Part shown: positions 1 to 64,000 of the stretch, piece after piece
Position numbering within the stretch: the first letter of the stretch is position 1
Layout of the letters: each line of letters opens with the position of its first letter
DNA from: Paracoccaceae bacterium
GTDB taxonomy: Bacteria > Pseudomonadota > Alphaproteobacteria > Rhodobacterales > Rhodobacteraceae
Direction of reading: 5' to 3'
NCBI GenBank assembly: GCA_024304985.1
Contig: JAMWZC010000002.1
Coordinates: forward strand, 248,001 to 312,000
Length of the DNA: 64,000 bases
Position numbers and translations under genes: made by a program
The notes under the pieces: model-generated
What the model was told of the DNA's origin: nothing
The model's database searches: none
Seen by the model: the letters and a program-made list of their open reading frames with translations, nothing else

Positions 1-595
1 CCACGTCTTCCGCGCGCAGCGAGCGCTGGAAAACCTCGATGAAACCTTCCTCGGGAAAGACCAGATAAGTCATGGTTGAGTGATCCACGAGGTAGTAGTC
101 CTCGTTACCCTCACTCGGTTCCTGCTTCTGATAGAAGGTCCGATAGGCGCGGCTGGCCTCGCGCACCTGCTCGGGCGTGCCTGTCAACCCCAGCATCCGC
201 TCGTGAAGGTTGGCGGTAAAGGCATCAACCACCTCGGGTGTGTCCCGCTCCGGGTCGATCGAGATAAAGACCGGCTTCACCATCAGACCACGTTCTTCAA
301 GGATGTCGATCGCCTCAGCATTGCGGGCGGTATCAAGCGGGCAGACATCGGGGCAGAACGTATAGCCGAAATAGATCAGCGCAGGCTGGTCGATCACCTC
401 GGCATCGGTCACGGTCGCGCCGGTTTCGTCGATCAGGGTGAAAGGGCCGCCGATCTGCGAACTGCCCCCGGCAATGGCCGTGCTGCGGCACTGGGCATAC
501 TTGTCGGGCTCTCCGGCCAGTTGCGTGTAAATATACACGCCGGCAGTCATGGCGACCACAAGACCAGCGGCACCGATGGCATAGATCCGAAGCAT
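1..595 (-). CDS. senC: SCO1/SenC/PrrC family copper-binding thioredoxin-fold protein, 3' end cut by window edge
   Basis: Read on the minus strand from an ATG at 595; 198 codons are visible and the gene runs off the left edge. An N-terminal membrane anchor or signal (about residues 3-24) is followed by a thioredoxin-like domain. It carries the family motif FCPDVCP (CxxxC copper site) and the later conserved His in VDHSTMTYL. SCO proteins deliver copper to, or reduce, the CuA site of cytochrome c oxidase. In Rhodobacterales prrC/senC lies divergent to regB/prrB and is followed by the response regulator regA, which would lie to the left of this window (inferred, not seen). Identification is firm from motifs plus context. 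Confidence 0.92.
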   Translation of the reverse strand, partial: MLRIYAIGAAGLVVAMTAGVYIYTQLAGEPDKYAQCRSTAIAGGSSQIGGPFTLIDETGATVTDAEVIDQPALIYFGYTFCPDVCPLDTARNAEAIDILEERGLMVKPVFISIDPERDTPEVVDAFTANLHERMLGLTGTPEQVREASRAYRTFYQKQEPSEGNEDYYLVDHSTMTYLVFPEEGFIEVFQRSLRAEDV

Positions 596-691
596 GGCAG
601 TTTCTCCTTTTCGCGGCAGGGCTGGCTATTCATCCGTCGGGGTGCATATTTACGACTTGAGCCTGACATGCAACGGGACGAAGGCGCACAT
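596..691. promoter_or_regulatory. Divergent senC/regB promoter region
   Basis: This 96-bp spacer separates the start codons of senC (minus) and regB (plus), so it must hold both promoters or their upstream parts. I see no convincing sigma-70 pair. In relatives this locus is redox-autoregulated, but no RegA site can be assigned here by eye. Confidence 0.4.
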
Positions 692-2089
692 ATGAGTGAT
701 AGTCAACTAGGCGTCCTCAAGGGTCACGAACGCGGGAACTGGGTGCGCCTGCGCACGATCATCCTGCTGCGCTGGGGTGCTGTCGTGGGTCAGCTTGTGG
801 CGCTTTTCGTCGCCCAGCAAGCCTACAATCTCCAGATCGAGATGGCACTCTGTCTTTTGGTGGTGAGTGTTTCGGTCATGGGCAACCTGATCGCAATGTT
901 CATCTTCCCCGAGAACAAGCGCCTGTCCGAGACCGAAAACCTGCTGATGGTCCTGTTCGATCTGCTGCAACTTGCGCTGTTGCTGTATCTGACCGGTGGT
1001 CTGCACAACCCGTTCTACATCCTGATCCTTGGACCGGTAACCGTGTCCGCATTGGTGCTTACCCTGCGATCCACGGTGTTTCTGGGGATCACAGCCATTC
1101 TGGCCGTCACCCTTCTGGCCGAATTCCATCTGCCCCTTCGCACGGATCAGGGGTTTCTGCTCCGAGTGCCGGATATCTTCGTGTTCGGCAACTGGGTGGC
1201 CATTACCATCGCCGTCGTGTTCCTCAGCTTCTACTCGCGCCGGGTGACGCAAGAGATGCACTCGATGTCCGATGCGTTGCAGGCCACGCAGATGGCACTA
1301 GCGCGCGAGCAGAAACTGACCGACCTTGGCGGGGTTGTGGCCGCCGCAGCGCATGAGTTGGGCACGCCTCTGGCCACGATCAAGCTGACAAGTGCCGAAC
1401 TGATCGAAGAACTTGAGGATTTCCCCGAGTTGCAGGAAGACGCGCGACTGATCCGCCAGCAGGCAGACAGGTGCCGGGATATTCTGCGCTCCATGGGCCG
1501 GGCCGGAAAAGACGACCTGATGCTGCGGCAAGCTCCCTTGGGCACCGTCCTGCGCGAGGCGGCGGCTCCGCACATGAACCGGGGCAAGGATATCCATTTT
1601 CAGGACGGTCAGAACAGCGAGGACAGCCAGAACCAACCAGTCGTCCTGCGCCGTCCAGACCTTGTGCACGGTCTGCGCAACCTGTTGCAGAACGGTGTTG
1701 ATTTTGCGCGGGCGAATGTCTGGGTCGAAACGACATGGGATGAAGACACGGTTTCTGTCCGGATCATGGATGACGGAATGGGTTATCCGCCCAGCATGAT
1801 GGGCCGGATTGGTGATCCCTTCATGCGTCTGCGCCGCACCGAACCTGAACGCAGCCAAAGGCCCGAATACGAAGGCATGGGTCTGGGACTGTTCATCGCC
1901 AAGACCCTGCTGGAACGGTCGGGCGCCGAGTTGAGCTTTGCCAACGGGCGCGATCCCTATCTTGTCAGTGGCGAGCAGCCCGAGAAATGCGGAGCCATTG
2001 TCGAGGTTGTCTGGCCACGCGCCAAGATCGACGCGCGCAGCGCCGAGAATGCGGTGCCAATGGGTGAAAACCAGCGCCTCGATTACTGA
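692..2089 (+). CDS. regB: Redox-sensing membrane histidine kinase RegB/PrrB (ActS)
   Basis: 465 residues, matching the family length. The open frame extends upstream to position 80, but the ATG at 692 starts at the RegB N-terminus and leaves the upstream part as an antisense shadow of senC. About six membrane helices span residues 20-182. The ubiquinone-sensing motif GGLHNPF lies at 102-108, the H-box AAHELGTP has His221, and the redox-active cysteine sits at Cys261 in ADRCRDILRSMG. The N-box (NLLQNGVDFA) and G-box (GMGLGLFIAK) complete the kinase. RegB phosphorylates RegA in response to the quinone pool and so controls respiration, photosynthesis, and nitrogen and carbon fixation genes. The divergent senC supports the call. 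Confidence 0.95.
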   Translation: MSDSQLGVLKGHERGNWVRLRTIILLRWGAVVGQLVALFVAQQAYNLQIEMALCLLVVSVSVMGNLIAMFIFPENKRLSETENLLMVLFDLLQLALLLYLTGGLHNPFYILILGPVTVSALVLTLRSTVFLGITAILAVTLLAEFHLPLRTDQGFLLRVPDIFVFGNWVAITIAVVFLSFYSRRVTQEMHSMSDALQATQMALAREQKLTDLGGVVAAAAHELGTPLATIKLTSAELIEELEDFPELQEDARLIRQQADRCRDILRSMGRAGKDDLMLRQAPLGTVLREAAAPHMNRGKDIHFQDGQNSEDSQNQPVVLRRPDLVHGLRNLLQNGVDFARANVWVETTWDEDTVSVRIMDDGMGYPPSMMGRIGDPFMRLRRTEPERSQRPEYEGMGLGLFIAKTLLERSGAELSFANGRDPYLVSGEQPEKCGAIVEVVWPRAKIDARSAENAVPMGENQRLDY

Positions 2090-2138
2090 TCCCCCGCGAC
2101 GGCCTTCTTGGTAAAGCCATCCAGCATTTCTCGCTACG

Positions 2139-2154
2139 TTAACGGGCCATTAAC
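2139..2154 (+). promoter_or_regulatory. Consensus CtrA-type box (TTAA-N7-TTAAC)
   Basis: The sequence is TTAA (2139-2142), seven bases, then TTAAC (2150-2154), which matches the alphaproteobacterial CtrA box exactly. It lies about 50 bp upstream of the PAS-protein ATG at 2204, a sensible place for a promoter element. CtrA is known to control motility and signalling genes in Rhodobacterales; binding here is inferred. Confidence 0.6.
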
Positions 2155-2203
2155 GATTTCGCGTTCAAAGTGTATTCTGCGCGATGTTGCAGGGGATAAG
2201 CGA

Positions 2204-3796
2204 ATGGATCTGCTCAGCCAACTGCAAATTGGCAGCGCCGTCACGGCGGGGCTGGTCCTGGGCACTCTGGTTCTGATCCTGCTCTTGCTGTCGGATGCCT
2301 CAAAAGTCGGTAATTCCAGTCTTGACCGTGCCGCGTCAAACGATCCTCCGGATGCCGACGTGGCTGTTTTCCTCTTCGCCGGGCACAATCTGGTGCAATC
2401 CACCAAACCGGCCGAGAGGCTTCTTGACGCTATCCGCGAGAATGCTCCGCCCGGCAACCTGGATGCTTGGCAAAACGACTGGTCCATGGTGATGCAAGCC
2501 CTGAGCCACAGGTTTGCGGACATGCCAACCTCGCCGGACATGGCAAGCAATCAGGGGCGCGTTATGCTGAAGCCCGTTCTGCAAGGTGACGGCGGGCAGC
2601 TCGTGATAGATTGGTGGGACGGACACACCCGCCTGACCCTGTCCGAATGCGGCGGGATTCCTTTTCAATCTTCCCTTCAGGACGAGGCCGGGTGGCTGCG
2701 GCAGGCCGTGACCGGCGCGCCCTATCCGATCTGGCAATCCGACAGAACCGGGCAAGTCATCTGGGCCAATACGGCCTACAGGGAGCTTGTCGCCCGCTTC
2801 AAACCTGATCCGCCGCCAGACGCCGATTGCCCTGCCTTGTTCGAGATCCCGTACACGACCGATAGCGACAGCACATCCTACCGGATGTCAGTCACTCCGC
2901 TAGGTTCAGTGCAGCCCTATTGGTTTGATGTGCGTTCGCTGCGTCTGGACACGGGATGGATGAACTATGCCACCGATGTGAATGCGGTGGTCAACGCCGA
3001 AATCGCCCAACGGAACTTTGTCCAGACGCTGACCAAGACCTTCGCACAGCTATCCATTGGCCTTGCGATCTTTGACCGCAAACGCCAGTTGGCGCTGTTC
3101 AATCCGGCACTGATCGACCTGACATCCCTGCCTGCCGAGTTTCTCAGCGCGCGACCCAATCTTTTATCGTTCTTCGACAGGCTCAGGGATCGGCAAATGA
3201 TGCCGGAACCCAAGAACTACCGGTCCTGGCGAGATCAGATCGCCGATCTGGTGGCTGCCGCGGACAATGGCCAATATCGCGAGACATGGTCCCTTCCGTC
3301 AGGATTGACCTACAGGATCAGCGGACGCCCCCATCCTGACGGCGCGGTTGCTTTCCTCTTCGAAGATATCAGCGCCGAGATTTCCCTGACCCGGCGGTTT
3401 CGGTCCCAACTCGAACTGGGTCAATCGGTGCTGAACACGCTGGATCAATCCATCGCTGTGTTCTCGCCGTCCGGCGTTCTGGCATTCTCGAATACCGCTT
3501 ACCGCCAGATGTGGGGAATCGATCCCGACAGCAGCTTTGCGGACATCTCAGTCACCGAGGCATCGCGCCATTGGCAAGCGGGCAGTCTGCCAACGCCGGT
3601 CTGGGGCGACTTGCGCGACTTTGTGGTGCAGTTCGGCGAACGCAGCGACTGGCAGGCCGATGTGACCTTGCGTGACGGTCGGAGGGTGACCTGTCAGGTC
3701 GTGCCAATGGCGGGCGGGGCCACGATGGTCATGTTCCAGACCAGCGAAACCCTTGCCGTTCCCACGCTGGGCGATCTTTTGCACAGCCCTGCCTGA
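2204..3796 (+). CDS. Membrane-anchored multi-PAS protein without a kinase or output domain
   Basis: 530 residues from the ATG at 2204, preceded by aggggata as ribosome binding site; the frame is open further upstream but without a sensible start. One membrane helix (about residues 10-28) is followed by a mixed region and three PAS-like segments, near 165-260, 276-370 (PAS_7-like, LAIFDRKRQLALFNPAL) and 405-500 (IAVFSPSGVLAFSNTAY). These segments resemble the sensory half of alphaproteobacterial hybrid kinases. The protein stops shortly after the last PAS, with no H-box, ATPase, GGDEF or EAL motifs visible. It could be an orphan sensor or adaptor that docks onto another kinase. A CtrA box upstream suggests cell-cycle or motility regulation. 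Confidence 0.75.
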   Translation: MDLLSQLQIGSAVTAGLVLGTLVLILLLLSDASKVGNSSLDRAASNDPPDADVAVFLFAGHNLVQSTKPAERLLDAIRENAPPGNLDAWQNDWSMVMQALSHRFADMPTSPDMASNQGRVMLKPVLQGDGGQLVIDWWDGHTRLTLSECGGIPFQSSLQDEAGWLRQAVTGAPYPIWQSDRTGQVIWANTAYRELVARFKPDPPPDADCPALFEIPYTTDSDSTSYRMSVTPLGSVQPYWFDVRSLRLDTGWMNYATDVNAVVNAEIAQRNFVQTLTKTFAQLSIGLAIFDRKRQLALFNPALIDLTSLPAEFLSARPNLLSFFDRLRDRQMMPEPKNYRSWRDQIADLVAAADNGQYRETWSLPSGLTYRISGRPHPDGAVAFLFEDISAEISLTRRFRSQLELGQSVLNTLDQSIAVFSPSGVLAFSNTAYRQMWGIDPDSSFADISVTEASRHWQAGSLPTPVWGDLRDFVVQFGERSDWQADVTLRDGRRVTCQVVPMAGGATMVMFQTSETLAVPTLGDLLHSPA

Positions 3797-3848
3797 CCGC
3801 AGGTCGGATGGCCCTTGCAGGCGGTGACGGTCGCGTTACTCTGCCCCG

Positions 3849-4325
3849 ATGTTGCAAGAAACCGCCCGGATCACTCTGTCCTCACCTGAACAAACCGCCG
3901 CTCTCGCGGTGCGTCTTGGTGCCCGCCTGAAACCCGGTGACACGGTGTTGCTGGAGGGTTCGATCGGTGCAGGCAAGACCCATTTCGCGCGCAGCCTGAT
4001 CCAGTCCCGCCTTGCTCTGCCCGAGGATATTCCCTCGCCGACCTTCACACTCGTGCAGACCTACGACGCGGATGGGGTCGAGATCTGGCACGCTGACCTG
4101 TATCGCCTCACATCGCCAGACGACGTCATCGAACTGGGCCTGATAGACGCCTTCGACACGGCCATCTGTCTTGTCGAGTGGCCCGACCGTCTGGGTTCGC
4201 TAGAGCCGGGAAATGCACTGAAACTACGTTTCTCGCAGGGACTGGCCGAAGATGAGCGCGAGGTATCAATGACATGGACAGCCCCCGGATGGGCGGCCCG
4301 CTTGAATGGGATTTTGCATGACTGA
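3849..4325 (+). CDS. tsaE: tRNA N6-threonylcarbamoyladenosine biosynthesis ATPase TsaE
   Basis: 158 residues, the usual size. The P-loop GSIGAGKTH is at 37-45, the switch-like SPTFTLVQ at about 63-70, and the conserved LVEWPDRLG near residue 110. TsaE is the ATPase of the TsaBDE complex that places the threonylcarbamoyl group on A37 of ANN-decoding tRNAs; its partner tsaD is in this window at 48948-50045. It starts a tight run (tsaE-amgK-murU-addB-addA) in which each gene overlaps the next by 4-25 bp, so translation is probably coupled. Confidence 0.96.
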   Translation: MLQETARITLSSPEQTAALAVRLGARLKPGDTVLLEGSIGAGKTHFARSLIQSRLALPEDIPSPTFTLVQTYDADGVEIWHADLYRLTSPDDVIELGLIDAFDTAICLVEWPDRLGSLEPGNALKLRFSQGLAEDEREVSMTWTAPGWAARLNGILHD

Positions 4326-5337
4326 TCGGAACACTCTTGCGGAAAATTTCATCGCCGGGACCGACTGGTCCGGGTCGGTGCGCAAGCCTCTGGCAGGGGA
4401 CGCCTCGAACCGCAAGTATGAACGGCTCCATCTGAACGGCAGATCCGCCGTGCTGATGGATGCGCCGCGTGAAAAGGGCGAAGATGTCGGACCTTTCATG
4501 CAGATCGCCCGCTTTCTGAAAGGTCTGGGTCTCAGCGCGCCAGAGATTCTGGCCGAGGATGCCGCGCATGGATTTCTGCTTCTCGAGGATCTGGGAGACG
4601 ACCTTTTCGCCCGCGTGATCCCACGCGAACCGGAACTGGAGCGACCGCTTTACGAGGCCGCGACAGATGCCTTGATGCACCTTCATCAGGCGACGCCACC
4701 GACAGATCTCAAGCCCTATGATCCAACCGTCATGCTGGACATGGCGGCACTCGCATGGCGTTGGTATCTGGGCGGCGCGGTGGCCGAAGACCCCGCGTCC
4801 GAGCACGCTTTTCGCGCCGCCTTCGCCCCGATCCTGCAAAAACATGCCAGCGAAACCCCGGTGCTGATCCAACGCGATTATCATGCCGAGAACCTCCTCT
4901 GGCTGCCCGACAGACAAGGCCCCGCCCGCGTGGGACTTCTGGATTTTCAGGACGCCATGAAGGGACATCCGGCCTATGATCTGGTGTCAGTGCTTCAGGA
5001 TGCGCGGCGCGATGTGCCCCCGGTGATCGAGGAGGCGATGATCGCCCGCTACATCGCGACAACAGGTCAGGACGATGCGACTTTCCGTGCGGCCTATGCC
5101 GTGCTGGGCGTGCAGCGAAATCTGCGGATTCTGGGGGTATTCGGCAGACTTTGCCTGATGGGCGGCAAACCCCATTACGTTGATCTGATCCCCCGCGTCT
5201 GGGACCTCATGCTGCGGGATCTGGAACATCCCGCCCTGTCACCCGTCGCCGATCTGATCACGGATGCCCTCCCAACGCCAACCCCCGCCATTCTGAAAAG
5301 GCTCAAGGACAAATGCGCGACGATCCCCAAGCCGTGA
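4318..5337 (+). CDS. amgK: N-acetylmuramate/N-acetylglucosamine 1-kinase (AmgK-type aminoglycoside phosphotransferase fold)
   Basis: 339 residues from the ATG at 4318, which overlaps the tsaE stop by 8 bp; an alternative ATG at 4306 would add four residues. The catalytic loop RDYHAEN (186-192) and the metal-binding LDFQD (208-212) are those of the APH/choline kinase fold. It phosphorylates the anomeric hydroxyl of MurNAc (and GlcNAc) in the cytoplasm. The directly downstream murU then activates the product to UDP-MurNAc, a recycling route that bypasses de novo synthesis and its fosfomycin-sensitive step. The tsaE-amgK-murU order is seen in Pseudomonas and alphaproteobacteria, so context strengthens an otherwise generic fold. 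Confidence 0.85.
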   Translation: MTDRNTLAENFIAGTDWSGSVRKPLAGDASNRKYERLHLNGRSAVLMDAPREKGEDVGPFMQIARFLKGLGLSAPEILAEDAAHGFLLLEDLGDDLFARVIPREPELERPLYEAATDALMHLHQATPPTDLKPYDPTVMLDMAALAWRWYLGGAVAEDPASEHAFRAAFAPILQKHASETPVLIQRDYHAENLLWLPDRQGPARVGLLDFQDAMKGHPAYDLVSVLQDARRDVPPVIEEAMIARYIATTGQDDATFRAAYAVLGVQRNLRILGVFGRLCLMGGKPHYVDLIPRVWDLMLRDLEHPALSPVADLITDALPTPTPAILKRLKDKCATIPKP

Positions 5338-6005
5338 TGCTGTTCGCGGCCGGCTTCGGCACGCGGATGGGTGCGCTGACCGCCGACCGGCCCAAACCGC
5401 TGATCCCCGTGGCGGGGCGGCCGCTGATGGATCATGCGCTGGATCTTGTCACCGCGGCGGGGATCGGGCGCAAAGTGGTCAATCTGCACTACAAGTCCCA
5501 GATGCTGGCATCACATCTGGCCGGCCAAGACATCGCACTGTCCCTTGAAACCCCCGAGATCCTCGAAACAGGGGGCGGATTGCGGCAGGCCCTCCCGCTT
5601 TTGGGCGATGGGCCGGTCTTCACGCTGAACACGGACGCAATCTGGCATGGTCCCAATCCGCTGACGCTGGCGCGGGCGGCATGGGACCCGACACGCATGG
5701 ATGCGTTGCTCGTCTGCATTCAGCCGCAATTGGCAGTGGGTCACACGGGTCGAGGCGATTTCGTTCTGGATGAAGCAGGTCGCATGACTCGCGGACCCGG
5801 CCTGATCTATGGTGGGGCGCAGATCATCAGAACCGAGGGATTGTCCAGCATCACTGACAAGGCATTTTCCCTGAATATCCTGTGGGACAGGATGCTGGCG
5901 GACGGACGGTTGTTCGGCCTCAGCTATCCGGGGCAATGGTGCGATGTGGGCCACCCCGACGGGATCGCCATGGCGGAACGGATGATCGGATACGGCGATG
6001 TTTGA
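5313..6005 (+). CDS. murU: N-acetylmuramate-1-phosphate uridylyltransferase MurU
   Basis: 230 residues. The N-terminal nucleotidyltransferase signature FAAGFGTRMG (11-20) is followed by RPKPLIPV (26-33), the UTP and sugar-phosphate binding elements of the glucose-1-phosphate thymidylyltransferase-like family. With AmgK it converts recycled MurNAc to UDP-MurNAc. It overlaps amgK by 25 bp and addB by 8 bp. Alone it could be called a generic NTP transferase; the fused context with amgK makes MurU most likely. Confidence 0.85.
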   Translation: MRDDPQAVMLFAAGFGTRMGALTADRPKPLIPVAGRPLMDHALDLVTAAGIGRKVVNLHYKSQMLASHLAGQDIALSLETPEILETGGGLRQALPLLGDGPVFTLNTDAIWHGPNPLTLARAAWDPTRMDALLVCIQPQLAVGHTGRGDFVLDEAGRMTRGPGLIYGGAQIIRTEGLSSITDKAFSLNILWDRMLADGRLFGLSYPGQWCDVGHPDGIAMAERMIGYGDV

Positions 6006-8934
6006 CTCCACGGACAAGGCCCGCGTCTTTGGTCTGCCACCGGGGGTCGATTTCCCGAAGGCTCTGGTGCAAGGCCTGATGACACGTCACGCCGGGCACC
6101 CTCCAGACGCTTTGGCCCGCGTGCAGCTGATCGTGAACACACGCCGGATGGCCCGACGGATCCGCGATCTGTTCGACGCGGGGCCAGCCCTGCTCCTGCC
6201 GCGAATCCAGCTTGTGACCGACCTTGGAGATCACGCCGATCTTGCCCGGATCGCACCAGCCGTTTCTCCGTTGCGACGCCGTTTGGAGATCTCGCAACTG
6301 GTGGCAAGGCTGCTGGATAGCCAGCCCGATCTGGCACCACGCGCCTCGCTATATGATCTGTCGGACAGCCTGGCGAACCTGCTGGACGAGATGCAGGGCG
6401 AAGGCGTCAGCCCTGACGTCATCCGCGCGCTGGACGTGACAGACCAGTCCGGTCATTGGGCGCGGGCGCAGCAATTCCTTGGGATCGTGCAGCAGTTCTT
6501 CGACGGCTCATCCGACTCACCCGACCGCGAAGCGCGCCAACGCCGGGTGATCGAAGGCTTGATCGCCCGGTGGGACCTGAACCCGCCACAGCATCCGGTG
6601 ATCGTGGCTGGATCGACCGGATCACGCGGCACGACCCGGCTGTTGATGTCTGCTGTGGCGCGCCTTCCGCAAGGGGCGATTGTCTTGCCGGGATTTGATT
6701 TCGACATGCCGGATCAGGCATGGTCCGACCTGAACGAAGCGTTGACCGCCGAGGATCATCCCCAGTTTCGTTTCCGCTTGCTGATGCGCGATATGGAGCT
6801 CGAACCGTCCGATATTCAGCGATGGTCTGACCTGCCGCCGCCATGTCCACCCCGCAACGCCGTGATGTCGCTGGCGCTCCGGCCCGCGCCCGTGACGGAT
6901 CAGTGGTTGTCCGAAGGGCCTGCCTTGCGCGATATTCCCGATGGCTTCGCGAATGTCACCCTGGTCGAAGCCCCGTCACTCAGGACCGAGGCTATGGCGA
7001 TTGCCCTGCGGTTGCGGCAGGCCGCAGAGGAGGGGATCACCGCTGCCCTGATCACTCCCGACCGGATGCTGACACGACAGGTCACCGCCGCGCTGGACCG
7101 GTGGAACATTCTGCCCGACGACAGCGCCGGGACGCCGCTGAACCTGTCACCGCCTGGCCGGTTTCTGCGGCATGTCGCGGCTCTGTTCCAGCACAGGCTG
7201 ACCGCCGAGGCGCTGATCACCCTTCTGGGCCACCCCTTGACCCATACCGGGGCCAACCGGGGCACGCATCTGCGCCTGACCCGCGAACTGGAATTGAGCA
7301 TACGCCGCTATGGCCCGCCTTTTCCCGATGCCGCGCGCCTGCGGGCTTGGGCAGCGGCGCGCAAGCAAGCGGATGCCGCGGACTGGATCGAATGGGTCAT
7401 TTCCTGCTTCATCGACAAATGCGATCCCGGCGAGAAGCCCCTGCAAGATCGCTGCGTGGCGCATGTGACCCTTGCCGAAAAGATCGCTCAAGGTGGCGAG
7501 GGCGAGGGAACGGGCACCCTGTGGGAAGAAAAACCCGGGCGCGAGGCGCGGCGCGTGGTCGATATGCTCCGACAAGAAGCCGGGTTCGGCGGCGAGATGG
7601 ACGCCACCGACTATGCCGATCTGTTCGGTGCCATCCTGTCCGGGGCCGAGGTCCGCGACCGCGACGCGCCACATCCACGCATCCTGATCTGGGGCACGCT
7701 CGAAGCGCGGGTGCAGGGCGCAGATCTGGTGATTCTGGGCGGTCTGAACGAGGGAAGCTGGCCCGAAATGCCCTCTCCAGACCCTTGGTTGAACCGCCGG
7801 ATGCGTCATGATGCGGGTCTTTTGCTGCCCGAAAGGCGGATCGGGCTGTCGGCGCATGATTTCCAGCAGGCGATCGCGGCGCCAGAGGTCTGGCTGACCC
7901 GTTCGATCCGCTCCGACGACGCGCAGACCGTCGCCTCACGCTGGCTGAACCGGATGATGAACCTTCTGGACGGCTTGCCGGATCAGGGTGGCCCGACTGC
8001 ACTCAGGAAGATGCGGGAACGCGGCGGCGCATGGCTGAATCGCGTGGCCCAACTGGAAACGCCCATACGCCAGAAGCCAGCGGTCCGGCCATCCCCCCGC
8101 CCGCCGGTTACGGCGCGGCCGAAACAGCTTTCGGTGACCGAGATCAAACGCCTGATCCGCGACCCTTACGCGATCTATGCCCGGCATGTTCTGGGTCTGC
8201 GGCCCCTCGACAGTCTGATGCAGGCACCCGACGCCTTGCTGCGGGGTATCGTGACCCATGATGTTCTCGAAACTTTCATCAAAACGGTCCGCGATGACCC
8301 GGATAGCCTGACCGAAGACCGTCTGATGACTCTGGCAGAGGCCATTCTTGCGCAGAATGTGCCTTGGCCCGAAATGCGTGTGCTGTGGAAAACGCGCTTG
8401 GCCCGCGCTGCCCCGTGGTTCGTCAGTAGTGAGAAGGACCGCCGCGCCGCCGCCCTGCCAATCCTGTTCGAACAGAAGGGTGCGGCAGAGCTGCCAGAGC
8501 TTGGCTTCACCCTGACGGTCAAAGCTGATCGGATTGATCAGGACGACACCGGCGCGCTGCATATCTACGACTACAAGACCGGCAGCCTGCCCTCCAAGGA
8601 TGAGCAGCGCTATTTCGACAAGCAGTTGCTGCTCGAGGCCGCGATGGCGGAACGCGGCGCGTTTCTTGGGCTTGATCCTGCCCCCGTTGCGAAAGCCGCC
8701 TATATCGGTGTCGGCAGCACGCGAAAGGAACAACTCGCCCCTCTGGACGAGGAGCCGCCGGAAAAGGTCTGGCAGGAGTTCGCAGCCCTGATCAGAGCCT
8801 ATTCCAGCCCGAAGCAGGGTTACACCTCGCGCCGCGCCGTGTTCAAAGAGGCCGATAAAGGCGATTACGATCAACTGGCCCGCTTTGGCGAATGGGATGC
8901 CACACAGGACCCGACGCCCGAGGATCTGACATGA
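5998..8934 (+). CDS. addB: Double-strand break repair protein AddB (helicase-nuclease subunit)
   Basis: 978 residues, typical of alphaproteobacterial AddB. The C-terminal PD-(D/E)XK nuclease has its core at about residue 857 (YDYKTGSLP), preceded by DRIDQDD. The N-terminal two thirds resemble an inactivated UvrD-like fold (for example GLNEGSWPEM near 580). AddB pairs with AddA, whose ATG overlaps the addB stop (ATGA at 8931-8934), to resect DNA ends for RecA loading. The gene overlaps murU by 8 bp. Confidence 0.93.
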   Translation: MFDSTDKARVFGLPPGVDFPKALVQGLMTRHAGHPPDALARVQLIVNTRRMARRIRDLFDAGPALLLPRIQLVTDLGDHADLARIAPAVSPLRRRLEISQLVARLLDSQPDLAPRASLYDLSDSLANLLDEMQGEGVSPDVIRALDVTDQSGHWARAQQFLGIVQQFFDGSSDSPDREARQRRVIEGLIARWDLNPPQHPVIVAGSTGSRGTTRLLMSAVARLPQGAIVLPGFDFDMPDQAWSDLNEALTAEDHPQFRFRLLMRDMELEPSDIQRWSDLPPPCPPRNAVMSLALRPAPVTDQWLSEGPALRDIPDGFANVTLVEAPSLRTEAMAIALRLRQAAEEGITAALITPDRMLTRQVTAALDRWNILPDDSAGTPLNLSPPGRFLRHVAALFQHRLTAEALITLLGHPLTHTGANRGTHLRLTRELELSIRRYGPPFPDAARLRAWAAARKQADAADWIEWVISCFIDKCDPGEKPLQDRCVAHVTLAEKIAQGGEGEGTGTLWEEKPGREARRVVDMLRQEAGFGGEMDATDYADLFGAILSGAEVRDRDAPHPRILIWGTLEARVQGADLVILGGLNEGSWPEMPSPDPWLNRRMRHDAGLLLPERRIGLSAHDFQQAIAAPEVWLTRSIRSDDAQTVASRWLNRMMNLLDGLPDQGGPTALRKMRERGGAWLNRVAQLETPIRQKPAVRPSPRPPVTARPKQLSVTEIKRLIRDPYAIYARHVLGLRPLDSLMQAPDALLRGIVTHDVLETFIKTVRDDPDSLTEDRLMTLAEAILAQNVPWPEMRVLWKTRLARAAPWFVSSEKDRRAAALPILFEQKGAAELPELGFTLTVKADRIDQDDTGALHIYDYKTGSLPSKDEQRYFDKQLLLEAAMAERGAFLGLDPAPVAKAAYIGVGSTRKEQLAPLDEEPPEKVWQEFAALIRAYSSPKQGYTSRRAVFKEADKGDYDQLARFGEWDATQDPTPEDLT

Positions 8935-11900
8935 TCCGCGATGACGCCACCGAACGACAAGTGCAGGCCGCGCGACCGGATGGGTCGACATGGCTTTCGG
9001 CCAACGCAGGATCAGGCAAGACCCGCGTTCTGACCGACCGGGTGGCGCGCCTGCTTCTGTCCGGGGTCGAACCGCAGCACATCCTCTGCCTCACCTACAC
9101 CAAAGCCGCCGCCAGCGAGATGCAGAACCGCCTGTTCAAGCGGCTGGGTGGCTGGGCGATGCTCCCGGATCAGTCGCTGCGGGATGCCCTGCGCGAACTG
9201 GGCATCGACGGCGCGATCCACGACGATGCCTTGCGGCAGGCAAGAACCCTGTTCGCCCGTGCCATCGAAACCCCCGGCGGGCTGAAGATCCAGACGATCC
9301 ATTCCTTCTGCGCCTCGCTTCTGCGACGTTTCCCGCTGGAAGCCGGCGTAACCCCCCAATTCACCGAGATGGAGGACCAGACCGCCAAACGCCTGCGGGC
9401 CGAGATCGTGCAGGCAATGGCGGATGGCGATCAGGCCGGTCTGGTCGAAGCGATGGCACGGGTCTATTCCGGACAAGACTTCGACGATCTGACCCGCGCC
9501 ATTACCGGCAACCGAACCGCATTCGAGGCTGACGTGACCCGCGACGCGGTGCTGGACTGGTTCGGCCTGCCGCCCGGTTACAACCGCGACGATCTGGCCC
9601 GAGACGTCTTTCAGGGCGACGAACCGGAAATCCTGCGCCAACTTCTTCCCGCGCTCAAACAAAGCAGCACGAATGATGTGAAGGCGGGTCTGCGGCTGGC
9701 AGGTTTAAATGGTGCCGACATCGCAGAACTGCCCGAATATGAGGGCGTATTCCTGACGGGATCGGGCGCCAAGGAACCCTATACCGCCAAGACCGGCACT
9801 TTCCCGACAAAGGCATGCCAAGGAACGCTCTCCGACATCATGCCAGCGCTGGACGCATGGATGATCCGCGTCGAACAGGCCCGCGACTCCCGGATCGCGC
9901 TGGATGCCGCCGACAAAACCCTTGCGCTGCACCGTTTCGCCCGCGCTTTCCTGCCCGCCTATGAGCGGCAAAAGACCCTGCGCGGCTGGCTGGATTTCGA
10001 CGACCTGATCGTCAAGGCGCGCGACCTTCTGACCGATCCGGCGGTCGCCGCATGGGTCCTCTACCGTCTGGACGGAGGAATCGACCATATTCTGGTGGAT
10101 GAGGCGCAGGATACCAGCCCCGTGCAATGGCAGGTGATCGAACGTCTGGCGCAGGAGTTCACCAGCGGCGCAGGCGCCCGCGCCGATGTGCCGCGCACCA
10201 TCTTTGTCGTGGGCGACAAGAAGCAGTCGATCTATTCCTTCCAAGGGGCCGATCCGCGCGAATTCGACAGGATGCAGGCCGAATTCGCCCAGCGCCTTGA
10301 AGCCACAGACAGGCCGCTGTCGTCGATGGAGCTGGAATTTTCCTTCCGTTCTGCCGATGCGATTTTGCGTCTGGTGGATCAGACCTTTGTCGGGCGGGCC
10401 AATTCAGGGTTCTCGGTCACGTCGCGGCACCGTGCCTTCAAGGCCCAGATGCCCGGCCGCGTCGATCTCTGGCCTGCCATCGACAAACCCGAAGCGCCAG
10501 AAAAGGGCGATTGGCATGATCCCGTGGACCGCCGTGGCGAACAGGATCACATGGTTCTGCTGGCCCAGCGCATCGCGCGTGAGATCCGGCGGATGATCGA
10601 CAAGGGTCAGCGTATCCCGGTCGAGGCTGGCAACAGCGGCACCTACGGGATGCGCCCCGTGCGCGAAGGCGATTTCCTCATCCTCGTGCAGCGTCGGTCC
10701 TCTCTGTTTCACGAGGTGATCCGCGCCTGCAAGGAAAACGGGCTGGAAGTGGCCGGGGCAGACAGGCTCAAGGTCGGGGCAGAACTGGCCGTGCGCGATC
10801 TGGCGGCACTGCTGTCCTTTCTGGCGACGCCCGAGGATGATCTCTCGCTGGCCGTCGCGCTGAAATCGCCCCTGTTCGGCTGGAGCGAGCAAGAGCTTTA
10901 TTCATTGGCGCATGGGCGAAAAGGCTATCTCTGGGAGGCGTTGCGAGGACAGCAGGAGATTCGTCCTGAAACATTCGCAATCCTGAACGATCTGCGGGGC
11001 CAGACCGATTTCCTGCGCCCCTATGACTTGATCGAGCGCATCCTGACGCGGCACGACGGGCGCAGGCGTCTGCTTGCCCGTCTGGGACAAGAGGCCGAGG
11101 ATGGGATCGACGCCTTTCTGGCGCAGGCGCTGGCCTATGAACGGGGCAATATACCCAGCCTGACCGGGTTTCTGGTCTGGATGGAAACCGACGAGCTTGA
11201 AATAAAACGCCAGATGGACGCTGCGGGAAACCGGATCCGCGTCATGACCGTGCACGGGGCCAAGGGGCTCGAAGCGCCGATCGTGATCCTTCCCGATGCC
11301 GGGCGGCGCGACAACACGATCCGCGACATGATGCTGGTGCATCAGGGCCGTGCGCTCTGGAAAACCGCCAGCGGCGATGCGCCGAGCCTTTTGGTTTCTG
11401 CACAGGACGCGCAAAAGGCAGCACAAGAGGCCGAGCGGGACAGGTTGCTTTACGTGGCGATGACCCGGGCCGAGAAATGGCTGATCGTCGCGGCGGCGGG
11501 CGATCTGGGTAAGGATGGCAGCAGCTGGTTCCACCGGGTCGAGGCCGCGATGCAATCCGTGGGTGCCGTGGGTCATGATTTCGGGTTCGGTGGTGGGCTT
11601 CGGCTGGAAAGCGGTGACTGGACACTTCCTCTGGCAGAGACTGTTTCTGCGGAAAATGCCGATACGATACTGTTGGAGCCTTTTTTTCACGCTCCGGCGC
11701 CGTCGGCCGACCACCCGCTCGAAACCCTCAGCCCGTCAGATGATCTGGGGGGCGCCAAGGCCCTTCCCGGCGACGCGGGCCTGACCGAGGATGCCGCCAA
11801 ACTCAGGGGCAGCCAGATCCATCTGCTGCTCGAGGTTCTTCCGACCATGGACCCTGCGGATTGGCATGAACGGACTCAATTGATCCTGTCGCAAGGCGTG

Positions 11901-12311
11901 TTGCGCGCCACACCGGACGAGGCGCTCACCCTCCTTCAAGAGGCACGGGCAGTCCTGTCCATGCCGGAGCTGACATATCTCTTCGGTCCCGAGACTTTTG
12001 CGGAAGTGGCGATCTCAGCCAGTCTTGACGCATTGGGCGGGCGACGCATTCATGGGGTGATCGACCGGCTGATCATCGGCCCCGACCATGTCCTGGCAGT
12101 TGATTTCAAGACAAATGCCGTCGTTCCGCCAGATGTTCAAACCTGTCCGGAAGGCATCCTGAGGCAGATGGGTGCCTATGCCGCCGCGTTGACGCAGCTC
12201 TATCCGAGTCGCAGGATCGAAACGGCTGTCCTCTGGACCCGCAATGCCTCTCTGATGTTCCTGCCGAACGATCTCGTGATGGAAGCGCTGCGACGCAGCA
12301 CCCTCCCTTGA
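8931..12311 (+). CDS. addA: Double-strand break repair helicase AddA
   Basis: 1126 residues from the ATG at 8931, chosen because it forms an ATGA overlap with addB; the frame is open 13 codons further upstream. It has the UvrD/Rep superfamily 1 helicase Walker [10 protein letters not shown] (24-32), helicase motif [10 protein letters not shown] near residue 388, and late motifs such as [13 protein letters not shown] and [13 protein letters not shown]-terminal RecB-like nuclease domain shows AVDFKTN near 1056. It works with AddB as a heterodimeric helicase-nuclease at broken ends, functionally replacing RecBCD. Confidence 0.95.
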
Positions 12312-12367
12312 CGCTGACGCGCCGTGTCCATAGGTTCTGGGCCAACCATTCCTACAGGAGAAAGCCA

Positions 12368-12688
12368 ATGGCCACTGTTGCTGTGACGGACGAAACCTTC
12401 GATGCCGAAGTCAAGAATTCCGATATCCCCGTTGTGGTGGATTTCTGGGCCGAGTGGTGTGGCCCCTGCAAGCAGATCGGCCCGGCTCTGGAAGAGCTGT
12501 CGGCTGAATTCGCTGGCCGCGTGAAAATCGCCAAGGTTGATGTGGACAGCAATCCCAATGCCGCCGCCGCCATGGGCGTGCGCGGCATCCCGGCGCTGTT
12601 CCTGTTCAAGGACGGTCAGGTCGTGGCGAACCGTGCAGGCGCTGCCCCCAAGGCCGCGCTGCAAAGCTGGATCGAAAGCGCGATCTGA
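12368..12688 (+). CDS. trxA: Thioredoxin 1
   Basis: 106 residues starting at ATG 12368 behind caggaga. The active site WCGPC is at residues 30-34, and the cis-proline region RGIPALFLF follows. It is the cytoplasmic disulfide reductase that serves ribonucleotide reductase and other enzymes. A 56-bp gap separates it from addA, and a strong hairpin with a T tract follows, so it probably ends the upstream transcription unit or has its own promoter. Confidence 0.98.
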
Positions 12689-12712
12689 TCCCTTTGATAT
12701 CAATCTTATTCA

Positions 12713-12738
12713 GGGCGCCAATCTTGGCGCCCTTTTTT
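12713..12738 (+). terminator. Rho-independent terminator after trxA
   Basis: A perfect 8-bp stem (gggcgcca / tggcgccc) with a 4-nt loop is followed by six T residues, 24 bp after the trxA stop codon. Confidence 0.9.
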
Positions 12739-12809
12739 CATGACCAATGCCCGCCCTTGTGCCCCTCTCCATCAAGTTCCATATATTCCGCAACAGAAGG
12801 AGCAGACTG

Positions 12810-13367
12810 ATGGCAGACAAGGACTTCCCCGGATGGCACGGCACGACAATCATCGGCGTCAAGAAGGGCGGCCAGGTGGTGATCGCCGGGGACGGGCAGG
12901 TCAGTCTGGGACAAACCGTCATCAAGGGTACGGCCCGCAAGGTCCGGCGGCTGTCACCCGGCGGCTTTGACGTGGTCGCAGGTTTCGCCGGATCAACGGC
13001 CGACGCCTTCACCCTGCTGGAAAGGCTGGAATCCAAGCTGGAGGCGACGCCTGGTCAATTGGCCCGCGCCTCGGTCGAACTGGCCAAGGACTGGCGGACG
13101 GACAAATACCTGCAAAAGCTGGAAGCGATGCTGATCGTCAGCGATGGGGCCGATATCTATGTGATCACCGGCGCGGGCGATGTGCTTGAACCCGAACATG
13201 ACGTGACGGCCATCGGATCAGGCGGCAACTACGCCCTCGCCGCCGCGCGCGCCCTGATGGACAGCGATCTGGACGCCGAGGCTATCGCGCGCAAAGCGAT
13301 GGCGATTGCCTCCGACATCTGCGTCTACACCAACGGCAACCTGACCGTTGAGACGATCCGCAAATAA
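12810..13367 (+). CDS. hslV: ATP-dependent protease subunit HslV (ClpQ)
   Basis: 185 residues from the ATG at 12810, behind a strong ribosome binding site (agaaggag). The N-terminal peptide [11 protein letters not shown] would be removed so that Thr12 in HGTTIIGV becomes the catalytic nucleophile, as in other alphaproteobacterial HslV proteins. The Gly-rich [12 protein letters not shown] follows. HslV forms the proteolytic double ring that is capped by HslU, the next gene 25 bp downstream. The pair degrades misfolded proteins and is usually heat-shock controlled. Confidence 0.97.
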
Positions 13368-13392
13368 CTCCGATTTTCCCGGAAGGACGAAT

Positions 13393-14700
<1,308 letters not shown>

Positions 14701-14751
14701 CGTCGAACCGGAAGTGCCGTTACACCATCCTTGATCTTTCCGGATGGTCTC

Positions 14752-15855
14752 ATGCGCTTGATTTTGATCTTGGCCCTTTCCCTGTCGCTGGCAGCTTGTG
14801 CCGAACGGGGATTTTCGCCTTTGCGCCCGGATGCCGAACGTGTCGGGACAGCTCACGAAATCTTTGTCGCGACGCATCGCGCACCGGATGCTGCGGGCTG
14901 GTATAGCGCGGATCGTGCAAGTTCGCTCAGCTATACCAAGCTGTCCGTCATCGTCCCGCCCGCCCATGTGCCGGGACAAATCAGCAACGGACTGACCAAT
15001 CCTGATCCGCAGACCGATTTCACCATTGCCACCAAGCAGGACTTTACCGCGCCCGCCCCGTTCCATGGCGCGATTGCCGCAAGGCTGGCCGCGCTGCCGC
15101 GCGATCAGCGCGAGGTTCTTGTCTATGTCCATGGCTACAACAACAGCTTCTTCGACGGTGTCTTTCGCACCGCGCAGATGAAGCATGATTATGACCTTCC
15201 GGGCGTGACGCTGCATTATTCATGGCCCAGCGCAGCAAATCCCCTCGGCTATACCTATGACCGCGACAGCGTTCTCTTCGCGCGTGACGGGCTTGAGAAA
15301 GTCCTGCGCGATCTGGGTTCAGCGGGAGCCAACAGGATCGTCTTGGTCGGGCATTCGCTGGGCACGATGCTCGTGATGGAAAGCCTGCGTCAGATCGAGA
15401 TCAGGACCCCCGGATGGAGCAAATCAGCCCTCAACGGTGTGGTCTTGGTCTCACCAGATCTGGATGTCGATCTGTTCAAGGCCCAAGCCTCCCGCTTCCA
15501 GAGCCTGCCCGAACCTTTTGCGATTTTCGTGTCCAGCCGTGACAGGGCATTGATGTTGTCGTCCCGGATCAACGGAGCGGTCGAGCGGTTGGGAAGCCTG
15601 ACCGACCCTGGCCGCCTGTCAGAGTATCCCGTCACCATTATAGATGTCAGCAGCTTCTCGGACGGGGATGGTGCGCGGCATTTCACGCTGGGGTCCTCAC
15701 CCTTGCTGATCGGATTGTTAAGTCAGAGCGACGATCTGAACACCGCTTTCCAACGCGATACGGCAGGTCGTTCCGGTCTGCTTTCGGGAACGGTTCTGAC
15801 TGTAAGGAATGCGACGCAACTGATCCTGTCGCCCGGACTGGTGACGCAGAACTAG
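14752..15855 (+). CDS. Lipoprotein with alpha/beta hydrolase fold (DUF900-like esterase)
   Basis: 367 residues from the ATG at 14752. The signal peptide ends in a lipobox LAAC with the acylated Cys at 16, so it is likely anchored in the envelope. The hydrolase core shows VYVHGYNN (oxyanion region, 125-131) and the nucleophile elbow VGHSLG with Ser202. This is the DUF900/YjfP-like group of uncharacterised serine hydrolases; the substrate is unknown. It is 51 bp downstream of hslU and converges with the smr-mltA-tim44 genes, so it may be read through from hslVU. Confidence 0.82.
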   Translation: MRLILILALSLSLAACAERGFSPLRPDAERVGTAHEIFVATHRAPDAAGWYSADRASSLSYTKLSVIVPPAHVPGQISNGLTNPDPQTDFTIATKQDFTAPAPFHGAIAARLAALPRDQREVLVYVHGYNNSFFDGVFRTAQMKHDYDLPGVTLHYSWPSAANPLGYTYDRDSVLFARDGLEKVLRDLGSAGANRIVLVGHSLGTMLVMESLRQIEIRTPGWSKSALNGVVLVSPDLDVDLFKAQASRFQSLPEPFAIFVSSRDRALMLSSRINGAVERLGSLTDPGRLSEYPVTIIDVSSFSDGDGARHFTLGSSPLLIGLLSQSDDLNTAFQRDTAGRSGLLSGTVLTVRNATQLILSPGLVTQN

Positions 15856-15866
15856 CGCGGGTCCAG

Positions 15867-16454
15867 CTATCGGCTCCGGCGCAGATACACGTAGTAGGCC
15901 CCGGCACCCCCGTGCGAGATATGCGCCTCTGTGATCTGTAGCACTGCTTGCGCAAGGGGCGGTGTCGCAAGCCATTGGGGCACCTGATGCTTGAGGATGC
16001 CGCGGGGCACAGGGATCGGTCCGCCTTCGTCCCGGTCGCGACCCTTGCCTGTGATGACCAGAACCAACCGCTTGCCACCTGCCTGCGCGCGCAGGATGAA
16101 GGACGTCAGCGCCGGATGAGCGCGATCCATCGTCATGCCATGCAGGTCGATGCGACCTTCGGGGACAAGTTTGCCCCGCTTCATGCGCGCAAAGGCTTTG
16201 CTGTCCATACTGACCGGCGCAGTCCGCAGCCGGTCGCTGAGGGCTGGCTTCAGATCGACTGCCGCAGTCGCAGGCCGCGTCGCCTGACCGATGGAAAAAT
16301 CCGGAAGACGCGGCTTCGGTGTCTTGTGAGGTTTCGGCTTGGGGCGCGCGACAGGGTCTTCGGCGCGAGGCAATTCTGGGTGCAGACGGTCTGTGGTCGC
16401 GGCGATCTGGCGCCAAAGCTCGACCTCGTCCGGCCGCAGGCGGCGGCGTGTCAT
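15867..16454 (-). CDS. Smr-domain protein (MutS2/Smr-type endonuclease domain)
   Basis: 195 residues on the minus strand. A charged, proline-rich N-terminal half is followed by a Smr domain with DLHGMT (103-108) and the second signature ITGKGR (134-139). Smr domains nick or bind branched nucleic acids or RNA; stand-alone alphaproteobacterial members lack a defined role. The start overlaps the mltA stop by 4 bp (16451-16454), which fits the common mltA-smr pairing in Rhodobacterales and implies translational coupling. Confidence 0.9.
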   Translation of the reverse strand: MTRRRLRPDEVELWRQIAATTDRLHPELPRAEDPVARPKPKPHKTPKPRLPDFSIGQATRPATAAVDLKPALSDRLRTAPVSMDSKAFARMKRGKLVPEGRIDLHGMTMDRAHPALTSFILRAQAGGKRLVLVITGKGRDRDEGGPIPVPRGILKHQVPQWLATPPLAQAVLQITEAHISHGGAGAYYVYLRRSR

Positions 16455-17503
16455 TCCAGGGTATCCACCGAGGCAAGCGCATAGGCGCGCTGGATCGGCA
16501 TCAGAACGATCATCCGCCCCGGGTCTTTCAACTGACCGGCGGCCCGCCCCGCCTCATCTCCGGTTCCGAAAAACACATCCGCGCGTTGCGCCCCTTTGAT
16601 GGCAGAGCCTGTATCCTGTGCGATCATCAGACGCCGCATCGGCGTGATGCCGTCCTTCTCGATCCAGACCGGCGCGCCAAGCGGTGTAAAGGCCGGGTCC
16701 ACGGCGATGGTCCGCAGATCGGTCACCGACCGGTTCATCGCACCCAGCGGGCCCTCTTCGGCAGGAACGTGGCTGACCTCGCGAAAAAAGACAAACGACG
16801 GGTTGTGCCGCAGCAATTCCAGCCCCTCATCGGGATTGCGCCGCACCCAGTTCTTGATCACCTCCGCCGACACCTGATGGGCCGGAAGAGTTCCGCGACG
16901 GATCAATTCTGCACCGATCGAGCGATATTCATGCCCATTGGCACCCGCATATCCCACACGGATACTCCGCCCGTTCGGCAGCTTGATCCGACCAGAGCCC
17001 TGGATCTGAAGGAAGAACAGTTCTACTGGATCATCGACCCATGCGATTTCAAGCCCACGACCTTGAAGGGCGCCTGTTGTTTCGATCTCGGACCGGGACA
17101 GCCAGACCGAAGCCTCGCGCGCCTCGGGCGGCATCCGATAGACGGGAAAACGAAACCGATCTGATGGGGAAAGCGCGCCGCTCAATTCGGGCTCGAAATA
17201 CCCGGTGAAAAGCCCTTCCTTGCCGTCTTCGATCAGGACCGGCCGGAAAAACAGTTCAAAGAAGGACGCGGCATTGCTGTGAAGCCGCGCCTCTGCCTGA
17301 GCGACAGCACAAAGGCTGGACCAATCCGGGTCCTTCATGTCGGCACAGGTGTTCAGGAACACACGAAGGGCCGCAGCGTGATCATCGTCGGCCCAGCCAT
17401 TCAACTGGCTGAAATCAAGGACCCGGTAGGTTGGTTCGGACTGTGCAGGAAGTGCGGTCATGACGAACCAACCCAGGGCCAGGGCTTTCAGCGCCCGGAT
17501 CAT
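16451..17503 (-). CDS. mltA: Membrane-bound lytic murein transglycosylase A
   Basis: 350 residues on the minus strand with an N-terminal signal peptide (about 1-22, ending ALPAQS). The MltA fold is shown by FTGYFEPELSG near residue 138 and, at the end, the 3D-domain motif IAQDTGSAIKGAQRADVF, which holds the catalytic aspartate region. It cleaves peptidoglycan glycan strands to 1,6-anhydroMurNAc products. No lipobox is evident, so it may be periplasmic rather than lipid-anchored. It overlaps the tim44-like gene by 4 bp upstream and smr downstream. Confidence 0.94.
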   Translation of the reverse strand: MIRALKALALGWFVMTALPAQSEPTYRVLDFSQLNGWADDDHAAALRVFLNTCADMKDPDWSSLCAVAQAEARLHSNAASFFELFFRPVLIEDGKEGLFTGYFEPELSGALSPSDRFRFPVYRMPPEAREASVWLSRSEIETTGALQGRGLEIAWVDDPVELFFLQIQGSGRIKLPNGRSIRVGYAGANGHEYRSIGAELIRRGTLPAHQVSAEVIKNWVRRNPDEGLELLRHNPSFVFFREVSHVPAEEGPLGAMNRSVTDLRTIAVDPAFTPLGAPVWIEKDGITPMRRLMIAQDTGSAIKGAQRADVFFGTGDEAGRAAGQLKDPGRMIVLMPIQRAYALASVDTLE

Positions 17504-18159
17504 TCGCCCGTGGCGACAAGCTGCCAGTTCGGATCGTCAGTCCCCAGAACGCGGGCGAAGGTCCAGATATCCTTCTGGCGCTTCACTTCGTTCGGTTTGC
17601 CCTCGACGATCTCGCCGGCGCTGTTGCGCACAACCGAGGTCAGCTCCCCGGTAAACTTCACCGAAATCTCGGCAAGGTTGCTGTCCTTGTCGAAAGTCGC
17701 GTTGCTCAGCGCCATCTCGCGGATACCGATGAACTCCGCTTCGATCTTCAGGCCCTGTTCGTTGCGGATAGCCACGACCTCCGCAAAAGTCTCATACACG
17801 TCATCGGCAAGGAATGGCTTGATGCTGTCCATGTCGCCCCGCTCGAACCCCATGAGGATCATCTCATAGGCATAACGCGCGCCTTGCAGAAATTCTGCCA
17901 CACTGAAGGCAGGCTCGACCCGCTTCATCGCGGCAAGGGTTTTCGCCGTCTCGCTGCCGGCTTCCACATTGTCGGTGATGTCGTGATCAGGTCCACCCTC
18001 GATCACCTCGAATCCACGGCGACGATCGGGCTGCGGTCCTTCTTTCGGGACTGCCGGTTTCTCAAACCCTTCCCGTGTGCCCAGAACACTTCTCAGGCGC
18101 AGGATCAGGAAGACAGCGATACCGGCCAGAACCAGAAGCTGAAGGATGGGCGAATTCAT
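17500..18159 (-). CDS. Tim44/TimA domain membrane protein
   Basis: 219 residues from the ATG at 18159, which has a good ribosome binding site (gagagg); the frame is open further upstream, but that part overlaps the divergent promoter. One N-terminal membrane helix (about 5-23) and a linker rich in charged residues precede a Tim44-like domain (about 90-215, with FLQGARYAYEMILMGFERGD). In mitochondria this fold tethers the import motor. In alphaproteobacteria TimA homologues are conserved beside fxsA/secB, as here, and may link the membrane to translocation or assembly. It heads the tim44-mltA-smr minus-strand unit. Confidence 0.88.
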   Translation of the reverse strand: MNSPILQLLVLAGIAVFLILRLRSVLGTREGFEKPAVPKEGPQPDRRRGFEVIEGGPDHDITDNVEAGSETAKTLAAMKRVEPAFSVAEFLQGARYAYEMILMGFERGDMDSIKPFLADDVYETFAEVVAIRNEQGLKIEAEFIGIREMALSNATFDKDSNLAEISVKFTGELTSVVRNSAGEIVEGKPNEVKRQKDIWTFARVLGTDDPNWQLVATGE

Positions 18160-18265
18160 TTGAACCTCTCGTGGGGTCAGGGCATGGAAAGGGGCAGTAA
18201 CTGCTCTTATGTAGGTGAGGGGGTGGGCCAAGTCCACCTTGCCGAAGAATGAAAGGAGCGGCCCC

Positions 18266-18781
18266 ATGTGGCTTTTCGCTGCATTTATCGCAATACCGAT
18301 GATCGAGATCGCCCTGTTCATTCAGGTCGGCGGCTGGATAGGGCTTTGGCCGACACTCGGAATCGTGATCCTGACAGCCATTCTCGGGACCATGCTGGTC
18401 AAGGCACAAGGCCGTCAGGCCCTCATGAACCTCCAGCGCTCATTCTCGGTACTGAACGATCCGACAGAGCCTTTGGCGCACGGGGCCATGGTCCTGATTG
18501 CAGGCGTTCTGCTTCTAACCCCCGGATTCTTTACCGACGCGATGGGATTTGCCCTGCTGATCCCCACCGTCAGGACCGCCGTCTACCAATATCTGCGTGC
18601 CCGGATCACCGTGGCGCGGTTCCAGATGGGACCGCAGCACCCATTTCAGGATCGCGGGCGTGATCCCTTTGGTGCACGCCCTCAGGGCCCGCACCGGCCG
18701 GACGTCATCGACGGAGAGTTTCACGAGGTCGACCCGGACAAGCGGCCAACCCATCGCCCGTCCGGCTGGACCAGGCATTGA
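18266..18781 (+). CDS. fxsA: FxsA family membrane protein
   Basis: 171 residues from the ATG at 18266 behind aaggagcg. The first 110 residues are hydrophobic with about three or four membrane helices, and the conserved stretch GWIGLWPTLGIVILTAILG is characteristic of FxsA (suppressor of F exclusion of phage T7). The C-terminus is a hydrophilic tail. The molecular function is unknown. The conserved position between tim44 and secB supports the assignment. Confidence 0.93.
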   Translation: MWLFAAFIAIPMIEIALFIQVGGWIGLWPTLGIVILTAILGTMLVKAQGRQALMNLQRSFSVLNDPTEPLAHGAMVLIAGVLLLTPGFFTDAMGFALLIPTVRTAVYQYLRARITVARFQMGPQHPFQDRGRDPFGARPQGPHRPDVIDGEFHEVDPDKRPTHRPSGWTRH

Positions 18782-18840
18782 GGCTTTCGCGGCACCCTGC
18801 TAGATACCAGCGCAGTCAATAATTCATCCGGAGAGATCAC

Positions 18841-19353
18841 ATGGCCGAGAATGGCGCCGCCGACACTTCCGCCCAGCCCGCTGCGCAGGCTCAGGCCACG
18901 CAAATGAAAATGAGCATCCTCAGCCAGTTCATCAAAGACATGTCTTTCGAGAACGTGCTGGCCCAGAAGGGCGTCAGCGGAGAGGTGCAGCCCGACGTCA
19001 AGGTGCAGGTCAACCTGGATGCCAAAAAGCGCACGGCCGAGCATCAGTACGAGGTTACGCTGAAACTGGTGGTGGACAGTTCCGTCAAGGACAGCACGTC
19101 CAAACTGTTCCTGCTCGAACTTGAATATGCTGGCGTCTTCCACATCGAAGGTGTCCCGACCGAGCAGATGCACCCGTTTCTTCTGATCGAATGCCCGCGG
19201 ATGCTGTTTCCCTTCGTGCGGCGCATCGTGTCGGACGTGACACGCGACGGCGGCTTCCCGCCGCTGAACATGGACATCATCGACTTTGTTCAGCTTTACC
19301 GCAGCGAACTGGCGCGCCGTCAGGCCGAACAGGCCCCCACGCCGAACGCCTGA
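18841..19353 (+). CDS. secB: Protein-export chaperone SecB
   Basis: 170 residues from the ATG at 18841, behind ccggagag. The family core is clear (SILSQFIKDMSFEN near 23-36, TRDGGFPPLNMDIIDF near 140). It forms a tetramer that holds preproteins unfolded and delivers them to SecA. The first 20 residues are alanine-rich and low in complexity. It ends one base before the convergent dnaQ stop, so the two genes share no spacer. Confidence 0.97.
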   Translation: MAENGAADTSAQPAAQAQATQMKMSILSQFIKDMSFENVLAQKGVSGEVQPDVKVQVNLDAKKRTAEHQYEVTLKLVVDSSVKDSTSKLFLLELEYAGVFHIEGVPTEQMHPFLLIECPRMLFPFVRRIVSDVTRDGGFPPLNMDIIDFVQLYRSELARRQAEQAPTPNA

Positions 19354-20043
19354 TCAGCCTTGCTTCAGCCACAATGAGCCGTCGCCCATCGCCTTGACAA
19401 AGGCCTCATGGGCGGCGGCTTCTTCTTGCGTGATCCTTGATGGCAAGGGCGTGGGTCTGGGCTTGGCCCGCCATGTTTCGCTCGAACTCACATTGACCGA
19501 GGTGTTCGATTCCGTCGCCAGCCCGAAATCAGGCTGTCGCCCGCCAATCAACTCCAGATAAACTTCCGCCAGAATCTGACTGTCCAGAAGTGCGCCATGC
19601 AGCGTCCGCTCGGTCTCGATCCCGAACCGGCGGCACAACGCATCCAGCGACGCAGGCGAACCGGGAAACTTCTTGCGCGCGATCAGCAAGGTATCAATGG
19701 CCTGATCCATCGGCAGAAGCGGCAATTTGATCCAGCCCAGTTCCGCATTCAGAAATTTCATGTCGAAGGCCGCGTTGTGGATCACCAGCTTGGCATCCCC
19801 GACAAAATCCAGAAACTTCGGGCCGATCTGCGCAAAGACCGGCTTGTCGCGCAGGAAATCATCGCCCAACCCGTGCACCTCAAAGGCGGCCTGCGGCATC
19901 GCCCGCTGCGGGTTGATGTATTCGTGAAACGTCCGACCCGTCGGCATGTGATTGTACAGCTCGACCGCCCCGATTTCGACGATACGGTCCCCTTCCGACG
20001 GTTCAAAACCCGTGGTTTCGGTATCCAGAACGATCTCACGCAT
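19354..20043 (-). CDS. dnaQ: DNA polymerase III epsilon subunit (3'-5' exonuclease)
   Basis: 229 residues on the minus strand. Exo I is VLDTETTGFEP with Asp7 and Glu9, Exo II includes IHNAAFDMKFLNAEL, and Exo III has LHGALLDSQILAEVY, so the DEDDh proofreading site is complete. It is the proofreading subunit of the replicative polymerase. It is last in the maf-aroE-coaE-dnaQ run that leads away from the presumed replication origin. Its start overlaps the coaE stop by 8 bp. Confidence 0.97.
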   Translation of the reverse strand: MREIVLDTETTGFEPSEGDRIVEIGAVELYNHMPTGRTFHEYINPQRAMPQAAFEVHGLGDDFLRDKPVFAQIGPKFLDFVGDAKLVIHNAAFDMKFLNAELGWIKLPLLPMDQAIDTLLIARKKFPGSPASLDALCRRFGIETERTLHGALLDSQILAEVYLELIGGRQPDFGLATESNTSVNVSSSETWRAKPRPTPLPSRITQEEAAAHEAFVKAMGDGSLWLKQG

Positions 20044-20629
20044 GGGTTATCCGCCTTCTGATATCGGCCAGAACGTCGCGCACCTGCCGGGCCGCGTGTT
20101 CTGGTGTGTCCGTAATGATGACATAATCCGCGCGGGCCCGTTTGTCAGCATCCGGCATCTGCTTCGCGCGGATCGCTTCGAACTGATCCTCGGACATCGT
20201 GCCGCGCGCCATGACCCGCGCCTTCTGCGTCTCCGCATCGACCGAGACACAGACGGTCGCATCCACCCGTGCCTCTCCGCCAGTCTCGAACAACAAGGGG
20301 ATATCCAGAACAATAATCTCGGCCTCGGCCTCGGCAATGAACTGCGCCCGATCCTTGGCCACCAGCGGATGCACGATCTGCTCGATCCGGCGCAAGGCCT
20401 GCGGATCACGCCCGATAATCGCCTTGAGCGCCTCGCGCGAGACTGAGTCGTCCAACACGGCTTCGGGGAAAACTGCCGCCATCGGCGCCACGGCCGCGCC
20501 TCCCTTGGCATACAAGCGATGCACGGCTGCATCTGCATCCCAAACGGCGCAGCCCTCGGCGGCAAAGAGCTTGGCCGTCGTGGATTTGCCCATTCCGATG
20601 GAACCGGTCAGTCCAATCAGAAAGGTCAT
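20036..20629 (-). CDS. coaE: Dephospho-CoA kinase
   Basis: 197 residues from the ATG at 20629, whose ATGA overlaps the aroE stop. The P-loop TGSIGMGKST spans residues 8-17, followed by DADAAVHRLY, the family's substrate-binding segment. It carries out the last step of CoA synthesis, phosphorylating the 3' hydroxyl of dephospho-CoA. The frame is open far upstream inside aroE, but the P-loop position fixes this start. Confidence 0.96.
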   Translation of the reverse strand: MTFLIGLTGSIGMGKSTTAKLFAAEGCAVWDADAAVHRLYAKGGAAVAPMAAVFPEAVLDDSVSREALKAIIGRDPQALRRIEQIVHPLVAKDRAQFIAEAEAEIIVLDIPLLFETGGEARVDATVCVSVDAETQKARVMARGTMSEDQFEAIRAKQMPDADKRARADYVIITDTPEHAARQVRDVLADIRRRITHA

Positions 20630-21474
20630 TTCAGAACGGCAGCCCGGGTCGCCGCATCCACCACGGGGCGCTGCCCGAACCAGCGCTCGAAACCGGGAAC
20701 GGCCTGATGCAAAAGCATTCCCAACCCGTCCACAGTGACGCAGCCCATCTCCTGCGCCACGCGCAACAATCGGGTTTGCAGCGGCGCATAGACCAGATCC
20801 GTGACAAGCGCGCCCTTTTGCAACCCATCCAGGGGAACCCGCAGTTCCGGCTTGCCGATCATCCCCAGCGACGTCGTATTCACGACGGTTGCGGCATCTT
20901 CCAGCATATTGCCCGCCTGCACCCAATCCACCACACGCAGACGGTGACCGAAGTCATGCTGCAAACCTTCCGCCCGAATGCGGGTGCGATTCGAGATCAT
21001 GATCTCGGGCACCCCGACATCCAGCAACGAGGCGATCACAGCGCGCGCCGCCCCACCCGCACCAAGAACAGCCGCCGGCCCGGCGGCAGGGTTCCATTGC
21101 GGCGAGTTCTGGCGCAGGTTCTCGATGAAACCATACCCATCCGTATTGTCCGCATGGATCTTTCCGTCCTTGCGAAAAATCAGCGTGTTCGCGGCGCCGA
21201 TCAATGTCGCCCGATCCGTGACCAGATCGGCAATCTCAAGAACCGCGACCTTGTGGGGCACGGTCACATTCACTCCGACAAAACCCGCCTTCGGAAGAGC
21301 CCGCAAGACGTCGGCCAGGTTCTCGGTCGCAACCTCCATCGGAACGTAGAATCCGGGGATACCCAAGGTCCTGAGCCAATGACCGTGCAACGCCGGAGAG
21401 CGCGAATGCGCAATGGGCGATCCAATGACGCCGGCCAATGGAATTCTGGGCAAAGGATTGGAATCCAAAGTCAT
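20626..21474 (-). CDS. aroE: Shikimate dehydrogenase (NADP+)
   Basis: 282 residues on the minus strand. Substrate binding is shown by [14 protein letters not shown] near residue 18, the conserved NVTVPHK, and the NADP-binding GAGGAARAV near 136. It reduces 3-dehydroshikimate to shikimate in aromatic amino-acid synthesis. It is coupled to maf upstream and coaE downstream by 4-bp overlaps. Confidence 0.97.
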
Positions 21475-22070
21475 GTTTCAATATCCCCTCTGAGAGAAAG
21501 ATAGGACAGAAGATCCAGCAACGGGAGTCCCAGAACGGTGAAGTAATCGCCATCGACCCTGGAAAAAAGGCGGACGCCCTCCTTCTCCAGCTTGTAGGAT
21601 CCGACAGCTTCGGCGATGTCCGGCCAGTTTCGATCCAGATAGCCGTCCAGCCAGGCTTCGCTGAAGTCCCGCACCATCAGCCGAACCTGTCCGATATGCC
21701 GCCAGATCGGCTTGCCGCCTTCACAGATCACGACCGCTGACAAAAGGCTGTGCCTCTTGCCGCGAAGATCCATCAATTGGGCACGGGCCGCGTCACGGCT
21801 CTCTGGTTTGGACAGAACCTTTCCCTGAAGATCAAGCACCTGATCACACCCGATCACCAGGGCGGCGGGGTGTTTTTCGCTGACCCGCAGTGACTTCATC
21901 TCGGCCAGAGCATCAGCCAGATCGCGAGGACTGGCGCCTTCGGACAGAAGGGCATCACGCACCATCTCTTCGTCCACTCTGGGGCGCACCACCTCGAACG
22001 CCAGCCCCGCCTGAGTCAGCAGTTGGGCCCGGATCGACGATCCGGAGGCAAGGATCAGAGGTTGTGGCAT
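21471..22070 (-). CDS. maf: Maf-like nucleoside triphosphate pyrophosphatase
   Basis: 199 residues on the minus strand. The N-terminal [14 protein letters not shown] and central [13 protein letters not shown] are Maf signatures. These enzymes hydrolyse non-canonical or canonical NTPs to monophosphates for house-cleaning. Its ATG at 22070 lies at the edge of the putative replication origin, and a perfect DnaA box begins at that base. The gene heads the leftward run maf-aroE-coaE-dnaQ. Confidence 0.94.
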
Positions 22071-22489
22071 GTGGATAATCCAGTGGAGGAGCTTAAGGAC
22101 TTGTTAGGGAGGATTACTGTGGAATTTTGCATCCCGATGCAAGGTCGCGAAGTTCACCGCCGTTCATGTCCCGCCCGCGTCTTTTCTCCACATGTTGACG
22201 GGATGAATGACGGGGTGTGGACGAACCCGGATATCAAGCGACAGTCCAACATTTGATCCACAGTTTGGCGTTTACATTGACTTACGTTATTTCTTTGAAA
22301 ATTAACGATTTAATATCGAAAAATCCAACGTAGGCATGGTTTCTCCCGGGTTTTTCCACAGTGCCTCGACCCTCTGTGCGGTTTCTGAGTAACCCTGTAA
22401 TCCCCAGTCGGCATCGCCCCCTACATAATAATCATCCTTTTCTCTTATATATTTATTTTTTAAGAGGGGTCAGGGTTCACGAGGATCAC
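22071..22489. other. Putative chromosomal replication origin (oriC), gene-free
   Basis: No gene fits in these 419 bp. A perfect DnaA box (TGTGGATAA, 22070-22078) lies at the left end. Boxes with one mismatch are TTCTCCACA (22184-22192), TGATCCACA (22254-22262) and TTTTCCACA (22352-22360); TGTGGACGA (22216-22224) has two. Two AT-rich tracts, about 22270-22330 and 22421-22464, could be unwinding elements. Genes on both sides point away from it: maf-aroE-coaE-dnaQ to the left and hemJ-rho-mnmEG-rsmG-parAB to the right. This is the gene neighbourhood of origins in other alphaproteobacteria such as Caulobacter. The dnaA gene itself is not in the window. Confidence 0.75.
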
Positions 22490-22939
22490 ATGACAGACTT
22501 ACTGGCGCTGGCTTACCCCTGGATCAAAGCGATCCACATCATGGCAGTCATCACCTGGATGGCGGGTATCTTCTATCTGCCACGCCTTTTCGTCTATCAC
22601 GCAGAACAGTCGCAGCCCGGCGACAGTCGCGATCAGGTGTTCACGGTGATGGAGTTCAAACTTTACCGCTACATCATGAACCCTTCGCTCATTGCGGTTT
22701 GGATCTTCGGCTTCTTGCTGGTCATGACGCCGGGCATCGTCGATTGGTCAGCGATATGGCCTTGGGCCAAGGCCATATCGGTCATTGCGATGACCTGGTT
22801 CCACATGTGGCTGGGCAAAAGGCGCAAGGACTTCGCCGCCGGCTCCAACACGCGGTCGGGTCGCAGCTACCGGATGATGAATGAAGTCCCGACCATCCTG
22901 ATGTTCGTGATCGTCATCGCCGTGGTCGTGAAATTCTGA
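22490..22939 (+). CDS. hemJ: Protoporphyrinogen IX oxidase HemJ
   Basis: 149 residues from the ATG at 22490 behind gaggatc, the usual HemJ size. Four membrane helices are apparent, with IKAIHIMAVITWMAGIFYLPRLFVY near the N-terminus (cut here in family terms: His in the first helix, conserved AGIFYLPR), and a C-terminal helix. HemJ oxidises protoporphyrinogen IX to protoporphyrin IX in heme and chlorophyll synthesis and replaces HemG/HemY-type oxidases in many alphaproteobacteria. A perfect 29-nt palindrome lies inside the reading frame (22752-22780). Confidence 0.92.
   Translation: MTDLLALAYPWIKAIHIMAVITWMAGIFYLPRLFVYHAEQSQPGDSRDQVFTVMEFKLYRYIMNPSLIAVWIFGFLLVMTPGIVDWSAIWPWAKAISVIAMTWFHMWLGKRRKDFAAGSNTRSGRSYRMMNEVPTILMFVIVIAVVVKF
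22752..22780. repeat. 29-nt perfect palindrome inside hemJ
   Basis: Arms of 14 bp (cgatatggccttgg, 22752-22765, and its exact complement at 22767-22780) flank a single central G. In the hemJ frame it encodes the segment around WPWAKA. It lies about 290 bp from the end of the presumed origin. Purpose unknown. Confidence 0.85.
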
Positions 22940-22981
22940 TGCGAATTGACTTGGCGACAGGTTTTACCTAAAGAGCAAGGC

Positions 22982-23065
22982 ATGCCACCCGTCCGGGTGG
23001 ATGTTTCCACCTCAGACAAGACCATGTGCCGCGGTTGCGCCCGGTCTTCAGGATATTTCCCATGA
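22982..23065 (+). CDS. Small upstream ORF of rho (27 codons), possible leader peptide
   Basis: An ATG at 22982, behind the weak ribosome binding site agcaagg, opens a 27-codon frame that begins [10 protein letters not shown] and ends [12 protein letters not shown]. Its TGA overlaps the rho ATG (ATGA at 23062-23065), so rho translation may be coupled to it. A 7-bp stem (ccacccg/cgggtgg, 22985-23000) lies in its first codons. Enterobacterial rho also has a short leader ORF (rhoL), of unrelated sequence. That this peptide is made is an inference from position and overlap. Confidence 0.5.
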
Positions 23066-24351
23066 ACGACGATCTTGCAGAACCCATTGAACGCCTCAAT
23101 CTGGCGGAGTTGAAAGCCAAAAGCCCGAAAGACCTTCTGGCCATGGCAGAGGATCTTGAGATCGAGAACGCCTCAACCATGCGGAAAGGCGACATGATGT
23201 TCGCCATCCTCAAGGAAATGGCGGAAGAGGGATGGGAAATCGGCGGCGATGGGGTGCTGGAAGTCCTGCAAGACGGATTCGGTTTCCTCCGCTCGCCGGA
23301 GGCGAACTATCTTCCGGGTCCTGACGACATCTATGTCTCGCCTGAGATGATCCGCCAATATGCACTGCGCACAGGTGATTCCATCGACGGTGTCATGAAG
23401 GCGCCTGAGGAAACCGAACGGTATTTCGCGCTGACCAGCGTCAATACAATCAACTTCGAAGACCCCGAGAAAGCGCGCCACAAGATCGCCTTCGAAAACC
23501 TGACTCCGCTCTATCCTGACGAGCGGCTGAAAATGGAAATCGAAGATCCGACGATCAAGGACCGCTCGGCCCGGATCATCGACCTTGTCGCACCGATTGG
23601 CAAAGGCCAGCGGTCGCTGATCGTGGCCCCCCCGCGGACGGGTAAAACGGTGTTGTTGCAGAACATCGCCCACTCGATCGAACGCAACCACCCGGAATGC
23701 TATCTGATCGTTCTTCTGATCGACGAACGCCCTGAAGAGGTCACCGACATGCAGCGCTCCGTCAAGGGTGAGGTGATTTCCTCGACCTTCGACGAACCTG
23801 CCACGCGCCACGTCGCCGTCTCCGAAATGGTGATCGAAAAGGCCAAGCGTCTGGTCGAACACAAGCGCGACGTCGTGATCCTGCTGGACAGCATCACGCG
23901 CTTGGGCCGTGCCTTCAACACGGTCGTGCCGTCCTCAGGCAAGGTCCTCACCGGCGGTGTGGACGCCAATGCGCTCCAGCGCCCCAAGCGTTTCTTCGGT
24001 GCTGCCCGTAACGTTGAGGAGGGGGGATCGCTGACCATCATCGCTACCGCTCTGGTCGATACCGGTAGCCGGATGGACGAGGTGATCTTCGAAGAATTCA
24101 AAGGCACCGGTAACTCGGAAATCGTGCTGGATCGCAAGGTCGCCGACAAGCGCGTCTTCCCTGCGATGGACATCCTCAAATCAGGGACCCGGAAAGAGGA
24201 TCTGCTGGTCGACGCCAAGGATCTTCACAAGACCTTCGTCCTGCGCCGCATCCTGAACCCGATGGGCACGACCGACGCTATCGAGTTCCTGATCTCGAAA
24301 CTGAAGCAGACCAAGACCAATGGCGAGTTCTTCGACTCGATGAACTCGTAA
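23062..24351 (+). CDS. rho: Transcription termination factor Rho
   Basis: 429 residues from the ATG at 23062. It has an N-terminal helix bundle ([21 protein letters not shown]), an RNA-binding cold-shock fold ([14 protein letters not shown]) and the ATPase core with Walker A APPRTGKT (near 190) and [13 protein letters not shown]. It is the hexameric RNA helicase that ends untranslated transcripts. It follows hemJ by 122 bp that hold a small ORF overlapping its start. It is probably autoregulated, as in other bacteria. Confidence 0.98.
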
Positions 24352-24377
24352 CTTTATGTTTTAAAACAAAAGGTTAC
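24348..24377. repeat. Imperfect 30-nt palindrome at the rho/mnmE junction
   Basis: gtaac...gttac arms close an AT-rich dyad with a perfect tgttttaaaaca core (24357-24368). It has 13 Watson-Crick pairs, one wobble and one mismatch over 15 positions. It spans the rho stop codon and ends 8 bp before mnmE. It lacks a T tract, so it is either a weak terminator, an mRNA stabiliser or a protein site. Confidence 0.5.
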
Positions 24378-24384
24378 ATGTTTC

Positions 24385-25671
24385 ATGGATACGGTTTACG
24401 CGCTTGCGACCGCGCAGGGTCGGGCGGGGGTTGCGGTCATTCGCATCTCTGGCCCGCAGGCGCATCAGGCCTGTATCCAGCTTTGCGGTGATCTGCCAGA
24501 ACCCCGCCGTGCCGCGCTGCGTGTCTTGACCGATGCAGAAGGCGTTCGGCTTGACGAGGCGCTTGTTCTGGTTTTTCCGCAAGGTGCCAGCTTCACAGGC
24601 GAGCAGGTGGTCGAATTTCATCTGCACGGCAGCACGGCTGTTGTCACTGCCGTATTGCGAGTGCTGTCCACGATCCCCGGATTGCGTGCAGCCGAAGCCG
24701 GTGAGTTCACGCGACGCGCGCTGGAAAATGGTCGTCTTGATCTGGCACAGGTTGAAGGTCTGGCGGATCTGATTGACGCGGAAACCGAGGCGCAGCGCCG
24801 TCAAGCCTTGCGTGTCCTCTCAGGCGATCTTGGGCGCGTGGCCGAGGGGTGGCGCAGGGATCTGATCCGCGCAGCTGCCCTTCTGGAAGCCACCATAGAC
24901 TTTGCCGACGAAGATGTTCCGATTGACGTCACCCCGGAAGTGTCCGCATTGCTCACGTCAGTCCAAGCCGACCTCCGCCGTGAATCTGCCGGGGTGTCGA
25001 CAGCAGAACGGGTGCGTTCCGGGTTCGAGGTGGCGATTGTCGGTGCCCCGAATGTGGGTAAATCCACCCTGCTGAACGCACTTGCAGGCCGTGAAGCTGC
25101 TATTACATCCGAATATGCGGGCACAACCCGCGACGTGATCGAAGTGCGGATGGATCTGGGCGGCTTGCCCGTGACCCTCCTTGATACCGCTGGATTGCGT
25201 GACACCACAGATGTGGTTGAAGAGATCGGCATCAAGCGCGCGCGGGAAAGAGCTGCTTTGGCGGATCTGCGCGTGTTTCTTGTCGATCAGGGCGAGACGC
25301 CGGATATGGAGCCCGAGGCCGATGATATTGTTCTGCGGGCCAAAGCGGATCTTCTGGACGAGAAGTCCGGAGCCGTGTCCGGGATCAGTGGCGAAGGGAT
25401 CGAATCTCTGGTAGGGGAGATCACGTCGAGATTATCGGGTCGTCTGGCAGGTCTGGGCATCGCCACGCGAGAGCGGCACAGGGTTGCGATGCTGCGGGCG
25501 GTGTCATCTCTGGATGATGCTGGGCGGCATTTGGCGCTTGGGCCGGATACTTATGATCTGACGGCCGAAGAGTTGCGACAGGCCATTCGTGCACTTGAGT
25601 CCCTCGTCGGGCGTGTGGATGTCGAAAATTTGCTGGATGAAATCTTTGCCAGCTTCTGTGTTGGGAAATAG
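24385..25671 (+). CDS. mnmE: tRNA modification GTPase MnmE
   Basis: 428 residues. It has the N-terminal tetrahydrofolate-binding domain ([13 protein letters not shown]), a GTPase domain inserted in a helical domain with G1 GAPNVGKST near residue 220 and G3 DTAGLRD near 267, and the C-terminal CVGK with the conserved cysteine. With MnmG it makes the cmnm5 group on U34 of certain tRNAs. mnmG follows 2 bp after its stop, so both are made from one message. Confidence 0.97.
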
Positions 25672-25673
25672 GA

Positions 25674-27551
25674 ATGTTTCACGTGAAACAATCTGAGTTC
25701 GATGTCATCGTCGTCGGCGGCGGCCACGCTGGTGCGGAAGCGGCCCACGCTTCCGCGCGCATGGGTGCGCGGACAGCCCTCGTTACATTGACGCGCGCCA
25801 GCATTGGTGTGATGTCCTGCAATCCTGCCATCGGCGGGTTGGGCAAAGGCCATCTTGTGCGCGAGATCGACGCGATGGATGGTGTCATGGGCCGTGTGGC
25901 GGATCAGGCGGGGATACAGTTCCGCCTCCTGAACCGCAGGAAAGGCCCAGCCGTTCAGGGTCCGCGCGCGCAAGCCGACCGCAAGGTCTATAGAACCGTC
26001 ATGCAATTCGAACTGTCTCGCCAAGAGGGCCTGACCATTTTGGAGGGGGAGGTCATCGATTTCCTCATGAAGGGTGATCAGGTGCAGGGTATCAGGCTTG
26101 CCGATGGCAGCGACCTGTCCGCCAGGGCTGTTGTCCTGACCACCGGGACCTTCTTGCGCGGCGTGATTCACATAGGTGATGTGTCACGCCCCGGCGGACG
26201 GATGGGAGACAAGCCCTCGATCCCTCTGGCTGAACGGATCGACAGCTTCGGGCTCCCGCTCGGGCGTCTGAAAACCGGCACACCGCCCCGCCTCGACGGA
26301 CGCACGATCAACTGGGATGCGCTGGAAGAACAGCCCGGCGATGATGAACCTGTCCTCTTCTCCTTTTTGTCCAAGACGCCGTCCCTGCGCCAGGTGCCGT
26401 GTGGCATCACCCATACAAACGAGCGTACGCATGAGATCATCCAGCAGAACCTCGGGCGCTCGGCGATGTATGGCGGCCATATCGAAGGCATAGGGCCGCG
26501 CTATTGTCCGTCGATCGAGGACAAGGTGGTCCGATTCGCAGACAAAGCCTCGCATCAGGTGTTTCTTGAGCCTGAAGGGCTGGACGATCACACTGTTTAC
26601 CCCAATGGCATTTCAACATCTTTGCCCGAAGATGTTCAGCATGCGTATGTGCGATCTATGCTTGGCTTGGAGAACGCGGTCATCCTTCAACCCGGCTATG
26701 CGATCGAATACGACTATGTCGACCCGCGCGTGCTCGATATGCGTCTGGCTGTGAAGTCGGTGCCGGGTTTGTTCCTCGCCGGCCAGATCAACGGGACAAC
26801 CGGTTATGAAGAGGCGGCGGCACAGGGCCTCGTCGCCGGACTGAACGCGGCCGCGGTCGCTTTGGATCGCGAGCCGGTGCATTTCAGCCGGTCTGACAGC
26901 TATATCGGGGTGATGATTGATGACCTTGTCTCACGCGGCGTGTCGGAACCTTACCGCATGTTCACGTCGCGCGCCGAGTTTCGGTTGTCCCTGCGCGCAG
27001 ACAACGCGGATCAACGGCTGACACCAAAAGCCTTGGCGCTTGGTTGCGTCGGTCAGCAACGAGAGGCCGTCTTCAAACGCAAGATGGACGCACTCTCGTC
27101 CGGCCGGGCTCTTCTGGATTCCAGCACACACACACCCAAGGCACTGATATCTCTCGGATTATCCATGAACCAAGACGGATCCCGGCGCAGCGCCTTCCAG
27201 CTTCTGGCGTTTCCGGAGGTGACCTTTGATCACCTCTTGCAACTCGACCCGGCGTTGTCTGCAATCGACCACGAGGCGCGCGAGCAACTCGCCAAAGACG
27301 CGCTCTACGCGAATTACATTGATCGGCAGCAGCGCGACATTGATGTGATGCGCCGCGATGAGATGCAGGAGATCCCGGCGGATTTCGAGTTCGCCGGAAT
27401 CGACGGTCTCTCGAACGAGTTGAAGATGAAACTCGGGCGGGTGCGCCCGTCCAATCTGCATCAAGCGGCAAAGATTGACGGCATGACCCCTGCGGCTCTG
27501 ACGCTGCTTCTTGCCAAACTTCGGCAAGCCAGACGGGAGCGGTCGGCGTGA
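25674..27551 (+). CDS. mnmG: tRNA uridine 5-carboxymethylaminomethyl modification enzyme MnmG (GidA)
   Basis: 625 residues. The N-terminal FAD-binding [12 protein letters not shown] starts near residue 13, followed by [16 protein letters not shown] and the second signature [13 protein letters not shown]. It is the flavin partner of MnmE. The first six codons (MFHVKQ) are written by a parS site, a feature recurrent in alphaproteobacterial gidA genes. The GTG of rsmG overlaps its stop (GTGA). Confidence 0.98.
25675..25690. other. parS: parS centromere site 1
   Basis: The 16-bp palindrome TGTTTCACGTGAAACA is the canonical ParB-binding site. It overlaps the mnmG start codon and encodes part of MFHVKQ. 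The parAB genes follow 2.5 kb downstream. Confidence 0.95.
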
Positions 27552-28165
27552 CCAGACCCAACGCAGCGCAGTTGAATGTTTCACGTGAAACATTCGCGCG
27601 GTTGGAGATCTTTGTCGATTTGCTGGAAAAGTGGACCCCCAAGATCAACCTGATCTCGAAGGGGAGTGTCCCCGCCATCTGGTCGCGGCACGTTATTGAT
27701 TCCATGCAGGTCTATCGTCACGGCCCTGAAACGTTCGATCACTGGGTTGATCTGGGCAGTGGCGGTGGACTGCCGGGGCTTGTGATTGCGATCATGGCTG
27801 CCGAAAACCCTGCGCAGAAAATGGTGACTCTCGTTGAAAGCGATGGCCGCAAGGCCGCCTTTCTGCGCACCGCTCTCAGAGAGACGGCCGTGCCTGGCCG
27901 GGTTGTGTGCGAAAGGATCGAGGCGCTGCCGCCGCAGAAAGCCGATATCGTTTCGGCACGGGCGCTGGCAGACCTCGGGGTGCTGCTGGGCTATGCGCAG
28001 CAGCATCTTTCCGCGGGGGGCGTCGCCTTGTTCTCGAAGGGCGTCAGCTGGGAAAAAGAGGTCGAATCGGCACGCGGCGAGTGGTCATTCGATCTGCAGG
28101 TCCTTAAAAGTGAAACGGAAGAAGGGTCCGTTATCTTGAGAATCGGAGATATTGCGCGTGTCTGA
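27548..28165 (+). CDS. rsmG: 16S rRNA (guanine527-N7)-methyltransferase RsmG (GidB)
   Basis: 205 residues from a GTG at 27548 that overlaps the mnmG stop. The SAM-binding motif [16 protein letters not shown] is near residue 60, and [13 protein letters not shown] and SRHVIDS are family signatures. It methylates G527 of 16S rRNA. A second parS site is embedded in its first codons (NVSRETF). Its stop overlaps the parA start by 8 bp, giving an mnmE-mnmG-rsmG-parA-parB operon. Confidence 0.96.
27577..27592. other. parS: parS centromere site 2
   Basis: TGTTTCACGTGAAACA is identical to site 1, and here the symmetry extends to a perfect 22-bp palindrome (27574-27595, GAA...TTC flanks). It lies inside rsmG and encodes VSRET. 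The two sites are 1.9 kb apart and about 5 kb from the presumed origin. Confidence 0.95.
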
Positions 28166-28985
28166 TCCGTTGCGCCCGCATGGGCCGAGAATTATCGCCA
28201 TTGCCAACCAGAAGGGCGGCGTCGGAAAAACGACCACGACCATCAATCTGGGCGCGGCACTGGCGCGGCTGGGGTGCAAGGTCTTGATTGTCGACCTCGA
28301 TCCACAGGGCAACGCATCGACAGGCTTGGGAATCGCGACAGATGATCGGGAATACACGACCTATGAGCTTTTGCTCGATGATGTCTCATTGTCAGAGGTC
28401 ATCAAACCGACGGAAACGCCCGACCTGCACATCGTTCCGGCAACCGTCGATCTCAGCTCGGCAGATGTTGAACTTGTTTCGAACGAAAAAAGAAGCTTTC
28501 TGCTGCACGATGCCTTGCGGCAGTTCGCGATGGACGATCTGGGCTATGACTACATCCTGATTGACTGTCCGCCTTCGCTCAATCTATTGACGGTCAATGC
28601 GATGGTCGCGGCCCATTCGATCTTGGTGCCGCTGCAATCCGAGTTCTTCGCGCTTGAGGGTTTGTCGCAGTTGATGTTGACGATCCGCGAGGTTCGGCAA
28701 ACGGCGAATTCCGCGCTGCGAATCGAAGGTGTTGTGCTGACCATGTATGACATACGCAACAACTTGTCCCAGCAGGTTGAGGCTGATGCCAGGGAAAACC
28801 TTGGCGAGCTGGTTTTCCGCACCGTGATCCCGCGAAATGTGCGGCTGTCCGAGGCGCCGTCCTTTGCGAAATCGGTTCTGGATTATGATCCCGAGTCGAA
28901 GGGGGCGCGTGCCTATGTCGCGCTTGCCGAAGAATTATTGAAGAATCATGGCCGCGTGGCCATAGCGGAAGGGGTCGCGACATGA
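28158..28985 (+). CDS. parA: Chromosome partitioning ATPase ParA
   Basis: 275 residues from the GTG at 28158, chosen for its spacing from ggaga; a TTG at 28152 would add two residues. The deviant Walker A NQKGGVGKTTT near residue 18 and VDLDPQGNAST mark the ParA/Soj family. ParA drives ParB-parS complexes apart after replication. The parB ATG overlaps its TGA (ATGA). The origin-proximal position with two parS sites supports the chromosomal, not plasmid, type. Confidence 0.97.
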   Translation: MSDPLRPHGPRIIAIANQKGGVGKTTTTINLGAALARLGCKVLIVDLDPQGNASTGLGIATDDREYTTYELLLDDVSLSEVIKPTETPDLHIVPATVDLSSADVELVSNEKRSFLLHDALRQFAMDDLGYDYILIDCPPSLNLLTVNAMVAAHSILVPLQSEFFALEGLSQLMLTIREVRQTANSALRIEGVVLTMYDIRNNLSQQVEADARENLGELVFRTVIPRNVRLSEAPSFAKSVLDYDPESKGARAYVALAEELLKNHGRVAIAEGVAT

Positions 28986-29890
28986 GTGATAACAAACCCA
29001 AAACGCGTGGGCTGGGGCGCGGCTTGTCCGCGTTGATGGCCGATGTCGCGGCGCAAGACGAGCGGATCTCGGATGCCGGGCAGCCGCGCCGGCCTGACCT
29101 TCTGGTTCCGATCGAGAAAGTTTTCCCGAACCCGCAACAGCCACGGCGCAGCTTCGGGGCCGAACAGCTCGAAGATCTTGCCGCCTCGATTCGTGAAAAG
29201 GGCGTCATTCAGCCATTGATCGTGCGCCGTCGCGCAGGCGAAGATGGCACGTTCGAGATCGTGGCCGGTGAACGCCGGTGGCGTGCCGCGCAAATGGCGC
29301 AACTTCACGAGTTACCGGTTCTGGTGCGGGATTTCGATGATACCGAAGTTCTGGAAATTGCGATCATCGAGAATATCCAGCGCGCAGACCTCAATCCAGT
29401 GGAAGAGGCTGTCGGCTACAAGCAGTTGATGGAAAAGTTCGGGCACACACAAGATAAGCTATCCGCAGTTCTTGGGAAAAGCCGAAGCTACATCGCCAAT
29501 CTTGTGCGCTTGCTGCAATTGCCCGAGGAGGTCCAGACCTATCTTCGCGACGGTCAGCTGTCCGCCGGCCACGCGCGGGCCTTGATCACGGCACAGGATC
29601 CAGCCGCCCTGGCGCGCAAGGTGATTCAGCTTGGACTATCCGTGCGCGATACAGAGCGTCTGGCCAAGAAGGCGGCCGGCGACGCTGTCGCGCAAGACGA
29701 TGCACAGCCCAAGGCGCGCAAAGCCACCGAAAAGGACGCAGATACGCGGGCCCTTGAAGGGGATCTGTCGGCCAATCTTGGGATGAAAGTCACGATCCAG
29801 CATGACAAGGGGCAGGAATCGGGTCTGATCTCGATCCGATACACGTCCCTGGATGAGCTGGACGATCTTTGCCAGAAACTGGGCTCCTGA
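28982..29890 (+). CDS. parB: Chromosome partitioning protein ParB
   Basis: 302 residues. The N-terminus (RGLGRGLSALMADV) resembles the ParA-stimulating peptide. The CTP-binding box GERRWRA and box II ENIQRADLNPVEEA are near residues 95 and 123, the helix-turn-helix (LSAVLGKSRSYIANLVRLL) follows, and a C-terminal dimer domain ends the protein. It loads as a clamp at parS (two sites at 25675 and 27577) and spreads to recruit SMC. It is translationally coupled to parA and convergent with hemW, with only 5 bp between them. Confidence 0.97.
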   Translation: MSDNKPKTRGLGRGLSALMADVAAQDERISDAGQPRRPDLLVPIEKVFPNPQQPRRSFGAEQLEDLAASIREKGVIQPLIVRRRAGEDGTFEIVAGERRWRAAQMAQLHELPVLVRDFDDTEVLEIAIIENIQRADLNPVEEAVGYKQLMEKFGHTQDKLSAVLGKSRSYIANLVRLLQLPEEVQTYLRDGQLSAGHARALITAQDPAALARKVIQLGLSVRDTERLAKKAAGDAVAQDDAQPKARKATEKDADTRALEGDLSANLGMKVTIQHDKGQESGLISIRYTSLDELDDLCQKLGS

Positions 29891-29895
29891 CCGGA

Positions 29896-31083
29896 TCAGC
29901 CGGCCAGAAGGTCTGACAGGATCGCGTTCAGGACCATCCGTCCTTGACGTGTCACTTTCAGCGTGGTGGCTGTTGTTTCGACCATGCCAATCTCTTGCAG
30001 ATGTGTGAGTCGGGCAGCGGGCAAGTCACGACCAGCCAGCGCAGCATACCGCGACGGATATATGCCTTCCGACAGGCGCAGACCCATCATCAGGAACTCG
30101 CTGGCCTGATCTTCACTGGTCAGCGCCGTTCTCTCTTTCTCACCAAAGCCATGATCGACAGCGTCCAGCCATCTGCCCGGATTGCTCCATGCCTCTGTGG
30201 CGTGACGCTGGCCATTCAGGGTCAGCCGACCATGGGCACCCGGTCCGATCCCGATATAGTCCCCATACCGCCAATAGACCCTGTTGTGCCGCGACTCGGC
30301 CCCGGATCGTGCGTGATTTGACACTTCATAGGAAAGAAAACCTGCATCCTCGCAGATATCCTGCGTCACCTGGTACATGTCCGCTGACAGATCATCCTGC
30401 GGCAGACCTTTGAGTTTCCCCCGGGCATAACGATCACCAAAGGCAGTGCCTTCCTCAATCGTCAGCTGATACAGGGACAGGTGATCTATTGCCATCCCAA
30501 GTGCTTGTTTCAACTCGCTTTTCCAAGACTCAAGCGTCTGATCCTGCCGCGCATAGATCAGGTCGAAACTCACTCGTTCGAACTGTTGGCGGGCAACGTC
30601 AAACGCAGCCAACGCCTCGGCAGTAGAGTGAATGCGTCCCAAACGCTGCAGATCACGATCGTTAAGTGCCTGAATTCCCATGGAAACCCGGTTCACGCCC
30701 GCCTCTGCATAAGCTTTGAACCGGCCCGCTTCGACCGAGCCGGGATTGGCCTCCAGCGTCACTTCCAGATCATTGGCGTGCGGCCAATGTTGTCTGATCC
30801 GGTCCAGCACACCATGCACGACCTCGGGATTCATCAGGCTGGGTGTGCCGCCCCCAAAAAAGACCGAGGTCAGCACACGGCCGGGTGTCAGCGCAGCATA
30901 GCGATCAATCTCGGCCAGATAGGCGCGCAGCCAGCGAGATTGGTCAATCTCGCGGGCAACATGGCTGTTGAAATCGCAATAGGGGCATTTGGCCTGACAA
31001 AACGGCCAGTGCACATAGATGGCGAAGCCGCCCTGTTGCCAATCCTCAGGCAAAACAGCCTGCAACCAGTTTTCTGAAGGCAT
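29896..31083 (-). CDS. hemW: Radical SAM heme chaperone HemW (HemN-like)
   Basis: 395 residues from the ATG at 31083. The radical SAM cluster motif is FCQAKCPYCDF near residue 29, followed by FFGGGTPSL. Unlike true HemN it has the compact HemW form, which binds heme and is thought to insert it into respiratory enzymes. Its first 38 bases overlap the 3' end of rdgB, an unusually long overlap; the next in-frame ATG would delete the first cysteine, so this start is required. It is third in the rph-rdgB-hemW minus-strand operon. Confidence 0.93.
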   Translation of the reverse strand: MPSENWLQAVLPEDWQQGGFAIYVHWPFCQAKCPYCDFNSHVAREIDQSRWLRAYLAEIDRYAALTPGRVLTSVFFGGGTPSLMNPEVVHGVLDRIRQHWPHANDLEVTLEANPGSVEAGRFKAYAEAGVNRVSMGIQALNDRDLQRLGRIHSTAEALAAFDVARQQFERVSFDLIYARQDQTLESWKSELKQALGMAIDHLSLYQLTIEEGTAFGDRYARGKLKGLPQDDLSADMYQVTQDICEDAGFLSYEVSNHARSGAESRHNRVYWRYGDYIGIGPGAHGRLTLNGQRHATEAWSNPGRWLDAVDHGFGEKERTALTSEDQASEFLMMGLRLSEGIYPSRYAALAGRDLPAARLTHLQEIGMVETTATTLKVTRQGRMVLNAILSDLLAG

Positions 31084-31654
31084 CGGCGCGGTGGCTGATG
31101 CGGTTCTTTTCCCAACGGTCCATCTCGCCAAAGGTGATGTCATATCCATCCGGCTGGAAAATCGGATCATAGCCGTGACCCTGATCGCCCCGCATGGGCC
31201 AGACAACCTGACCCGGCATCACGCCTTCGAACACCTCGTCATGACCATCCGGCCAAGCCAGAACCAGGGTGCAGCAAAACCGCGCGGTTCTGGGATGTGG
31301 TGCGGCAATAGCCTCCAGTTCGTCATGCGCGCGGGTCATCGCCATCACGAAATCCCGGCCTTGTGGGGTTTCAGCCCAATCTGCGGTATAAACCCCCGGC
31401 GCACCGAGCAGCGCATCAATGGCAATACCTGAATCATCCGCCAAAGCCGGAAGGCCCGTGGCCTGCGCGGCGGCATGGGCCTTGATCCGGGCATTCCCGA
31501 TGAAATTGTCCTCGGTCTCGGCCGGCTCGGGGAGGTTCATCTCGGCAGCGCCGACAACCGCAACGCCGAAAGGCGCGAGGAGATCGGCGATCTCCTCAAG
31601 CTTGCCCTTGTTGTGCGTCGCGACAAGCAGACGGCTGCCCGAGAATTTACGCAT
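31046..31654 (-). CDS. rdgB: XTP/dITP pyrophosphatase RdgB (Ham1 family)
   Basis: 202 residues from the ATG at 31654. Signatures are [12 protein letters not shown] near the start, [11 protein letters not shown] with the catalytic acidic pair, and [12 protein letters not shown] near the end. It removes deaminated purine nucleotides (ITP, XTP) so they are not built into DNA. The start overlaps the rph stop by 8 bp, and the 3' end overlaps hemW by 38 bp. Confidence 0.96.
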
Positions 31655-32363
31655 CGACCGCAGCCCGCTGTGCCGCCACCAGATCCTTGACGCCAAGTTC
31701 CGCCAGATCCAGCAGTTCGTTCATCTGGGCGCGCGAATAGGTGGCGCCCTCTGCCGACATCTGCACTTCGATCAATCGGCCACTGGCCAGCATGATGAAG
31801 TTTCCATCCACACCCGCTTCGCTATCTTCGGGGTAGTCCAGATCCAGAACCGGCTGACCGGCATAAATCCCGCAGGATACGGCCGCCACGGGCTCGATCA
31901 GCGGGTCACTGATCACGGCACCGGATTTCATCAGCTTGTCCACGGCAAGGCGCAACGCGACCCAACCCCCGGTGATCGACGCGCAACGGGTGCCGCCATC
32001 GGCCTGGATGACATCGCAATCCACGGTGATCTGCCGTTCGCCCAACGCCACGCGATCCACGCCAGCGCGCAACGAACGCCCGATCAGGCGCTGAATCTCG
32101 ACTGTGCGGCCACCTTGCTTGCCGGTCGTCGACTCGCGGCGCATCCGGCTTGTGGTCGACCGCGGCAGCATGCCATACTCGGCCGTCACCCAGCCAAGCC
32201 CGGTTCCCTTGATGAAAGGCGGCACGCGATCCTCAATAGTCGCTGTACACAGGACATGGGTATCCCCCATGCGGATCATGCAGGAGCCTTCCGCATGTTT
32301 CGTGACGCCCGTTTCGATTGAAATCGGACGCATTTCGCTTAATTTTCTGCCAGAGGGGCGCAT
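31647..32363 (-). CDS. rph: Ribonuclease PH
   Basis: 238 residues from the ATG at 32363, which begins [19 protein letters not shown], the conserved start of the family. Further signatures are [16 protein letters not shown] and the phosphorolytic [16 protein letters not shown]. It trims tRNA 3' ends by phosphorolysis. It is divergent from hrcA across a 115-bp spacer and first in rph-rdgB-hemW. Confidence 0.97.
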
Positions 32364-32478
32364 GTCGGAACCTTTCCTGAGTTGACCGAGGGGATACAGC
32401 CCGCAGCGCCCGAAACGCAAGCATGATTGACCTTTGACCCCCATGCTCTTTAATGGCGATCCATCAGGGAAGCCCGAC

Positions 32479-33543
32479 ATGAAAGAAGGAACCTCCATCC
32501 TCGACGAGATGAACGACCGGTCGCGCGAAGTGTTCCGTCGCGTCGTCGAAGGCTATCTGGAAAGCGGCGACCCCGTCGGAAGCCGCACCCTGACCCGCAG
32601 CATGAGCGAAAAGGTCAGCGCCGCGACCATTCGCAACGTCATGCAGGATCTGGAGTATCTGGGCCTTCTGGGCAGCCCCCATGTCAGCGCCGGCCGGATA
32701 CCGACTCAGCGTGGTTTGCGAATGTTCGTGGATGGTCTGCTTGAAGTCGGTGACCTGAACGCGCAGGACCGTCAGAAGATAGACGAGACGATGGGCAGCA
32801 ACACCTCCGATGTGGGCGGCATGCTGGACCGGATCAGTACCGCGCTGTCCGGTGTCACCCGCGGTGCATCCTTGGTGCTGGCCCCGAAACACGAGGCCCC
32901 GATCAAACATGTGGAATTCGTCAGCCTCGGGCATGACCGTGCCCTTGTTGTGCTGGTCTTTGCCGACGGACATGTGGAAAACAGGATCTTCACACCGCCC
33001 GCAGGTCAGACTCCCTCGTCGATGCGCGAGGCCGCGAACTTCCTGAACGCCCTGATCGAGGGCAAGACCCTGTCCGACCTGCAAACGGCGATCCGCCGCG
33101 AGATCGACGCCCGTCGTCAGGAAATAGACGGTCTGGCACATGCCATGGTCGAAAGCGGTCTGGCCGTCTGGGCCGGTGAAGGCGAGGCGCCTGAACGCCT
33201 GATCGTGCGAGGGCGCGCCAATCTGCTGCATGTCGCTGGCGGGGATGAGGAGTTGGACAGGATTCGCACCCTGTTCGATGATCTGGAGCGGAAGAAGGAT
33301 ATTGCCGAATTTCTTGATCTGACCCAGCAAGGCGAAGGAGTCCGCATTTTTATTGGCTCAGAGAACAAACTTTTCTCACTTTCGGGTTCCTCTTTGGTTG
33401 TCAGTCCATATATGAACGCTGATCGTAAGATCATCGGCGCGGTTGGTGTCATCGGACCCACGCGCCTGAACTATGGACGGATTGTGCCGATCGTGGACTA
33501 CACGGCACAGCTGGTCGGCAGAATGATATCCGACCGGAGCTAG
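32479..33543 (+). CDS. hrcA: Heat-inducible transcription repressor HrcA
   Basis: 354 residues from the ATG at 32479 (caggga upstream); a TTG at 32434 or ATG at 32443 would lengthen it, without better support. The N-terminal winged helix ([29 protein letters not shown], cut: key residues GSRTL and SAATIRN) precedes the GAF-like dimer domain. It represses chaperone genes through CIRCE elements, none of which occurs in this window. grpE follows 9 bp after its stop, giving the classical hrcA-grpE pair. Confidence 0.95.
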
Positions 33544-33552
33544 AGGTGAGTG

Positions 33553-34116
33553 ATGGCAGAGCCGAAAAAAGACGATTTCCTTGACGACATCGAAGCCGCC
33601 GAGGCCGAGGAATATGCCGAGGATTCGATGGAATACAGCGATGAGGCGATCGAGCTGGACAGCCTTCGGGCTGAACGTGATGAGCTGAAAGATCGGTTCA
33701 TGCGTGCTCTGGCCGATGCCGAGAATGCGCGCAAACGGTCTGAAAAAGACCGCCGCGAAGCCGAGCAATATGGCGGGTCCAAGCTGGCACGCGATCTGTT
33801 GCCGGTGCATGACAATCTCAAGCGGGCACTCGAAGTCGCAACCGAGGAGCAGCGCGCCGCCTTCGGACCGCTTCTGGAAGGTGTCGAGCTGACCCTGCGC
33901 GAATTGCTCAGCGTGTTCGGCAAGCACGGGATCACCGTGATCACGCCGCAAGTGGGCGACAGGTTCGACCCGCAACTGCATCAGGCAATGTTCGAAGCGC
34001 CAGTCCCCGGCACCAAGGCGGGTGACATCATTCAGGTTTCGGGCGATGGGTTCATGCTCTACGACCGCCTTCTGCGTCCTGCGCAGGTTGGTGTCTCGTC
34101 AATGCCCGCGAACTGA
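33553..34116 (+). CDS. grpE: Nucleotide exchange factor GrpE
   Basis: 187 residues from the ATG at 33553 (a GTG one codon earlier is possible). An acidic N-terminus and a long coiled coil (about 30-75, RAERDELKDRFMRALADAEN region) lead into the beta domain with the signature GDIIQVSGDGFMLYDRLLRPAQV-like end. It releases ADP from DnaK. It is cotranscribed with hrcA and converges with mutS, with a shared hairpin between them. Confidence 0.95.
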   Translation: MAEPKKDDFLDDIEAAEAEEYAEDSMEYSDEAIELDSLRAERDELKDRFMRALADAENARKRSEKDRREAEQYGGSKLARDLLPVHDNLKRALEVATEEQRAAFGPLLEGVELTLRELLSVFGKHGITVITPQVGDRFDPQLHQAMFEAPVPGTKAGDIIQVSGDGFMLYDRLLRPAQVGVSSMPAN

Positions 34117-34139
34117 CCGCGACTCGATCAGAAGACAAA

Positions 34140-34170
34140 GGCGTCGCGGTCAGGACTGCGACGCCTCTTT
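34140..34170 (+). terminator. Terminator hairpin of grpE overlapping the mutS stop codon
   Basis: An 8-bp stem ggcgtcgc/gcgacgcc (34140-34147, 34158-34165) with a 10-nt loop is followed by tcttt. The loop holds the mutS stop codon, and the distal arm encodes the last mutS residues (EASQ), so a single sequence serves both genes. Confidence 0.55.
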
Positions 34171-36795
34171 CAATTCATAGAGCAGCTGCAACGCCTCACG
34201 CGGACTCAGCTCGTCCGGATGAATGGCGTTCATCCGCTCCTCCAGCTTCGACACTTTCGGCTTTGCCGGCGGAGGAGGGGGTGCCGCCATCGAAAACAGC
34301 GGCAGGTCGTCGATGATCGCCTTCTGTGTGCCCGCACCCTCGCGCTCGCCCTTCTCCAAGGCATCCAGAACCACGCGGGCACGGTTCACCACCGCCTCGG
34401 GCAGACCTGCCAGTTTGGCCACCTGCACGCCATAGGATCTGTCCGCCGCACCCTTTCGCACCTCATGCAGAAAGATCACGTCACCCTCGAATTCCTTCAC
34501 GGTCACCGTGGCGTTATCCACCCGTGGCAACTTGCCCGCCAGCGCAGTCAATTCGTGGTAGTGGGTCGCGAAAAGCGCGCGGCAGCGGTTCGCGTCATGC
34601 AGATGTTCCAGCGTCGCCCATGCGATGGACAACCCGTCATAGGTCGCGGTGCCGCGCCCGATTTCATCCAGGATCACCAGCGCATGATCATCGGCCTGAT
34701 TCAGGATCGCGGCAGTCTCGACCATCTCGACCATAAAGGTGGACCGCCCCCGCGCCAGATCGTCAGACGCCCCAACGCGACTGAACAACTGGCTCACCAG
34801 TCCGATCTCGGCCCGCATTGCAGGCACGAAACTGCCCATCTGCGCCAACAGCCCGATCAACGCGACCTGTCGCAGAAAGGTGGACTTGCCCGCCATATTC
34901 GGCCCGGTCAGCAGCCAGATATCCGACCCATCGCCCAGGTCGCAGTCATTGGCCACGAACGGCACGCCACCTTGCTTGCGCAGGGATTGTTCCACAACCG
35001 GATGCCGCCCACCTTCGATCAAAAGACGGCGTGATCTATCGACATGAGGCCGCGTCCAGTTCTCGCCCCGCGCCAGATCGGCCAGGGCGCTGGCCAGATC
35101 CAGGTCCGACAAGGCCCGCGCCGTGGCGCTGATCCGGGCCGCACTGTCCAGAATGGCTTGCCTCAGCACGGAATAGAGCCGCTTTTCAATCTCAAGCGCA
35201 TGGCCACCGGCATTGAGGATGCGGGTTTCCATCTCGGTCAGATCCGGCGTGGTAAACCGCAACTGGTTCGCCGTGGTTTGGCGGTGACGGAACATATCCG
35301 ACAAGGGTTCCGACAGCATCCGCTCGGCATGGGTGGCGGTGACTTCGATGAAATAACCCAGCACGTTGTTGTGCTTGATCTTCAGCGACGGAATTCCGGT
35401 CTGCCCTGCATAATCCGTCTGCATCCGCGCGATGACCGACCGCCCCTCATCCCGCAGGCTGCGCATCTCATCCAGTTCGGCGTCATACCCCGCCGCGATG
35501 AAGCCGCCATCCCGCACCAGAAGCGGCGGTTCCGCGACAAGGGACTGTCCCAACAGATCCAGCAACTCCCCATGGCCACGCAGATCGGTTGCAGACTCCG
35601 CAAACAGCGTTGGCAACTCCTGCCTATCGATCAGCCCCGCGATGCGGTCTGCCTGCTCCAATCCGTTGCGGATCGACGCCAGATCGCGCGGCCCGCCCCG
35701 ATCCAGCGCCAGTCGTGACAGGGCACGGTCCAGATCAGGCACTTTGCGCAGCGCGTCCCGCAAATCAGCACAAAGGCGACCGTTCTCAAAAGCGAAAGCA
35801 ACCGAATCAAGCCGATCCTGCACGATCTGAAGATCCCGCGACGGGCTGGACAGCCGCCGTTCCAGTAGCCGCGCACCCCCTGCCGTCACGGTCCGGTCGA
35901 TGGCTGACAACAGCGATCCCGCCCGCCCGCCTGACAGGGCGTGTGTCAGTTCCAGATTGCGCCGCGTGGCTGCGTCAATCTGCATTACCCCCGCCTCGGC
36001 CTCGCGCAGGGGTGGGCGCAGAAGCGGAAGTTTGCCCTTCTGCGTGATGTCCAGATATTCAACCACGGCCCCGAGAGCCGAAACTTCAGCACGGCTGAAG
36101 GTGCCAAAGGCATCCAGCGACCCGATTCCATACAAGGCGCAAAGCCGCTTCTCCGCGCCCGTGCTGTCAAAGGCCGCGCGGCCCAAAGCCGTCAGGGACG
36201 CGCCAGATTCAGTCACGATTCCCGCCAGATCAGCCTCGGCGGCTTCGGATACAACGACTTCCGATGGCATCAGGCGGGCCAGTTCCGGCCCCAACCTGAC
36301 CGGTGACAAGGGCATCACATGACATTCGCCGGTCGAAATATCGACCCATGCCAGCGCCGCTTCATCACGCACCAGCGCATAGGCACAAAGATAGTTGTTC
36401 CGCCGCGCTTCCAGCAAGGTTTCCTCGGTCAGCGTGCCGGGAGTCACCAGCCGGACCACATCGCGCTTCACTACGGATTTCGCGCCGCGTTTCTTGGCCT
36501 CGGCCGGGTCCTCCAGTTGTTCGCAAACCGCAACCCGGAATCCTTTACGGATCAGGGTCAGCAGATACCCTTCCGCGGAATGAACCGGCACGCCACACAT
36601 GGGGATGTCCTGCCCCTCATGCTGCCCGCGTTTTGTCAGCGCGATGTCCAGCGCCTGCGACGCGGCCACCGCATCGTCGAAGAACATCTCGTAAAAGTCG
36701 CCCATCCGATAGAATAGCAAGGCACCCGGATACTGTGCCTTGATCCCCAGATACTGCGCCATCATCGGCGTCGCGGCGGCATAATCAGATGTCAC
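34150..36795 (-). CDS. mutS: DNA mismatch repair ATPase MutS
   Basis: 881 residues from a GTG at 36795 with a good ribosome binding site (agggag, 5 bp away); an upstream ATG at 36840 would add 15 residues without family support. The mismatch wedge motif GDFYEMF (Phe-X-Glu) is near residue 35, Walker A GPNMAGKSTFLRQ near 640, Walker B and signature LVILDEIGRGTATYDG near 720, and the C-terminal clamp end is intact. It recognises mispairs and recruits MutL. It is divergent from maeB across a 133-bp spacer. Confidence 0.97.
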   Translation of the reverse strand: MTSDYAAATPMMAQYLGIKAQYPGALLFYRMGDFYEMFFDDAVAASQALDIALTKRGQHEGQDIPMCGVPVHSAEGYLLTLIRKGFRVAVCEQLEDPAEAKKRGAKSVVKRDVVRLVTPGTLTEETLLEARRNNYLCAYALVRDEAALAWVDISTGECHVMPLSPVRLGPELARLMPSEVVVSEAAEADLAGIVTESGASLTALGRAAFDSTGAEKRLCALYGIGSLDAFGTFSRAEVSALGAVVEYLDITQKGKLPLLRPPLREAEAGVMQIDAATRRNLELTHALSGGRAGSLLSAIDRTVTAGGARLLERRLSSPSRDLQIVQDRLDSVAFAFENGRLCADLRDALRKVPDLDRALSRLALDRGGPRDLASIRNGLEQADRIAGLIDRQELPTLFAESATDLRGHGELLDLLGQSLVAEPPLLVRDGGFIAAGYDAELDEMRSLRDEGRSVIARMQTDYAGQTGIPSLKIKHNNVLGYFIEVTATHAERMLSEPLSDMFRHRQTTANQLRFTTPDLTEMETRILNAGGHALEIEKRLYSVLRQAILDSAARISATARALSDLDLASALADLARGENWTRPHVDRSRRLLIEGGRHPVVEQSLRKQGGVPFVANDCDLGDGSDIWLLTGPNMAGKSTFLRQVALIGLLAQMGSFVPAMRAEIGLVSQLFSRVGASDDLARGRSTFMVEMVETAAILNQADDHALVILDEIGRGTATYDGLSIAWATLEHLHDANRCRALFATHYHELTALAGKLPRVDNATVTVKEFEGDVIFLHEVRKGAADRSYGVQVAKLAGLPEAVVNRARVVLDALEKGEREGAGTQKAIIDDLPLFSMAAPPPPPAKPKVSKLEERMNAIHPDELSPREALQLLYELKEASQS

Positions 36796-36928
36796 GGAAG
36801 CTCCCTCGGTTGCCCGCCAGACCTTACAAATCCCGCCCATGTGGTGAAAGCCGAAAACGCAAAAGCGTTGAGGCGCGCGGACGGGCAGGATATGACGCCT
36901 AGACCCGCAAGATAAACAGGCCAGGCAC

Positions 36929-39184
36929 ATGACAAAGACCAGATTGACCCGCGAAGAGGCTTTGGCCTTTCACATGGAGCCGACCCCCGGCAAGTTCGAA
37001 GTGACGGCGACCGTCCCGATGGCGACCCAGCGGGATCTGTCTCTGGCCTATTCTCCCGGCGTCGCCGTTCCCTGCGAAGAGATCGCGGCAGCGCCGGAAA
37101 CCGCCTATGACTATACCAACAAGGGCAATCTTGTGGCTGTGATCTCCAACGGCACAGCCGTTCTGGGATTGGGAAACCTTGGGGCGCTGGCCTCCAAGCC
37201 TGTGATGGAAGGCAAGGCGGTTCTGTTCAAACGCTTCGCCGATGTGAACAGCATCGACATCGAACTGGACACCGAAGATCCCGAAGCCTTCATCAACGCC
37301 GTGCGGCTGATGGGCCCGACCTTCGGGGGTATCAACCTTGAAGATATCAAGGCGCCTGAATGTTTCATCATTGAACAGCGTCTGAAAGAGGTGATGGATA
37401 TTCCCGTCTTTCACGACGATCAGCACGGCACCGCCGTGATCTGTGCCGCCGGCCTGATCAACGCACTGCATCTGTCCGGCAAGAAGATCGAGGATGTGCG
37501 CATCGTCCTGAACGGGGCAGGGGCGGCGGGGATCGCCTGTCTGGAGTTGCTCAAGTCCATGGGCGCAAAGCAGGACAACTGCATCATGTGCGATACCAAA
37601 GGCGTGATCTATCAAGGCCGCACTGATGGCATGAACCAGTGGAAATCGGCCCATGCCGCGCGCACCGATCTGCGCACGCTGCAAGAGGCGATGAGGGGCG
37701 CGGATGTGCTTCTTGGTGTGTCAGCCAAGGGTGCGGTGACGGCGGCGATGGTCGAATCCATGGCCCCCGATCCCGTGATTTTCGCCATGGCCAACCCTGA
37801 TCCCGAAATCACCCCGGAAGAAGCCCACGCCGTCCGCCCCGATGCAATCGTTGCGACGGGGCGTTCGGACTACCCCAATCAGGTCAATAACGTCCTTGGT
37901 TTCCCCTATCTCTTCCGGGGTGCGCTGGATATCCACGCCCGCGCCATCAACGACGAGATGAAAATCGCCTGCGCCGAAGCACTGGCCGCCCTCGCGCGTG
38001 AGGACGTGCCGGACGAAGTCGCCATGGCCTATGGCAAGAACCTCAGCTTTGGACGGGATTACATCATCCCGACGCCCTTCGATCCGCGTCTGATCTATCG
38101 CATTCCGCCCGCCGTGGCGCGGGCCGGGATGAAGACGGGCGCGGCGCGCCGTCCCATCATCGACATGGATGCCTACGAAGTCAGCCTCAAGGGACGCATG
38201 GACCCCACCGCCAATATCCTGCGCGGCATCCACGCCCGCGCGCGGGCCAATCAGGCGCGCATGATCTTTGCCGAAGGCGATGATCCGCGTGTTCTGCGCG
38301 CTGCCGTCACCTATCAACGCTCCGGTCTGGGCAAAGCGCTGATCGTCGGCCGCGACTATGATGTGAAGGCCAAGCTGGAAGCCGCCGGAATGGCCGACGC
38401 CGTGGCCGAGCTTGAGGTGGTCAACGCCGCCAATACGCCACATCTCGAGGTTTACAAGGAATTTCTGTATCAACGCCTGCAACGCAAAGGCTTTGACCGG
38501 CACGACGTGCACAGGCTGGCCGCGCGCGATCGCCACGTGTTCTCCGCCTTGATGCTGGCCCATGGACATGGGGATGGTCTTGTCACCGGCGCCACGCGAA
38601 AGGCGGCCCACGTGATGGACCTCATCAACCACGTTTTCGACGCAGATGCCGCGCATGGGGCGGCGGGTGTGACGGCGCTGCTTCACAAGGGGCGGATTGT
38701 CCTTATTTCGGATACGCTGGTGCATGAATGGCCGGACGAAAACGATCTGGCCACCATTGCCGAACGCGCCGCCGATGTGGCGCGTGATCTGGGGCTGGAG
38801 CCGCGCGTGGCCTTCGTCAGCTTCTCGACCTTCGGCTATCCCCGCTCTGAGCGGGCGGAAAAGATGCATCGCGCGCCGAAGGTTCTGGAAACCCGCGGTG
38901 TCGATTTCGAGTTTGAAGGCGAGATGACCGTCGATGTTGCATTGAACCCGCGCGCGCAGACAGCCTATCCGTTCCAGCGGCTCACGGGCCCCGCGAACAT
39001 TCTGGTCGTGCCCGCCCGCCATTCCGCCTCGATTTCGGTCAAACTGATGCAGGAAATGGCCGGGGCGACAGTAATCGGGCCGATCCTGTCTGGCGTGGAT
39101 GCATCCATCCAGATCTGCTCGACCAGTTCGACGGCGAATGACATCCTCAACATGGCGATGCTGGCCGCCTGCAAGACAGGCTGA
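36929..39184 (+). CDS. maeB: NADP-dependent malic enzyme with phosphotransacetylase-like domain
   Basis: 751 residues, the size of the MaeB class. The N-terminal half is a malic enzyme (SPGVAVPCEEIA, FGGINLEDIKAPECF, and the nucleotide site NGAGAAGIACLELL). The C-terminal half (about 430-751) is a phosphate acetyltransferase-like domain that in this class binds acetyl-CoA as regulator and is catalytically inactive. It decarboxylates malate to pyruvate with reduction of NADP+. The gene is divergent from mutS and 19 bp upstream of a PfkB kinase. Confidence 0.95.
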   Translation: MTKTRLTREEALAFHMEPTPGKFEVTATVPMATQRDLSLAYSPGVAVPCEEIAAAPETAYDYTNKGNLVAVISNGTAVLGLGNLGALASKPVMEGKAVLFKRFADVNSIDIELDTEDPEAFINAVRLMGPTFGGINLEDIKAPECFIIEQRLKEVMDIPVFHDDQHGTAVICAAGLINALHLSGKKIEDVRIVLNGAGAAGIACLELLKSMGAKQDNCIMCDTKGVIYQGRTDGMNQWKSAHAARTDLRTLQEAMRGADVLLGVSAKGAVTAAMVESMAPDPVIFAMANPDPEITPEEAHAVRPDAIVATGRSDYPNQVNNVLGFPYLFRGALDIHARAINDEMKIACAEALAALAREDVPDEVAMAYGKNLSFGRDYIIPTPFDPRLIYRIPPAVARAGMKTGAARRPIIDMDAYEVSLKGRMDPTANILRGIHARARANQARMIFAEGDDPRVLRAAVTYQRSGLGKALIVGRDYDVKAKLEAAGMADAVAELEVVNAANTPHLEVYKEFLYQRLQRKGFDRHDVHRLAARDRHVFSALMLAHGHGDGLVTGATRKAAHVMDLINHVFDADAAHGAAGVTALLHKGRIVLISDTLVHEWPDENDLATIAERAADVARDLGLEPRVAFVSFSTFGYPRSERAEKMHRAPKVLETRGVDFEFEGEMTVDVALNPRAQTAYPFQRLTGPANILVVPARHSASISVKLMQEMAGATVIGPILSGVDASIQICSTSSTANDILNMAMLAACKTG

Positions 39185-39203
39185 CCGGCGAAACGGGGGC
39201 GAT

Positions 39204-40082
39204 ATGGCAATCTACAATCTCGGCTCGATCAACGCCGATCTGCTGTATTCCGTCCCGCATTTGCCACGACCGGGCGAAACCCTTGCCGCAACCGGATATC
39301 GGCGGGGCCTGGGCGGCAAGGGTGCGAACATGTCCGTCGCAGCAGCCCGCGGCGCGGCGCGGGTTGTCCACATCGGCGCGGTTGGCGACGATGGGCGCTG
39401 GGCGCGTGACGTGCTGACCGAATACGGGGTTGATACGCGGCATATCGCGGTAGTCGCGCAGGCCACCGGCCACGCGATTGTCCTTCTGGACCCTGTAGGA
39501 GAGAACACGATCGTCATCTCTCCGGGCGCCAATCATACGCTGACCGAAAACCAGATCGGTCTGGCGCTGGCCGAGGCATCGCCGGGTGACATTCTTCTGA
39601 TGCAGAACGAAACCAATTTACAGGCGTTTTGCGCCAGAACAGGCTCTGATCTTGGCCTGCGCGTCGTCTATGCTGCGGCTCCGTTCGATGCGGATGCGGT
39701 GCGGGCTGTGTTGCCGCGTATCGACATGCTGATCCTGAACGCGGTCGAGGCGGATCAACTGACAGCGGCACTGGGCAAAAGGCCCGAAGATCTGGGTCTA
39801 CCCGATGTGATCGTGACGCTGGGGGCGCAGGGCTGCCGTTGGTATCATGCGGCCACACGGCAGATACGCGATTTTCCGGCACTGCCGGTTACCCCTGTCG
39901 ATACTACGGGCGCTGGCGATACCTTTACCGGATACCTGTTGGCCGGTCTGGATCGTGGCATGCCGATGGAGCAGGCGATCGCTCTTGCAACGCAGGCCGC
40001 CGCGCTGATGGTGATGCGGGTCGGCACCGCCGATGTGATCCCAGACCTGCTCGAGATCCAGCAGATGAAACTCTCGCGTTAA
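39204..40082 (+). CDS. PfkB-family carbohydrate kinase, ribokinase-like
   Basis: 292 residues from the ATG at 39204. N-terminal signature GGKGANMSVAAARGA near residue 35 and the C-terminal DTTGAGDTFTGYL near 235, with the catalytic Asp in the GAGD motif, are those of ribokinase. ATP contacts follow. The substrate cannot be read from sequence; ribose is likely, and other sugars or nucleosides are possible. It follows maeB by 19 bp and precedes the aminotransferase by 57 bp. Confidence 0.85.
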   Translation: MAIYNLGSINADLLYSVPHLPRPGETLAATGYRRGLGGKGANMSVAAARGAARVVHIGAVGDDGRWARDVLTEYGVDTRHIAVVAQATGHAIVLLDPVGENTIVISPGANHTLTENQIGLALAEASPGDILLMQNETNLQAFCARTGSDLGLRVVYAAAPFDADAVRAVLPRIDMLILNAVEADQLTAALGKRPEDLGLPDVIVTLGAQGCRWYHAATRQIRDFPALPVTPVDTTGAGDTFTGYLLAGLDRGMPMEQAIALATQAAALMVMRVGTADVIPDLLEIQQMKLSR

Positions 40083-40139
40083 AGCCGTCTTTCCGCCGCC
40101 CCTGTTCCGGTCTACCCTGACTGAAAACAGGAGAGGCGG

Positions 40140-41048
40140 ATGACCGATCACGTAACCACCCATCAAGCGGCCGAGGATGCCCGGAACGAAACCATCCGGA
40201 TCTGGCTGAACGGTCGCATCGTGCCCAAGGCCGAGGCCGTGGTCAGTGTCTATGACAGCGGCTTCATGCTGGGTGACGGCGTGTGGGAAGGGATCCGCCT
40301 CTATAACGGCAAATGGGCCTTTATCGGCGAGCATATGGACCGTTTGTTCGAAGCAGCCAAAGCCATTGATCTGGATATCGGACTGACGCGGGAACAGGTG
40401 ATTCAAGCCGTATTAGACACTCAGTCTGCCAATGGCATGACCGAGGATGCCCATGCCCGCCTGATGGTCACACGCGGTGTCAAGACGCGCCCCTTCCAGC
40501 ACCCCAAGCTATCGCAGCAAGGGCCGACGGTCGCGATCATCATGGAACATTCCAAGCCCAGCATTCCGCGCCCGATCCGGCTGGCGACCGTGCCGCATCT
40601 GCGCGGATTGCCGATGACACAAGATCCAAAGCTGAACAGCCACTCCAAGCTGAATTGTATCCTTGCCTGCATTGCCGCCGAAAAGGCCGGCGCCGATGAG
40701 GCGTTGATGCTGGATGTGCATGGCTTCGTGAACACGACCAACGCCTGCAACTTCTTCATCGTCCGCAAGGGCCAAGTCTGGACCAGTACCGGCGACTATT
40801 GCATGAACGGAATCACGCGGCAAAAGGTGATCGCCCTGTGCCGTGAAAACGGAATCCCGGTGTTCGAGAGGAACTATTCGCTTGTCGACACCTACGGCGC
40901 GGATGAGGCGTTTCTGACCGGCACATTCGGCGCGCAGACTCCTGTCGGCATGATCGACGGACGGCAGATCGGTGACGGGCAGATGGGGCCACTCACCAAG
41001 CATATCAGAATGCTATATCAGGCACTGATCCAGCGGGAAACGGCCTGA
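40140..41048 (+). CDS. Class IV (BCAT/D-amino-acid type) PLP aminotransferase
   Basis: 302 residues from the ATG at 40140 behind gagaggcgg. Fold type IV signatures are SVYDSGFMLGDGVWEG near residue 38, the PLP lysine in NSHSKLNCILA near 165, and the ending TFGAQTPVG. It lacks clear features of the main valine/leucine enzyme IlvE, so the substrate is open. A sulfotransferase-like gene starts 2 bp after its stop, which indicates a two-gene unit. I recall plant BCAT-like proteins in which a P-loop sulfotransferase-like domain and this aminotransferase domain are fused, which would argue for a shared pathway. Confidence 0.85.
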   Translation: MTDHVTTHQAAEDARNETIRIWLNGRIVPKAEAVVSVYDSGFMLGDGVWEGIRLYNGKWAFIGEHMDRLFEAAKAIDLDIGLTREQVIQAVLDTQSANGMTEDAHARLMVTRGVKTRPFQHPKLSQQGPTVAIIMEHSKPSIPRPIRLATVPHLRGLPMTQDPKLNSHSKLNCILACIAAEKAGADEALMLDVHGFVNTTNACNFFIVRKGQVWTSTGDYCMNGITRQKVIALCRENGIPVFERNYSLVDTYGADEAFLTGTFGAQTPVGMIDGRQIGDGQMGPLTKHIRMLYQALIQRETA

Positions 41049-41050
41049 TC

Positions 41051-41764
41051 ATGCGGATCGCCATGTGGTCGGGTCCACGCAATCTATCGACGGCGATGAT
41101 GTATGCCTTTGGCGCGCGCCCTGATTTTGCGGTGGTGGACGAACCTTTCTACGCCGCTTATCTGGCGCGGACGGGTCTGGATCATCCGATGCGCGATCAG
41201 ATCATCGAGTCGCAACCAACCGACCCCAATACGGTGGCAGCGACTCTGACAGGGCCGGTTCCGGGCGGAAAGCCTCATTTCTACCAGAAACACATGACCC
41301 AGCACATGATCCCCGGCGTTCCACGCAACTGGTTCGGACAGGTGCGCCATGTGTTTCTGATCCGGCACCCCGCGCGGGTCGTGGCCAGTTTTGGCGCGAA
41401 ATACGACAACCCCACGCTCGCCGATATCGGCTTCGCCCAGCAGACCGAGATCTTCGATGAATTGACCGCGCAAGGTATCGTTCCGCTGGTGATCGACTCC
41501 GCCGATATCCGCCGCGACCCGCACGGGATGCTGGCACGGTTATGCGCTGCGCTCGATTTGCCCTTCGATCCCGCGATGCTGTCCTGGCCCAAAGGCGGGC
41601 ACCCTTCGGACGGGGTCTGGGCGCCGCATTGGTATGGGGCCGTCCACGCCTCAACCGGGTTTGCCCCGGCCGAAGGTCCGCCACCGACCCTGACAGGTTC
41701 CGCTGGCGATCTGGTCGCGCAAGCCCTGCCACATTACCATCGCCTTGAGGGGCTCAAGCTCTGA
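41051..41764 (+). CDS. Sulfotransferase-like P-loop protein paired with the aminotransferase
   Basis: 237 residues. The N-terminal SGPRNLSTAMMYAFG (near 8-22) occupies the place of the 5'-phosphosulfate loop, and LIRHPARVVASFGAKY (near 98) resembles the 3'-phosphate-binding segment of PAPS-dependent sulfotransferases. The protein is shorter than most sulfotransferases and the donor or acceptor is unknown. It is 2 bp downstream of the class IV aminotransferase and probably translated with it. A hairpin follows before the convergent argG. Confidence 0.75.
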   Translation: MRIAMWSGPRNLSTAMMYAFGARPDFAVVDEPFYAAYLARTGLDHPMRDQIIESQPTDPNTVAATLTGPVPGGKPHFYQKHMTQHMIPGVPRNWFGQVRHVFLIRHPARVVASFGAKYDNPTLADIGFAQQTEIFDELTAQGIVPLVIDSADIRRDPHGMLARLCAALDLPFDPAMLSWPKGGHPSDGVWAPHWYGAVHASTGFAPAEGPPPTLTGSAGDLVAQALPHYHRLEGLKL

Positions 41765-41772
41765 CCCCAAGC

Positions 41773-41797
41773 AAAAGGGCGGCCGAAAGCCGCCCTT
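41773..41797 (-). terminator. Terminator between the sulfotransferase-like gene and argG
   Basis: A 9-bp perfect stem (aagggcggc/gccgccctt, 5-nt loop) lies between the convergent genes. Read on the minus strand it ends in TTTT, so it mainly serves argG; on the plus strand no T tract follows. Confidence 0.65.
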
Positions 41798-41818
41798 CAC
41801 ACCAAATCAGTGTCTAAT

Positions 41819-43045
41819 TCAGCCTTTGACGCGACGGTTCCGTGTGGCGATCAGCTTCAGCCGCAGCGCGTTCAACCGAATGAACCCCTGCGCGTCCTTC
41901 TGATCATAGGCCCCGGCATCGTCCTCAAACGTCACATGCGCTTCGGAATACAGGCTGTGATCCGACCAACGCCCCACGCAGGTCGCCAGACCCTTGTAAA
42001 GCTTCAGCCTGACGGTCCCGGTCACATGTTCCTGGCTCTTGTCGATCAAGGCTTGCAGCATCTCACGCTCGGGGCTGAACCAGAACCCGTTATAGATCAG
42101 CTCTGCATAGCGCGGCATGATGCTGTCCTTCAGGTGGCCCGCACCGGCATCCAGCGTGATCTGCTCGATCCCGCGATGCGCCTCAAGCAGGACAGTGCCG
42201 CCAGGCGTTTCATAGATGCCGCGCGATTTCATGCCGACAAAGCGGTTCTCCACGAAATCCAGCCGCCCGATGCCATGCTTGCCGCCCAGTTCGTTCAGCT
42301 TGGTCAGGATCGTCGCCGGGCTCATCGCCTCGCCATTGATCGCCACGGCATCGCCCTTCTCGAAGCTGACTTCGATGTATTCGGGCGTATCCGGCGCATC
42401 CTCGGGCGCGACGGTGCGCTGATAGACATATTCCGGGGCCTGCTCGGCCGGGTTCTCCAGCGCCTTACCCTCGGACGAGGTGTGCAGCAGGTTCGCATCC
42501 ACGCTGAACGGCGCCTCGCCGCGCTTGTCCTTGGCAATCGGGATCTGGTTCGTTTCGGCAAATTCGATCAGCTTGGTCCGGCTGGTCAGATCCCAGATGC
42601 GCCAAGGCGCGATCACCTTGATCTCGGGGTTCAGGGCATAGGCGGACAGTTCGAACCGCACCTGATCGTTCCCTTTGCCTGTCGCGCCATGCGCCACGGC
42701 GTCGGCCCCGGTTTCGGCGGCAATCTCAACCAGACGCTTGGAAATCAACGGCCGCGCGATCGAGGTGCCCAGCAGATACAGCCCCTCATACAACGCGTTG
42801 GCGCGGAACATCGGAAAGACGAAATCGCGCACGAATTCTTCGCGCACGTCTTCGATATAGATGTTCTCGGGCTTGATCCCCAGAAGCTCGGCCTTGGCGC
42901 GGGCAGGCTCCAACTCCTCACCCTGACCCAGATCGGCGGTAAAGGTCACGACCTCGCAACCATACTCTGTTTGCAGCCATTTCAGGATGATCGAAGTATC
43001 AAGGCCGCCGGAATAGGCCAGCACGACTTTCTTGGGCGCGGACAT
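41819..43045 (-). CDS. argG: Argininosuccinate synthase
   Basis: 408 residues on the minus strand from the ATG at 43045. The ATP-pyrophosphatase signature [13 protein letters not shown] starts near residue 9, and [15 protein letters not shown] is the second family motif. It joins citrulline and aspartate in arginine synthesis. It is divergent from ilvA, with 120 bp between the two starts. Confidence 0.98.
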
Positions 43046-43116
43046 GTGTTTTTCCCCACTGAATGCGTTTTGCGGCGATTACCGGGTTTTGTGACGCAGG
43101 GCAAGGTGGCGACACG

Positions 43117-43154
43117 GGCGCAGCTTTGGCTTGCGCCACGGAGCAAGCTGCGCC
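43117..43154 (+). promoter_or_regulatory. Alternative hairpins directly upstream of ilvA
   Basis: Segment A (ggcgcagctt, 43117-43126) pairs perfectly with C (aagctgcgcc, 43145-43154) and also with B (tgcgcc, 43132-43137). B (gcttgc, 43129-43134) can pair with C (gcaagc, 43143-43148). The choices are mutually exclusive and end 11 bp before the ilvA ATG, so RNA-level control is possible. No leader peptide rich in Ile, Leu, Val or Thr is seen. Confidence 0.35.
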
Positions 43155-43165
43155 AGAGATCGGGA

Positions 43166-44404
43166 ATGACCCAGTTTCAAGATCAGGCCCGCGCTGCCGA
43201 ACGCGCCATGCGCGAGGTTTTCCCCGCAACCCCGCTGCTGCGCAATGCGCATCTGTCCGACCGGTTCGAGGCCGATATCTGGCTCAAGCGCGAGGATCTG
43301 TCCCCCGTGCGTTCCTACAAGCTGCGCGGCGCCTTCAACGCGATGCGCAAGGTTCTGGCCGCTGATCCGGGCAGACGACTCTTCGTCTGCGCCTCGGCAG
43401 GCAATCACGCGCAGGGCGTGGCCTTCATGTGCCGCCATTTCGGGGTGAAGGGCGTGATTTTCATGCCCGTGACCACGCCGCAGCAGAAAATCCAGAAAAC
43501 CGGCATGTTCGGCGGCGACGCGGTCCAGATCAAACTCAAGGGCGACTATTTCGACGATACGCTCGCCTCGGCGCAGAAGTTCTGTGCCGAACAGGGCGGT
43601 CACTTCCTGTCCCCCTTCGACGATGCTGACGTGATCGAAGGGCAAGCCTCCGTCGCCGTCGAAATCCTCGAAGAACTGGGGCAGGTGCCCGATCATATCC
43701 TGCTGCCCGTGGGCGGCGGCGGTCTGTCCGCCGGCGTCCGCAGTTTCTTTGGCACCCAGCCGGGTTACACCTTCGTCGAACCTTTGGGCGGCGCCAGCTT
43801 TCAGGCGGCCCTTTCCGCCGGACGACCCGTGATGCTGGACAAGGTCAATACCTTCGTCGACGGCGCGGCGGTCGCCTGTATCGGCACCCAGACCTTTGCC
43901 CGGCTCAAGGATGTCGATCCGCATGACGTTGTGACGGCACCCGAAGACCGGATCTGCACCACCATCCTCGAAATGCTGAATGTCGAAGGTATCGTGCTCG
44001 AACCCGCAGGCGCGCTTGCGGTCGATGCGCTTGTCGATGTCGCGGATCGGATCAAGGGCAAGACCGTCGTCTGCGTCACCTCGGGCGGCAACTTCGATTT
44101 CGAACGCCTGCCGGAAGTCAAGGAACGGGCGCAGCGCTATTCCGGCGTGAAGAAATACTTCATCCTGCGGATGCCGCAGCGACCGGGCGCCCTCAAGGAA
44201 TTCCTCAACATCCTTGGCCCCGACGACGACATCGCCCGCTTCGAATATCTCAAGAAGTCGGCGCGCAACTTTGGATCGGTCCTGATCGGGATCGAAACCA
44301 CCGAGGCGCAGAATTTCACCTCGCTTCTGTTCAAGCTGAACAAGGCGGGCTTCACCTATCGCGACATCACCAATGATGAAACGCTGGCCGAGTTCCTGAT
44401 CTGA
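43166..44404 (+). CDS. ilvA: Threonine ammonia-lyase (threonine deaminase)
   Basis: 412 residues from the ATG at 43166; the long open frame before it is an antisense shadow of argG. The PLP lysine is in SYKLRGAFNAM near residue 54, with GGGGLSAGV as phosphate cup and a C-terminal ACT-like regulatory region (about 330-412). It makes 2-oxobutanoate from threonine, the committed step of isoleucine synthesis. The single ACT-like region places it in the short IlvA class. It ends 2 bp before the convergent HD-domain gene. Confidence 0.95.
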   Translation: MTQFQDQARAAERAMREVFPATPLLRNAHLSDRFEADIWLKREDLSPVRSYKLRGAFNAMRKVLAADPGRRLFVCASAGNHAQGVAFMCRHFGVKGVIFMPVTTPQQKIQKTGMFGGDAVQIKLKGDYFDDTLASAQKFCAEQGGHFLSPFDDADVIEGQASVAVEILEELGQVPDHILLPVGGGGLSAGVRSFFGTQPGYTFVEPLGGASFQAALSAGRPVMLDKVNTFVDGAAVACIGTQTFARLKDVDPHDVVTAPEDRICTTILEMLNVEGIVLEPAGALAVDALVDVADRIKGKTVVCVTSGGNFDFERLPEVKERAQRYSGVKKYFILRMPQRPGALKEFLNILGPDDDIARFEYLKKSARNFGSVLIGIETTEAQNFTSLLFKLNKAGFTYRDITNDETLAEFLI

Positions 44405-44406
44405 CG

Positions 44407-45003
44407 TCAGCCGATCTCGGCCAAAAGCGCATGATGCCGCGCGGTATAGTCATTGCGCACAGACACGGGCGGGCGCAATTGGATCGAAAGCCCACGGATC
44501 AGTGACTGTTCCGGCCTACTGAAAAGCTTATCCGCCTCCGCTTCGGTGAATCCCGCAATGGCCACGGCCTCCATCCACGCGCTGATGCGGTCCGCCTGCT
44601 TGATCTGCTTCTTGATCGCCGCGGGGATCGTGGCCGGCAGCCCGAAGCGGATATGAATCGCGGCGGTCAGCCGGGTGTCCAGATCCTCATAGCCCGGACC
44701 GACAGCCGATTTGACCGGGCTGATCATGTCGCCGATCACATATTCCGGCGCATCATGCAGCAGCGCGGCCAACTGCCATCTGGGCGAAATGCCCGGTGTC
44801 ATCCGGCTGAACAGCGTTTCGACCAGCAATGAATGCTCCGCGACGGAATAGGCATAATCCCCCCGCGTCTGCCCGTTCCAGCGCGCCACGAAAGCCAGCC
44901 CATGTGCGATATCCTCGATCTCGATATCCACCGGGGTCGGGTCCAGCAGGTCAAGGCGGCGACCCGACAGCATCCTTTGCCAGGCACGTGGTGGTTTCGG
45001 CAT
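44407..45003 (-). CDS. HD-domain phosphohydrolase (YfbR-like)
   Basis: 198 residues on the minus strand. The metal-binding residues of the HD fold are seen in YSVAEHSLLV (His near 57) and AALLHDAPEYVIGD (HD near 84), with a later Asp in KQADRISAW. The family includes 5'-nucleotidases such as YfbR; the substrate here is not proven. It converges with ilvA and is divergent from ahcY. Confidence 0.85.
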   Translation of the reverse strand: MPKPPRAWQRMLSGRRLDLLDPTPVDIEIEDIAHGLAFVARWNGQTRGDYAYSVAEHSLLVETLFSRMTPGISPRWQLAALLHDAPEYVIGDMISPVKSAVGPGYEDLDTRLTAAIHIRFGLPATIPAAIKKQIKQADRISAWMEAVAIAGFTEAEADKLFSRPEQSLIRGLSIQLRPPVSVRNDYTARHHALLAEIG

Positions 45004-45179
45004 CTTGTGGCTCCTGTAGGGGTGCGTCGTCTTTATGGTCCGCTTGCGCGATCCGGTGCAAGTCGATGCCTCTCAGAGCATGACATCTTCGCAAGCCGGG
45101 CTATGTTGCAGCAGCGTTGTGGCACGGATCAAAGAATGATACGGCCAGCCGCAAAAGAGTTCTGATGAAGGGTGCCCAG

Positions 45180-46568
45180 ATGGCCAAAGATTACATCGTC
45201 AAGGATATCGCGCTTGCCGCTTATGGCCGCAAAGAGCTGGATATCGCTGAAACCGAAATGCCGGGCCTGATGGCCTGCCGTGCCGAATACGGCGACAGCA
45301 AGCCGCTGAAAGGCGCGCGGATCGTCGGTTCGCTGCACATGACGATCCAGACCGCAGTTCTGATTGAAACGCTCGTGGCGCTGGGCGCGGATGTGCGCTG
45401 GGCGTCCTGCAACATCTTCTCGACCCAGGACCACGCGGCGGCGGCGATCGCGGCTGGCGGCACGCCGGTTTTCGCGGTCAAGGGTCAGACATTGGAAGAG
45501 CATTGGGATTACCTCGACAAATCCTTCATGTTCCCCGAAGGTGCGAACATGATCCTCGACGATGGCGGCGACGCGACGCTCTACGTCCTTCTCGGTGCGC
45601 GCGCCGAGGCGGGTGAGGACATCATCCCCGTCCCGCAATCCGAGGAAGAAGAGGTCATCAAGGCCCAGATCAAGAAGCGCATGGCCGCAAGCCCCGGCTG
45701 GTTCACCAAGACCCGCGCAGCGATCAAGGGCGTGTCCGAGGAAACGACGACCGGCGTTCACCGCCTCTATGATCTGCACAAGAAGGGCCTGCTGCCCTTC
45801 CCCGCGATCAATGTGAACGACTCCGTGACCAAGTCCAAGTTCGACAACAAATACGGCTGCAAGGAATCGCTTGTCGACGGCATCCGCCGCGCGACTGACA
45901 CCATGATGGCTGGCAAGGTTGCCGTCGTCTGCGGTTACGGCGATGTGGGCAAAGGCTCCGCCGCCTCGTTGCAGGGTGCGGGTGCACGGGTCAAGGTGAC
46001 CGAAGTCGACCCGATCTGCGCGTTGCAAGCCGCCATGGACGGGTTCGAGGTTGTTTTGCTGGAAGACGTGGTCAGCACAGCGGATATCTTCATCACCACC
46101 ACCGGCAACCGCGACGTGATCCGCATCGAGCATATGCGCCAGATGAAGGACATGGCCATCGTCGGCAATATCGGCCATTTCGACAACGAGATTCAGGTGG
46201 CCGCCCTCAAGAACCACAAGTGGACCAACATCAAGGAACAAGTCGACATGATCGAGATGCCCTCGGGCAATCGTATCATTCTGCTCTCCGAGGGTCGTCT
46301 GCTGAACCTTGGCAACGCAACCGGCCACCCGTCCTTCGTGATGTCGGCCAGCTTCACCAATCAGGTTCTCGCCCAGATCGAGCTCTGGACAAAGGGTCAC
46401 GACTACAAGCCCGGCGTCTATATCCTGCCCAAGGAACTGGACGAAAAGGTGGCGCGCCTGCATCTGGACCGGATCGGCGTGAAACTGACCAAGCTGGACC
46501 CTGAACAAGCCGCCTATATCGGCGTGTCGCCAGAAGGCCCCTTCAAGTCCGAGCATTATCGCTACTGA
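45180..46568 (+). CDS. ahcY: Adenosylhomocysteinase (S-adenosylhomocysteine hydrolase)
   Basis: 462 residues from the ATG at 45180 ([13 protein letters not shown], the usual family start); an ATG at 45165 would add five residues. NAD-binding [13 protein letters not shown] is near residue 265, and the end [12 protein letters not shown] is conserved. It splits SAH to adenosine and homocysteine, keeping methylation reactions going. The 176-bp upstream spacer shows no SAH or SAM riboswitch that I can recognise. A terminator follows. Confidence 0.98.
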
Positions 46569-46591
46569 TCTGCGCGACCATACCTCTGCCA

Positions 46592-46618
46592 ACGGCCCGC
46601 TGAAATGCGGGCCGTTTT
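46592..46618 (+). terminator. Terminator after ahcY
   Basis: A 9-bp stem (acggcccgc/gcgggccgt) with a 6-nt loop runs into TTTT, 24 bp past the ahcY stop. Confidence 0.85.
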
Positions 46619-46736
46619 GCTTTGGACCATTCGATAAAATCGTTGTGTGTTGTCACAGACTCGGTAACGTTCTCGTGGGGCCGAGGGGCCGCGCCGTCCT
46701 TTGGACTGACATGATTATCGAAAAGGGAGCTTGAGT

Positions 46737-47078
46737 ATGGGAAAGCGTGACGATCTGATTGCCAAATATGCTGACGATCTGAAGAACAAATGTGGCATGC
46801 AGCCCGATATGGACTTGTTGACCAAAGTCACCATCGGCTGCGGCCCGGCGATTTATAACGCGGATTCCTCGACCGTCGCGGGGACGCAGGAAGGCGAGCT
46901 GGAAACCGTCAAGACCAACTTTCTGATGAAGAAGCTGGGCCTGCCGGATAGCCCCAAGCTGATGGAAGCGATCCATTCCGTCATCGAAACCTATGGCAAA
47001 TCCGAACGGAACAAATACCGGGTCGTCGTGTATTACATGCTGACCAAGCATTTCGGCAAAGAAGCCGTCTACAAATAA
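46737..47078 (+). CDS. DUF2853 family protein
   Basis: 113 residues from the ATG at 46737 behind aaaagggagc. The sequence (DDLIAKYADDLKNKCGMQPD at the start, YYMLTKHFGKEAVYK at the end) is that of the small DUF2853 family common in alphaproteobacteria. It is helical, hydrophilic and without a signal. Function unknown. It stands alone between two terminators, so it is probably monocistronic. Confidence 0.8.
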   Translation: MGKRDDLIAKYADDLKNKCGMQPDMDLLTKVTIGCGPAIYNADSSTVAGTQEGELETVKTNFLMKKLGLPDSPKLMEAIHSVIETYGKSERNKYRVVVYYMLTKHFGKEAVYK

Positions 47079-47101
47079 GGGTCTGACGGACCACAAGAAA
47101 G

Positions 47102-47131
47102 CGCCTGCCAACCGGCAGGCGTTTGTTTGTT
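47102..47131 (+). terminator. Terminator after the DUF2853 gene
   Basis: An 8-bp stem cgcctgcc/ggcaggcg (4-nt loop) is followed by tttgtttgttt, 23 bp after the stop codon. Confidence 0.85.
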
Positions 47132-47302
47132 TGAGGCAAATTTTCGGCACTTCGGATTTGCCGGGTCTTTGCGTCCCGTGTAGTCTCGACCTATCGGGCC
47201 AGTATGGCCGGAGCCTTTTCTAAAGTTCACGTGTGGTGTGTAGGGAGCACGTGGGGTCGCGGGGGGTTCTGGCTTTGGCCGGTTCTCCCCGCGTATTTCG
47301 GA

Positions 47303-47722
47303 TCAGGGATCGATCCCTGCCAACGCGCAGACAATGTTCCATTCATCGGCGCTCACCGGTTGAACCGACAATCTGGAATTCTTGACCAGAACCATGTCCG
47401 ACAAACGCGGATCGGATTTGATCTGCTCCAGCGTCACAGGCGTTTTCACCGGCTTGATCGCCTTGATGTCGACGCATTCCCACCGCGGATCATCCGTCGT
47501 GCTGTCCTGATGTGCAGGCGCAATCACCTCGACCACACCCACAACGGCCTTCTCCTCCTGCGAATGATAGAAGAACCCCCGATCACCCACCTTCATGTCG
47601 CGCATGAAGTTCCGCGCCTGATAATTGCGGACGCCGTCCCATTCCTCCCCCTTGTCGCCGCGCGCTACCTGGTCTGTCCATCCCCAGACCGAAGGTTCGG
47701 ATTTGAACAACCAATAGCGCAT
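47303..47722 (-). CDS. EVE-domain protein (modified-base or RNA-binding PUA-like fold)
   Basis: 139 residues on the minus strand. The start MRYWLFKSEPSVWGW and the middle GVRNYQARNFMRDMKVGD are EVE-domain signatures (thymocyte nuclear protein 1 group). EVE domains bind modified bases in DNA or RNA; the ligand here is unknown. It is the last gene of tsaD-gpsA-yciI-EVE, with its ATG sharing one base with the yciI stop. Confidence 0.88.
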   Translation of the reverse strand: MRYWLFKSEPSVWGWTDQVARGDKGEEWDGVRNYQARNFMRDMKVGDRGFFYHSQEEKAVVGVVEVIAPAHQDSTTDDPRWECVDIKAIKPVKTPVTLEQIKSDPRLSDMVLVKNSRLSVQPVSADEWNIVCALAGIDP

Positions 47723-47994
47723 CAGCCAATCACCTTCTTCCAGGGGATCAATTCAACGTCCTGAAACAGACCAGCCTTGGCATAGGGATCACCGGCCGCC
47801 CAGCTTTCCGCAGCCGCCCTGTCCTCGACGTCAAGGATCAGCAGAGAGCCGATCATTTCCTCATCATTGTTCAGCAATGGCCCGGCCTGACGGACGACAC
47901 CGCTTTGCGTGACATAGTCCAGATGGGCGGCCCGATTGGCCAGACGGGTCTCGATGGCGCCGGGTTTGTCACGGGCGATCAGGGCGAAAAGCAT
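47722..47994 (-). CDS. YciI family protein
   Basis: 90 residues, the usual size. The fold is the ferredoxin-like YciI/YCII type with the family's HLDY near residue 24 and PYAKAGLF near 71. These small proteins resemble muconolactone isomerase; their reaction is mostly unknown. It abuts gpsA (its ATG at 47994 is next to the gpsA stop), in a conserved gpsA-yciI-EVE order. Confidence 0.88.
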   Translation of the reverse strand: MLFALIARDKPGAIETRLANRAAHLDYVTQSGVVRQAGPLLNNDEEMIGSLLILDVEDRAAAESWAAGDPYAKAGLFQDVELIPWKKVIG

Positions 47995-48951
47995 TCATTC
48001 CTCCTTCAGGGGACGCGAGAGCAGCAAGTCCATGGCTTGGCGCAGGCTGACCTTTCCGTCAAGCATCGCCACCACTGCGGCAGTGATCGGCATATCAATC
48101 CCAAGAGCGGCGGCACGATCAAGCGCGGCGCGGGCGGTCGCCGCACCTTCGACCGTGACGCTGGGGTCAAAGCTTTCATGCCGCCCCAATGAAAGACCAA
48201 ACCGCATGTTCCGGCTTTGGGGGCTCGCGCAGGTCAGCACCAGATCACCGAACCCCGACAATCCCGAAAGAGTCTCTGGCCGCGCGCCGAGTGCAAGGGC
48301 AAGGCGTTGCATCTCGGCGAAACCCCGAGTCATCAGAGCGGCGCGGGCACTCTCGCCCAAGCCTGCGCCAATGACGGCACCAGCGGCAATGGCGATCACG
48401 TTCTTCAAGGCACCACCCAGTTCCGCCCCGGTGGTATCCGTCGTGCGATAGACCCTGATATTCCGTGTTGTCAGTGTCTGTTGCAGGGCTTTTCCACGTT
48501 CCGCATCGCTGCAGGCCAGCGTCAACGCCGTCGGCAGACCCTTGGCGATATCCTCTGCGAAACTGGGGCCCGTCAGGATGGCGGCCGTGTTGTCGGGCAT
48601 CAGCTCGGCCAGAATGGCCACCGGCCCCAGCGTTGTCGTCAATTCGATCCCCTTGCAGCAAGCCACCAGATCGCGCTTACGCAGGGCCGCACCGTGGGTC
48701 TGCAACAGATCCCGCAACCGTTGCATCGGCACCGCCAGCAGAACTGGACCCTCGCCCTTGGGGATCGTTGCGCTGGGTTGCAATCTGTCCGGAAACGCGA
48801 TCCCTGCAAGGCGGGTTGCGTTCTCGCGGCGGTCTCGCATCGCCTTGACCTGATCCGCATCACGGGACCACAGGACGACATCCTGCCCGGCCTCTGCCAA
48901 GGAAATCGCCAAGGCCGTGCCAAATGCCCCCGCCCCCAAGACCGTGATCAT
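47995..48951 (-). CDS. gpsA: Glycerol-3-phosphate dehydrogenase [NAD(P)+]
   Basis: 318 residues from the ATG at 48951, which begins [15 protein letters not shown], the NAD(P)-binding site. [18 protein letters not shown] and [13 protein letters not shown], holding the catalytic lysine, follow. It makes sn-glycerol 3-phosphate for phospholipids. The start overlaps the tsaD stop by 4 bp. Confidence 0.97.
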
Positions 48952-50045
48952 GCCTTCGCCCCCTTCTTCCCGCCACCCAGAAGCGCCGGGCTCGTCCGAT
49001 CCAGAGGCCAGCGCGGCCGCGCGGCCAAGGTCATGTCGTCTTGCTCGCCCGCGCGAAAACGCTCCAGCCCGGCATAGGCGATCATGGCCGCGTTGTCGGT
49101 GCACAAGCGCAGCGGCGGCGCGACAAAGGAAACGCCAACCTCCGCCGCAACAGTCTCTAGTTTCAGCCGGATCAGCCGGTTCGCCGCAACACCCCCGGCC
49201 ACGGCCAGAACGGGGTCCGCGACCGGGTCTTCCAGATAGATCGCCAAGGCGCGTCGCGTTTTTTCGGCCAGAACATCGGCCACGGCCATCTGAAACCCTG
49301 CAGACAGATCCGCCCGGTCACGCGGTGTCAGCCCGCCTTTTTCTGCAATCACCTTGTCCCGCAGCCGCAGCAATGCGGTTTTCAGCCCCGAGAATGACAT
49401 GTCACACCCGTCACGATCCAGCAGGGGCCGTGGAAATGAGAACCGCGCCGGATCTCCGCGCTCCGCCTCGGCCTCGACCGAAGGGCCACCCGGCTGTGGC
49501 AATCCCAACAGACGGGCCGTCTTGTCAAAGGCTTCTCCGGGCGCGTCGTCGATAGTGCCGCCAAGTCGCGTGAAATCATCGGTCCCACGCACCAGCAGAA
49601 ACTGACAATGCCCGCCCGAGACAAGCAGCATCAGATAAGGAAAGGCGACCTGATCCGTCAGTCGCGGCGTCAACGCATGCCCTGCCAGATGATTGACCCC
49701 GATCAGCGGCAGCCCAGCCCCCATCGCAAGACCCTTGGCGCACATCACGCCCGCCAGAACGCCGCCGATCAGGCCGGGTCCCGCTGTCACGGCGACAGCA
49801 TCCATATCAGCCAGCCCAAGCCCCGCCTGATCCAAAGCCTGTTTCACGGCGATATCCAGTTTTTCTGCATGGGCGCGCGCAGCGATTTCGGGCACGACAC
49901 CACCAAAGGCCGCGTGCAGATCCGCCTGACCAAGAACAACCGAAGACAGGATTTGCGCCGGATCAGAGCCTGTTTGCCGCACGACAGCCGCAGCGGTGTC
50001 GTCGCAACTGCTCTCCAGCCCCAGTATCGTCAGCGTCTTGACCAT
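48948..50045 (-). CDS. tsaD: tRNA N6-adenosine threonylcarbamoyltransferase TsaD
   Basis: 365 residues from the ATG at 50045. N-terminal [16 protein letters not shown], the metal-binding HLAGHALTP (His pair near 117) and [13 protein letters not shown] are the ASKHA-fold signatures of the family. It transfers the threonylcarbamoyl group to A37 and acts with TsaB and TsaE (tsaE at 3849). It is divergent from hemD across 96 bp, an arrangement common in Rhodobacterales. Confidence 0.97.
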
Positions 50046-50141
50046 CGGTCGTTCAATCCTGCCATGCCTGGCCCTGACCGTTGCAAGACCACCCGTTGCG
50101 AGGTAACACCAGTCAAGGATGCAAACAATCCCGGGGCAACC

Positions 50142-50855
50142 ATGACACGGCCTGTCATCCTGCTGACCCGACCCGAGGCGTCGTCGCGCAGGATGGCGTC
50201 GCTTCTGGCTGCAAAGTTCGGGGACAGGGTCGGTTTCTGCATCTCGCCCCTGATGGAGATTGTCCTTGATCCCCGCCTGCCGGATCTCGACGGTATTCGC
50301 ACCTTGATCTTCACCTCCGCCAACGGGGTCGCGGCCTATGTCGCCGCCAATGGGCCAAGAACGTTGCCCTGCTATACAGTGGGCGATGCCACGGCCCATG
50401 CCGCGCAGGACGCGGGACTGCGTGCGATATCCGCCGGTGGCGACGCCGAGGCTTTGATCGACCGCATCACCGCGGATGGTGCGACAGGTCCGATGCTGCA
50501 TCTGCGCGGCGCCCATGCACGCGGCGACATCGCAGAGCGCCTCAGCGCGCAAGGCTGCCCGGTGTCTCAGGCGATCGTCTATTCCCAGAACGCCCGCCCC
50601 CTGACCGAAGAGGCATTGGCGCTGCTGCATGGCACCGATCCGGTCATCCTCCCGCTTTTTTCGCCGCGCAGCGCCGCCTTGATGGGGGATGGTCCGGTGT
50701 CCGCTCCGCTCTATGTGATCGCAATGAGCCGAAACGTGGCCGATGCGCTGCGTTTTGAGGTTGAACACTGCACCGTTGCGGCCCACCCTGATTTCGAGGC
50801 TGTGACCGAGGCAATCGGTGCCTTGCTTGAGTCGACCCCTTGGCAGGGGTCATAA
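50142..50855 (+). CDS. hemD: Uroporphyrinogen-III synthase
   Basis: 237 residues from the ATG at 50142 ([15 protein letters not shown]). [12 protein letters not shown] near 58, the mid-protein [16 protein letters not shown] and [12 protein letters not shown] fit the two-lobed HemD fold, which is poorly conserved in sequence. It closes and inverts ring D of hydroxymethylbilane in heme synthesis. The following genes mic60 and hemY are its usual neighbours. Confidence 0.9.
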
Positions 50856-50953
50856 CACCTGTCCGGTGAGTGGCTTGAGACAAGGACCCGCGCGCGGTAG
50901 GCTTTTCCGCCAAGTGGCGTGATTTGGATATAGATTCGAAAGGGTGACGACCG

Positions 50954-52252
50954 GTGGCGGACAAGAAAAAGACTTCCGACAAGCAGGCACCCTCCGGCGA
51001 CGAGATCGAGGATGCCGTTATCCTGAACACCCCCGAGGGTCCTCTGCCGTCTGACGACACCGTCGGGCAGGACAGGGAAAACCCAAATGATCCTGTGGAC
51101 GACCCGTCGCCAACCGGACCCGAAACCGTCGAGCCCTCGCAAGACGCAGAGTCGCCGCCCGACACCCATCCGATGGAACAGGACAGTGCCGCGCCTGCGG
51201 ATCAACCTGACAGCACGGCCGATGACACGCACGAACCTGCCCCAAAGCCGCACGACACGCCCGCCAGACAGACCGAAACAGTGATCGTCCGCAAAGGTGG
51301 TTTCCTGCCGATGCTTCTGGGTGGTGTCGCCGCCGCCGCGATAGGGTTCGGCGCGGCTTACAGCGGTGCGCTCGACGGGCTGCCCCTGCCGGGTCTCGAG
51401 CAGACACAGGATCGCATGACGGCGCTGACCGATCAGATCGCGGCACAAGACAGCACCTTGTCGGATCTGAACGGGCGCCTCGCCGCTCTTGAGCAGGCAC
51501 CTGCGCCTCAGGAACCTGCCTTTGCAGACCCCACGCCGCGCCTTGAGGATCTCTCGACCCAGATCGGCGTTCTGGCGAAACGCATCGACGCACTGGAGGC
51601 CAGGCCCTCGACCGGCGCATCTGGCAACGATCCGCAGACACAGGCTGCGCTGGAAACCGCTCGCGCGGAACTGGATCAGATCCGGCAGGCTTTGGACGCG
51701 CAACGCAGCGAAATTGCAGCCCTCACCGATGCCGCCGCGCAAGAAGAACAGGCCGCACGCGACACTGCCCAAGGCGTCATGCAGCGCGCTGCCCTGACCC
51801 GGATCCAGACCGCTCTCGATACAGGTTCACCCTTTGCCGAGGCAGTCACCGAATTGCGTGACAGCGGTGTTGATGTGCCGGAAACCCTGGTCCAGCAGGC
51901 GAACGATGGTGTCCCATCTCTCGCTGCGTTGCAGTCCAGCTTTCCCGATCTTGCCCGCGATGCCCTGCGTGCAGCCCGCCAACAGGGTGGTGCAACGGGG
52001 TTTGGCGGATTTCTGGAAACTCAGCTTGGGCTGAGGTCGTTGCAACCCCGTGAGGGCGATGACCCTGATGCGGTTCTGTCGCGTGCCGAAGCTGCCCTGC
52101 AATCCGGTGATCTGAGCGGCGCACTGACCGAACTCGATGCCCTGCCGGACGCTGCGACAGCGGTCCTTGCGGATTGGCGCAGCCAGGCCGAAACCCGCCT
52201 CGCGGTGCTGACCGCCACGCAAGACCTGTCGCAAGCGCTGAACACGAACTGA
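50954..52252 (+). CDS. Mitofilin/Mic60 homologue
   Basis: 432 residues from a GTG at 50954. A long acidic, proline-rich N-terminal region (1-110) precedes a single membrane helix (about 117-138, GGVAAAAIGFGAAYSGA) and coiled coils (about 145-270). A C-terminal mitofilin signature region (about 300-425, QRAALTRIQTALDTGSPF) follows. Alphaproteobacterial Mic60 shapes the inner membrane and intracytoplasmic membranes and contacts outer-membrane proteins. The position between hemD and hemY is conserved and is one of the clues to the origin of mitochondrial cristae. Confidence 0.9.
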   Translation: MADKKKTSDKQAPSGDEIEDAVILNTPEGPLPSDDTVGQDRENPNDPVDDPSPTGPETVEPSQDAESPPDTHPMEQDSAAPADQPDSTADDTHEPAPKPHDTPARQTETVIVRKGGFLPMLLGGVAAAAIGFGAAYSGALDGLPLPGLEQTQDRMTALTDQIAAQDSTLSDLNGRLAALEQAPAPQEPAFADPTPRLEDLSTQIGVLAKRIDALEARPSTGASGNDPQTQAALETARAELDQIRQALDAQRSEIAALTDAAAQEEQAARDTAQGVMQRAALTRIQTALDTGSPFAEAVTELRDSGVDVPETLVQQANDGVPSLAALQSSFPDLARDALRAARQQGGATGFGGFLETQLGLRSLQPREGDDPDAVLSRAEAALQSGDLSGALTELDALPDAATAVLADWRSQAETRLAVLTATQDLSQALNTN

Positions 52253-52263
52253 AGGATAACGGA

Positions 52264-53760
52264 ATGCTCTGGTCGCTTATCAAGATTATCCTGTTCGTGG
52301 TTCTGGTCGCCGCAGCGACCATGGGCGCCGCCTATCTGATGGAGCTGGAAGGCGGCGTGCGTATCGCCGCCGGTGGATATGAGGTGAACCTCACGCCGCT
52401 TTATGCGGTGATCCTGCTGATCGCGCTGGTTTTCGCGGTGTGGCTGATCCTGCGTCTGGTCACGTTGCTTGTCGCGATCCTCAAGTTCATCAATGGCGAC
52501 GAGACAGCGATCACCCGCTATTTCAACCGCAATCGCGAACAAAAAGGCTATCAGGCCCTTTCTGAGGGCATGATGGCATTGGCTGCGGGCGAAGGCCGTC
52601 TGGCCATGGCCAAAGCCAGCAAGGCCGAACGCTACCTGCACAAGCCCGAATTGACCAACCTGCTGACAGCGCAGGCCGCCGAAATGACAGGTGACCGCCG
52701 CAAAGCCGAAGAGGTGTACAAACGCCTTCTCAAGAATGATGCGACACGTTTCGTCGGTGTCCGCGGGATCATGAAGCAGAAACTCGCGGACGGTGACATG
52801 ACCACCGCGTTGAAACTTGCCGAGAAAGCGCTCGACCTGCGCCCCAAGCACGAAGAGACGCAGGATGTGCTGCTGCGGCTTCAGGCCAGCGCCCATGACT
52901 GGGCCGGCGCGCGGCGCACATTGGGGGCCAAGCTGAAATACGGCTCACTGCCGCGCGACGTGCACAAACGCCGCGACGCCGTGCTGGCCCTGTCCGAGGC
53001 CAAGGATGTGCTGCAGGAGGGCAATGACATCAGCGCCCGCGAAGCCGCGATCGAAGCCAACAAGCTTTCCCCCGACCTGATCCCCGCCGCCGCCTTTGCC
53101 GCGCGCGGCTATATCGACCAGGGAAATGCGAAATATGCGACGCGCGTGATCAAGAAGGCCTGGGCCGCGCAGCCGCATCCCGACCTGGCCGCCGCCTTTG
53201 CCGCCATCGTGCCGGATGAAACACCCGCTGCGCGCTTGAAGCGGTTCAAGCCGCTGATCGCACAGCACCCGGATCATGTGGAATCCCGACTGCTGCTGGC
53301 CGAGCTGCATATCGCCAACGAGGATTTCCCCGAAGCGCGCCGCGCGCTGGGCGATCTGGTGGATACCGCCCCGGACGCACGGATCCTGACCGTCATGGCC
53401 GCAATCTCCCGCGGCGAAGGCGCCTCTGATGTGGTGGTCAAAGGTTGGCTGGCCCGTGCCCTCACCGCACCGCGCGGCCCGCAATGGGTCTGCGAGAAGT
53501 GCCACAACATCCATGCCGAATGGGTGCCGATCTGCGAGAACTGCAAGTCCTTCGACACGCTGGCATGGACCGCGCCCCCGGCTGGCGCACCGACAGCACC
53601 GACCGGCTCCGAGATGCTGCCCCTGATCGTCGGCTCCATCGAGGACAAGTCCACGGACGACGCCTCCGACGTTCCCGATGCCGAAGTCCTGCCGGACGAA
53701 GAAACCTTGCACCGCCCGATAGATGCAACCTGGACAGAGGGTGACGAGGCCCGAAAATAG
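52264..53760 (+). CDS. hemY: HemY N-terminal/TPR membrane protein with C-terminal zinc ribbon
   Basis: 498 residues from the ATG at 52264. Two N-terminal membrane helices (about 5-25 and 40-65) are followed by TPR repeats (about 90-400). A zinc ribbon sits near 410-430 with CEKC and CENC pairs, like the rubredoxin-type end of LapB. This is the HemY_N (COG3898) family named from the enterobacterial hem operon, not the HemY protoporphyrinogen oxidase of Bacillus. It may help heme-pathway or envelope quality control. It follows mic60 by 11 bp. Confidence 0.9.
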   Translation: MLWSLIKIILFVVLVAAATMGAAYLMELEGGVRIAAGGYEVNLTPLYAVILLIALVFAVWLILRLVTLLVAILKFINGDETAITRYFNRNREQKGYQALSEGMMALAAGEGRLAMAKASKAERYLHKPELTNLLTAQAAEMTGDRRKAEEVYKRLLKNDATRFVGVRGIMKQKLADGDMTTALKLAEKALDLRPKHEETQDVLLRLQASAHDWAGARRTLGAKLKYGSLPRDVHKRRDAVLALSEAKDVLQEGNDISAREAAIEANKLSPDLIPAAAFAARGYIDQGNAKYATRVIKKAWAAQPHPDLAAAFAAIVPDETPAARLKRFKPLIAQHPDHVESRLLLAELHIANEDFPEARRALGDLVDTAPDARILTVMAAISRGEGASDVVVKGWLARALTAPRGPQWVCEKCHNIHAEWVPICENCKSFDTLAWTAPPAGAPTAPTGSEMLPLIVGSIEDKSTDDASDVPDAEVLPDEETLHRPIDATWTEGDEARK

Positions 53761-53763
53761 GTC

Positions 53764-53792
53764 TTTTCCAACCATAGGCGGGGTGCTATAGC
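53764..53792 (+). promoter_or_regulatory. Possible extended -10 promoter of tRNA-Thr
   Basis: TTTTCC (53764-53769), a 17-bp spacer and TATAGC (53787-53792), with the TGn extension at 53784-53786, would start RNA about 5 bp before the tRNA. The same bases form a GC-rich dyad (ggcgggg/ccccgcc) that may also end the hemY transcript. Confidence 0.4.
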
Positions 53793-53804
53793 CCCGCCCC
53801 AAGG

Positions 53805-53880
53805 GCCGCTGTAGCTCAGCTGGTAGAGCACGTCATTCGTAATGATGGGGTCGGGGGTTCGAGTCCCTTCAGCGGCACCA
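53805..53880 (+). tRNA. tRNA-Thr (anticodon CGU)
   Basis: Acceptor arms gccgctg and cagcggc pair fully, and the D arm is gctc...gagc. The anticodon stem cgtca/tgatg closes the loop ttcgtaa, giving anticodon CGT (reads ACG). The T arm has loop ttcgagt, and CCA is encoded. Two G-U pairs occur in the T stem. An integrase gene lies 88 bp downstream, facing the tRNA. Confidence 0.97.
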
Positions 53881-53968
53881 CAATCCATTTAAAGCCCCAC
53901 AACACGGGTCAGGCTATCGTCTGCCCATGCCTTCCCCGGTCGTCAGGACCTGGGTTGATGGTCTCCCA

Positions 53969-54898
53969 TCAGATCCACGAATTGCTGATGCTCTTCGAGA
54001 CGACTTCGGTTCTCTCGTGCAATTTATCCCGCAAGAGGTGAGCATATCTCTGGGTCATCGTGATATTTGAATGCCCCAGAAGTCTCTGCACCTCGTAGAT
54101 GCTGACTTCGTTATTGATGAGAAGGCTTGCATAGGTATGCCTCAAATCGTGAATACGGACATCGCTAAGGCCTTCTGATCGCACGACTTTATACCAGGCA
54201 GCATAGAAGCTGTCATACTTGGTCCTGGTTCTGGGGTTTGTGAAGACATAGCCATTCCGGGGGTCGATCGGGCCAAGGAACTCTGATTTCCGTCTGACCT
54301 TGTGAAAAGTGGAAAGAGCTTCGGAACTGAGAAAGATCTCTCTGGAGCGACCATTCTTGGAGACCGGAACGTGCCAGATCGACTTCTGCTCGTCGATATC
54401 TGACCATCGCGCGTTCCTCAACTCACCGACCCGCGCGCCGGTCAGAAGAAGAAGTTTCACGACGAAGTAAAGATAGGGATGCGGGCTGACCATACAGCCA
54501 CTTAAAAGACGACGAATTTCTGTTTGCGAAAGGAATTTTTGCGTGTAATTGCCAACGGGCAATTTTCTGACGTCGAGCTTGACGTGAAGCTGCTCCTCCA
54601 AGAAGCCCCAAACGTAGGCTAGCTTTATGATATTCATCAGAAAATCAATATGCTTGTTGATCGTCGAATTCTTGAGCCTTTTCTCGACCTGTTTATTTCG
54701 CCAATCGTTCACTTTACGTGATGAAATCTCGGATATCGGAATGTTTCCAAAGTCTTCAACAATATGTTTGGCATAAGTCAGGCGATCGTCCCGCCCTCTC
54801 TTTTTCGTCACGATGGCATTCGGCAAATACTGATCGTAAAAAAATTCATTCATCGTGATCGCAACAGTTATACTGTCGTTCTTTTTTCTCCAAAACAT
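53969..54898 (-). CDS. Tyrosine recombinase / phage-type integrase
   Basis: 309 residues from the ATG at 54898 (a GTG at 54907 would add three). An N-terminal core-binding domain (about 10-90) leads to the catalytic domain with the full set: Arg in TGARVGELR, Lys in VSKNGRSRE, HDLRHTY, and the final GHSNITMTQRYAHL with His and the Tyr nucleophile. It therefore looks active. The 5' half is AT-rich and lysine-rich, unlike the neighbours, which suggests transfer. It sits with its 3' end towards tRNA-Thr, the usual layout of an element integrated in a tRNA. However, no other element genes and no second copy of the tRNA end occur in the window. Confidence 0.92.
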   Translation of the reverse strand: MFWRKKNDSITVAITMNEFFYDQYLPNAIVTKKRGRDDRLTYAKHIVEDFGNIPISEISSRKVNDWRNKQVEKRLKNSTINKHIDFLMNIIKLAYVWGFLEEQLHVKLDVRKLPVGNYTQKFLSQTEIRRLLSGCMVSPHPYLYFVVKLLLLTGARVGELRNARWSDIDEQKSIWHVPVSKNGRSREIFLSSEALSTFHKVRRKSEFLGPIDPRNGYVFTNPRTRTKYDSFYAAWYKVVRSEGLSDVRIHDLRHTYASLLINNEVSIYEVQRLLGHSNITMTQRYAHLLRDKLHERTEVVSKSISNSWI

Positions 54899-54953
54899 TC
54901 CTGTCACTCCGATCCAGAAATCCCTGGGTAAAACCCCCTCACTCGAAAAACCC

Positions 54954-54972
54954 TATAGTACTATACTATAGA
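54954..54972. promoter_or_regulatory. Palindrome upstream of the integrase
   Basis: Perfect 8-bp arms ctatagta and tactatag flank the 3-bp centre cta, 56 bp before the integrase start. It resembles a repressor operator; the binding protein is unknown. Confidence 0.4.
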
Positions 54973-55203
54973 GAGAATGAAAAAACCATGATTCTTGAGT
55001 GGGATAGAAGATTTCGGATAGCCATACTCATCACCTACTTATCTATTTAAAATAGACTATTTATTCCGATCAACAGGCCATGTCAGGGAATAGACACAGT
55101 CGTCTCGGTTTTAAGAAGCATGTATGGGTATTTGAGTCGGATGATTGCGAAATTTTTTGCACAATGCCGTTTAAACAAAACAAAGTTGCATAAATGCAAC
55201 AGA

Positions 55204-55229
55204 AAAGAGCGAGCCGGAGCCCGCTCTTT
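55204..55229 (-). terminator. Porin terminator
   Basis: On the minus strand an 11-position stem (one imperfect pair) AAAGAGCGGGC/GCTCGCTCTTT with a 4-nt loop runs into TTTT, 23 bp after the porin stop. Confidence 0.75.
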
Positions 55230-55252
55230 CCTTAGTCGTAGATCTGCTCGTA

Positions 55253-56323
55253 TCAGAACGAGAAGTGCAGACCGAAGTCGGCCTTCATCAGACCATCAGA
55301 TGCCTGAGCAACACCAGCTTCGATGGATGCACCAGCACCCAGACCGTAGCTCACACCCAGACCATAGGACTCTCCGTCATAGATCGACGCCGCGCCGGTG
55401 TTGCCATCTTCCATAGCAACATAACCGTGCAGGCTCAGCGCGCTGTTCAGTGCATAGGCACCGGCGATCGCATATTTGTCCACACCGTTGTTATCGGCAT
55501 AACCTGCTGTCAACTTGATGTCGCCAATGGCGCCGCCCAGCGTGACGACAGTCTTGTCCTGCGACGCGATGTCAGCGTCCTGATAGCCGACAGCAGCGGT
55601 CCAACCCGAGAAGGTGTAGGACACGAAGGCGCCCAGACGGGTGTTTGCAGGGACGGCATTGGTTGCGAGTGCAGTCGGAGTTGCTGCGGTCGCAGCGCGT
55701 GCGTTGCGGTCCGAATACGACAGGTGCGCCTTCAGGTCGCCCATTGCATAGGAAAGCTCGACGCCATTGTTCGCAGCCGCGCCTTGGCCAGAGCTGCTAT
55801 ATGCATCCCAGTTGAAATAGTTGGTGGCAGCCGGAGCGGTACCAGCCGAGTCACCGCCGTAGGCACCGGTGTTCACAACCATGTTGTGGTAGCCCAAGCC
55901 GCTAAGACCAACGCCTGCCGACTTCTGACCGCCAGTGTAGAGGCCGGGCATGCACTCGATCGCGCCGCAGATGTTACCCACAGCAACGCTCAGACCGCTT
56001 GCCGACACGGTGAAACGAGGCGCGTTGAACGCACTTGTGCCGCCACCGTTTGCTTCGAAACGGCTGGTGACGCTCAGTTTGACGCCGCTGTCGGTTTCGG
56101 TGCTTGCATCCATCTGAACGCGGAAACGGCTGGTGGTTGTGGTCTCACCGGCGTCGAATCCGTTGGTTGCGCCTTCGTTGTAGTTCATGCCGAAGCGTGC
56201 GTAGCCGCTCAGCGTAATATCAGCAGCAGCAACACCAGCGGTGGCGACCAGCGCAGTAGTTGCGATAATACTGTCTCTCCCACAACCGTAGTAAAATGGA
56301 TTGGATCGTCCAAACTGTTGCAT
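55253..56323 (-). CDS. Rhodobacter-type outer-membrane porin with an abnormal 5' end
   Basis: From the nearest in-frame ATG (56323) the product is 356 residues. The mature part begins at ADITLSGYARFGMNYNEG and ends in FGLHFSF with a C-terminal Phe, as expected of a 16-stranded general porin. The signal core IIATTALVATAGVAAA is present, but the usual Met-Lys start is missing. A ribosome binding site (gggaga) lies just before the codons AGT ATT ATC (56272-56264), with no ATG, GTG or TTG where translation should begin. Use of the upstream ATG would add an unusual 18-residue extension. A small deletion or breakpoint at the start codon is likely, so the gene may be silent. Confidence 0.8.
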   Translation of the reverse strand: MQQFGRSNPFYYGCGRDSIIATTALVATAGVAAADITLSGYARFGMNYNEGATNGFDAGETTTTSRFRVQMDASTETDSGVKLSVTSRFEANGGGTSAFNAPRFTVSASGLSVAVGNICGAIECMPGLYTGGQKSAGVGLSGLGYHNMVVNTGAYGGDSAGTAPAATNYFNWDAYSSSGQGAAANNGVELSYAMGDLKAHLSYSDRNARAATAATPTALATNAVPANTRLGAFVSYTFSGWTAAVGYQDADIASQDKTVVTLGGAIGDIKLTAGYADNNGVDKYAIAGAYALNSALSLHGYVAMEDGNTGAASIYDGESYGLGVSYGLGAGASIEAGVAQASDGLMKADFGLHFSF

Positions 56324-56601
56324 CACGGCCACTCGATTGGCTGAGTGACTCACGCACTTGCCCGGATGATATTTTCCGACCCTTGCGGCTTGAATGCACG
56401 CCGCTGTCACCGTGATGCGGTGGTCTTGCGCCTCGGTGGCACGTGACAGGTCTGCCCTCTTTGTCGCGTTGCGCCATCTGGGATGCGGGCACGACCTGCC
56501 GCGCCCCATGCAGCCGGAAATACCTCCAATTGAAGCTGTTAACCCCTGAGCAACTGCTTGGCGGTTATGCCTGATCCCGGGTGAGTAAGAAGGTGGTGGA
56601 G
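56324..56601. promoter_or_regulatory. Porin/motB divergent spacer
   Basis: These 278 bp hold no convincing gene. Minus-strand TTGGAC and TACGGT, 17 bp apart, just before the porin signal codons are a possible promoter. A weak CtrA-like half site (TTAA, 56539-56542) lies 60 bp before motB within GCTGTTAACCCCTGA, a string that recurs with one extra A before flgE. Confidence 0.35.
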
Positions 56602-57426
56602 ATGGGCACGCAATCCAATGCGGCGCCAGTCATCATCAAGCGGAAGAAGATCATAGCGGGCGGTCACCACGGGGGGGCGTGGAAGGTCGCTTATGCCGAC
56701 TTCGTGACGGCGATGATGGCCTTCTTCATGCTGATGTGGCTGCTGAACGCGACAACAGAGCAACAGCGCAAGGGGCTTGCCGACTACTTCCAGCCGACGA
56801 TTGCGATCAGCAGGGTCTCGGGCGGGGCGGACAGCGCATTCGGCGGCGACAGCATCTTTTCCGAGGATGTGAAGCCAACCGTCGGCACAGGTGCAACAAG
56901 CCTGCGTCCCACTGAAAGTGACCGAGCCAAAGGGGCAGTATCCGCAGAGGCCGATGCGAAAACCGAACTTCAGAAGGTCGAGGAGGCTTTGCTTGGGCTG
57001 GGTGGTCAAAGCGCCATCGAGGCTACTGCTCTCAAGCATGTGGTTACACGGGTCACGGACGAAGGATTGGTCGTCGAACTTTTCGACCTCCCCGATGCTG
57101 TCCTGTTCGAGGAGGGGTCTGACCGCCCGACCCAGTTGCTTGTGGTCCTGTCGCGGATGATCCGCGAAGCGTTTGCTCTTGTCATCAACCCTGTCGCGAT
57201 CGAGGGGCATGTGATGTCGCGCCCGGTTGTCTTTCTTGAGAACCCTGTGTGGGAACTTTCGACCAGCCGCGCCGACAGGATGCGCCTGATGCTGCAGGCG
57301 GATGGCATGGAGAGCACCCGGATGTCCCGTGTGACGGGCCATGCCGATCGGGAACTGGCCGTCGAGAACCCGCTCTCTACCCGCAACAACAGGTTGGAGG
57401 TCATTCTTCTGACGGAGATGGAATGA
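56602..57426 (+). CDS. motB: Flagellar motor stator protein MotB
   Basis: 274 residues from the ATG at 56602; a GTG at 56581 would add seven. The start (VIIKRKKIIAGGHHGGAWKV) is typical of alphaproteobacterial MotB. The single membrane helix (about 30-52, AYADFVTAMMAFFMLMW) contains the proton-binding Asp. The periplasmic OmpA-like domain reaches VTGHADRELAVENPLSTRNN near the end, which binds peptidoglycan. It pairs with MotA, which is not in this window. It is followed by flgE after 114 bp. Confidence 0.93.
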   Translation: MGTQSNAAPVIIKRKKIIAGGHHGGAWKVAYADFVTAMMAFFMLMWLLNATTEQQRKGLADYFQPTIAISRVSGGADSAFGGDSIFSEDVKPTVGTGATSLRPTESDRAKGAVSAEADAKTELQKVEEALLGLGGQSAIEATALKHVVTRVTDEGLVVELFDLPDAVLFEEGSDRPTQLLVVLSRMIREAFALVINPVAIEGHVMSRPVVFLENPVWELSTSRADRMRLMLQADGMESTRMSRVTGHADRELAVENPLSTRNNRLEVILLTEME

Positions 57427-57470
57427 GTTCTGAACAGCGGACGGAGCGAGAATGGAAAGGATTTTACGCG

Positions 57471-57486
57471 TTAGCCTGCTGTTAAA
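57471..57486 (+). promoter_or_regulatory. CtrA-like box upstream of flgE
   Basis: TTAG (57471-57474), seven bases, TTAA (57482-57485), one mismatch from the TTAA-N7-TTAA core, about 55 bp before the flgE ATG. It fits the CtrA control of flagellar genes known in Rhodobacterales. Confidence 0.45.
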
Positions 57487-57540
57487 CCCCTGACTGTATG
57501 GATGTCGGCAATGTGGTCGGTACAGCAGAAAGGCGTGTCC

Positions 57541-59040
57541 ATGACAATTTCCTCTTCCCTGAATGCTGGCGTCGCCGGCCTGTCTGTCAATGCAAGTCGG
57601 CTTGCCGCGATTTCGGACAATATCGCAAACTCCGCCACCTTTGGTTACAAACGCATGGAAGCCGATTTTCATTCGATGGTGATCTCGTCGAACGGTGGCA
57701 GCTATTCCGCCGGTGGTGTGCGGGTGACATCCCAGCGGTTGATCGACCAACGTGGTTCGCTTGTCTCGACAAGTAATCCCACAGATCTTTCTGTGCGTGG
57801 CCGCGGTTTTCTGCCGGTTGCCTCGGCGTCCGAGATCGCGGTCGGCAATGGTCAGCTGATGCTTCTCACAACAACCGGCTCATTTCGGACAGATGACGAA
57901 GGGTTCCTGCGAACAGAGTCCAATCTGGTTCTGCTGGGTTGGCCCGCCTTGCCAGATGGAAGCATTCCCCCGGTACCCCGCGATACCAGTGCCGGACTGC
58001 GCCCTGTGCAAATCAACGTCAACCAGTTCACAGGAGACCCGACAACCCGCCTGAGCCTTGGCGTGAACCTGCCCGCGACCGAGACCGCTTCGACAGGAAC
58101 AGGACAATCACGAGAACTGTCGGTCGAGTATTTCGGCAATCTTGGAACATCCGAAAGCCTGATGATCGACTATCAGCCCACGGTCCCGGCCAGCGGTTCC
58201 TCCAACCAATGGACAATGACTATCCGTGACACAGCCTCTGCCAACGCCGTGGTTGGGCAATATACGCTCGATTTCGATGATGGGCGCATCGCAGGGGGCA
58301 CTCTGAACGCAGTCACAACGCTGGCTGGCGGGGCTTATGATGCCCAGACCGGGTCATTGATCGTCAATGTCGCTGGCGGCCCGATGGAGATCAATATCGG
58401 CCGTATCGGCGCCACTGACGGACTCACGCAACTGTCAAACAGCTTTGCTCCGGTGTCCATTTCCAAGGACGGCTCTCCTGTCGGAAACATGACCTCGGTC
58501 GAAGTGGACGCGAACGGTTTTGTTCACGCCTTCTTCGATACTGGCATCACGCGACGCATCTTCCAGATTCCGTTGGTGGATATGCCCAATCCCAATGGAA
58601 TGGTCGCCCTGGATGAACAGACTTATGTCCCCTCGCCGGAAAGCGGAACCTACTTCCTATGGGATGCGGGTGACGGACCGACAGGTGACATCGTTGCCTT
58701 CGCACGTGAGGAATCAGCCACCGATGTAGCGGGCGAACTGACCGACATGATCCAGACACAGCGCGCCTACTCGTCCAATGCCAAGGTCATTCAGACGGTG
58801 GCATTGTCCTTGGCGGTCCCTACCGACTTGCCGGTCGAGATCATATCCTGCGTCTTGCCCAGATTGGCATTGATGGATTTCAGGGTTTGCAGCGCGACCA
58901 TCGCGCCGTTATTGGTCAGAATGCTTGACATATTTCAGGTTCCTTTTTGCATGTTGAGCGCCTTTTGCGCGTTCGATTGTGCCGCCCCCACAAGAACGAC
59001 TGCCTGCCTTCTGACGTTTGCAGGTCATGGGGTTCCATGA
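57541..59040 (+). CDS. flgE: Flagellar hook protein FlgE, C-terminus replaced by antisense flagellin sequence
   Basis: The frame gives 499 residues from the ATG at 57541. Residues 1-420 are a normal FlgE: N-terminal helix MTISSSLNAGVAGLSVNASR and SDNIANSATFGYKR, then variable D1-D2 domains, and near the end ELTDMIQTQRAYSSNAKVIQ. At residue 420 (58800) the family sequence stops about a dozen residues early. The next 79 residues are the translated antisense strand and leader of a flagellin gene. The lost segment belongs to the C-terminal helix needed for hook assembly and recognition, so the protein is probably not functional. The upstream CtrA-like site and ribosome binding site are intact. 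Confidence 0.85.
   Translation: MTISSSLNAGVAGLSVNASRLAAISDNIANSATFGYKRMEADFHSMVISSNGGSYSAGGVRVTSQRLIDQRGSLVSTSNPTDLSVRGRGFLPVASASEIAVGNGQLMLLTTTGSFRTDDEGFLRTESNLVLLGWPALPDGSIPPVPRDTSAGLRPVQINVNQFTGDPTTRLSLGVNLPATETASTGTGQSRELSVEYFGNLGTSESLMIDYQPTVPASGSSNQWTMTIRDTASANAVVGQYTLDFDDGRIAGGTLNAVTTLAGGAYDAQTGSLIVNVAGGPMEINIGRIGATDGLTQLSNSFAPVSISKDGSPVGNMTSVEVDANGFVHAFFDTGITRRIFQIPLVDMPNPNGMVALDEQTYVPSPESGTYFLWDAGDGPTGDIVAFAREESATDVAGELTDMIQTQRAYSSNAKVIQTVALSLAVPTDLPVEIISCVLPRLALMDFRVCSATIAPLLVRMLDIFQVPFCMLSAFCAFDCAAPTRTTACLLTFAGHGVP
58791..58931 (-). pseudogene. fliC: Flagellin (fliC) remnant, first 46 codons only
   Basis: On the minus strand an ATG at 58931, behind aaagga, opens a frame that begins MSSILTNNGAMVALQTLKSI and continues through ISTGKSVGTAKDNATV, the typical N-terminus of Rhodobacterales flagellin. 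At the flgE junction it meets an immediate TGA (58793-58791). The remaining flagellin, well over 200 residues, is absent. The breakpoint lies in the 10-bp string cagacggtgg (58792-58801), which fits both genes. Confidence 0.88.
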
Positions 59041-59142
59041 CTTGCGCCACCCTTTTGGATGCAGACCCAACATGCTGCTTGAAATGCTAAGGATGTGCTA
59101 AATCCAGACGCTGATTTACGCAGGATTTGTCACAAAACCTGC
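58932..59142 (-). promoter_or_regulatory. Former fliC leader and promoter region
   Basis: These 211 bp between the fliC remnant and the flgN-like gene hold no other gene; the plus-strand frame from flgE ends inside. On the minus strand TTAG-N7-TTAG (59101-59087) resembles a CtrA box. A 7-bp hairpin gtcatgg/ccatgac (59024-59041) could lie in the mRNA leader, the part of flagellin messages that FlbT is known to bind in Caulobacter. Confidence 0.4.
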
Positions 59143-59526
59143 CTATGCACGCTTCTCAACCTGGCCGGAACGAAGGCTGGTGATGACGGTTCTCCGGCCG
59201 CTTTGATCATAGGTGTCCAATGTGTCGCGGATCCGGCGCAACGCTGCCATACGATCTACAGCGGCACGGATACCATCCATTGCGCCATCAATAAGCACAT
59301 GATTTCGCATGGCTTTTTCGCGAACTGCACTGAAATCATCGGCCTGCTCGCTCTGAACGGCATGCAGCGCATCAATCAGGCGTTCCTTCTCGCGCAGACC
59401 GCGCGAGATCGCGTCGAGATCGCCATCAAGTAGAGCCCTGCGCTCTTTGTCCAGAAGCTCGTCAAGATTGGCAAGGATCACCGCGGCCTGATCCAGCTTG
59501 CCGGGAGTTGTGTCGATCTCAGACAT
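59143..59526 (-). CDS. flgN: FlgN-like flagellar export chaperone
   Basis: 127 residues, nearly all helix, with charged heptads (LANLDELLDKERRALLDGDLD near 18-38). Length, helicity and the position beside flgJ fit FlgN, the chaperone of FlgK and FlgL, whose genes are not seen here. Sequence identity within this family is low, so the name rests largely on context. The ATG overlaps the flgJ stop by 8 bp. Confidence 0.65.
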   Translation of the reverse strand: MSEIDTTPGKLDQAAVILANLDELLDKERRALLDGDLDAISRGLREKERLIDALHAVQSEQADDFSAVREKAMRNHVLIDGAMDGIRAAVDRMAALRRIRDTLDTYDQSGRRTVITSLRSGQVEKRA

Positions 59527-59827
59527 TCTGACGCTCCTTCAATGCGTGATACAGCGATTCTGACAGTCCGATTCCGCCGGCTTTGACCATGGTCTCGGCC
59601 TGCGATTGGAGCAGAAAGGACGCAAACTGCTCTTCGCCGATGCCGCCCCCAAACGCGGTGCCTGTGCGTCCAAGTCCGGCTGATTTCAACATTTCAGCTA
59701 GAAAACTTGCCTCCAGCTGCTGAGCAGCCTTGCGCAGGGGATCGTGGGCAACGCCTTGCTTCAAAGCGAGTGGACCAGATCGGTCATGGGTCTGGGTCGG
59801 TGCGACGAATGTAAGGGCAAGGGACAT
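59519..59827 (-). CDS. flgJ: Rod-binding protein FlgJ (N-terminal domain only)
   Basis: 102 residues from the ATG at 59827. The rod-binding domain is recognised by KAAQQLEASFLAEMLKSAG near residue 33 and the end EEQFASFLLQSQAETMVKAGG. It lacks the muramidase domain of enterobacterial FlgJ, as is normal in alphaproteobacteria. It helps assemble the flagellar rod in the periplasm. It shares a 108-bp divergent spacer with fliK. Confidence 0.85.
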   Translation of the reverse strand: MSLALTFVAPTQTHDRSGPLALKQGVAHDPLRKAAQQLEASFLAEMLKSAGLGRTGTAFGGGIGEEQFASFLLQSQAETMVKAGGIGLSESLYHALKERQNV

Positions 59828-59874
59828 GAGGTTTCTCCAATTGAAGGGATTTTTTTGATCTTGCGCCTTCAGCG

Positions 59875-59890
59875 GTAAAGAACCGGTAAC
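59875..59890 (+). promoter_or_regulatory. CtrA-like box between flgJ and fliK
   Basis: GTAA (59875-59878), seven bases, GTAAC (59886-59890): the right spacing with one mismatch in each half. It is midway between the divergent flgJ and fliK starts. Confidence 0.35.
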
Positions 59891-59935
59891 CAGACACATG
59901 CAATCTTGGGGACTGATCGAAATCCGGGGTGCTTC

Positions 59936-61549
59936 ATGTCACTGACCGCAACACACGCAATGGGACTACTGCCAATCACCCATCTGCCTCATGCCGTGAC
60001 GCAGCCGGATGTCCGGGCAGCTTTGTCGAACGCGTTCCCGGGCGCATCCGATCGTGCTCCTGTGGATTTCTCCCTGATATTCACGATGGACCTGACGGAA
60101 GAGGCGCCTGCCTCCGGCTTTATGTCGGACGATATGGTTGACCTTCAAGATAGCGACGAAACAGTCACTAATTCGGCTGAAACTCCGCAAGAGCCGCTCT
60201 TGGAACCAATGGATCACGAAAGGCAGGATTCTATGTCTGGGGACATCCACGATGATCAGCAAAGGGATCAAGTCGTGCCGCCCCAGCAAACGGGTCAAGG
60301 CATGGGCCCGTTGGTTCTAACGCCATTGGGTGACCTTCACCTTCGTGTTGTGTCTTCGGATCACCCAGGTGATCCGGACGCTGGGGTGTCATCGGTGGAG
60401 GCCATCGGGATTTCGGTTGCTAGCCGACTTCGACACGCCCCGTCTTGGGGTCCAGTTCTGCCCTTGCCTGACGGTGAAAGGCCGCGTGATCCGGTTCTTC
60501 AAGGTCCCACGCGCACTCCGGATGCGGTTCAGGCTCCTGTCAATGGCACGCATTCTGACCCGGCTACCACTGCCATTCAGTCACCCGACCGGCCTCTGCG
60601 TCTCATAGCGCCAAGTGACGGCATGGCGGCACCGCGGGAAAGGATCGCCCAAGGGGATGTTTTTCTGTCGGCACAGCGTGAACAAAAGGTTCTGCCGTAC
60701 CACGCTACTGAAACTTTGGCCGATCCGTCACCAAACTCCAATCACGCGTCTGAACCCGAGGTTGGTCTACCGCGCAAGTCGATAATGAGCGGCACCGCAA
60801 CTCCAAATGGGCTGATGCTTCGGGAAGCGCTCCAAAATCCTGTGAAGCCAAGTAATGCAGAACTGTCGCCTCCTGTCCAAACTGGCGTCGTATCTCTTTC
60901 TGAACTGACCTTGGCTTCACAGAAGGAACTACCGGCCAGTCCTCGGGTTGACGGGAACGGAGGGGGCGTTCCACCCGTCGTGCAGATGGCCGGCGCACTT
61001 TTCGTGACACCAACTCGCGCAATCACTCAGGCAAATCTGTTTCCGTTGGAAAGCACGCGATCCGCCGAGATGGATACTCCTTCACAAGACAACCTCGGTC
61101 TGTTGATAGCTGCGCCATCGTCCACGTCATTGTTGCCCGAAGTGCTTAACACGCGCCCTGAGAACCCGCGCCCGGTTCTTCAACAGTTGCTTGATGCAAG
61201 CGTCCGAGCGATCGAGCGACCGGTTGATCTGCATCTTAATCCCGAGGAACTGGGGCGAGTGCGGATCAGCATGACGATGAGCGATGGGGTGATCACGATG
61301 ACTGTTCTGGCGGAGCGGTCCGAGACCTTGGATCTCATGCGTCGCCACAGTGATCAGTTGGCGCAGGAACTGCGACAACTGGGCTATGGCACGATCAACT
61401 TTTCTTTTGGACAGAGAGAAGGCGGAAAGGACGAGCGAACAGACGGCCAGCCAAGTGAGTCCCTGTCCGATCTGCCCGAGGCGACGGTAGCTGTTTTGCC
61501 CCGATACGAGCCAAAACTTCACGAATCCGGCCTTGATATCAGGGTTTAG
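59936..61549 (+). CDS. fliK: Flagellar hook-length control protein FliK
   Basis: 537 residues from the ATG at 59936. The long N-terminal part (1-410) is low in complexity, rich in Pro, Ser, Gln and Asp, as expected of the molecular ruler. The conserved C-terminal domain (about 420-505) has LHLNPEELGRVRISM and LRQLGYGTINFSFG. It sets hook length by switching FlhB export specificity. flgD starts 10 bp after its stop. Confidence 0.9.
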   Translation: MSLTATHAMGLLPITHLPHAVTQPDVRAALSNAFPGASDRAPVDFSLIFTMDLTEEAPASGFMSDDMVDLQDSDETVTNSAETPQEPLLEPMDHERQDSMSGDIHDDQQRDQVVPPQQTGQGMGPLVLTPLGDLHLRVVSSDHPGDPDAGVSSVEAIGISVASRLRHAPSWGPVLPLPDGERPRDPVLQGPTRTPDAVQAPVNGTHSDPATTAIQSPDRPLRLIAPSDGMAAPRERIAQGDVFLSAQREQKVLPYHATETLADPSPNSNHASEPEVGLPRKSIMSGTATPNGLMLREALQNPVKPSNAELSPPVQTGVVSLSELTLASQKELPASPRVDGNGGGVPPVVQMAGALFVTPTRAITQANLFPLESTRSAEMDTPSQDNLGLLIAAPSSTSLLPEVLNTRPENPRPVLQQLLDASVRAIERPVDLHLNPEELGRVRISMTMSDGVITMTVLAERSETLDLMRRHSDQLAQELRQLGYGTINFSFGQREGGKDERTDGQPSESLSDLPEATVAVLPRYEPKLHESGLDIRV

Positions 61550-61559
61550 GGAGACTGAC

Positions 61560-62213
61560 ATGACAACGATAGACACACTTGGGCCCCCTTTTCAGACGCG
61601 TGTGGAACCACCTGCGCCGAAAACTGTCATCAACTCGGATTTTGAAACCTTCCTGAAAATGCTGACTGCACAACTCAAGAATCAGGATCCACTCAATCCG
61701 ATCGAATCGAACGATTTCGCAGTTCAACTGGCCACTTTCTCATCGGTCGAGCAGCAGGTTCTGACGAATGATCTTTTGTCCGGGCTGTCTGGTCAGATGG
61801 GGCAGATGGGCATGGCACAACTGGCCGCTTGGGTTGGAATGGAAGCACGCGCACCGATCCCCGCGCGGTTTGAGGGTTTTCCGGTCACGCTGCAGACTAG
61901 CCCCCTCGCCACCGCGGACTCAGCGCGCCTAGTGGTGCGCAACGAAGGCGGCAATGTGGTTCAGACACTCGCCATACCGAACAGGCCGGAAAGTTATCGG
62001 TGGAGCGGTCAGGATGCTTCGGGCCAAAGCCTGCCACCCGGACTCTACAGTTTTGAAGTGGAAAGCTACTTCCAGAATGACTTGCAGGGCACCAGTGTTC
62101 CGGATGTCTACGATCGTATCGTTGAGGCCCGCAGTGATGCTGGTCGCACCATTCTTGTGATGGAGGGCGGAGCGACGGTTGATGCCGCCAGGGTGACGGC
62201 GCTGCGCAACTAG
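61560..62213 (+). CDS. flgD: Flagellar hook-capping protein FlgD
   Basis: 217 residues from the ATG at 61560. The N-terminal signature FETFLKMLTAQLKNQDPLNP near residue 29 and SNDFAVQLATFSSVEQQ are typical. The C-terminal FlgD Ig-like/tudor part includes YRWSGQDASGQSLPPGLYSF. It forms the scaffold cap on which FlgE subunits assemble. It is cotranscribed with fliK and appears intact, in contrast to flgE. Confidence 0.95.
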   Translation: MTTIDTLGPPFQTRVEPPAPKTVINSDFETFLKMLTAQLKNQDPLNPIESNDFAVQLATFSSVEQQVLTNDLLSGLSGQMGQMGMAQLAAWVGMEARAPIPARFEGFPVTLQTSPLATADSARLVVRNEGGNVVQTLAIPNRPESYRWSGQDASGQSLPPGLYSFEVESYFQNDLQGTSVPDVYDRIVEARSDAGRTILVMEGGATVDAARVTALRN

Positions 62214-62329
62214 GGCGCGTCGCATCGGCACTGTGAATTCAGCGGATCTCGGGTTAGGTCAGGCAAGCCGATCCTTACGCAGGGTGGCGTCGATTCACCC
62301 CAACACCGCAACCGAGTGATCCACACGCC

Positions 62330-63250
62330 GTGAATGAACGCAAAGCAGACAAAACTGAAATGGTAGATCCGCCGCCTGTTCTTGTGCGTGATCTGATGGC
62401 CGCCGGTTTGGTATCCGCTACGTCGTGTTGGACAGTTTTACCGGGTGGACGCACCAATCAAGTCTGGAATGTCACGGACAAGGATGTCAGTCGAGTGGTC
62501 AAGCTCTACACTCCTTGTGCCGAGACGCCTCTTTTCCGAAACGACCCGCAAGCCGAAGCAATGGTCCTCGATGTGCTCAAGGGCAGCGGTCTTGCTCCGA
62601 AACCGGTTTTCAGCGGTATTCTGTCCTCGGGTCCGGTGCTGATCTATGAACATCAGGCAGGATCGCCGTGGCGCTCGGATGTTGATGCGGTCGCGCATGT
62701 CCTGAAGTCCCTTCATGCCCGACCCTGTCCCACAAGTCTCCGCGCGCTTGCCCCTGCGCCGGATGGGGCCGCGGCACTTGTGGCGCAAACGCGGGCTATT
62801 CTGGACCAGACGCCGTCAGAGCAAGCCGCAGCCCTCCGCGCGTTGGAGCCGCGCAGCGAGGTTCTGCCCTCGGGGCAACTCTGTGTGCTTCACGGGGATC
62901 CGGTGCCAGACAATCTGATCTGCCCGGACGGGGCCCATGCCGGTTTGCCGGTGCTGATCGACTGGCAATGTCCTGCGCTTGGCGATCCGATCCTTGATCT
63001 TGCACTGTTTCTGTCTCCGGCAATGCAGCAGATCTGCCGCGGCAAACCGTTGACGGCACAGGAGAGAGCATCCTTCCTGACGGCCTATGGCGACGGTGCC
63101 GCGACGGCGCGCTTGACGGCGTTGCAGCCGATTCTGCATTGGCGCATGGCTGCCTATTGCCTGTGGAAGATCACGCGGCCGACGCCAGATCCCTCCTATA
63201 GCCTTGCGATGGACCAGGAAATTGAAGCATTGCAACGTCTTGCGGTTTAG
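62330..63250 (+). CDS. Phosphotransferase of the APH/choline kinase fold
   Basis: 306 residues from a GTG at 62330; an ATG at 62360 would remove ten residues. The catalytic loop VLHGDPVPDNLI near residue 187 and the metal-binding LIDWQCPALGDPILDLA near 207 show an active APH-fold kinase. Its nucleotide loop (LPGGRTNQVWNV) resembles choline or thiamine kinases. The substrate is not clear. It stands 116 bp after flgD and converges with ubiB. Confidence 0.8.
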   Translation: MNERKADKTEMVDPPPVLVRDLMAAGLVSATSCWTVLPGGRTNQVWNVTDKDVSRVVKLYTPCAETPLFRNDPQAEAMVLDVLKGSGLAPKPVFSGILSSGPVLIYEHQAGSPWRSDVDAVAHVLKSLHARPCPTSLRALAPAPDGAAALVAQTRAILDQTPSEQAAALRALEPRSEVLPSGQLCVLHGDPVPDNLICPDGAHAGLPVLIDWQCPALGDPILDLALFLSPAMQQICRGKPLTAQERASFLTAYGDGAATARLTALQPILHWRMAAYCLWKITRPTPDPSYSLAMDQEIEALQRLAV

Positions 63251-63253
63251 GCG

Positions 63254-64000
63254 TCAGAGCAGAAACATTGCCGCAATAGACCCGCCCGCCCCCGCGACAC
63301 CGCCCAGAACCAGCCACAGCACCGGCCATAACAGGCTGGGACGCGGCGGAGGGTCACCGGCGCTGGCCTGTCGGATCAGAGCAGCCTCGACCAGACCGGG
63401 CAGACGCGGGCCGAATCGGGCCAAGACCTGCGCCGTTTTGCCAAGATCCCGCAGGACGGCGCGTGGGCCGATGCTTTGCTTGATGTAATCCTCGACGATG
63501 GGCTTGGCGACTTCCCAGATGTTGATCTGCGGATAAAGGCTACGCGCCACCCCTTCAACCACGACCATCGTGCGTTGCAGCAGGATCAGCTCGGTACGCG
63601 TCTCCATCCCGAAACGCTCTGTTACATCAAAAAGATAGCTCAGAAGCCGACCCATCGAGATCTGCGTGGCATCCATCCCGAAGATCGGCTCGCCCACAGC
63701 GCGCAGGGCACGTGCGAATTCATCGACATCGCGGTTGGCAGGCACGTAGCCTGCTTCGAAATGCACCTCGGCGACGCGTTTGTAATCCTTGCGGATAAAG
63801 CCGAACAGGATCTCGGCATAGACGCGACGGGTGTACTCGTCGATATGTCCCATGATCCCGAAGTCATAGGCGATGATGTCACCATTCGCGGCGACCTTCA
63901 GATTGCCCTGATGCATGTCGGCATGAAAAAAACCGTCGCGGAGCGCATGGTTCAGAAAAAGTTGCAGGACTCTCTCTCCCAAGAGCCGTCGGTTGTGGCC
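63254..64000 (-). CDS. ubiB: UbiB family kinase-like protein of ubiquinone synthesis (5' part beyond window)
   Basis: The visible 248 codons are the C-terminal half; the frame is open to the right edge. The kinase-like core is seen in GFFHADMHQGNLKV and IAYDFGIMGHID, the UbiB forms of the catalytic and DFG loops. Two C-terminal membrane helices (PSLLWPVLWLVLGGV and AGGSIAAMFLL) end the protein. It is an atypical ATPase that supports ubiquinone synthesis at the membrane. It ends 3 bp from the phosphotransferase stop. Confidence 0.93.
   Translation of the reverse strand, partial: GHNRRLLGERVLQLFLNHALRDGFFHADMHQGNLKVAANGDIIAYDFGIMGHIDEYTRRVYAEILFGFIRKDYKRVAEVHFEAGYVPANRDVDEFARALRAVGEPIFGMDATQISMGRLLSYLFDVTERFGMETRTELILLQRTMVVVEGVARSLYPQINIWEVAKPIVEDYIKQSIGPRAVLRDLGKTAQVLARFGPRLPGLVEAALIRQASAGDPPPRPSLLWPVLWLVLGGVAGAGGSIAAMFLL

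Follow-up and report, generated by a model that had tools for sequence, protein, structure and literature searches.

A recurrent, position-specific deletion joins the hook gene flgE to the flagellin gene fliC in Rhodobacteraceae genomes

The same crossover between the hook gene flgE and the convergent flagellin gene fliC is present in 18 genomes from 18 genera (that of the window and 17 others), with an outcome that is the same within about 2 bp; we regard this recurrent, position-specific deletion as real with near certainty. The window is the whole stretch of DNA that was analysed, 64,000 nucleotides of contig JAMWZC010000002.1 (positions 248,001 to 312,000) in assembly GCA_024304985.1 of a Paracoccaceae bacterium. 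The deletion arose independently at least 12 times, so that the 18 carriers are mostly separate events, and its most likely cause is a site-directed excision between fixed points. An earlier note on the window, made from its sequence, overlooked the recurrence; the junction is not private to the window strain. The window junction and all comparisons rest on deposited assemblies.

In the window, the plus-strand flgE frame that begins at 57541 is normal up to Gln418-Thr419-Val420 (Val420 being 58798-58800), and from 58802 onward the plus strand carries flagellin codons 44 to 1 in complement, their ATG lying at 58931. Past Val420 the flgE frame stays open through the complemented flagellin start until a stop at 59038-59040; the minus-strand flagellin frame from 58931 reads MSSILTNNGAMVALQTLKSINANLGKTQDMISTGKSVGTAKDNATV followed by a stop. 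The antisense fusion of flgE to the start of a flagellin gene, as the earlier note had it, is thus real, and the flagellin frame of 46 codons is borne out. In Pfam terms, the Flg_bbr_C match of the window FlgE ends at profile position 35 of 46, inside the C-terminal domain, and the window flagellin retains positions 1-41 of the 139 of Flagellin_N; the flgE is 88-89% identical to its nearest relatives. Since Thr45 and Val46 of the flagellin frame are encoded by flgE sequence, the parental overlap is 2 bp, and 58800-58801 (GG) are the only bases assignable to either parent. Neither an insertion sequence nor a scar of one is found at the junction, and flgE and fliC directly abut in 18 of 18 genomes. 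Read from the sequence, the window junction is a deletion joining the hook gene to the flagellin gene; chance is excluded for the fusion because the same junction is found in a further 17 genomes.

The features of the remnant are collected in Table 1. The remnant is chromosomal and adjoins ubiB, with motB and flgE at one end and fliC, flgN, flgJ, fliK and flgD at the other, a gene order of the fla1 type as set out in the available text of PMC11974857. The four leftovers named in the earlier note (motB, flgJ, fliK and flgD) are all present, and flgN with them. A tyrosine integrase of phage type (Phage_integrase, E 4.6e-34) lies a few genes upstream of the remnant at 53969-54907 on the minus strand, adjoining a porin gene; no link between this integrase and the flagellar deletion was shown.

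Table 1. Features of the fla1 remnant in the window
Feature	Position	Strand	Evidence and remarks
motB, left-flank fla1 leftover, open frame	56581-57426	+	MotB_plug E 1.2e-19; position same in intact relatives
flgE codons 1-420, truncated hook gene; meaningless tail to 59040	57541-58800	+	Flg_bbr_C cut at 35/46; NCBIfam FlgE
Crossover, 2 bp (GG); up to 58799 flgE, from 58802 fliC	58800-58801	.	Sequence; Thr45 absent from 35 intact flagellins; congener alignment
Truncated fliC; codons 1-44 flagellin, codons 45-46 and stop from flgE sequence	58791-58931	-	Flagellin_N 1-41; translation
flgN-like leftover	59143-59526	-	FlgN E 1.6e-6, slightly below curated cut-off; position conserved in relatives
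flgJ-like (rod-binding) leftover	59519-59899	-	Rod-binding E 3e-8
fliK leftover, start codon uncertain	59906-61549	+	Flg_hook E 1.5e-16
flgD leftover, start codon uncertain	61533-62213	+	FlgD E 9.8e-18

Intact relatives show what was lost. In six such clusters flgE and fliC are convergent and lie 25.5-29.9 kb apart, with nearly the whole fla1 cluster between them. In the congener Seohaeicola saemankumensis IOP_23 (G003) the two sites are 26.2 kb apart, and the interval holds flgK, flgL, flgI, fliP, fliN, fliH, fliF, motA, flhA, fliR and flhB, along with flgG, flgF, flgC, flgB, fliQ, fliE, fliI, flbT, flaF and others, several of these names being given from position and sequence reading without a family match. 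This agrees with the earlier proposal that the end of flgE, the rest of fliC and the genes between them, flgK and flgL included, were deleted. The window genome (3.76 Mb in 13 contigs, 98.3% complete) contains no flagellin-type match beyond the truncated one, no Flg_bbr_C protein (FlgE/F/G/K-type) other than the truncated flgE, and no FlhA; the combination that marks a functional fla1 system, an FlhA export gate with rod, hook and filament genes, is absent from it. On the genome-wide check that the earlier note had suggested, neither a FlgK-type protein nor a second flagellin is present. Because all three are missing genome-wide (another flagellin, another Flg_bbr_C protein and FlhA), the window strain is, on its gene content, very probably non-flagellated, and the same absences support the earlier expectation of a non-motile strain.

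A search for flgE relatives among named genomes gave 80 loci, seven of which, all from different genera, share both the flgE end codon and the antisense flagellin offset: Lutimaribacter saemankumensis DSM 28010, Shimia sp. CNT1-13L.2, Roseivivax halotolerans JCM 10271, a Sediminimonas MAG, a Marinibacterium MAG, an uncultured Sulfitobacter and an uncultured Rhodobacteraceae bacterium. The junction codon is the same in the window and at loci L007, L009, L030, L048, L054, L078 and L081, and the same junction is found in genomes G171, G124, G158, G146, G134, G121, G287, G301, G175 and G387, three of which (G158, G287 and G387) are single-contig assemblies. A partner-blind search used the 46-aa flagellin start alone against 296 genomes, one per genus; among the matches listed, every very short flagellin frame adjoins flgE at the same point, a contig end excepted. 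Counts of Flg_bbr_C proteins per genome revealed three additional carriers. When a profile of the fused tail was scanned over 395 genomes (394 genera), 13 full-length matches were followed by a clean gap, the lower matches listed being the antisense of intact flagellins, and no shifted flgE-fliC junction was found among the matches listed. With even sampling, the junction is thus present in 13 of 394 genera. Within the window's own genus, the fusion occurs in the window genome only, out of seven. Of the two things that the earlier note would have counted against its reading when found together in relatives, the shared arrangement does occur, and a second intact fla1 set occurs in none. Among the other 17 carriers, five have a different flagellar cluster and 12 have either no FlhA match or none that could be demonstrated. 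The second flagellar cluster of G134 (G134:C4:245087-248855), a genome without FlhA, appears to be decaying: one of its four Flg_bbr_C genes has an internal TAA.

Other losses of fla1 look different. About ten genomes keep motB-flgE-flgK-flgL-flgI, mostly as open frames, and have lost the rod, export and motor genes (loci L002, L003 and L164-L171, in genomes G001, G002, G234, G259, G257, G091, G087, G276, G285 and G117); the window's nearest sisters, L002 and L003, keep motB-flgEKLI in this way without a fla1 flagellin. The visible end points within this class are not shared: in L164:5055-5735, flgI codon 67 runs straight into flgD codon 51 with no change of orientation, which makes a different deletion junction, and in L168 the end points are the fliP end and flgN. 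The flgE-fliC pair is one loss outcome among several, and the only one seen to recur. Two further loci of the collection, L022 and L023, are apparently the same 39,770-bp contig in two MAG records (Flavobacteriia and Roseobacter), the Flavobacteriia label probably being wrong.

The flgE frame is open up to the junction in 17 of the 18 carriers, and in G287 (locus L161) the remnant flgE is frameshifted into two overlapping pieces; most of the deletions therefore look young and some older, that of G287 being old enough for decay. A flgE tree of 163 intact and 18 chimeric sequences calls for 18 changes, 12 of them required by branches with strong support. A smaller tree, built with care by maximum likelihood from 80 flgE sequences, includes eight chimeras; these take eight changes, all of them required by supported branches. 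Nine of the 17 chimeras in an early tree, which had few distant intact sequences, did cluster; since the addition of about 90 intact genera dispersed them, we treat that clustering as an effect of sampling.

These trees bear directly on one way to obtain identical end points without any special mechanism, namely a single ancient deletion allele, inherited or spread by homologous transfer (e.g. by gene transfer agents), whose junction would be identical by descent; deletion alleles need little transferred DNA. We consider this improbable, given that each chimera's flgE groups with its own lineage, that the wobble bases at the junction differ among chimeras, and that the flagellin start of the window is closest to that of its congener. 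Over flagellin codons 1-44, pairs of chimeras average 0.684 identity, chimeric-intact pairs 0.711 and intact pairs 0.741; because the flagellin starts of chimeras are no more alike than intact ones, these values argue against the spread of one allele, and similarity among the chimeric loci does not rise near the junction above that of their hosts elsewhere, as it would for a spread allele. An assembly or database artefact is scarcely credible: it has in its favour the reliance on deposited assemblies and nothing further, and against it the occurrence of the junction in isolates and MAGs from different projects and in three single-contig genomes, the genome-wide absence of the interior genes, and the frameshift decay of the leftover flgE in G287.

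The remaining alternatives turn on homology between the parental sites. The earlier note, judging from the fused sequence alone, took the string cagacggtgg for a 10-bp microhomology shared by the two genes and for the cause of the deletion. Around the site, however, intact fla1 flagellins (n=35) read N-[A/S]-[A/S]-[V/I/L]-W, with Ala or Ser at residue 45 and Thr in 0 of 35, and both intact congener flagellins read Ala-Ala-Leu-Trp (GCC GCA CTA TGG and GCG GCG CTT TGG). To the right of the crossover the window sequence and the G003 flagellin are near-identical, differing at one of the last 13-14 positions shown; to the left they agree no better than chance, with no exact run longer than 2 bp. 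By this congener alignment the parental repeat was probably 2 bp, and the 10-bp reading is not supported. A one-off deletion in the window strain between 10-bp direct repeats would need CCAGACGGTGG in a conspecific intact fliC. The junction string does fit both reading frames, but the repeat is absent from the congeneric parents and 17 other genera have the junction too, and we give this account very little credence. Elsewhere, the longest exact runs in congener-based reconstructions are 5 bp (L007), 3 bp (L009) and 5 bp (L054), and the exact repeat at the two sites of six intact clusters is 4-6 bp, a match that is exceeded in 0.6-5% of 60-bp window pairs drawn at random from these regions. 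Repeats of 4-6 bp at the two sites are unremarkable, and a parental repeat longer than chance, as expected of microhomology-mediated deletion, was not found. All chimeras carry Thr45, which places the crossover at the far edge of the existing similarity. This is accounted for by the main rival of a directed enzyme, a switch of template during replication, or joining by short homology, at an imperfect but conserved direct repeat (CARACNGTNG in flgE, CCANNNNGMNG in the complement of fliC): a nascent flgE strand ending in GTNG would re-prime on fliC, mismatches would keep the flgE version, and the crossover would fall at the edge, so that Thr45 is always derived from flgE. Conservation of both protein stretches would account for the presence of the repeat in every species, and many intact fliC genes read GTCTGG, giving a match of up to 5-6 bp in a partly similar stretch. 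The window's congeners, with Ala-Leu-Trp and runs of only 2 bp, leave the window case unexplained, however; thousands of window pairs from the same regions match longer or better and yet lack recurrent use; and simple annealing should often give Ala45, which is seen in 0 of 18. We hold template switching to be a real possibility, less probable than a directed enzyme, with what probability remains going to other causes.

The explanation that we favour is directed excision. What the window carries is a single case of a deletion of the ancestral Rhodobacteraceae fla1 cluster that recurs at a fixed position: a point in flgE just after Val420 (within V420/D421) is joined to a point in the convergent fliC between codons 45 and 44, with the loss of about 26 kb. 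From end points that are fixed and used as a pair every time, at negligible homology, we infer a site-directed activity, which would cut or join the two sites once they had been brought together. This could be a recombinase of the serine type, with a 2-bp crossover, acting on sites that are conserved as protein and not identical; alternatively, a nuclease followed by end joining may be responsible. Serine-type recombinases tolerate dissimilar sites and exchange at 2 bp, and such an enzyme would fit the anatomy of the junction. Fixed, paired crossover points used repeatedly, here in 18 genomes with at least 12 forced changes, are one of the marks of conservative site-specific recombination. Cells carrying the deletion would be left permanently non-flagellated unless another cluster is present. 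To the whole of this explanation, including a dedicated or borrowed site-specific enzyme that makes the deletion, we give slightly less than even weight.

The sites themselves have few fixed bases in common. The C-terminal stretch of about 29 residues of fla1 FlgE (codons 404-432 in 72 intact loci) is almost invariant family-wide, with synonymous sites varying freely. There is no clear drop in synonymous variation at the flgE or the fliC site, and no energy minimum for stable hairpins at the junction (60 flgE and 35 fliC sequences); since synonymous variation is not markedly reduced and folding is not stable at the sites, a recognition signal at the nucleotide level is not visible. Neither 395 genomes nor viral contigs yielded a reciprocal (circle) junction, and a lost circle would leave none; the one candidate, in G233, turned out to be an intact flgE that has Thr-Ala in place of Thr-Val. 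Viral contigs held no phage or mobile-element copies of the flgE site, the fliC site or the junction. Selection for a fusion protein was considered and is unlikely, because the post-junction tails (15 to 162 codons) and the flagellin frames (46 to 122 aa) vary widely.

A bolder proposal is that a site-specific excision system of the Rhodobacteraceae removes the flagellar cluster between the fixed flgE and fliC points and acts in some cells as an irreversible, one-way motility switch. We rate it as unlikely; if true, each of the 18 genomes would stand for a lineage with the excised state fixed. The loss of flagella is commonly put down to random decay, and an exact 26-kb junction that recurs at least 12 times without the usual repeats points to an unrecognised directed process, one that is testable since PCR can count the junction in cultures of any motile roseobacter. 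The junction is also a simple marker for predicting non-motile strains. Our literature searches, whose coverage left subscription journals mostly outside, found no published account of this junction, or of any flagellar deletion that is recurrent, poor in homology and exact to the base.

Among known systems, programmed or site-specific excision is exemplified by XisA-type element excision and by serine-recombinase attB x attP reactions. Like the deletion described here, these have fixed, paired end points and delete the DNA between direct sites, and serine recombinases share the crossover of about 2 bp; they differ in that no recombinase, identical repeats or circle was found here, and in that the excised DNA is a core gene cluster and not an element. 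Hot spots of microhomology or slippage give recurrent large deletions with short overlap, whereas here the parental sites match over no more than 2-6 bp, and the region offers many better matches that are left unused. In Xanthomonas, about 5% of strains have lost most of their flagellar genes through large deletions; these strains are non-motile and coexist with motile ones, and the 33 kb flagellar deletion of X. fuscans 4834-R carries a copy of the insertion sequence ISXfu2 (PMC3826837). Those deletion patterns vary by strain, and the one described comes with ISXfu2, whereas the flgE-fliC deletion has no insertion sequence and shows one pattern across genera. Closest to our case are the sporadic, repeated and independent losses of the vertically inherited fla1 cluster in Rhodobacterales, which concern the same cluster and the same family; the available text of these reports counts absences and describes no remnant, junction or shared end points (PMC11974857 / PMC12363192). 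The flgE-fliC deletion accounts for part of these reported sporadic fla1 losses in the group.
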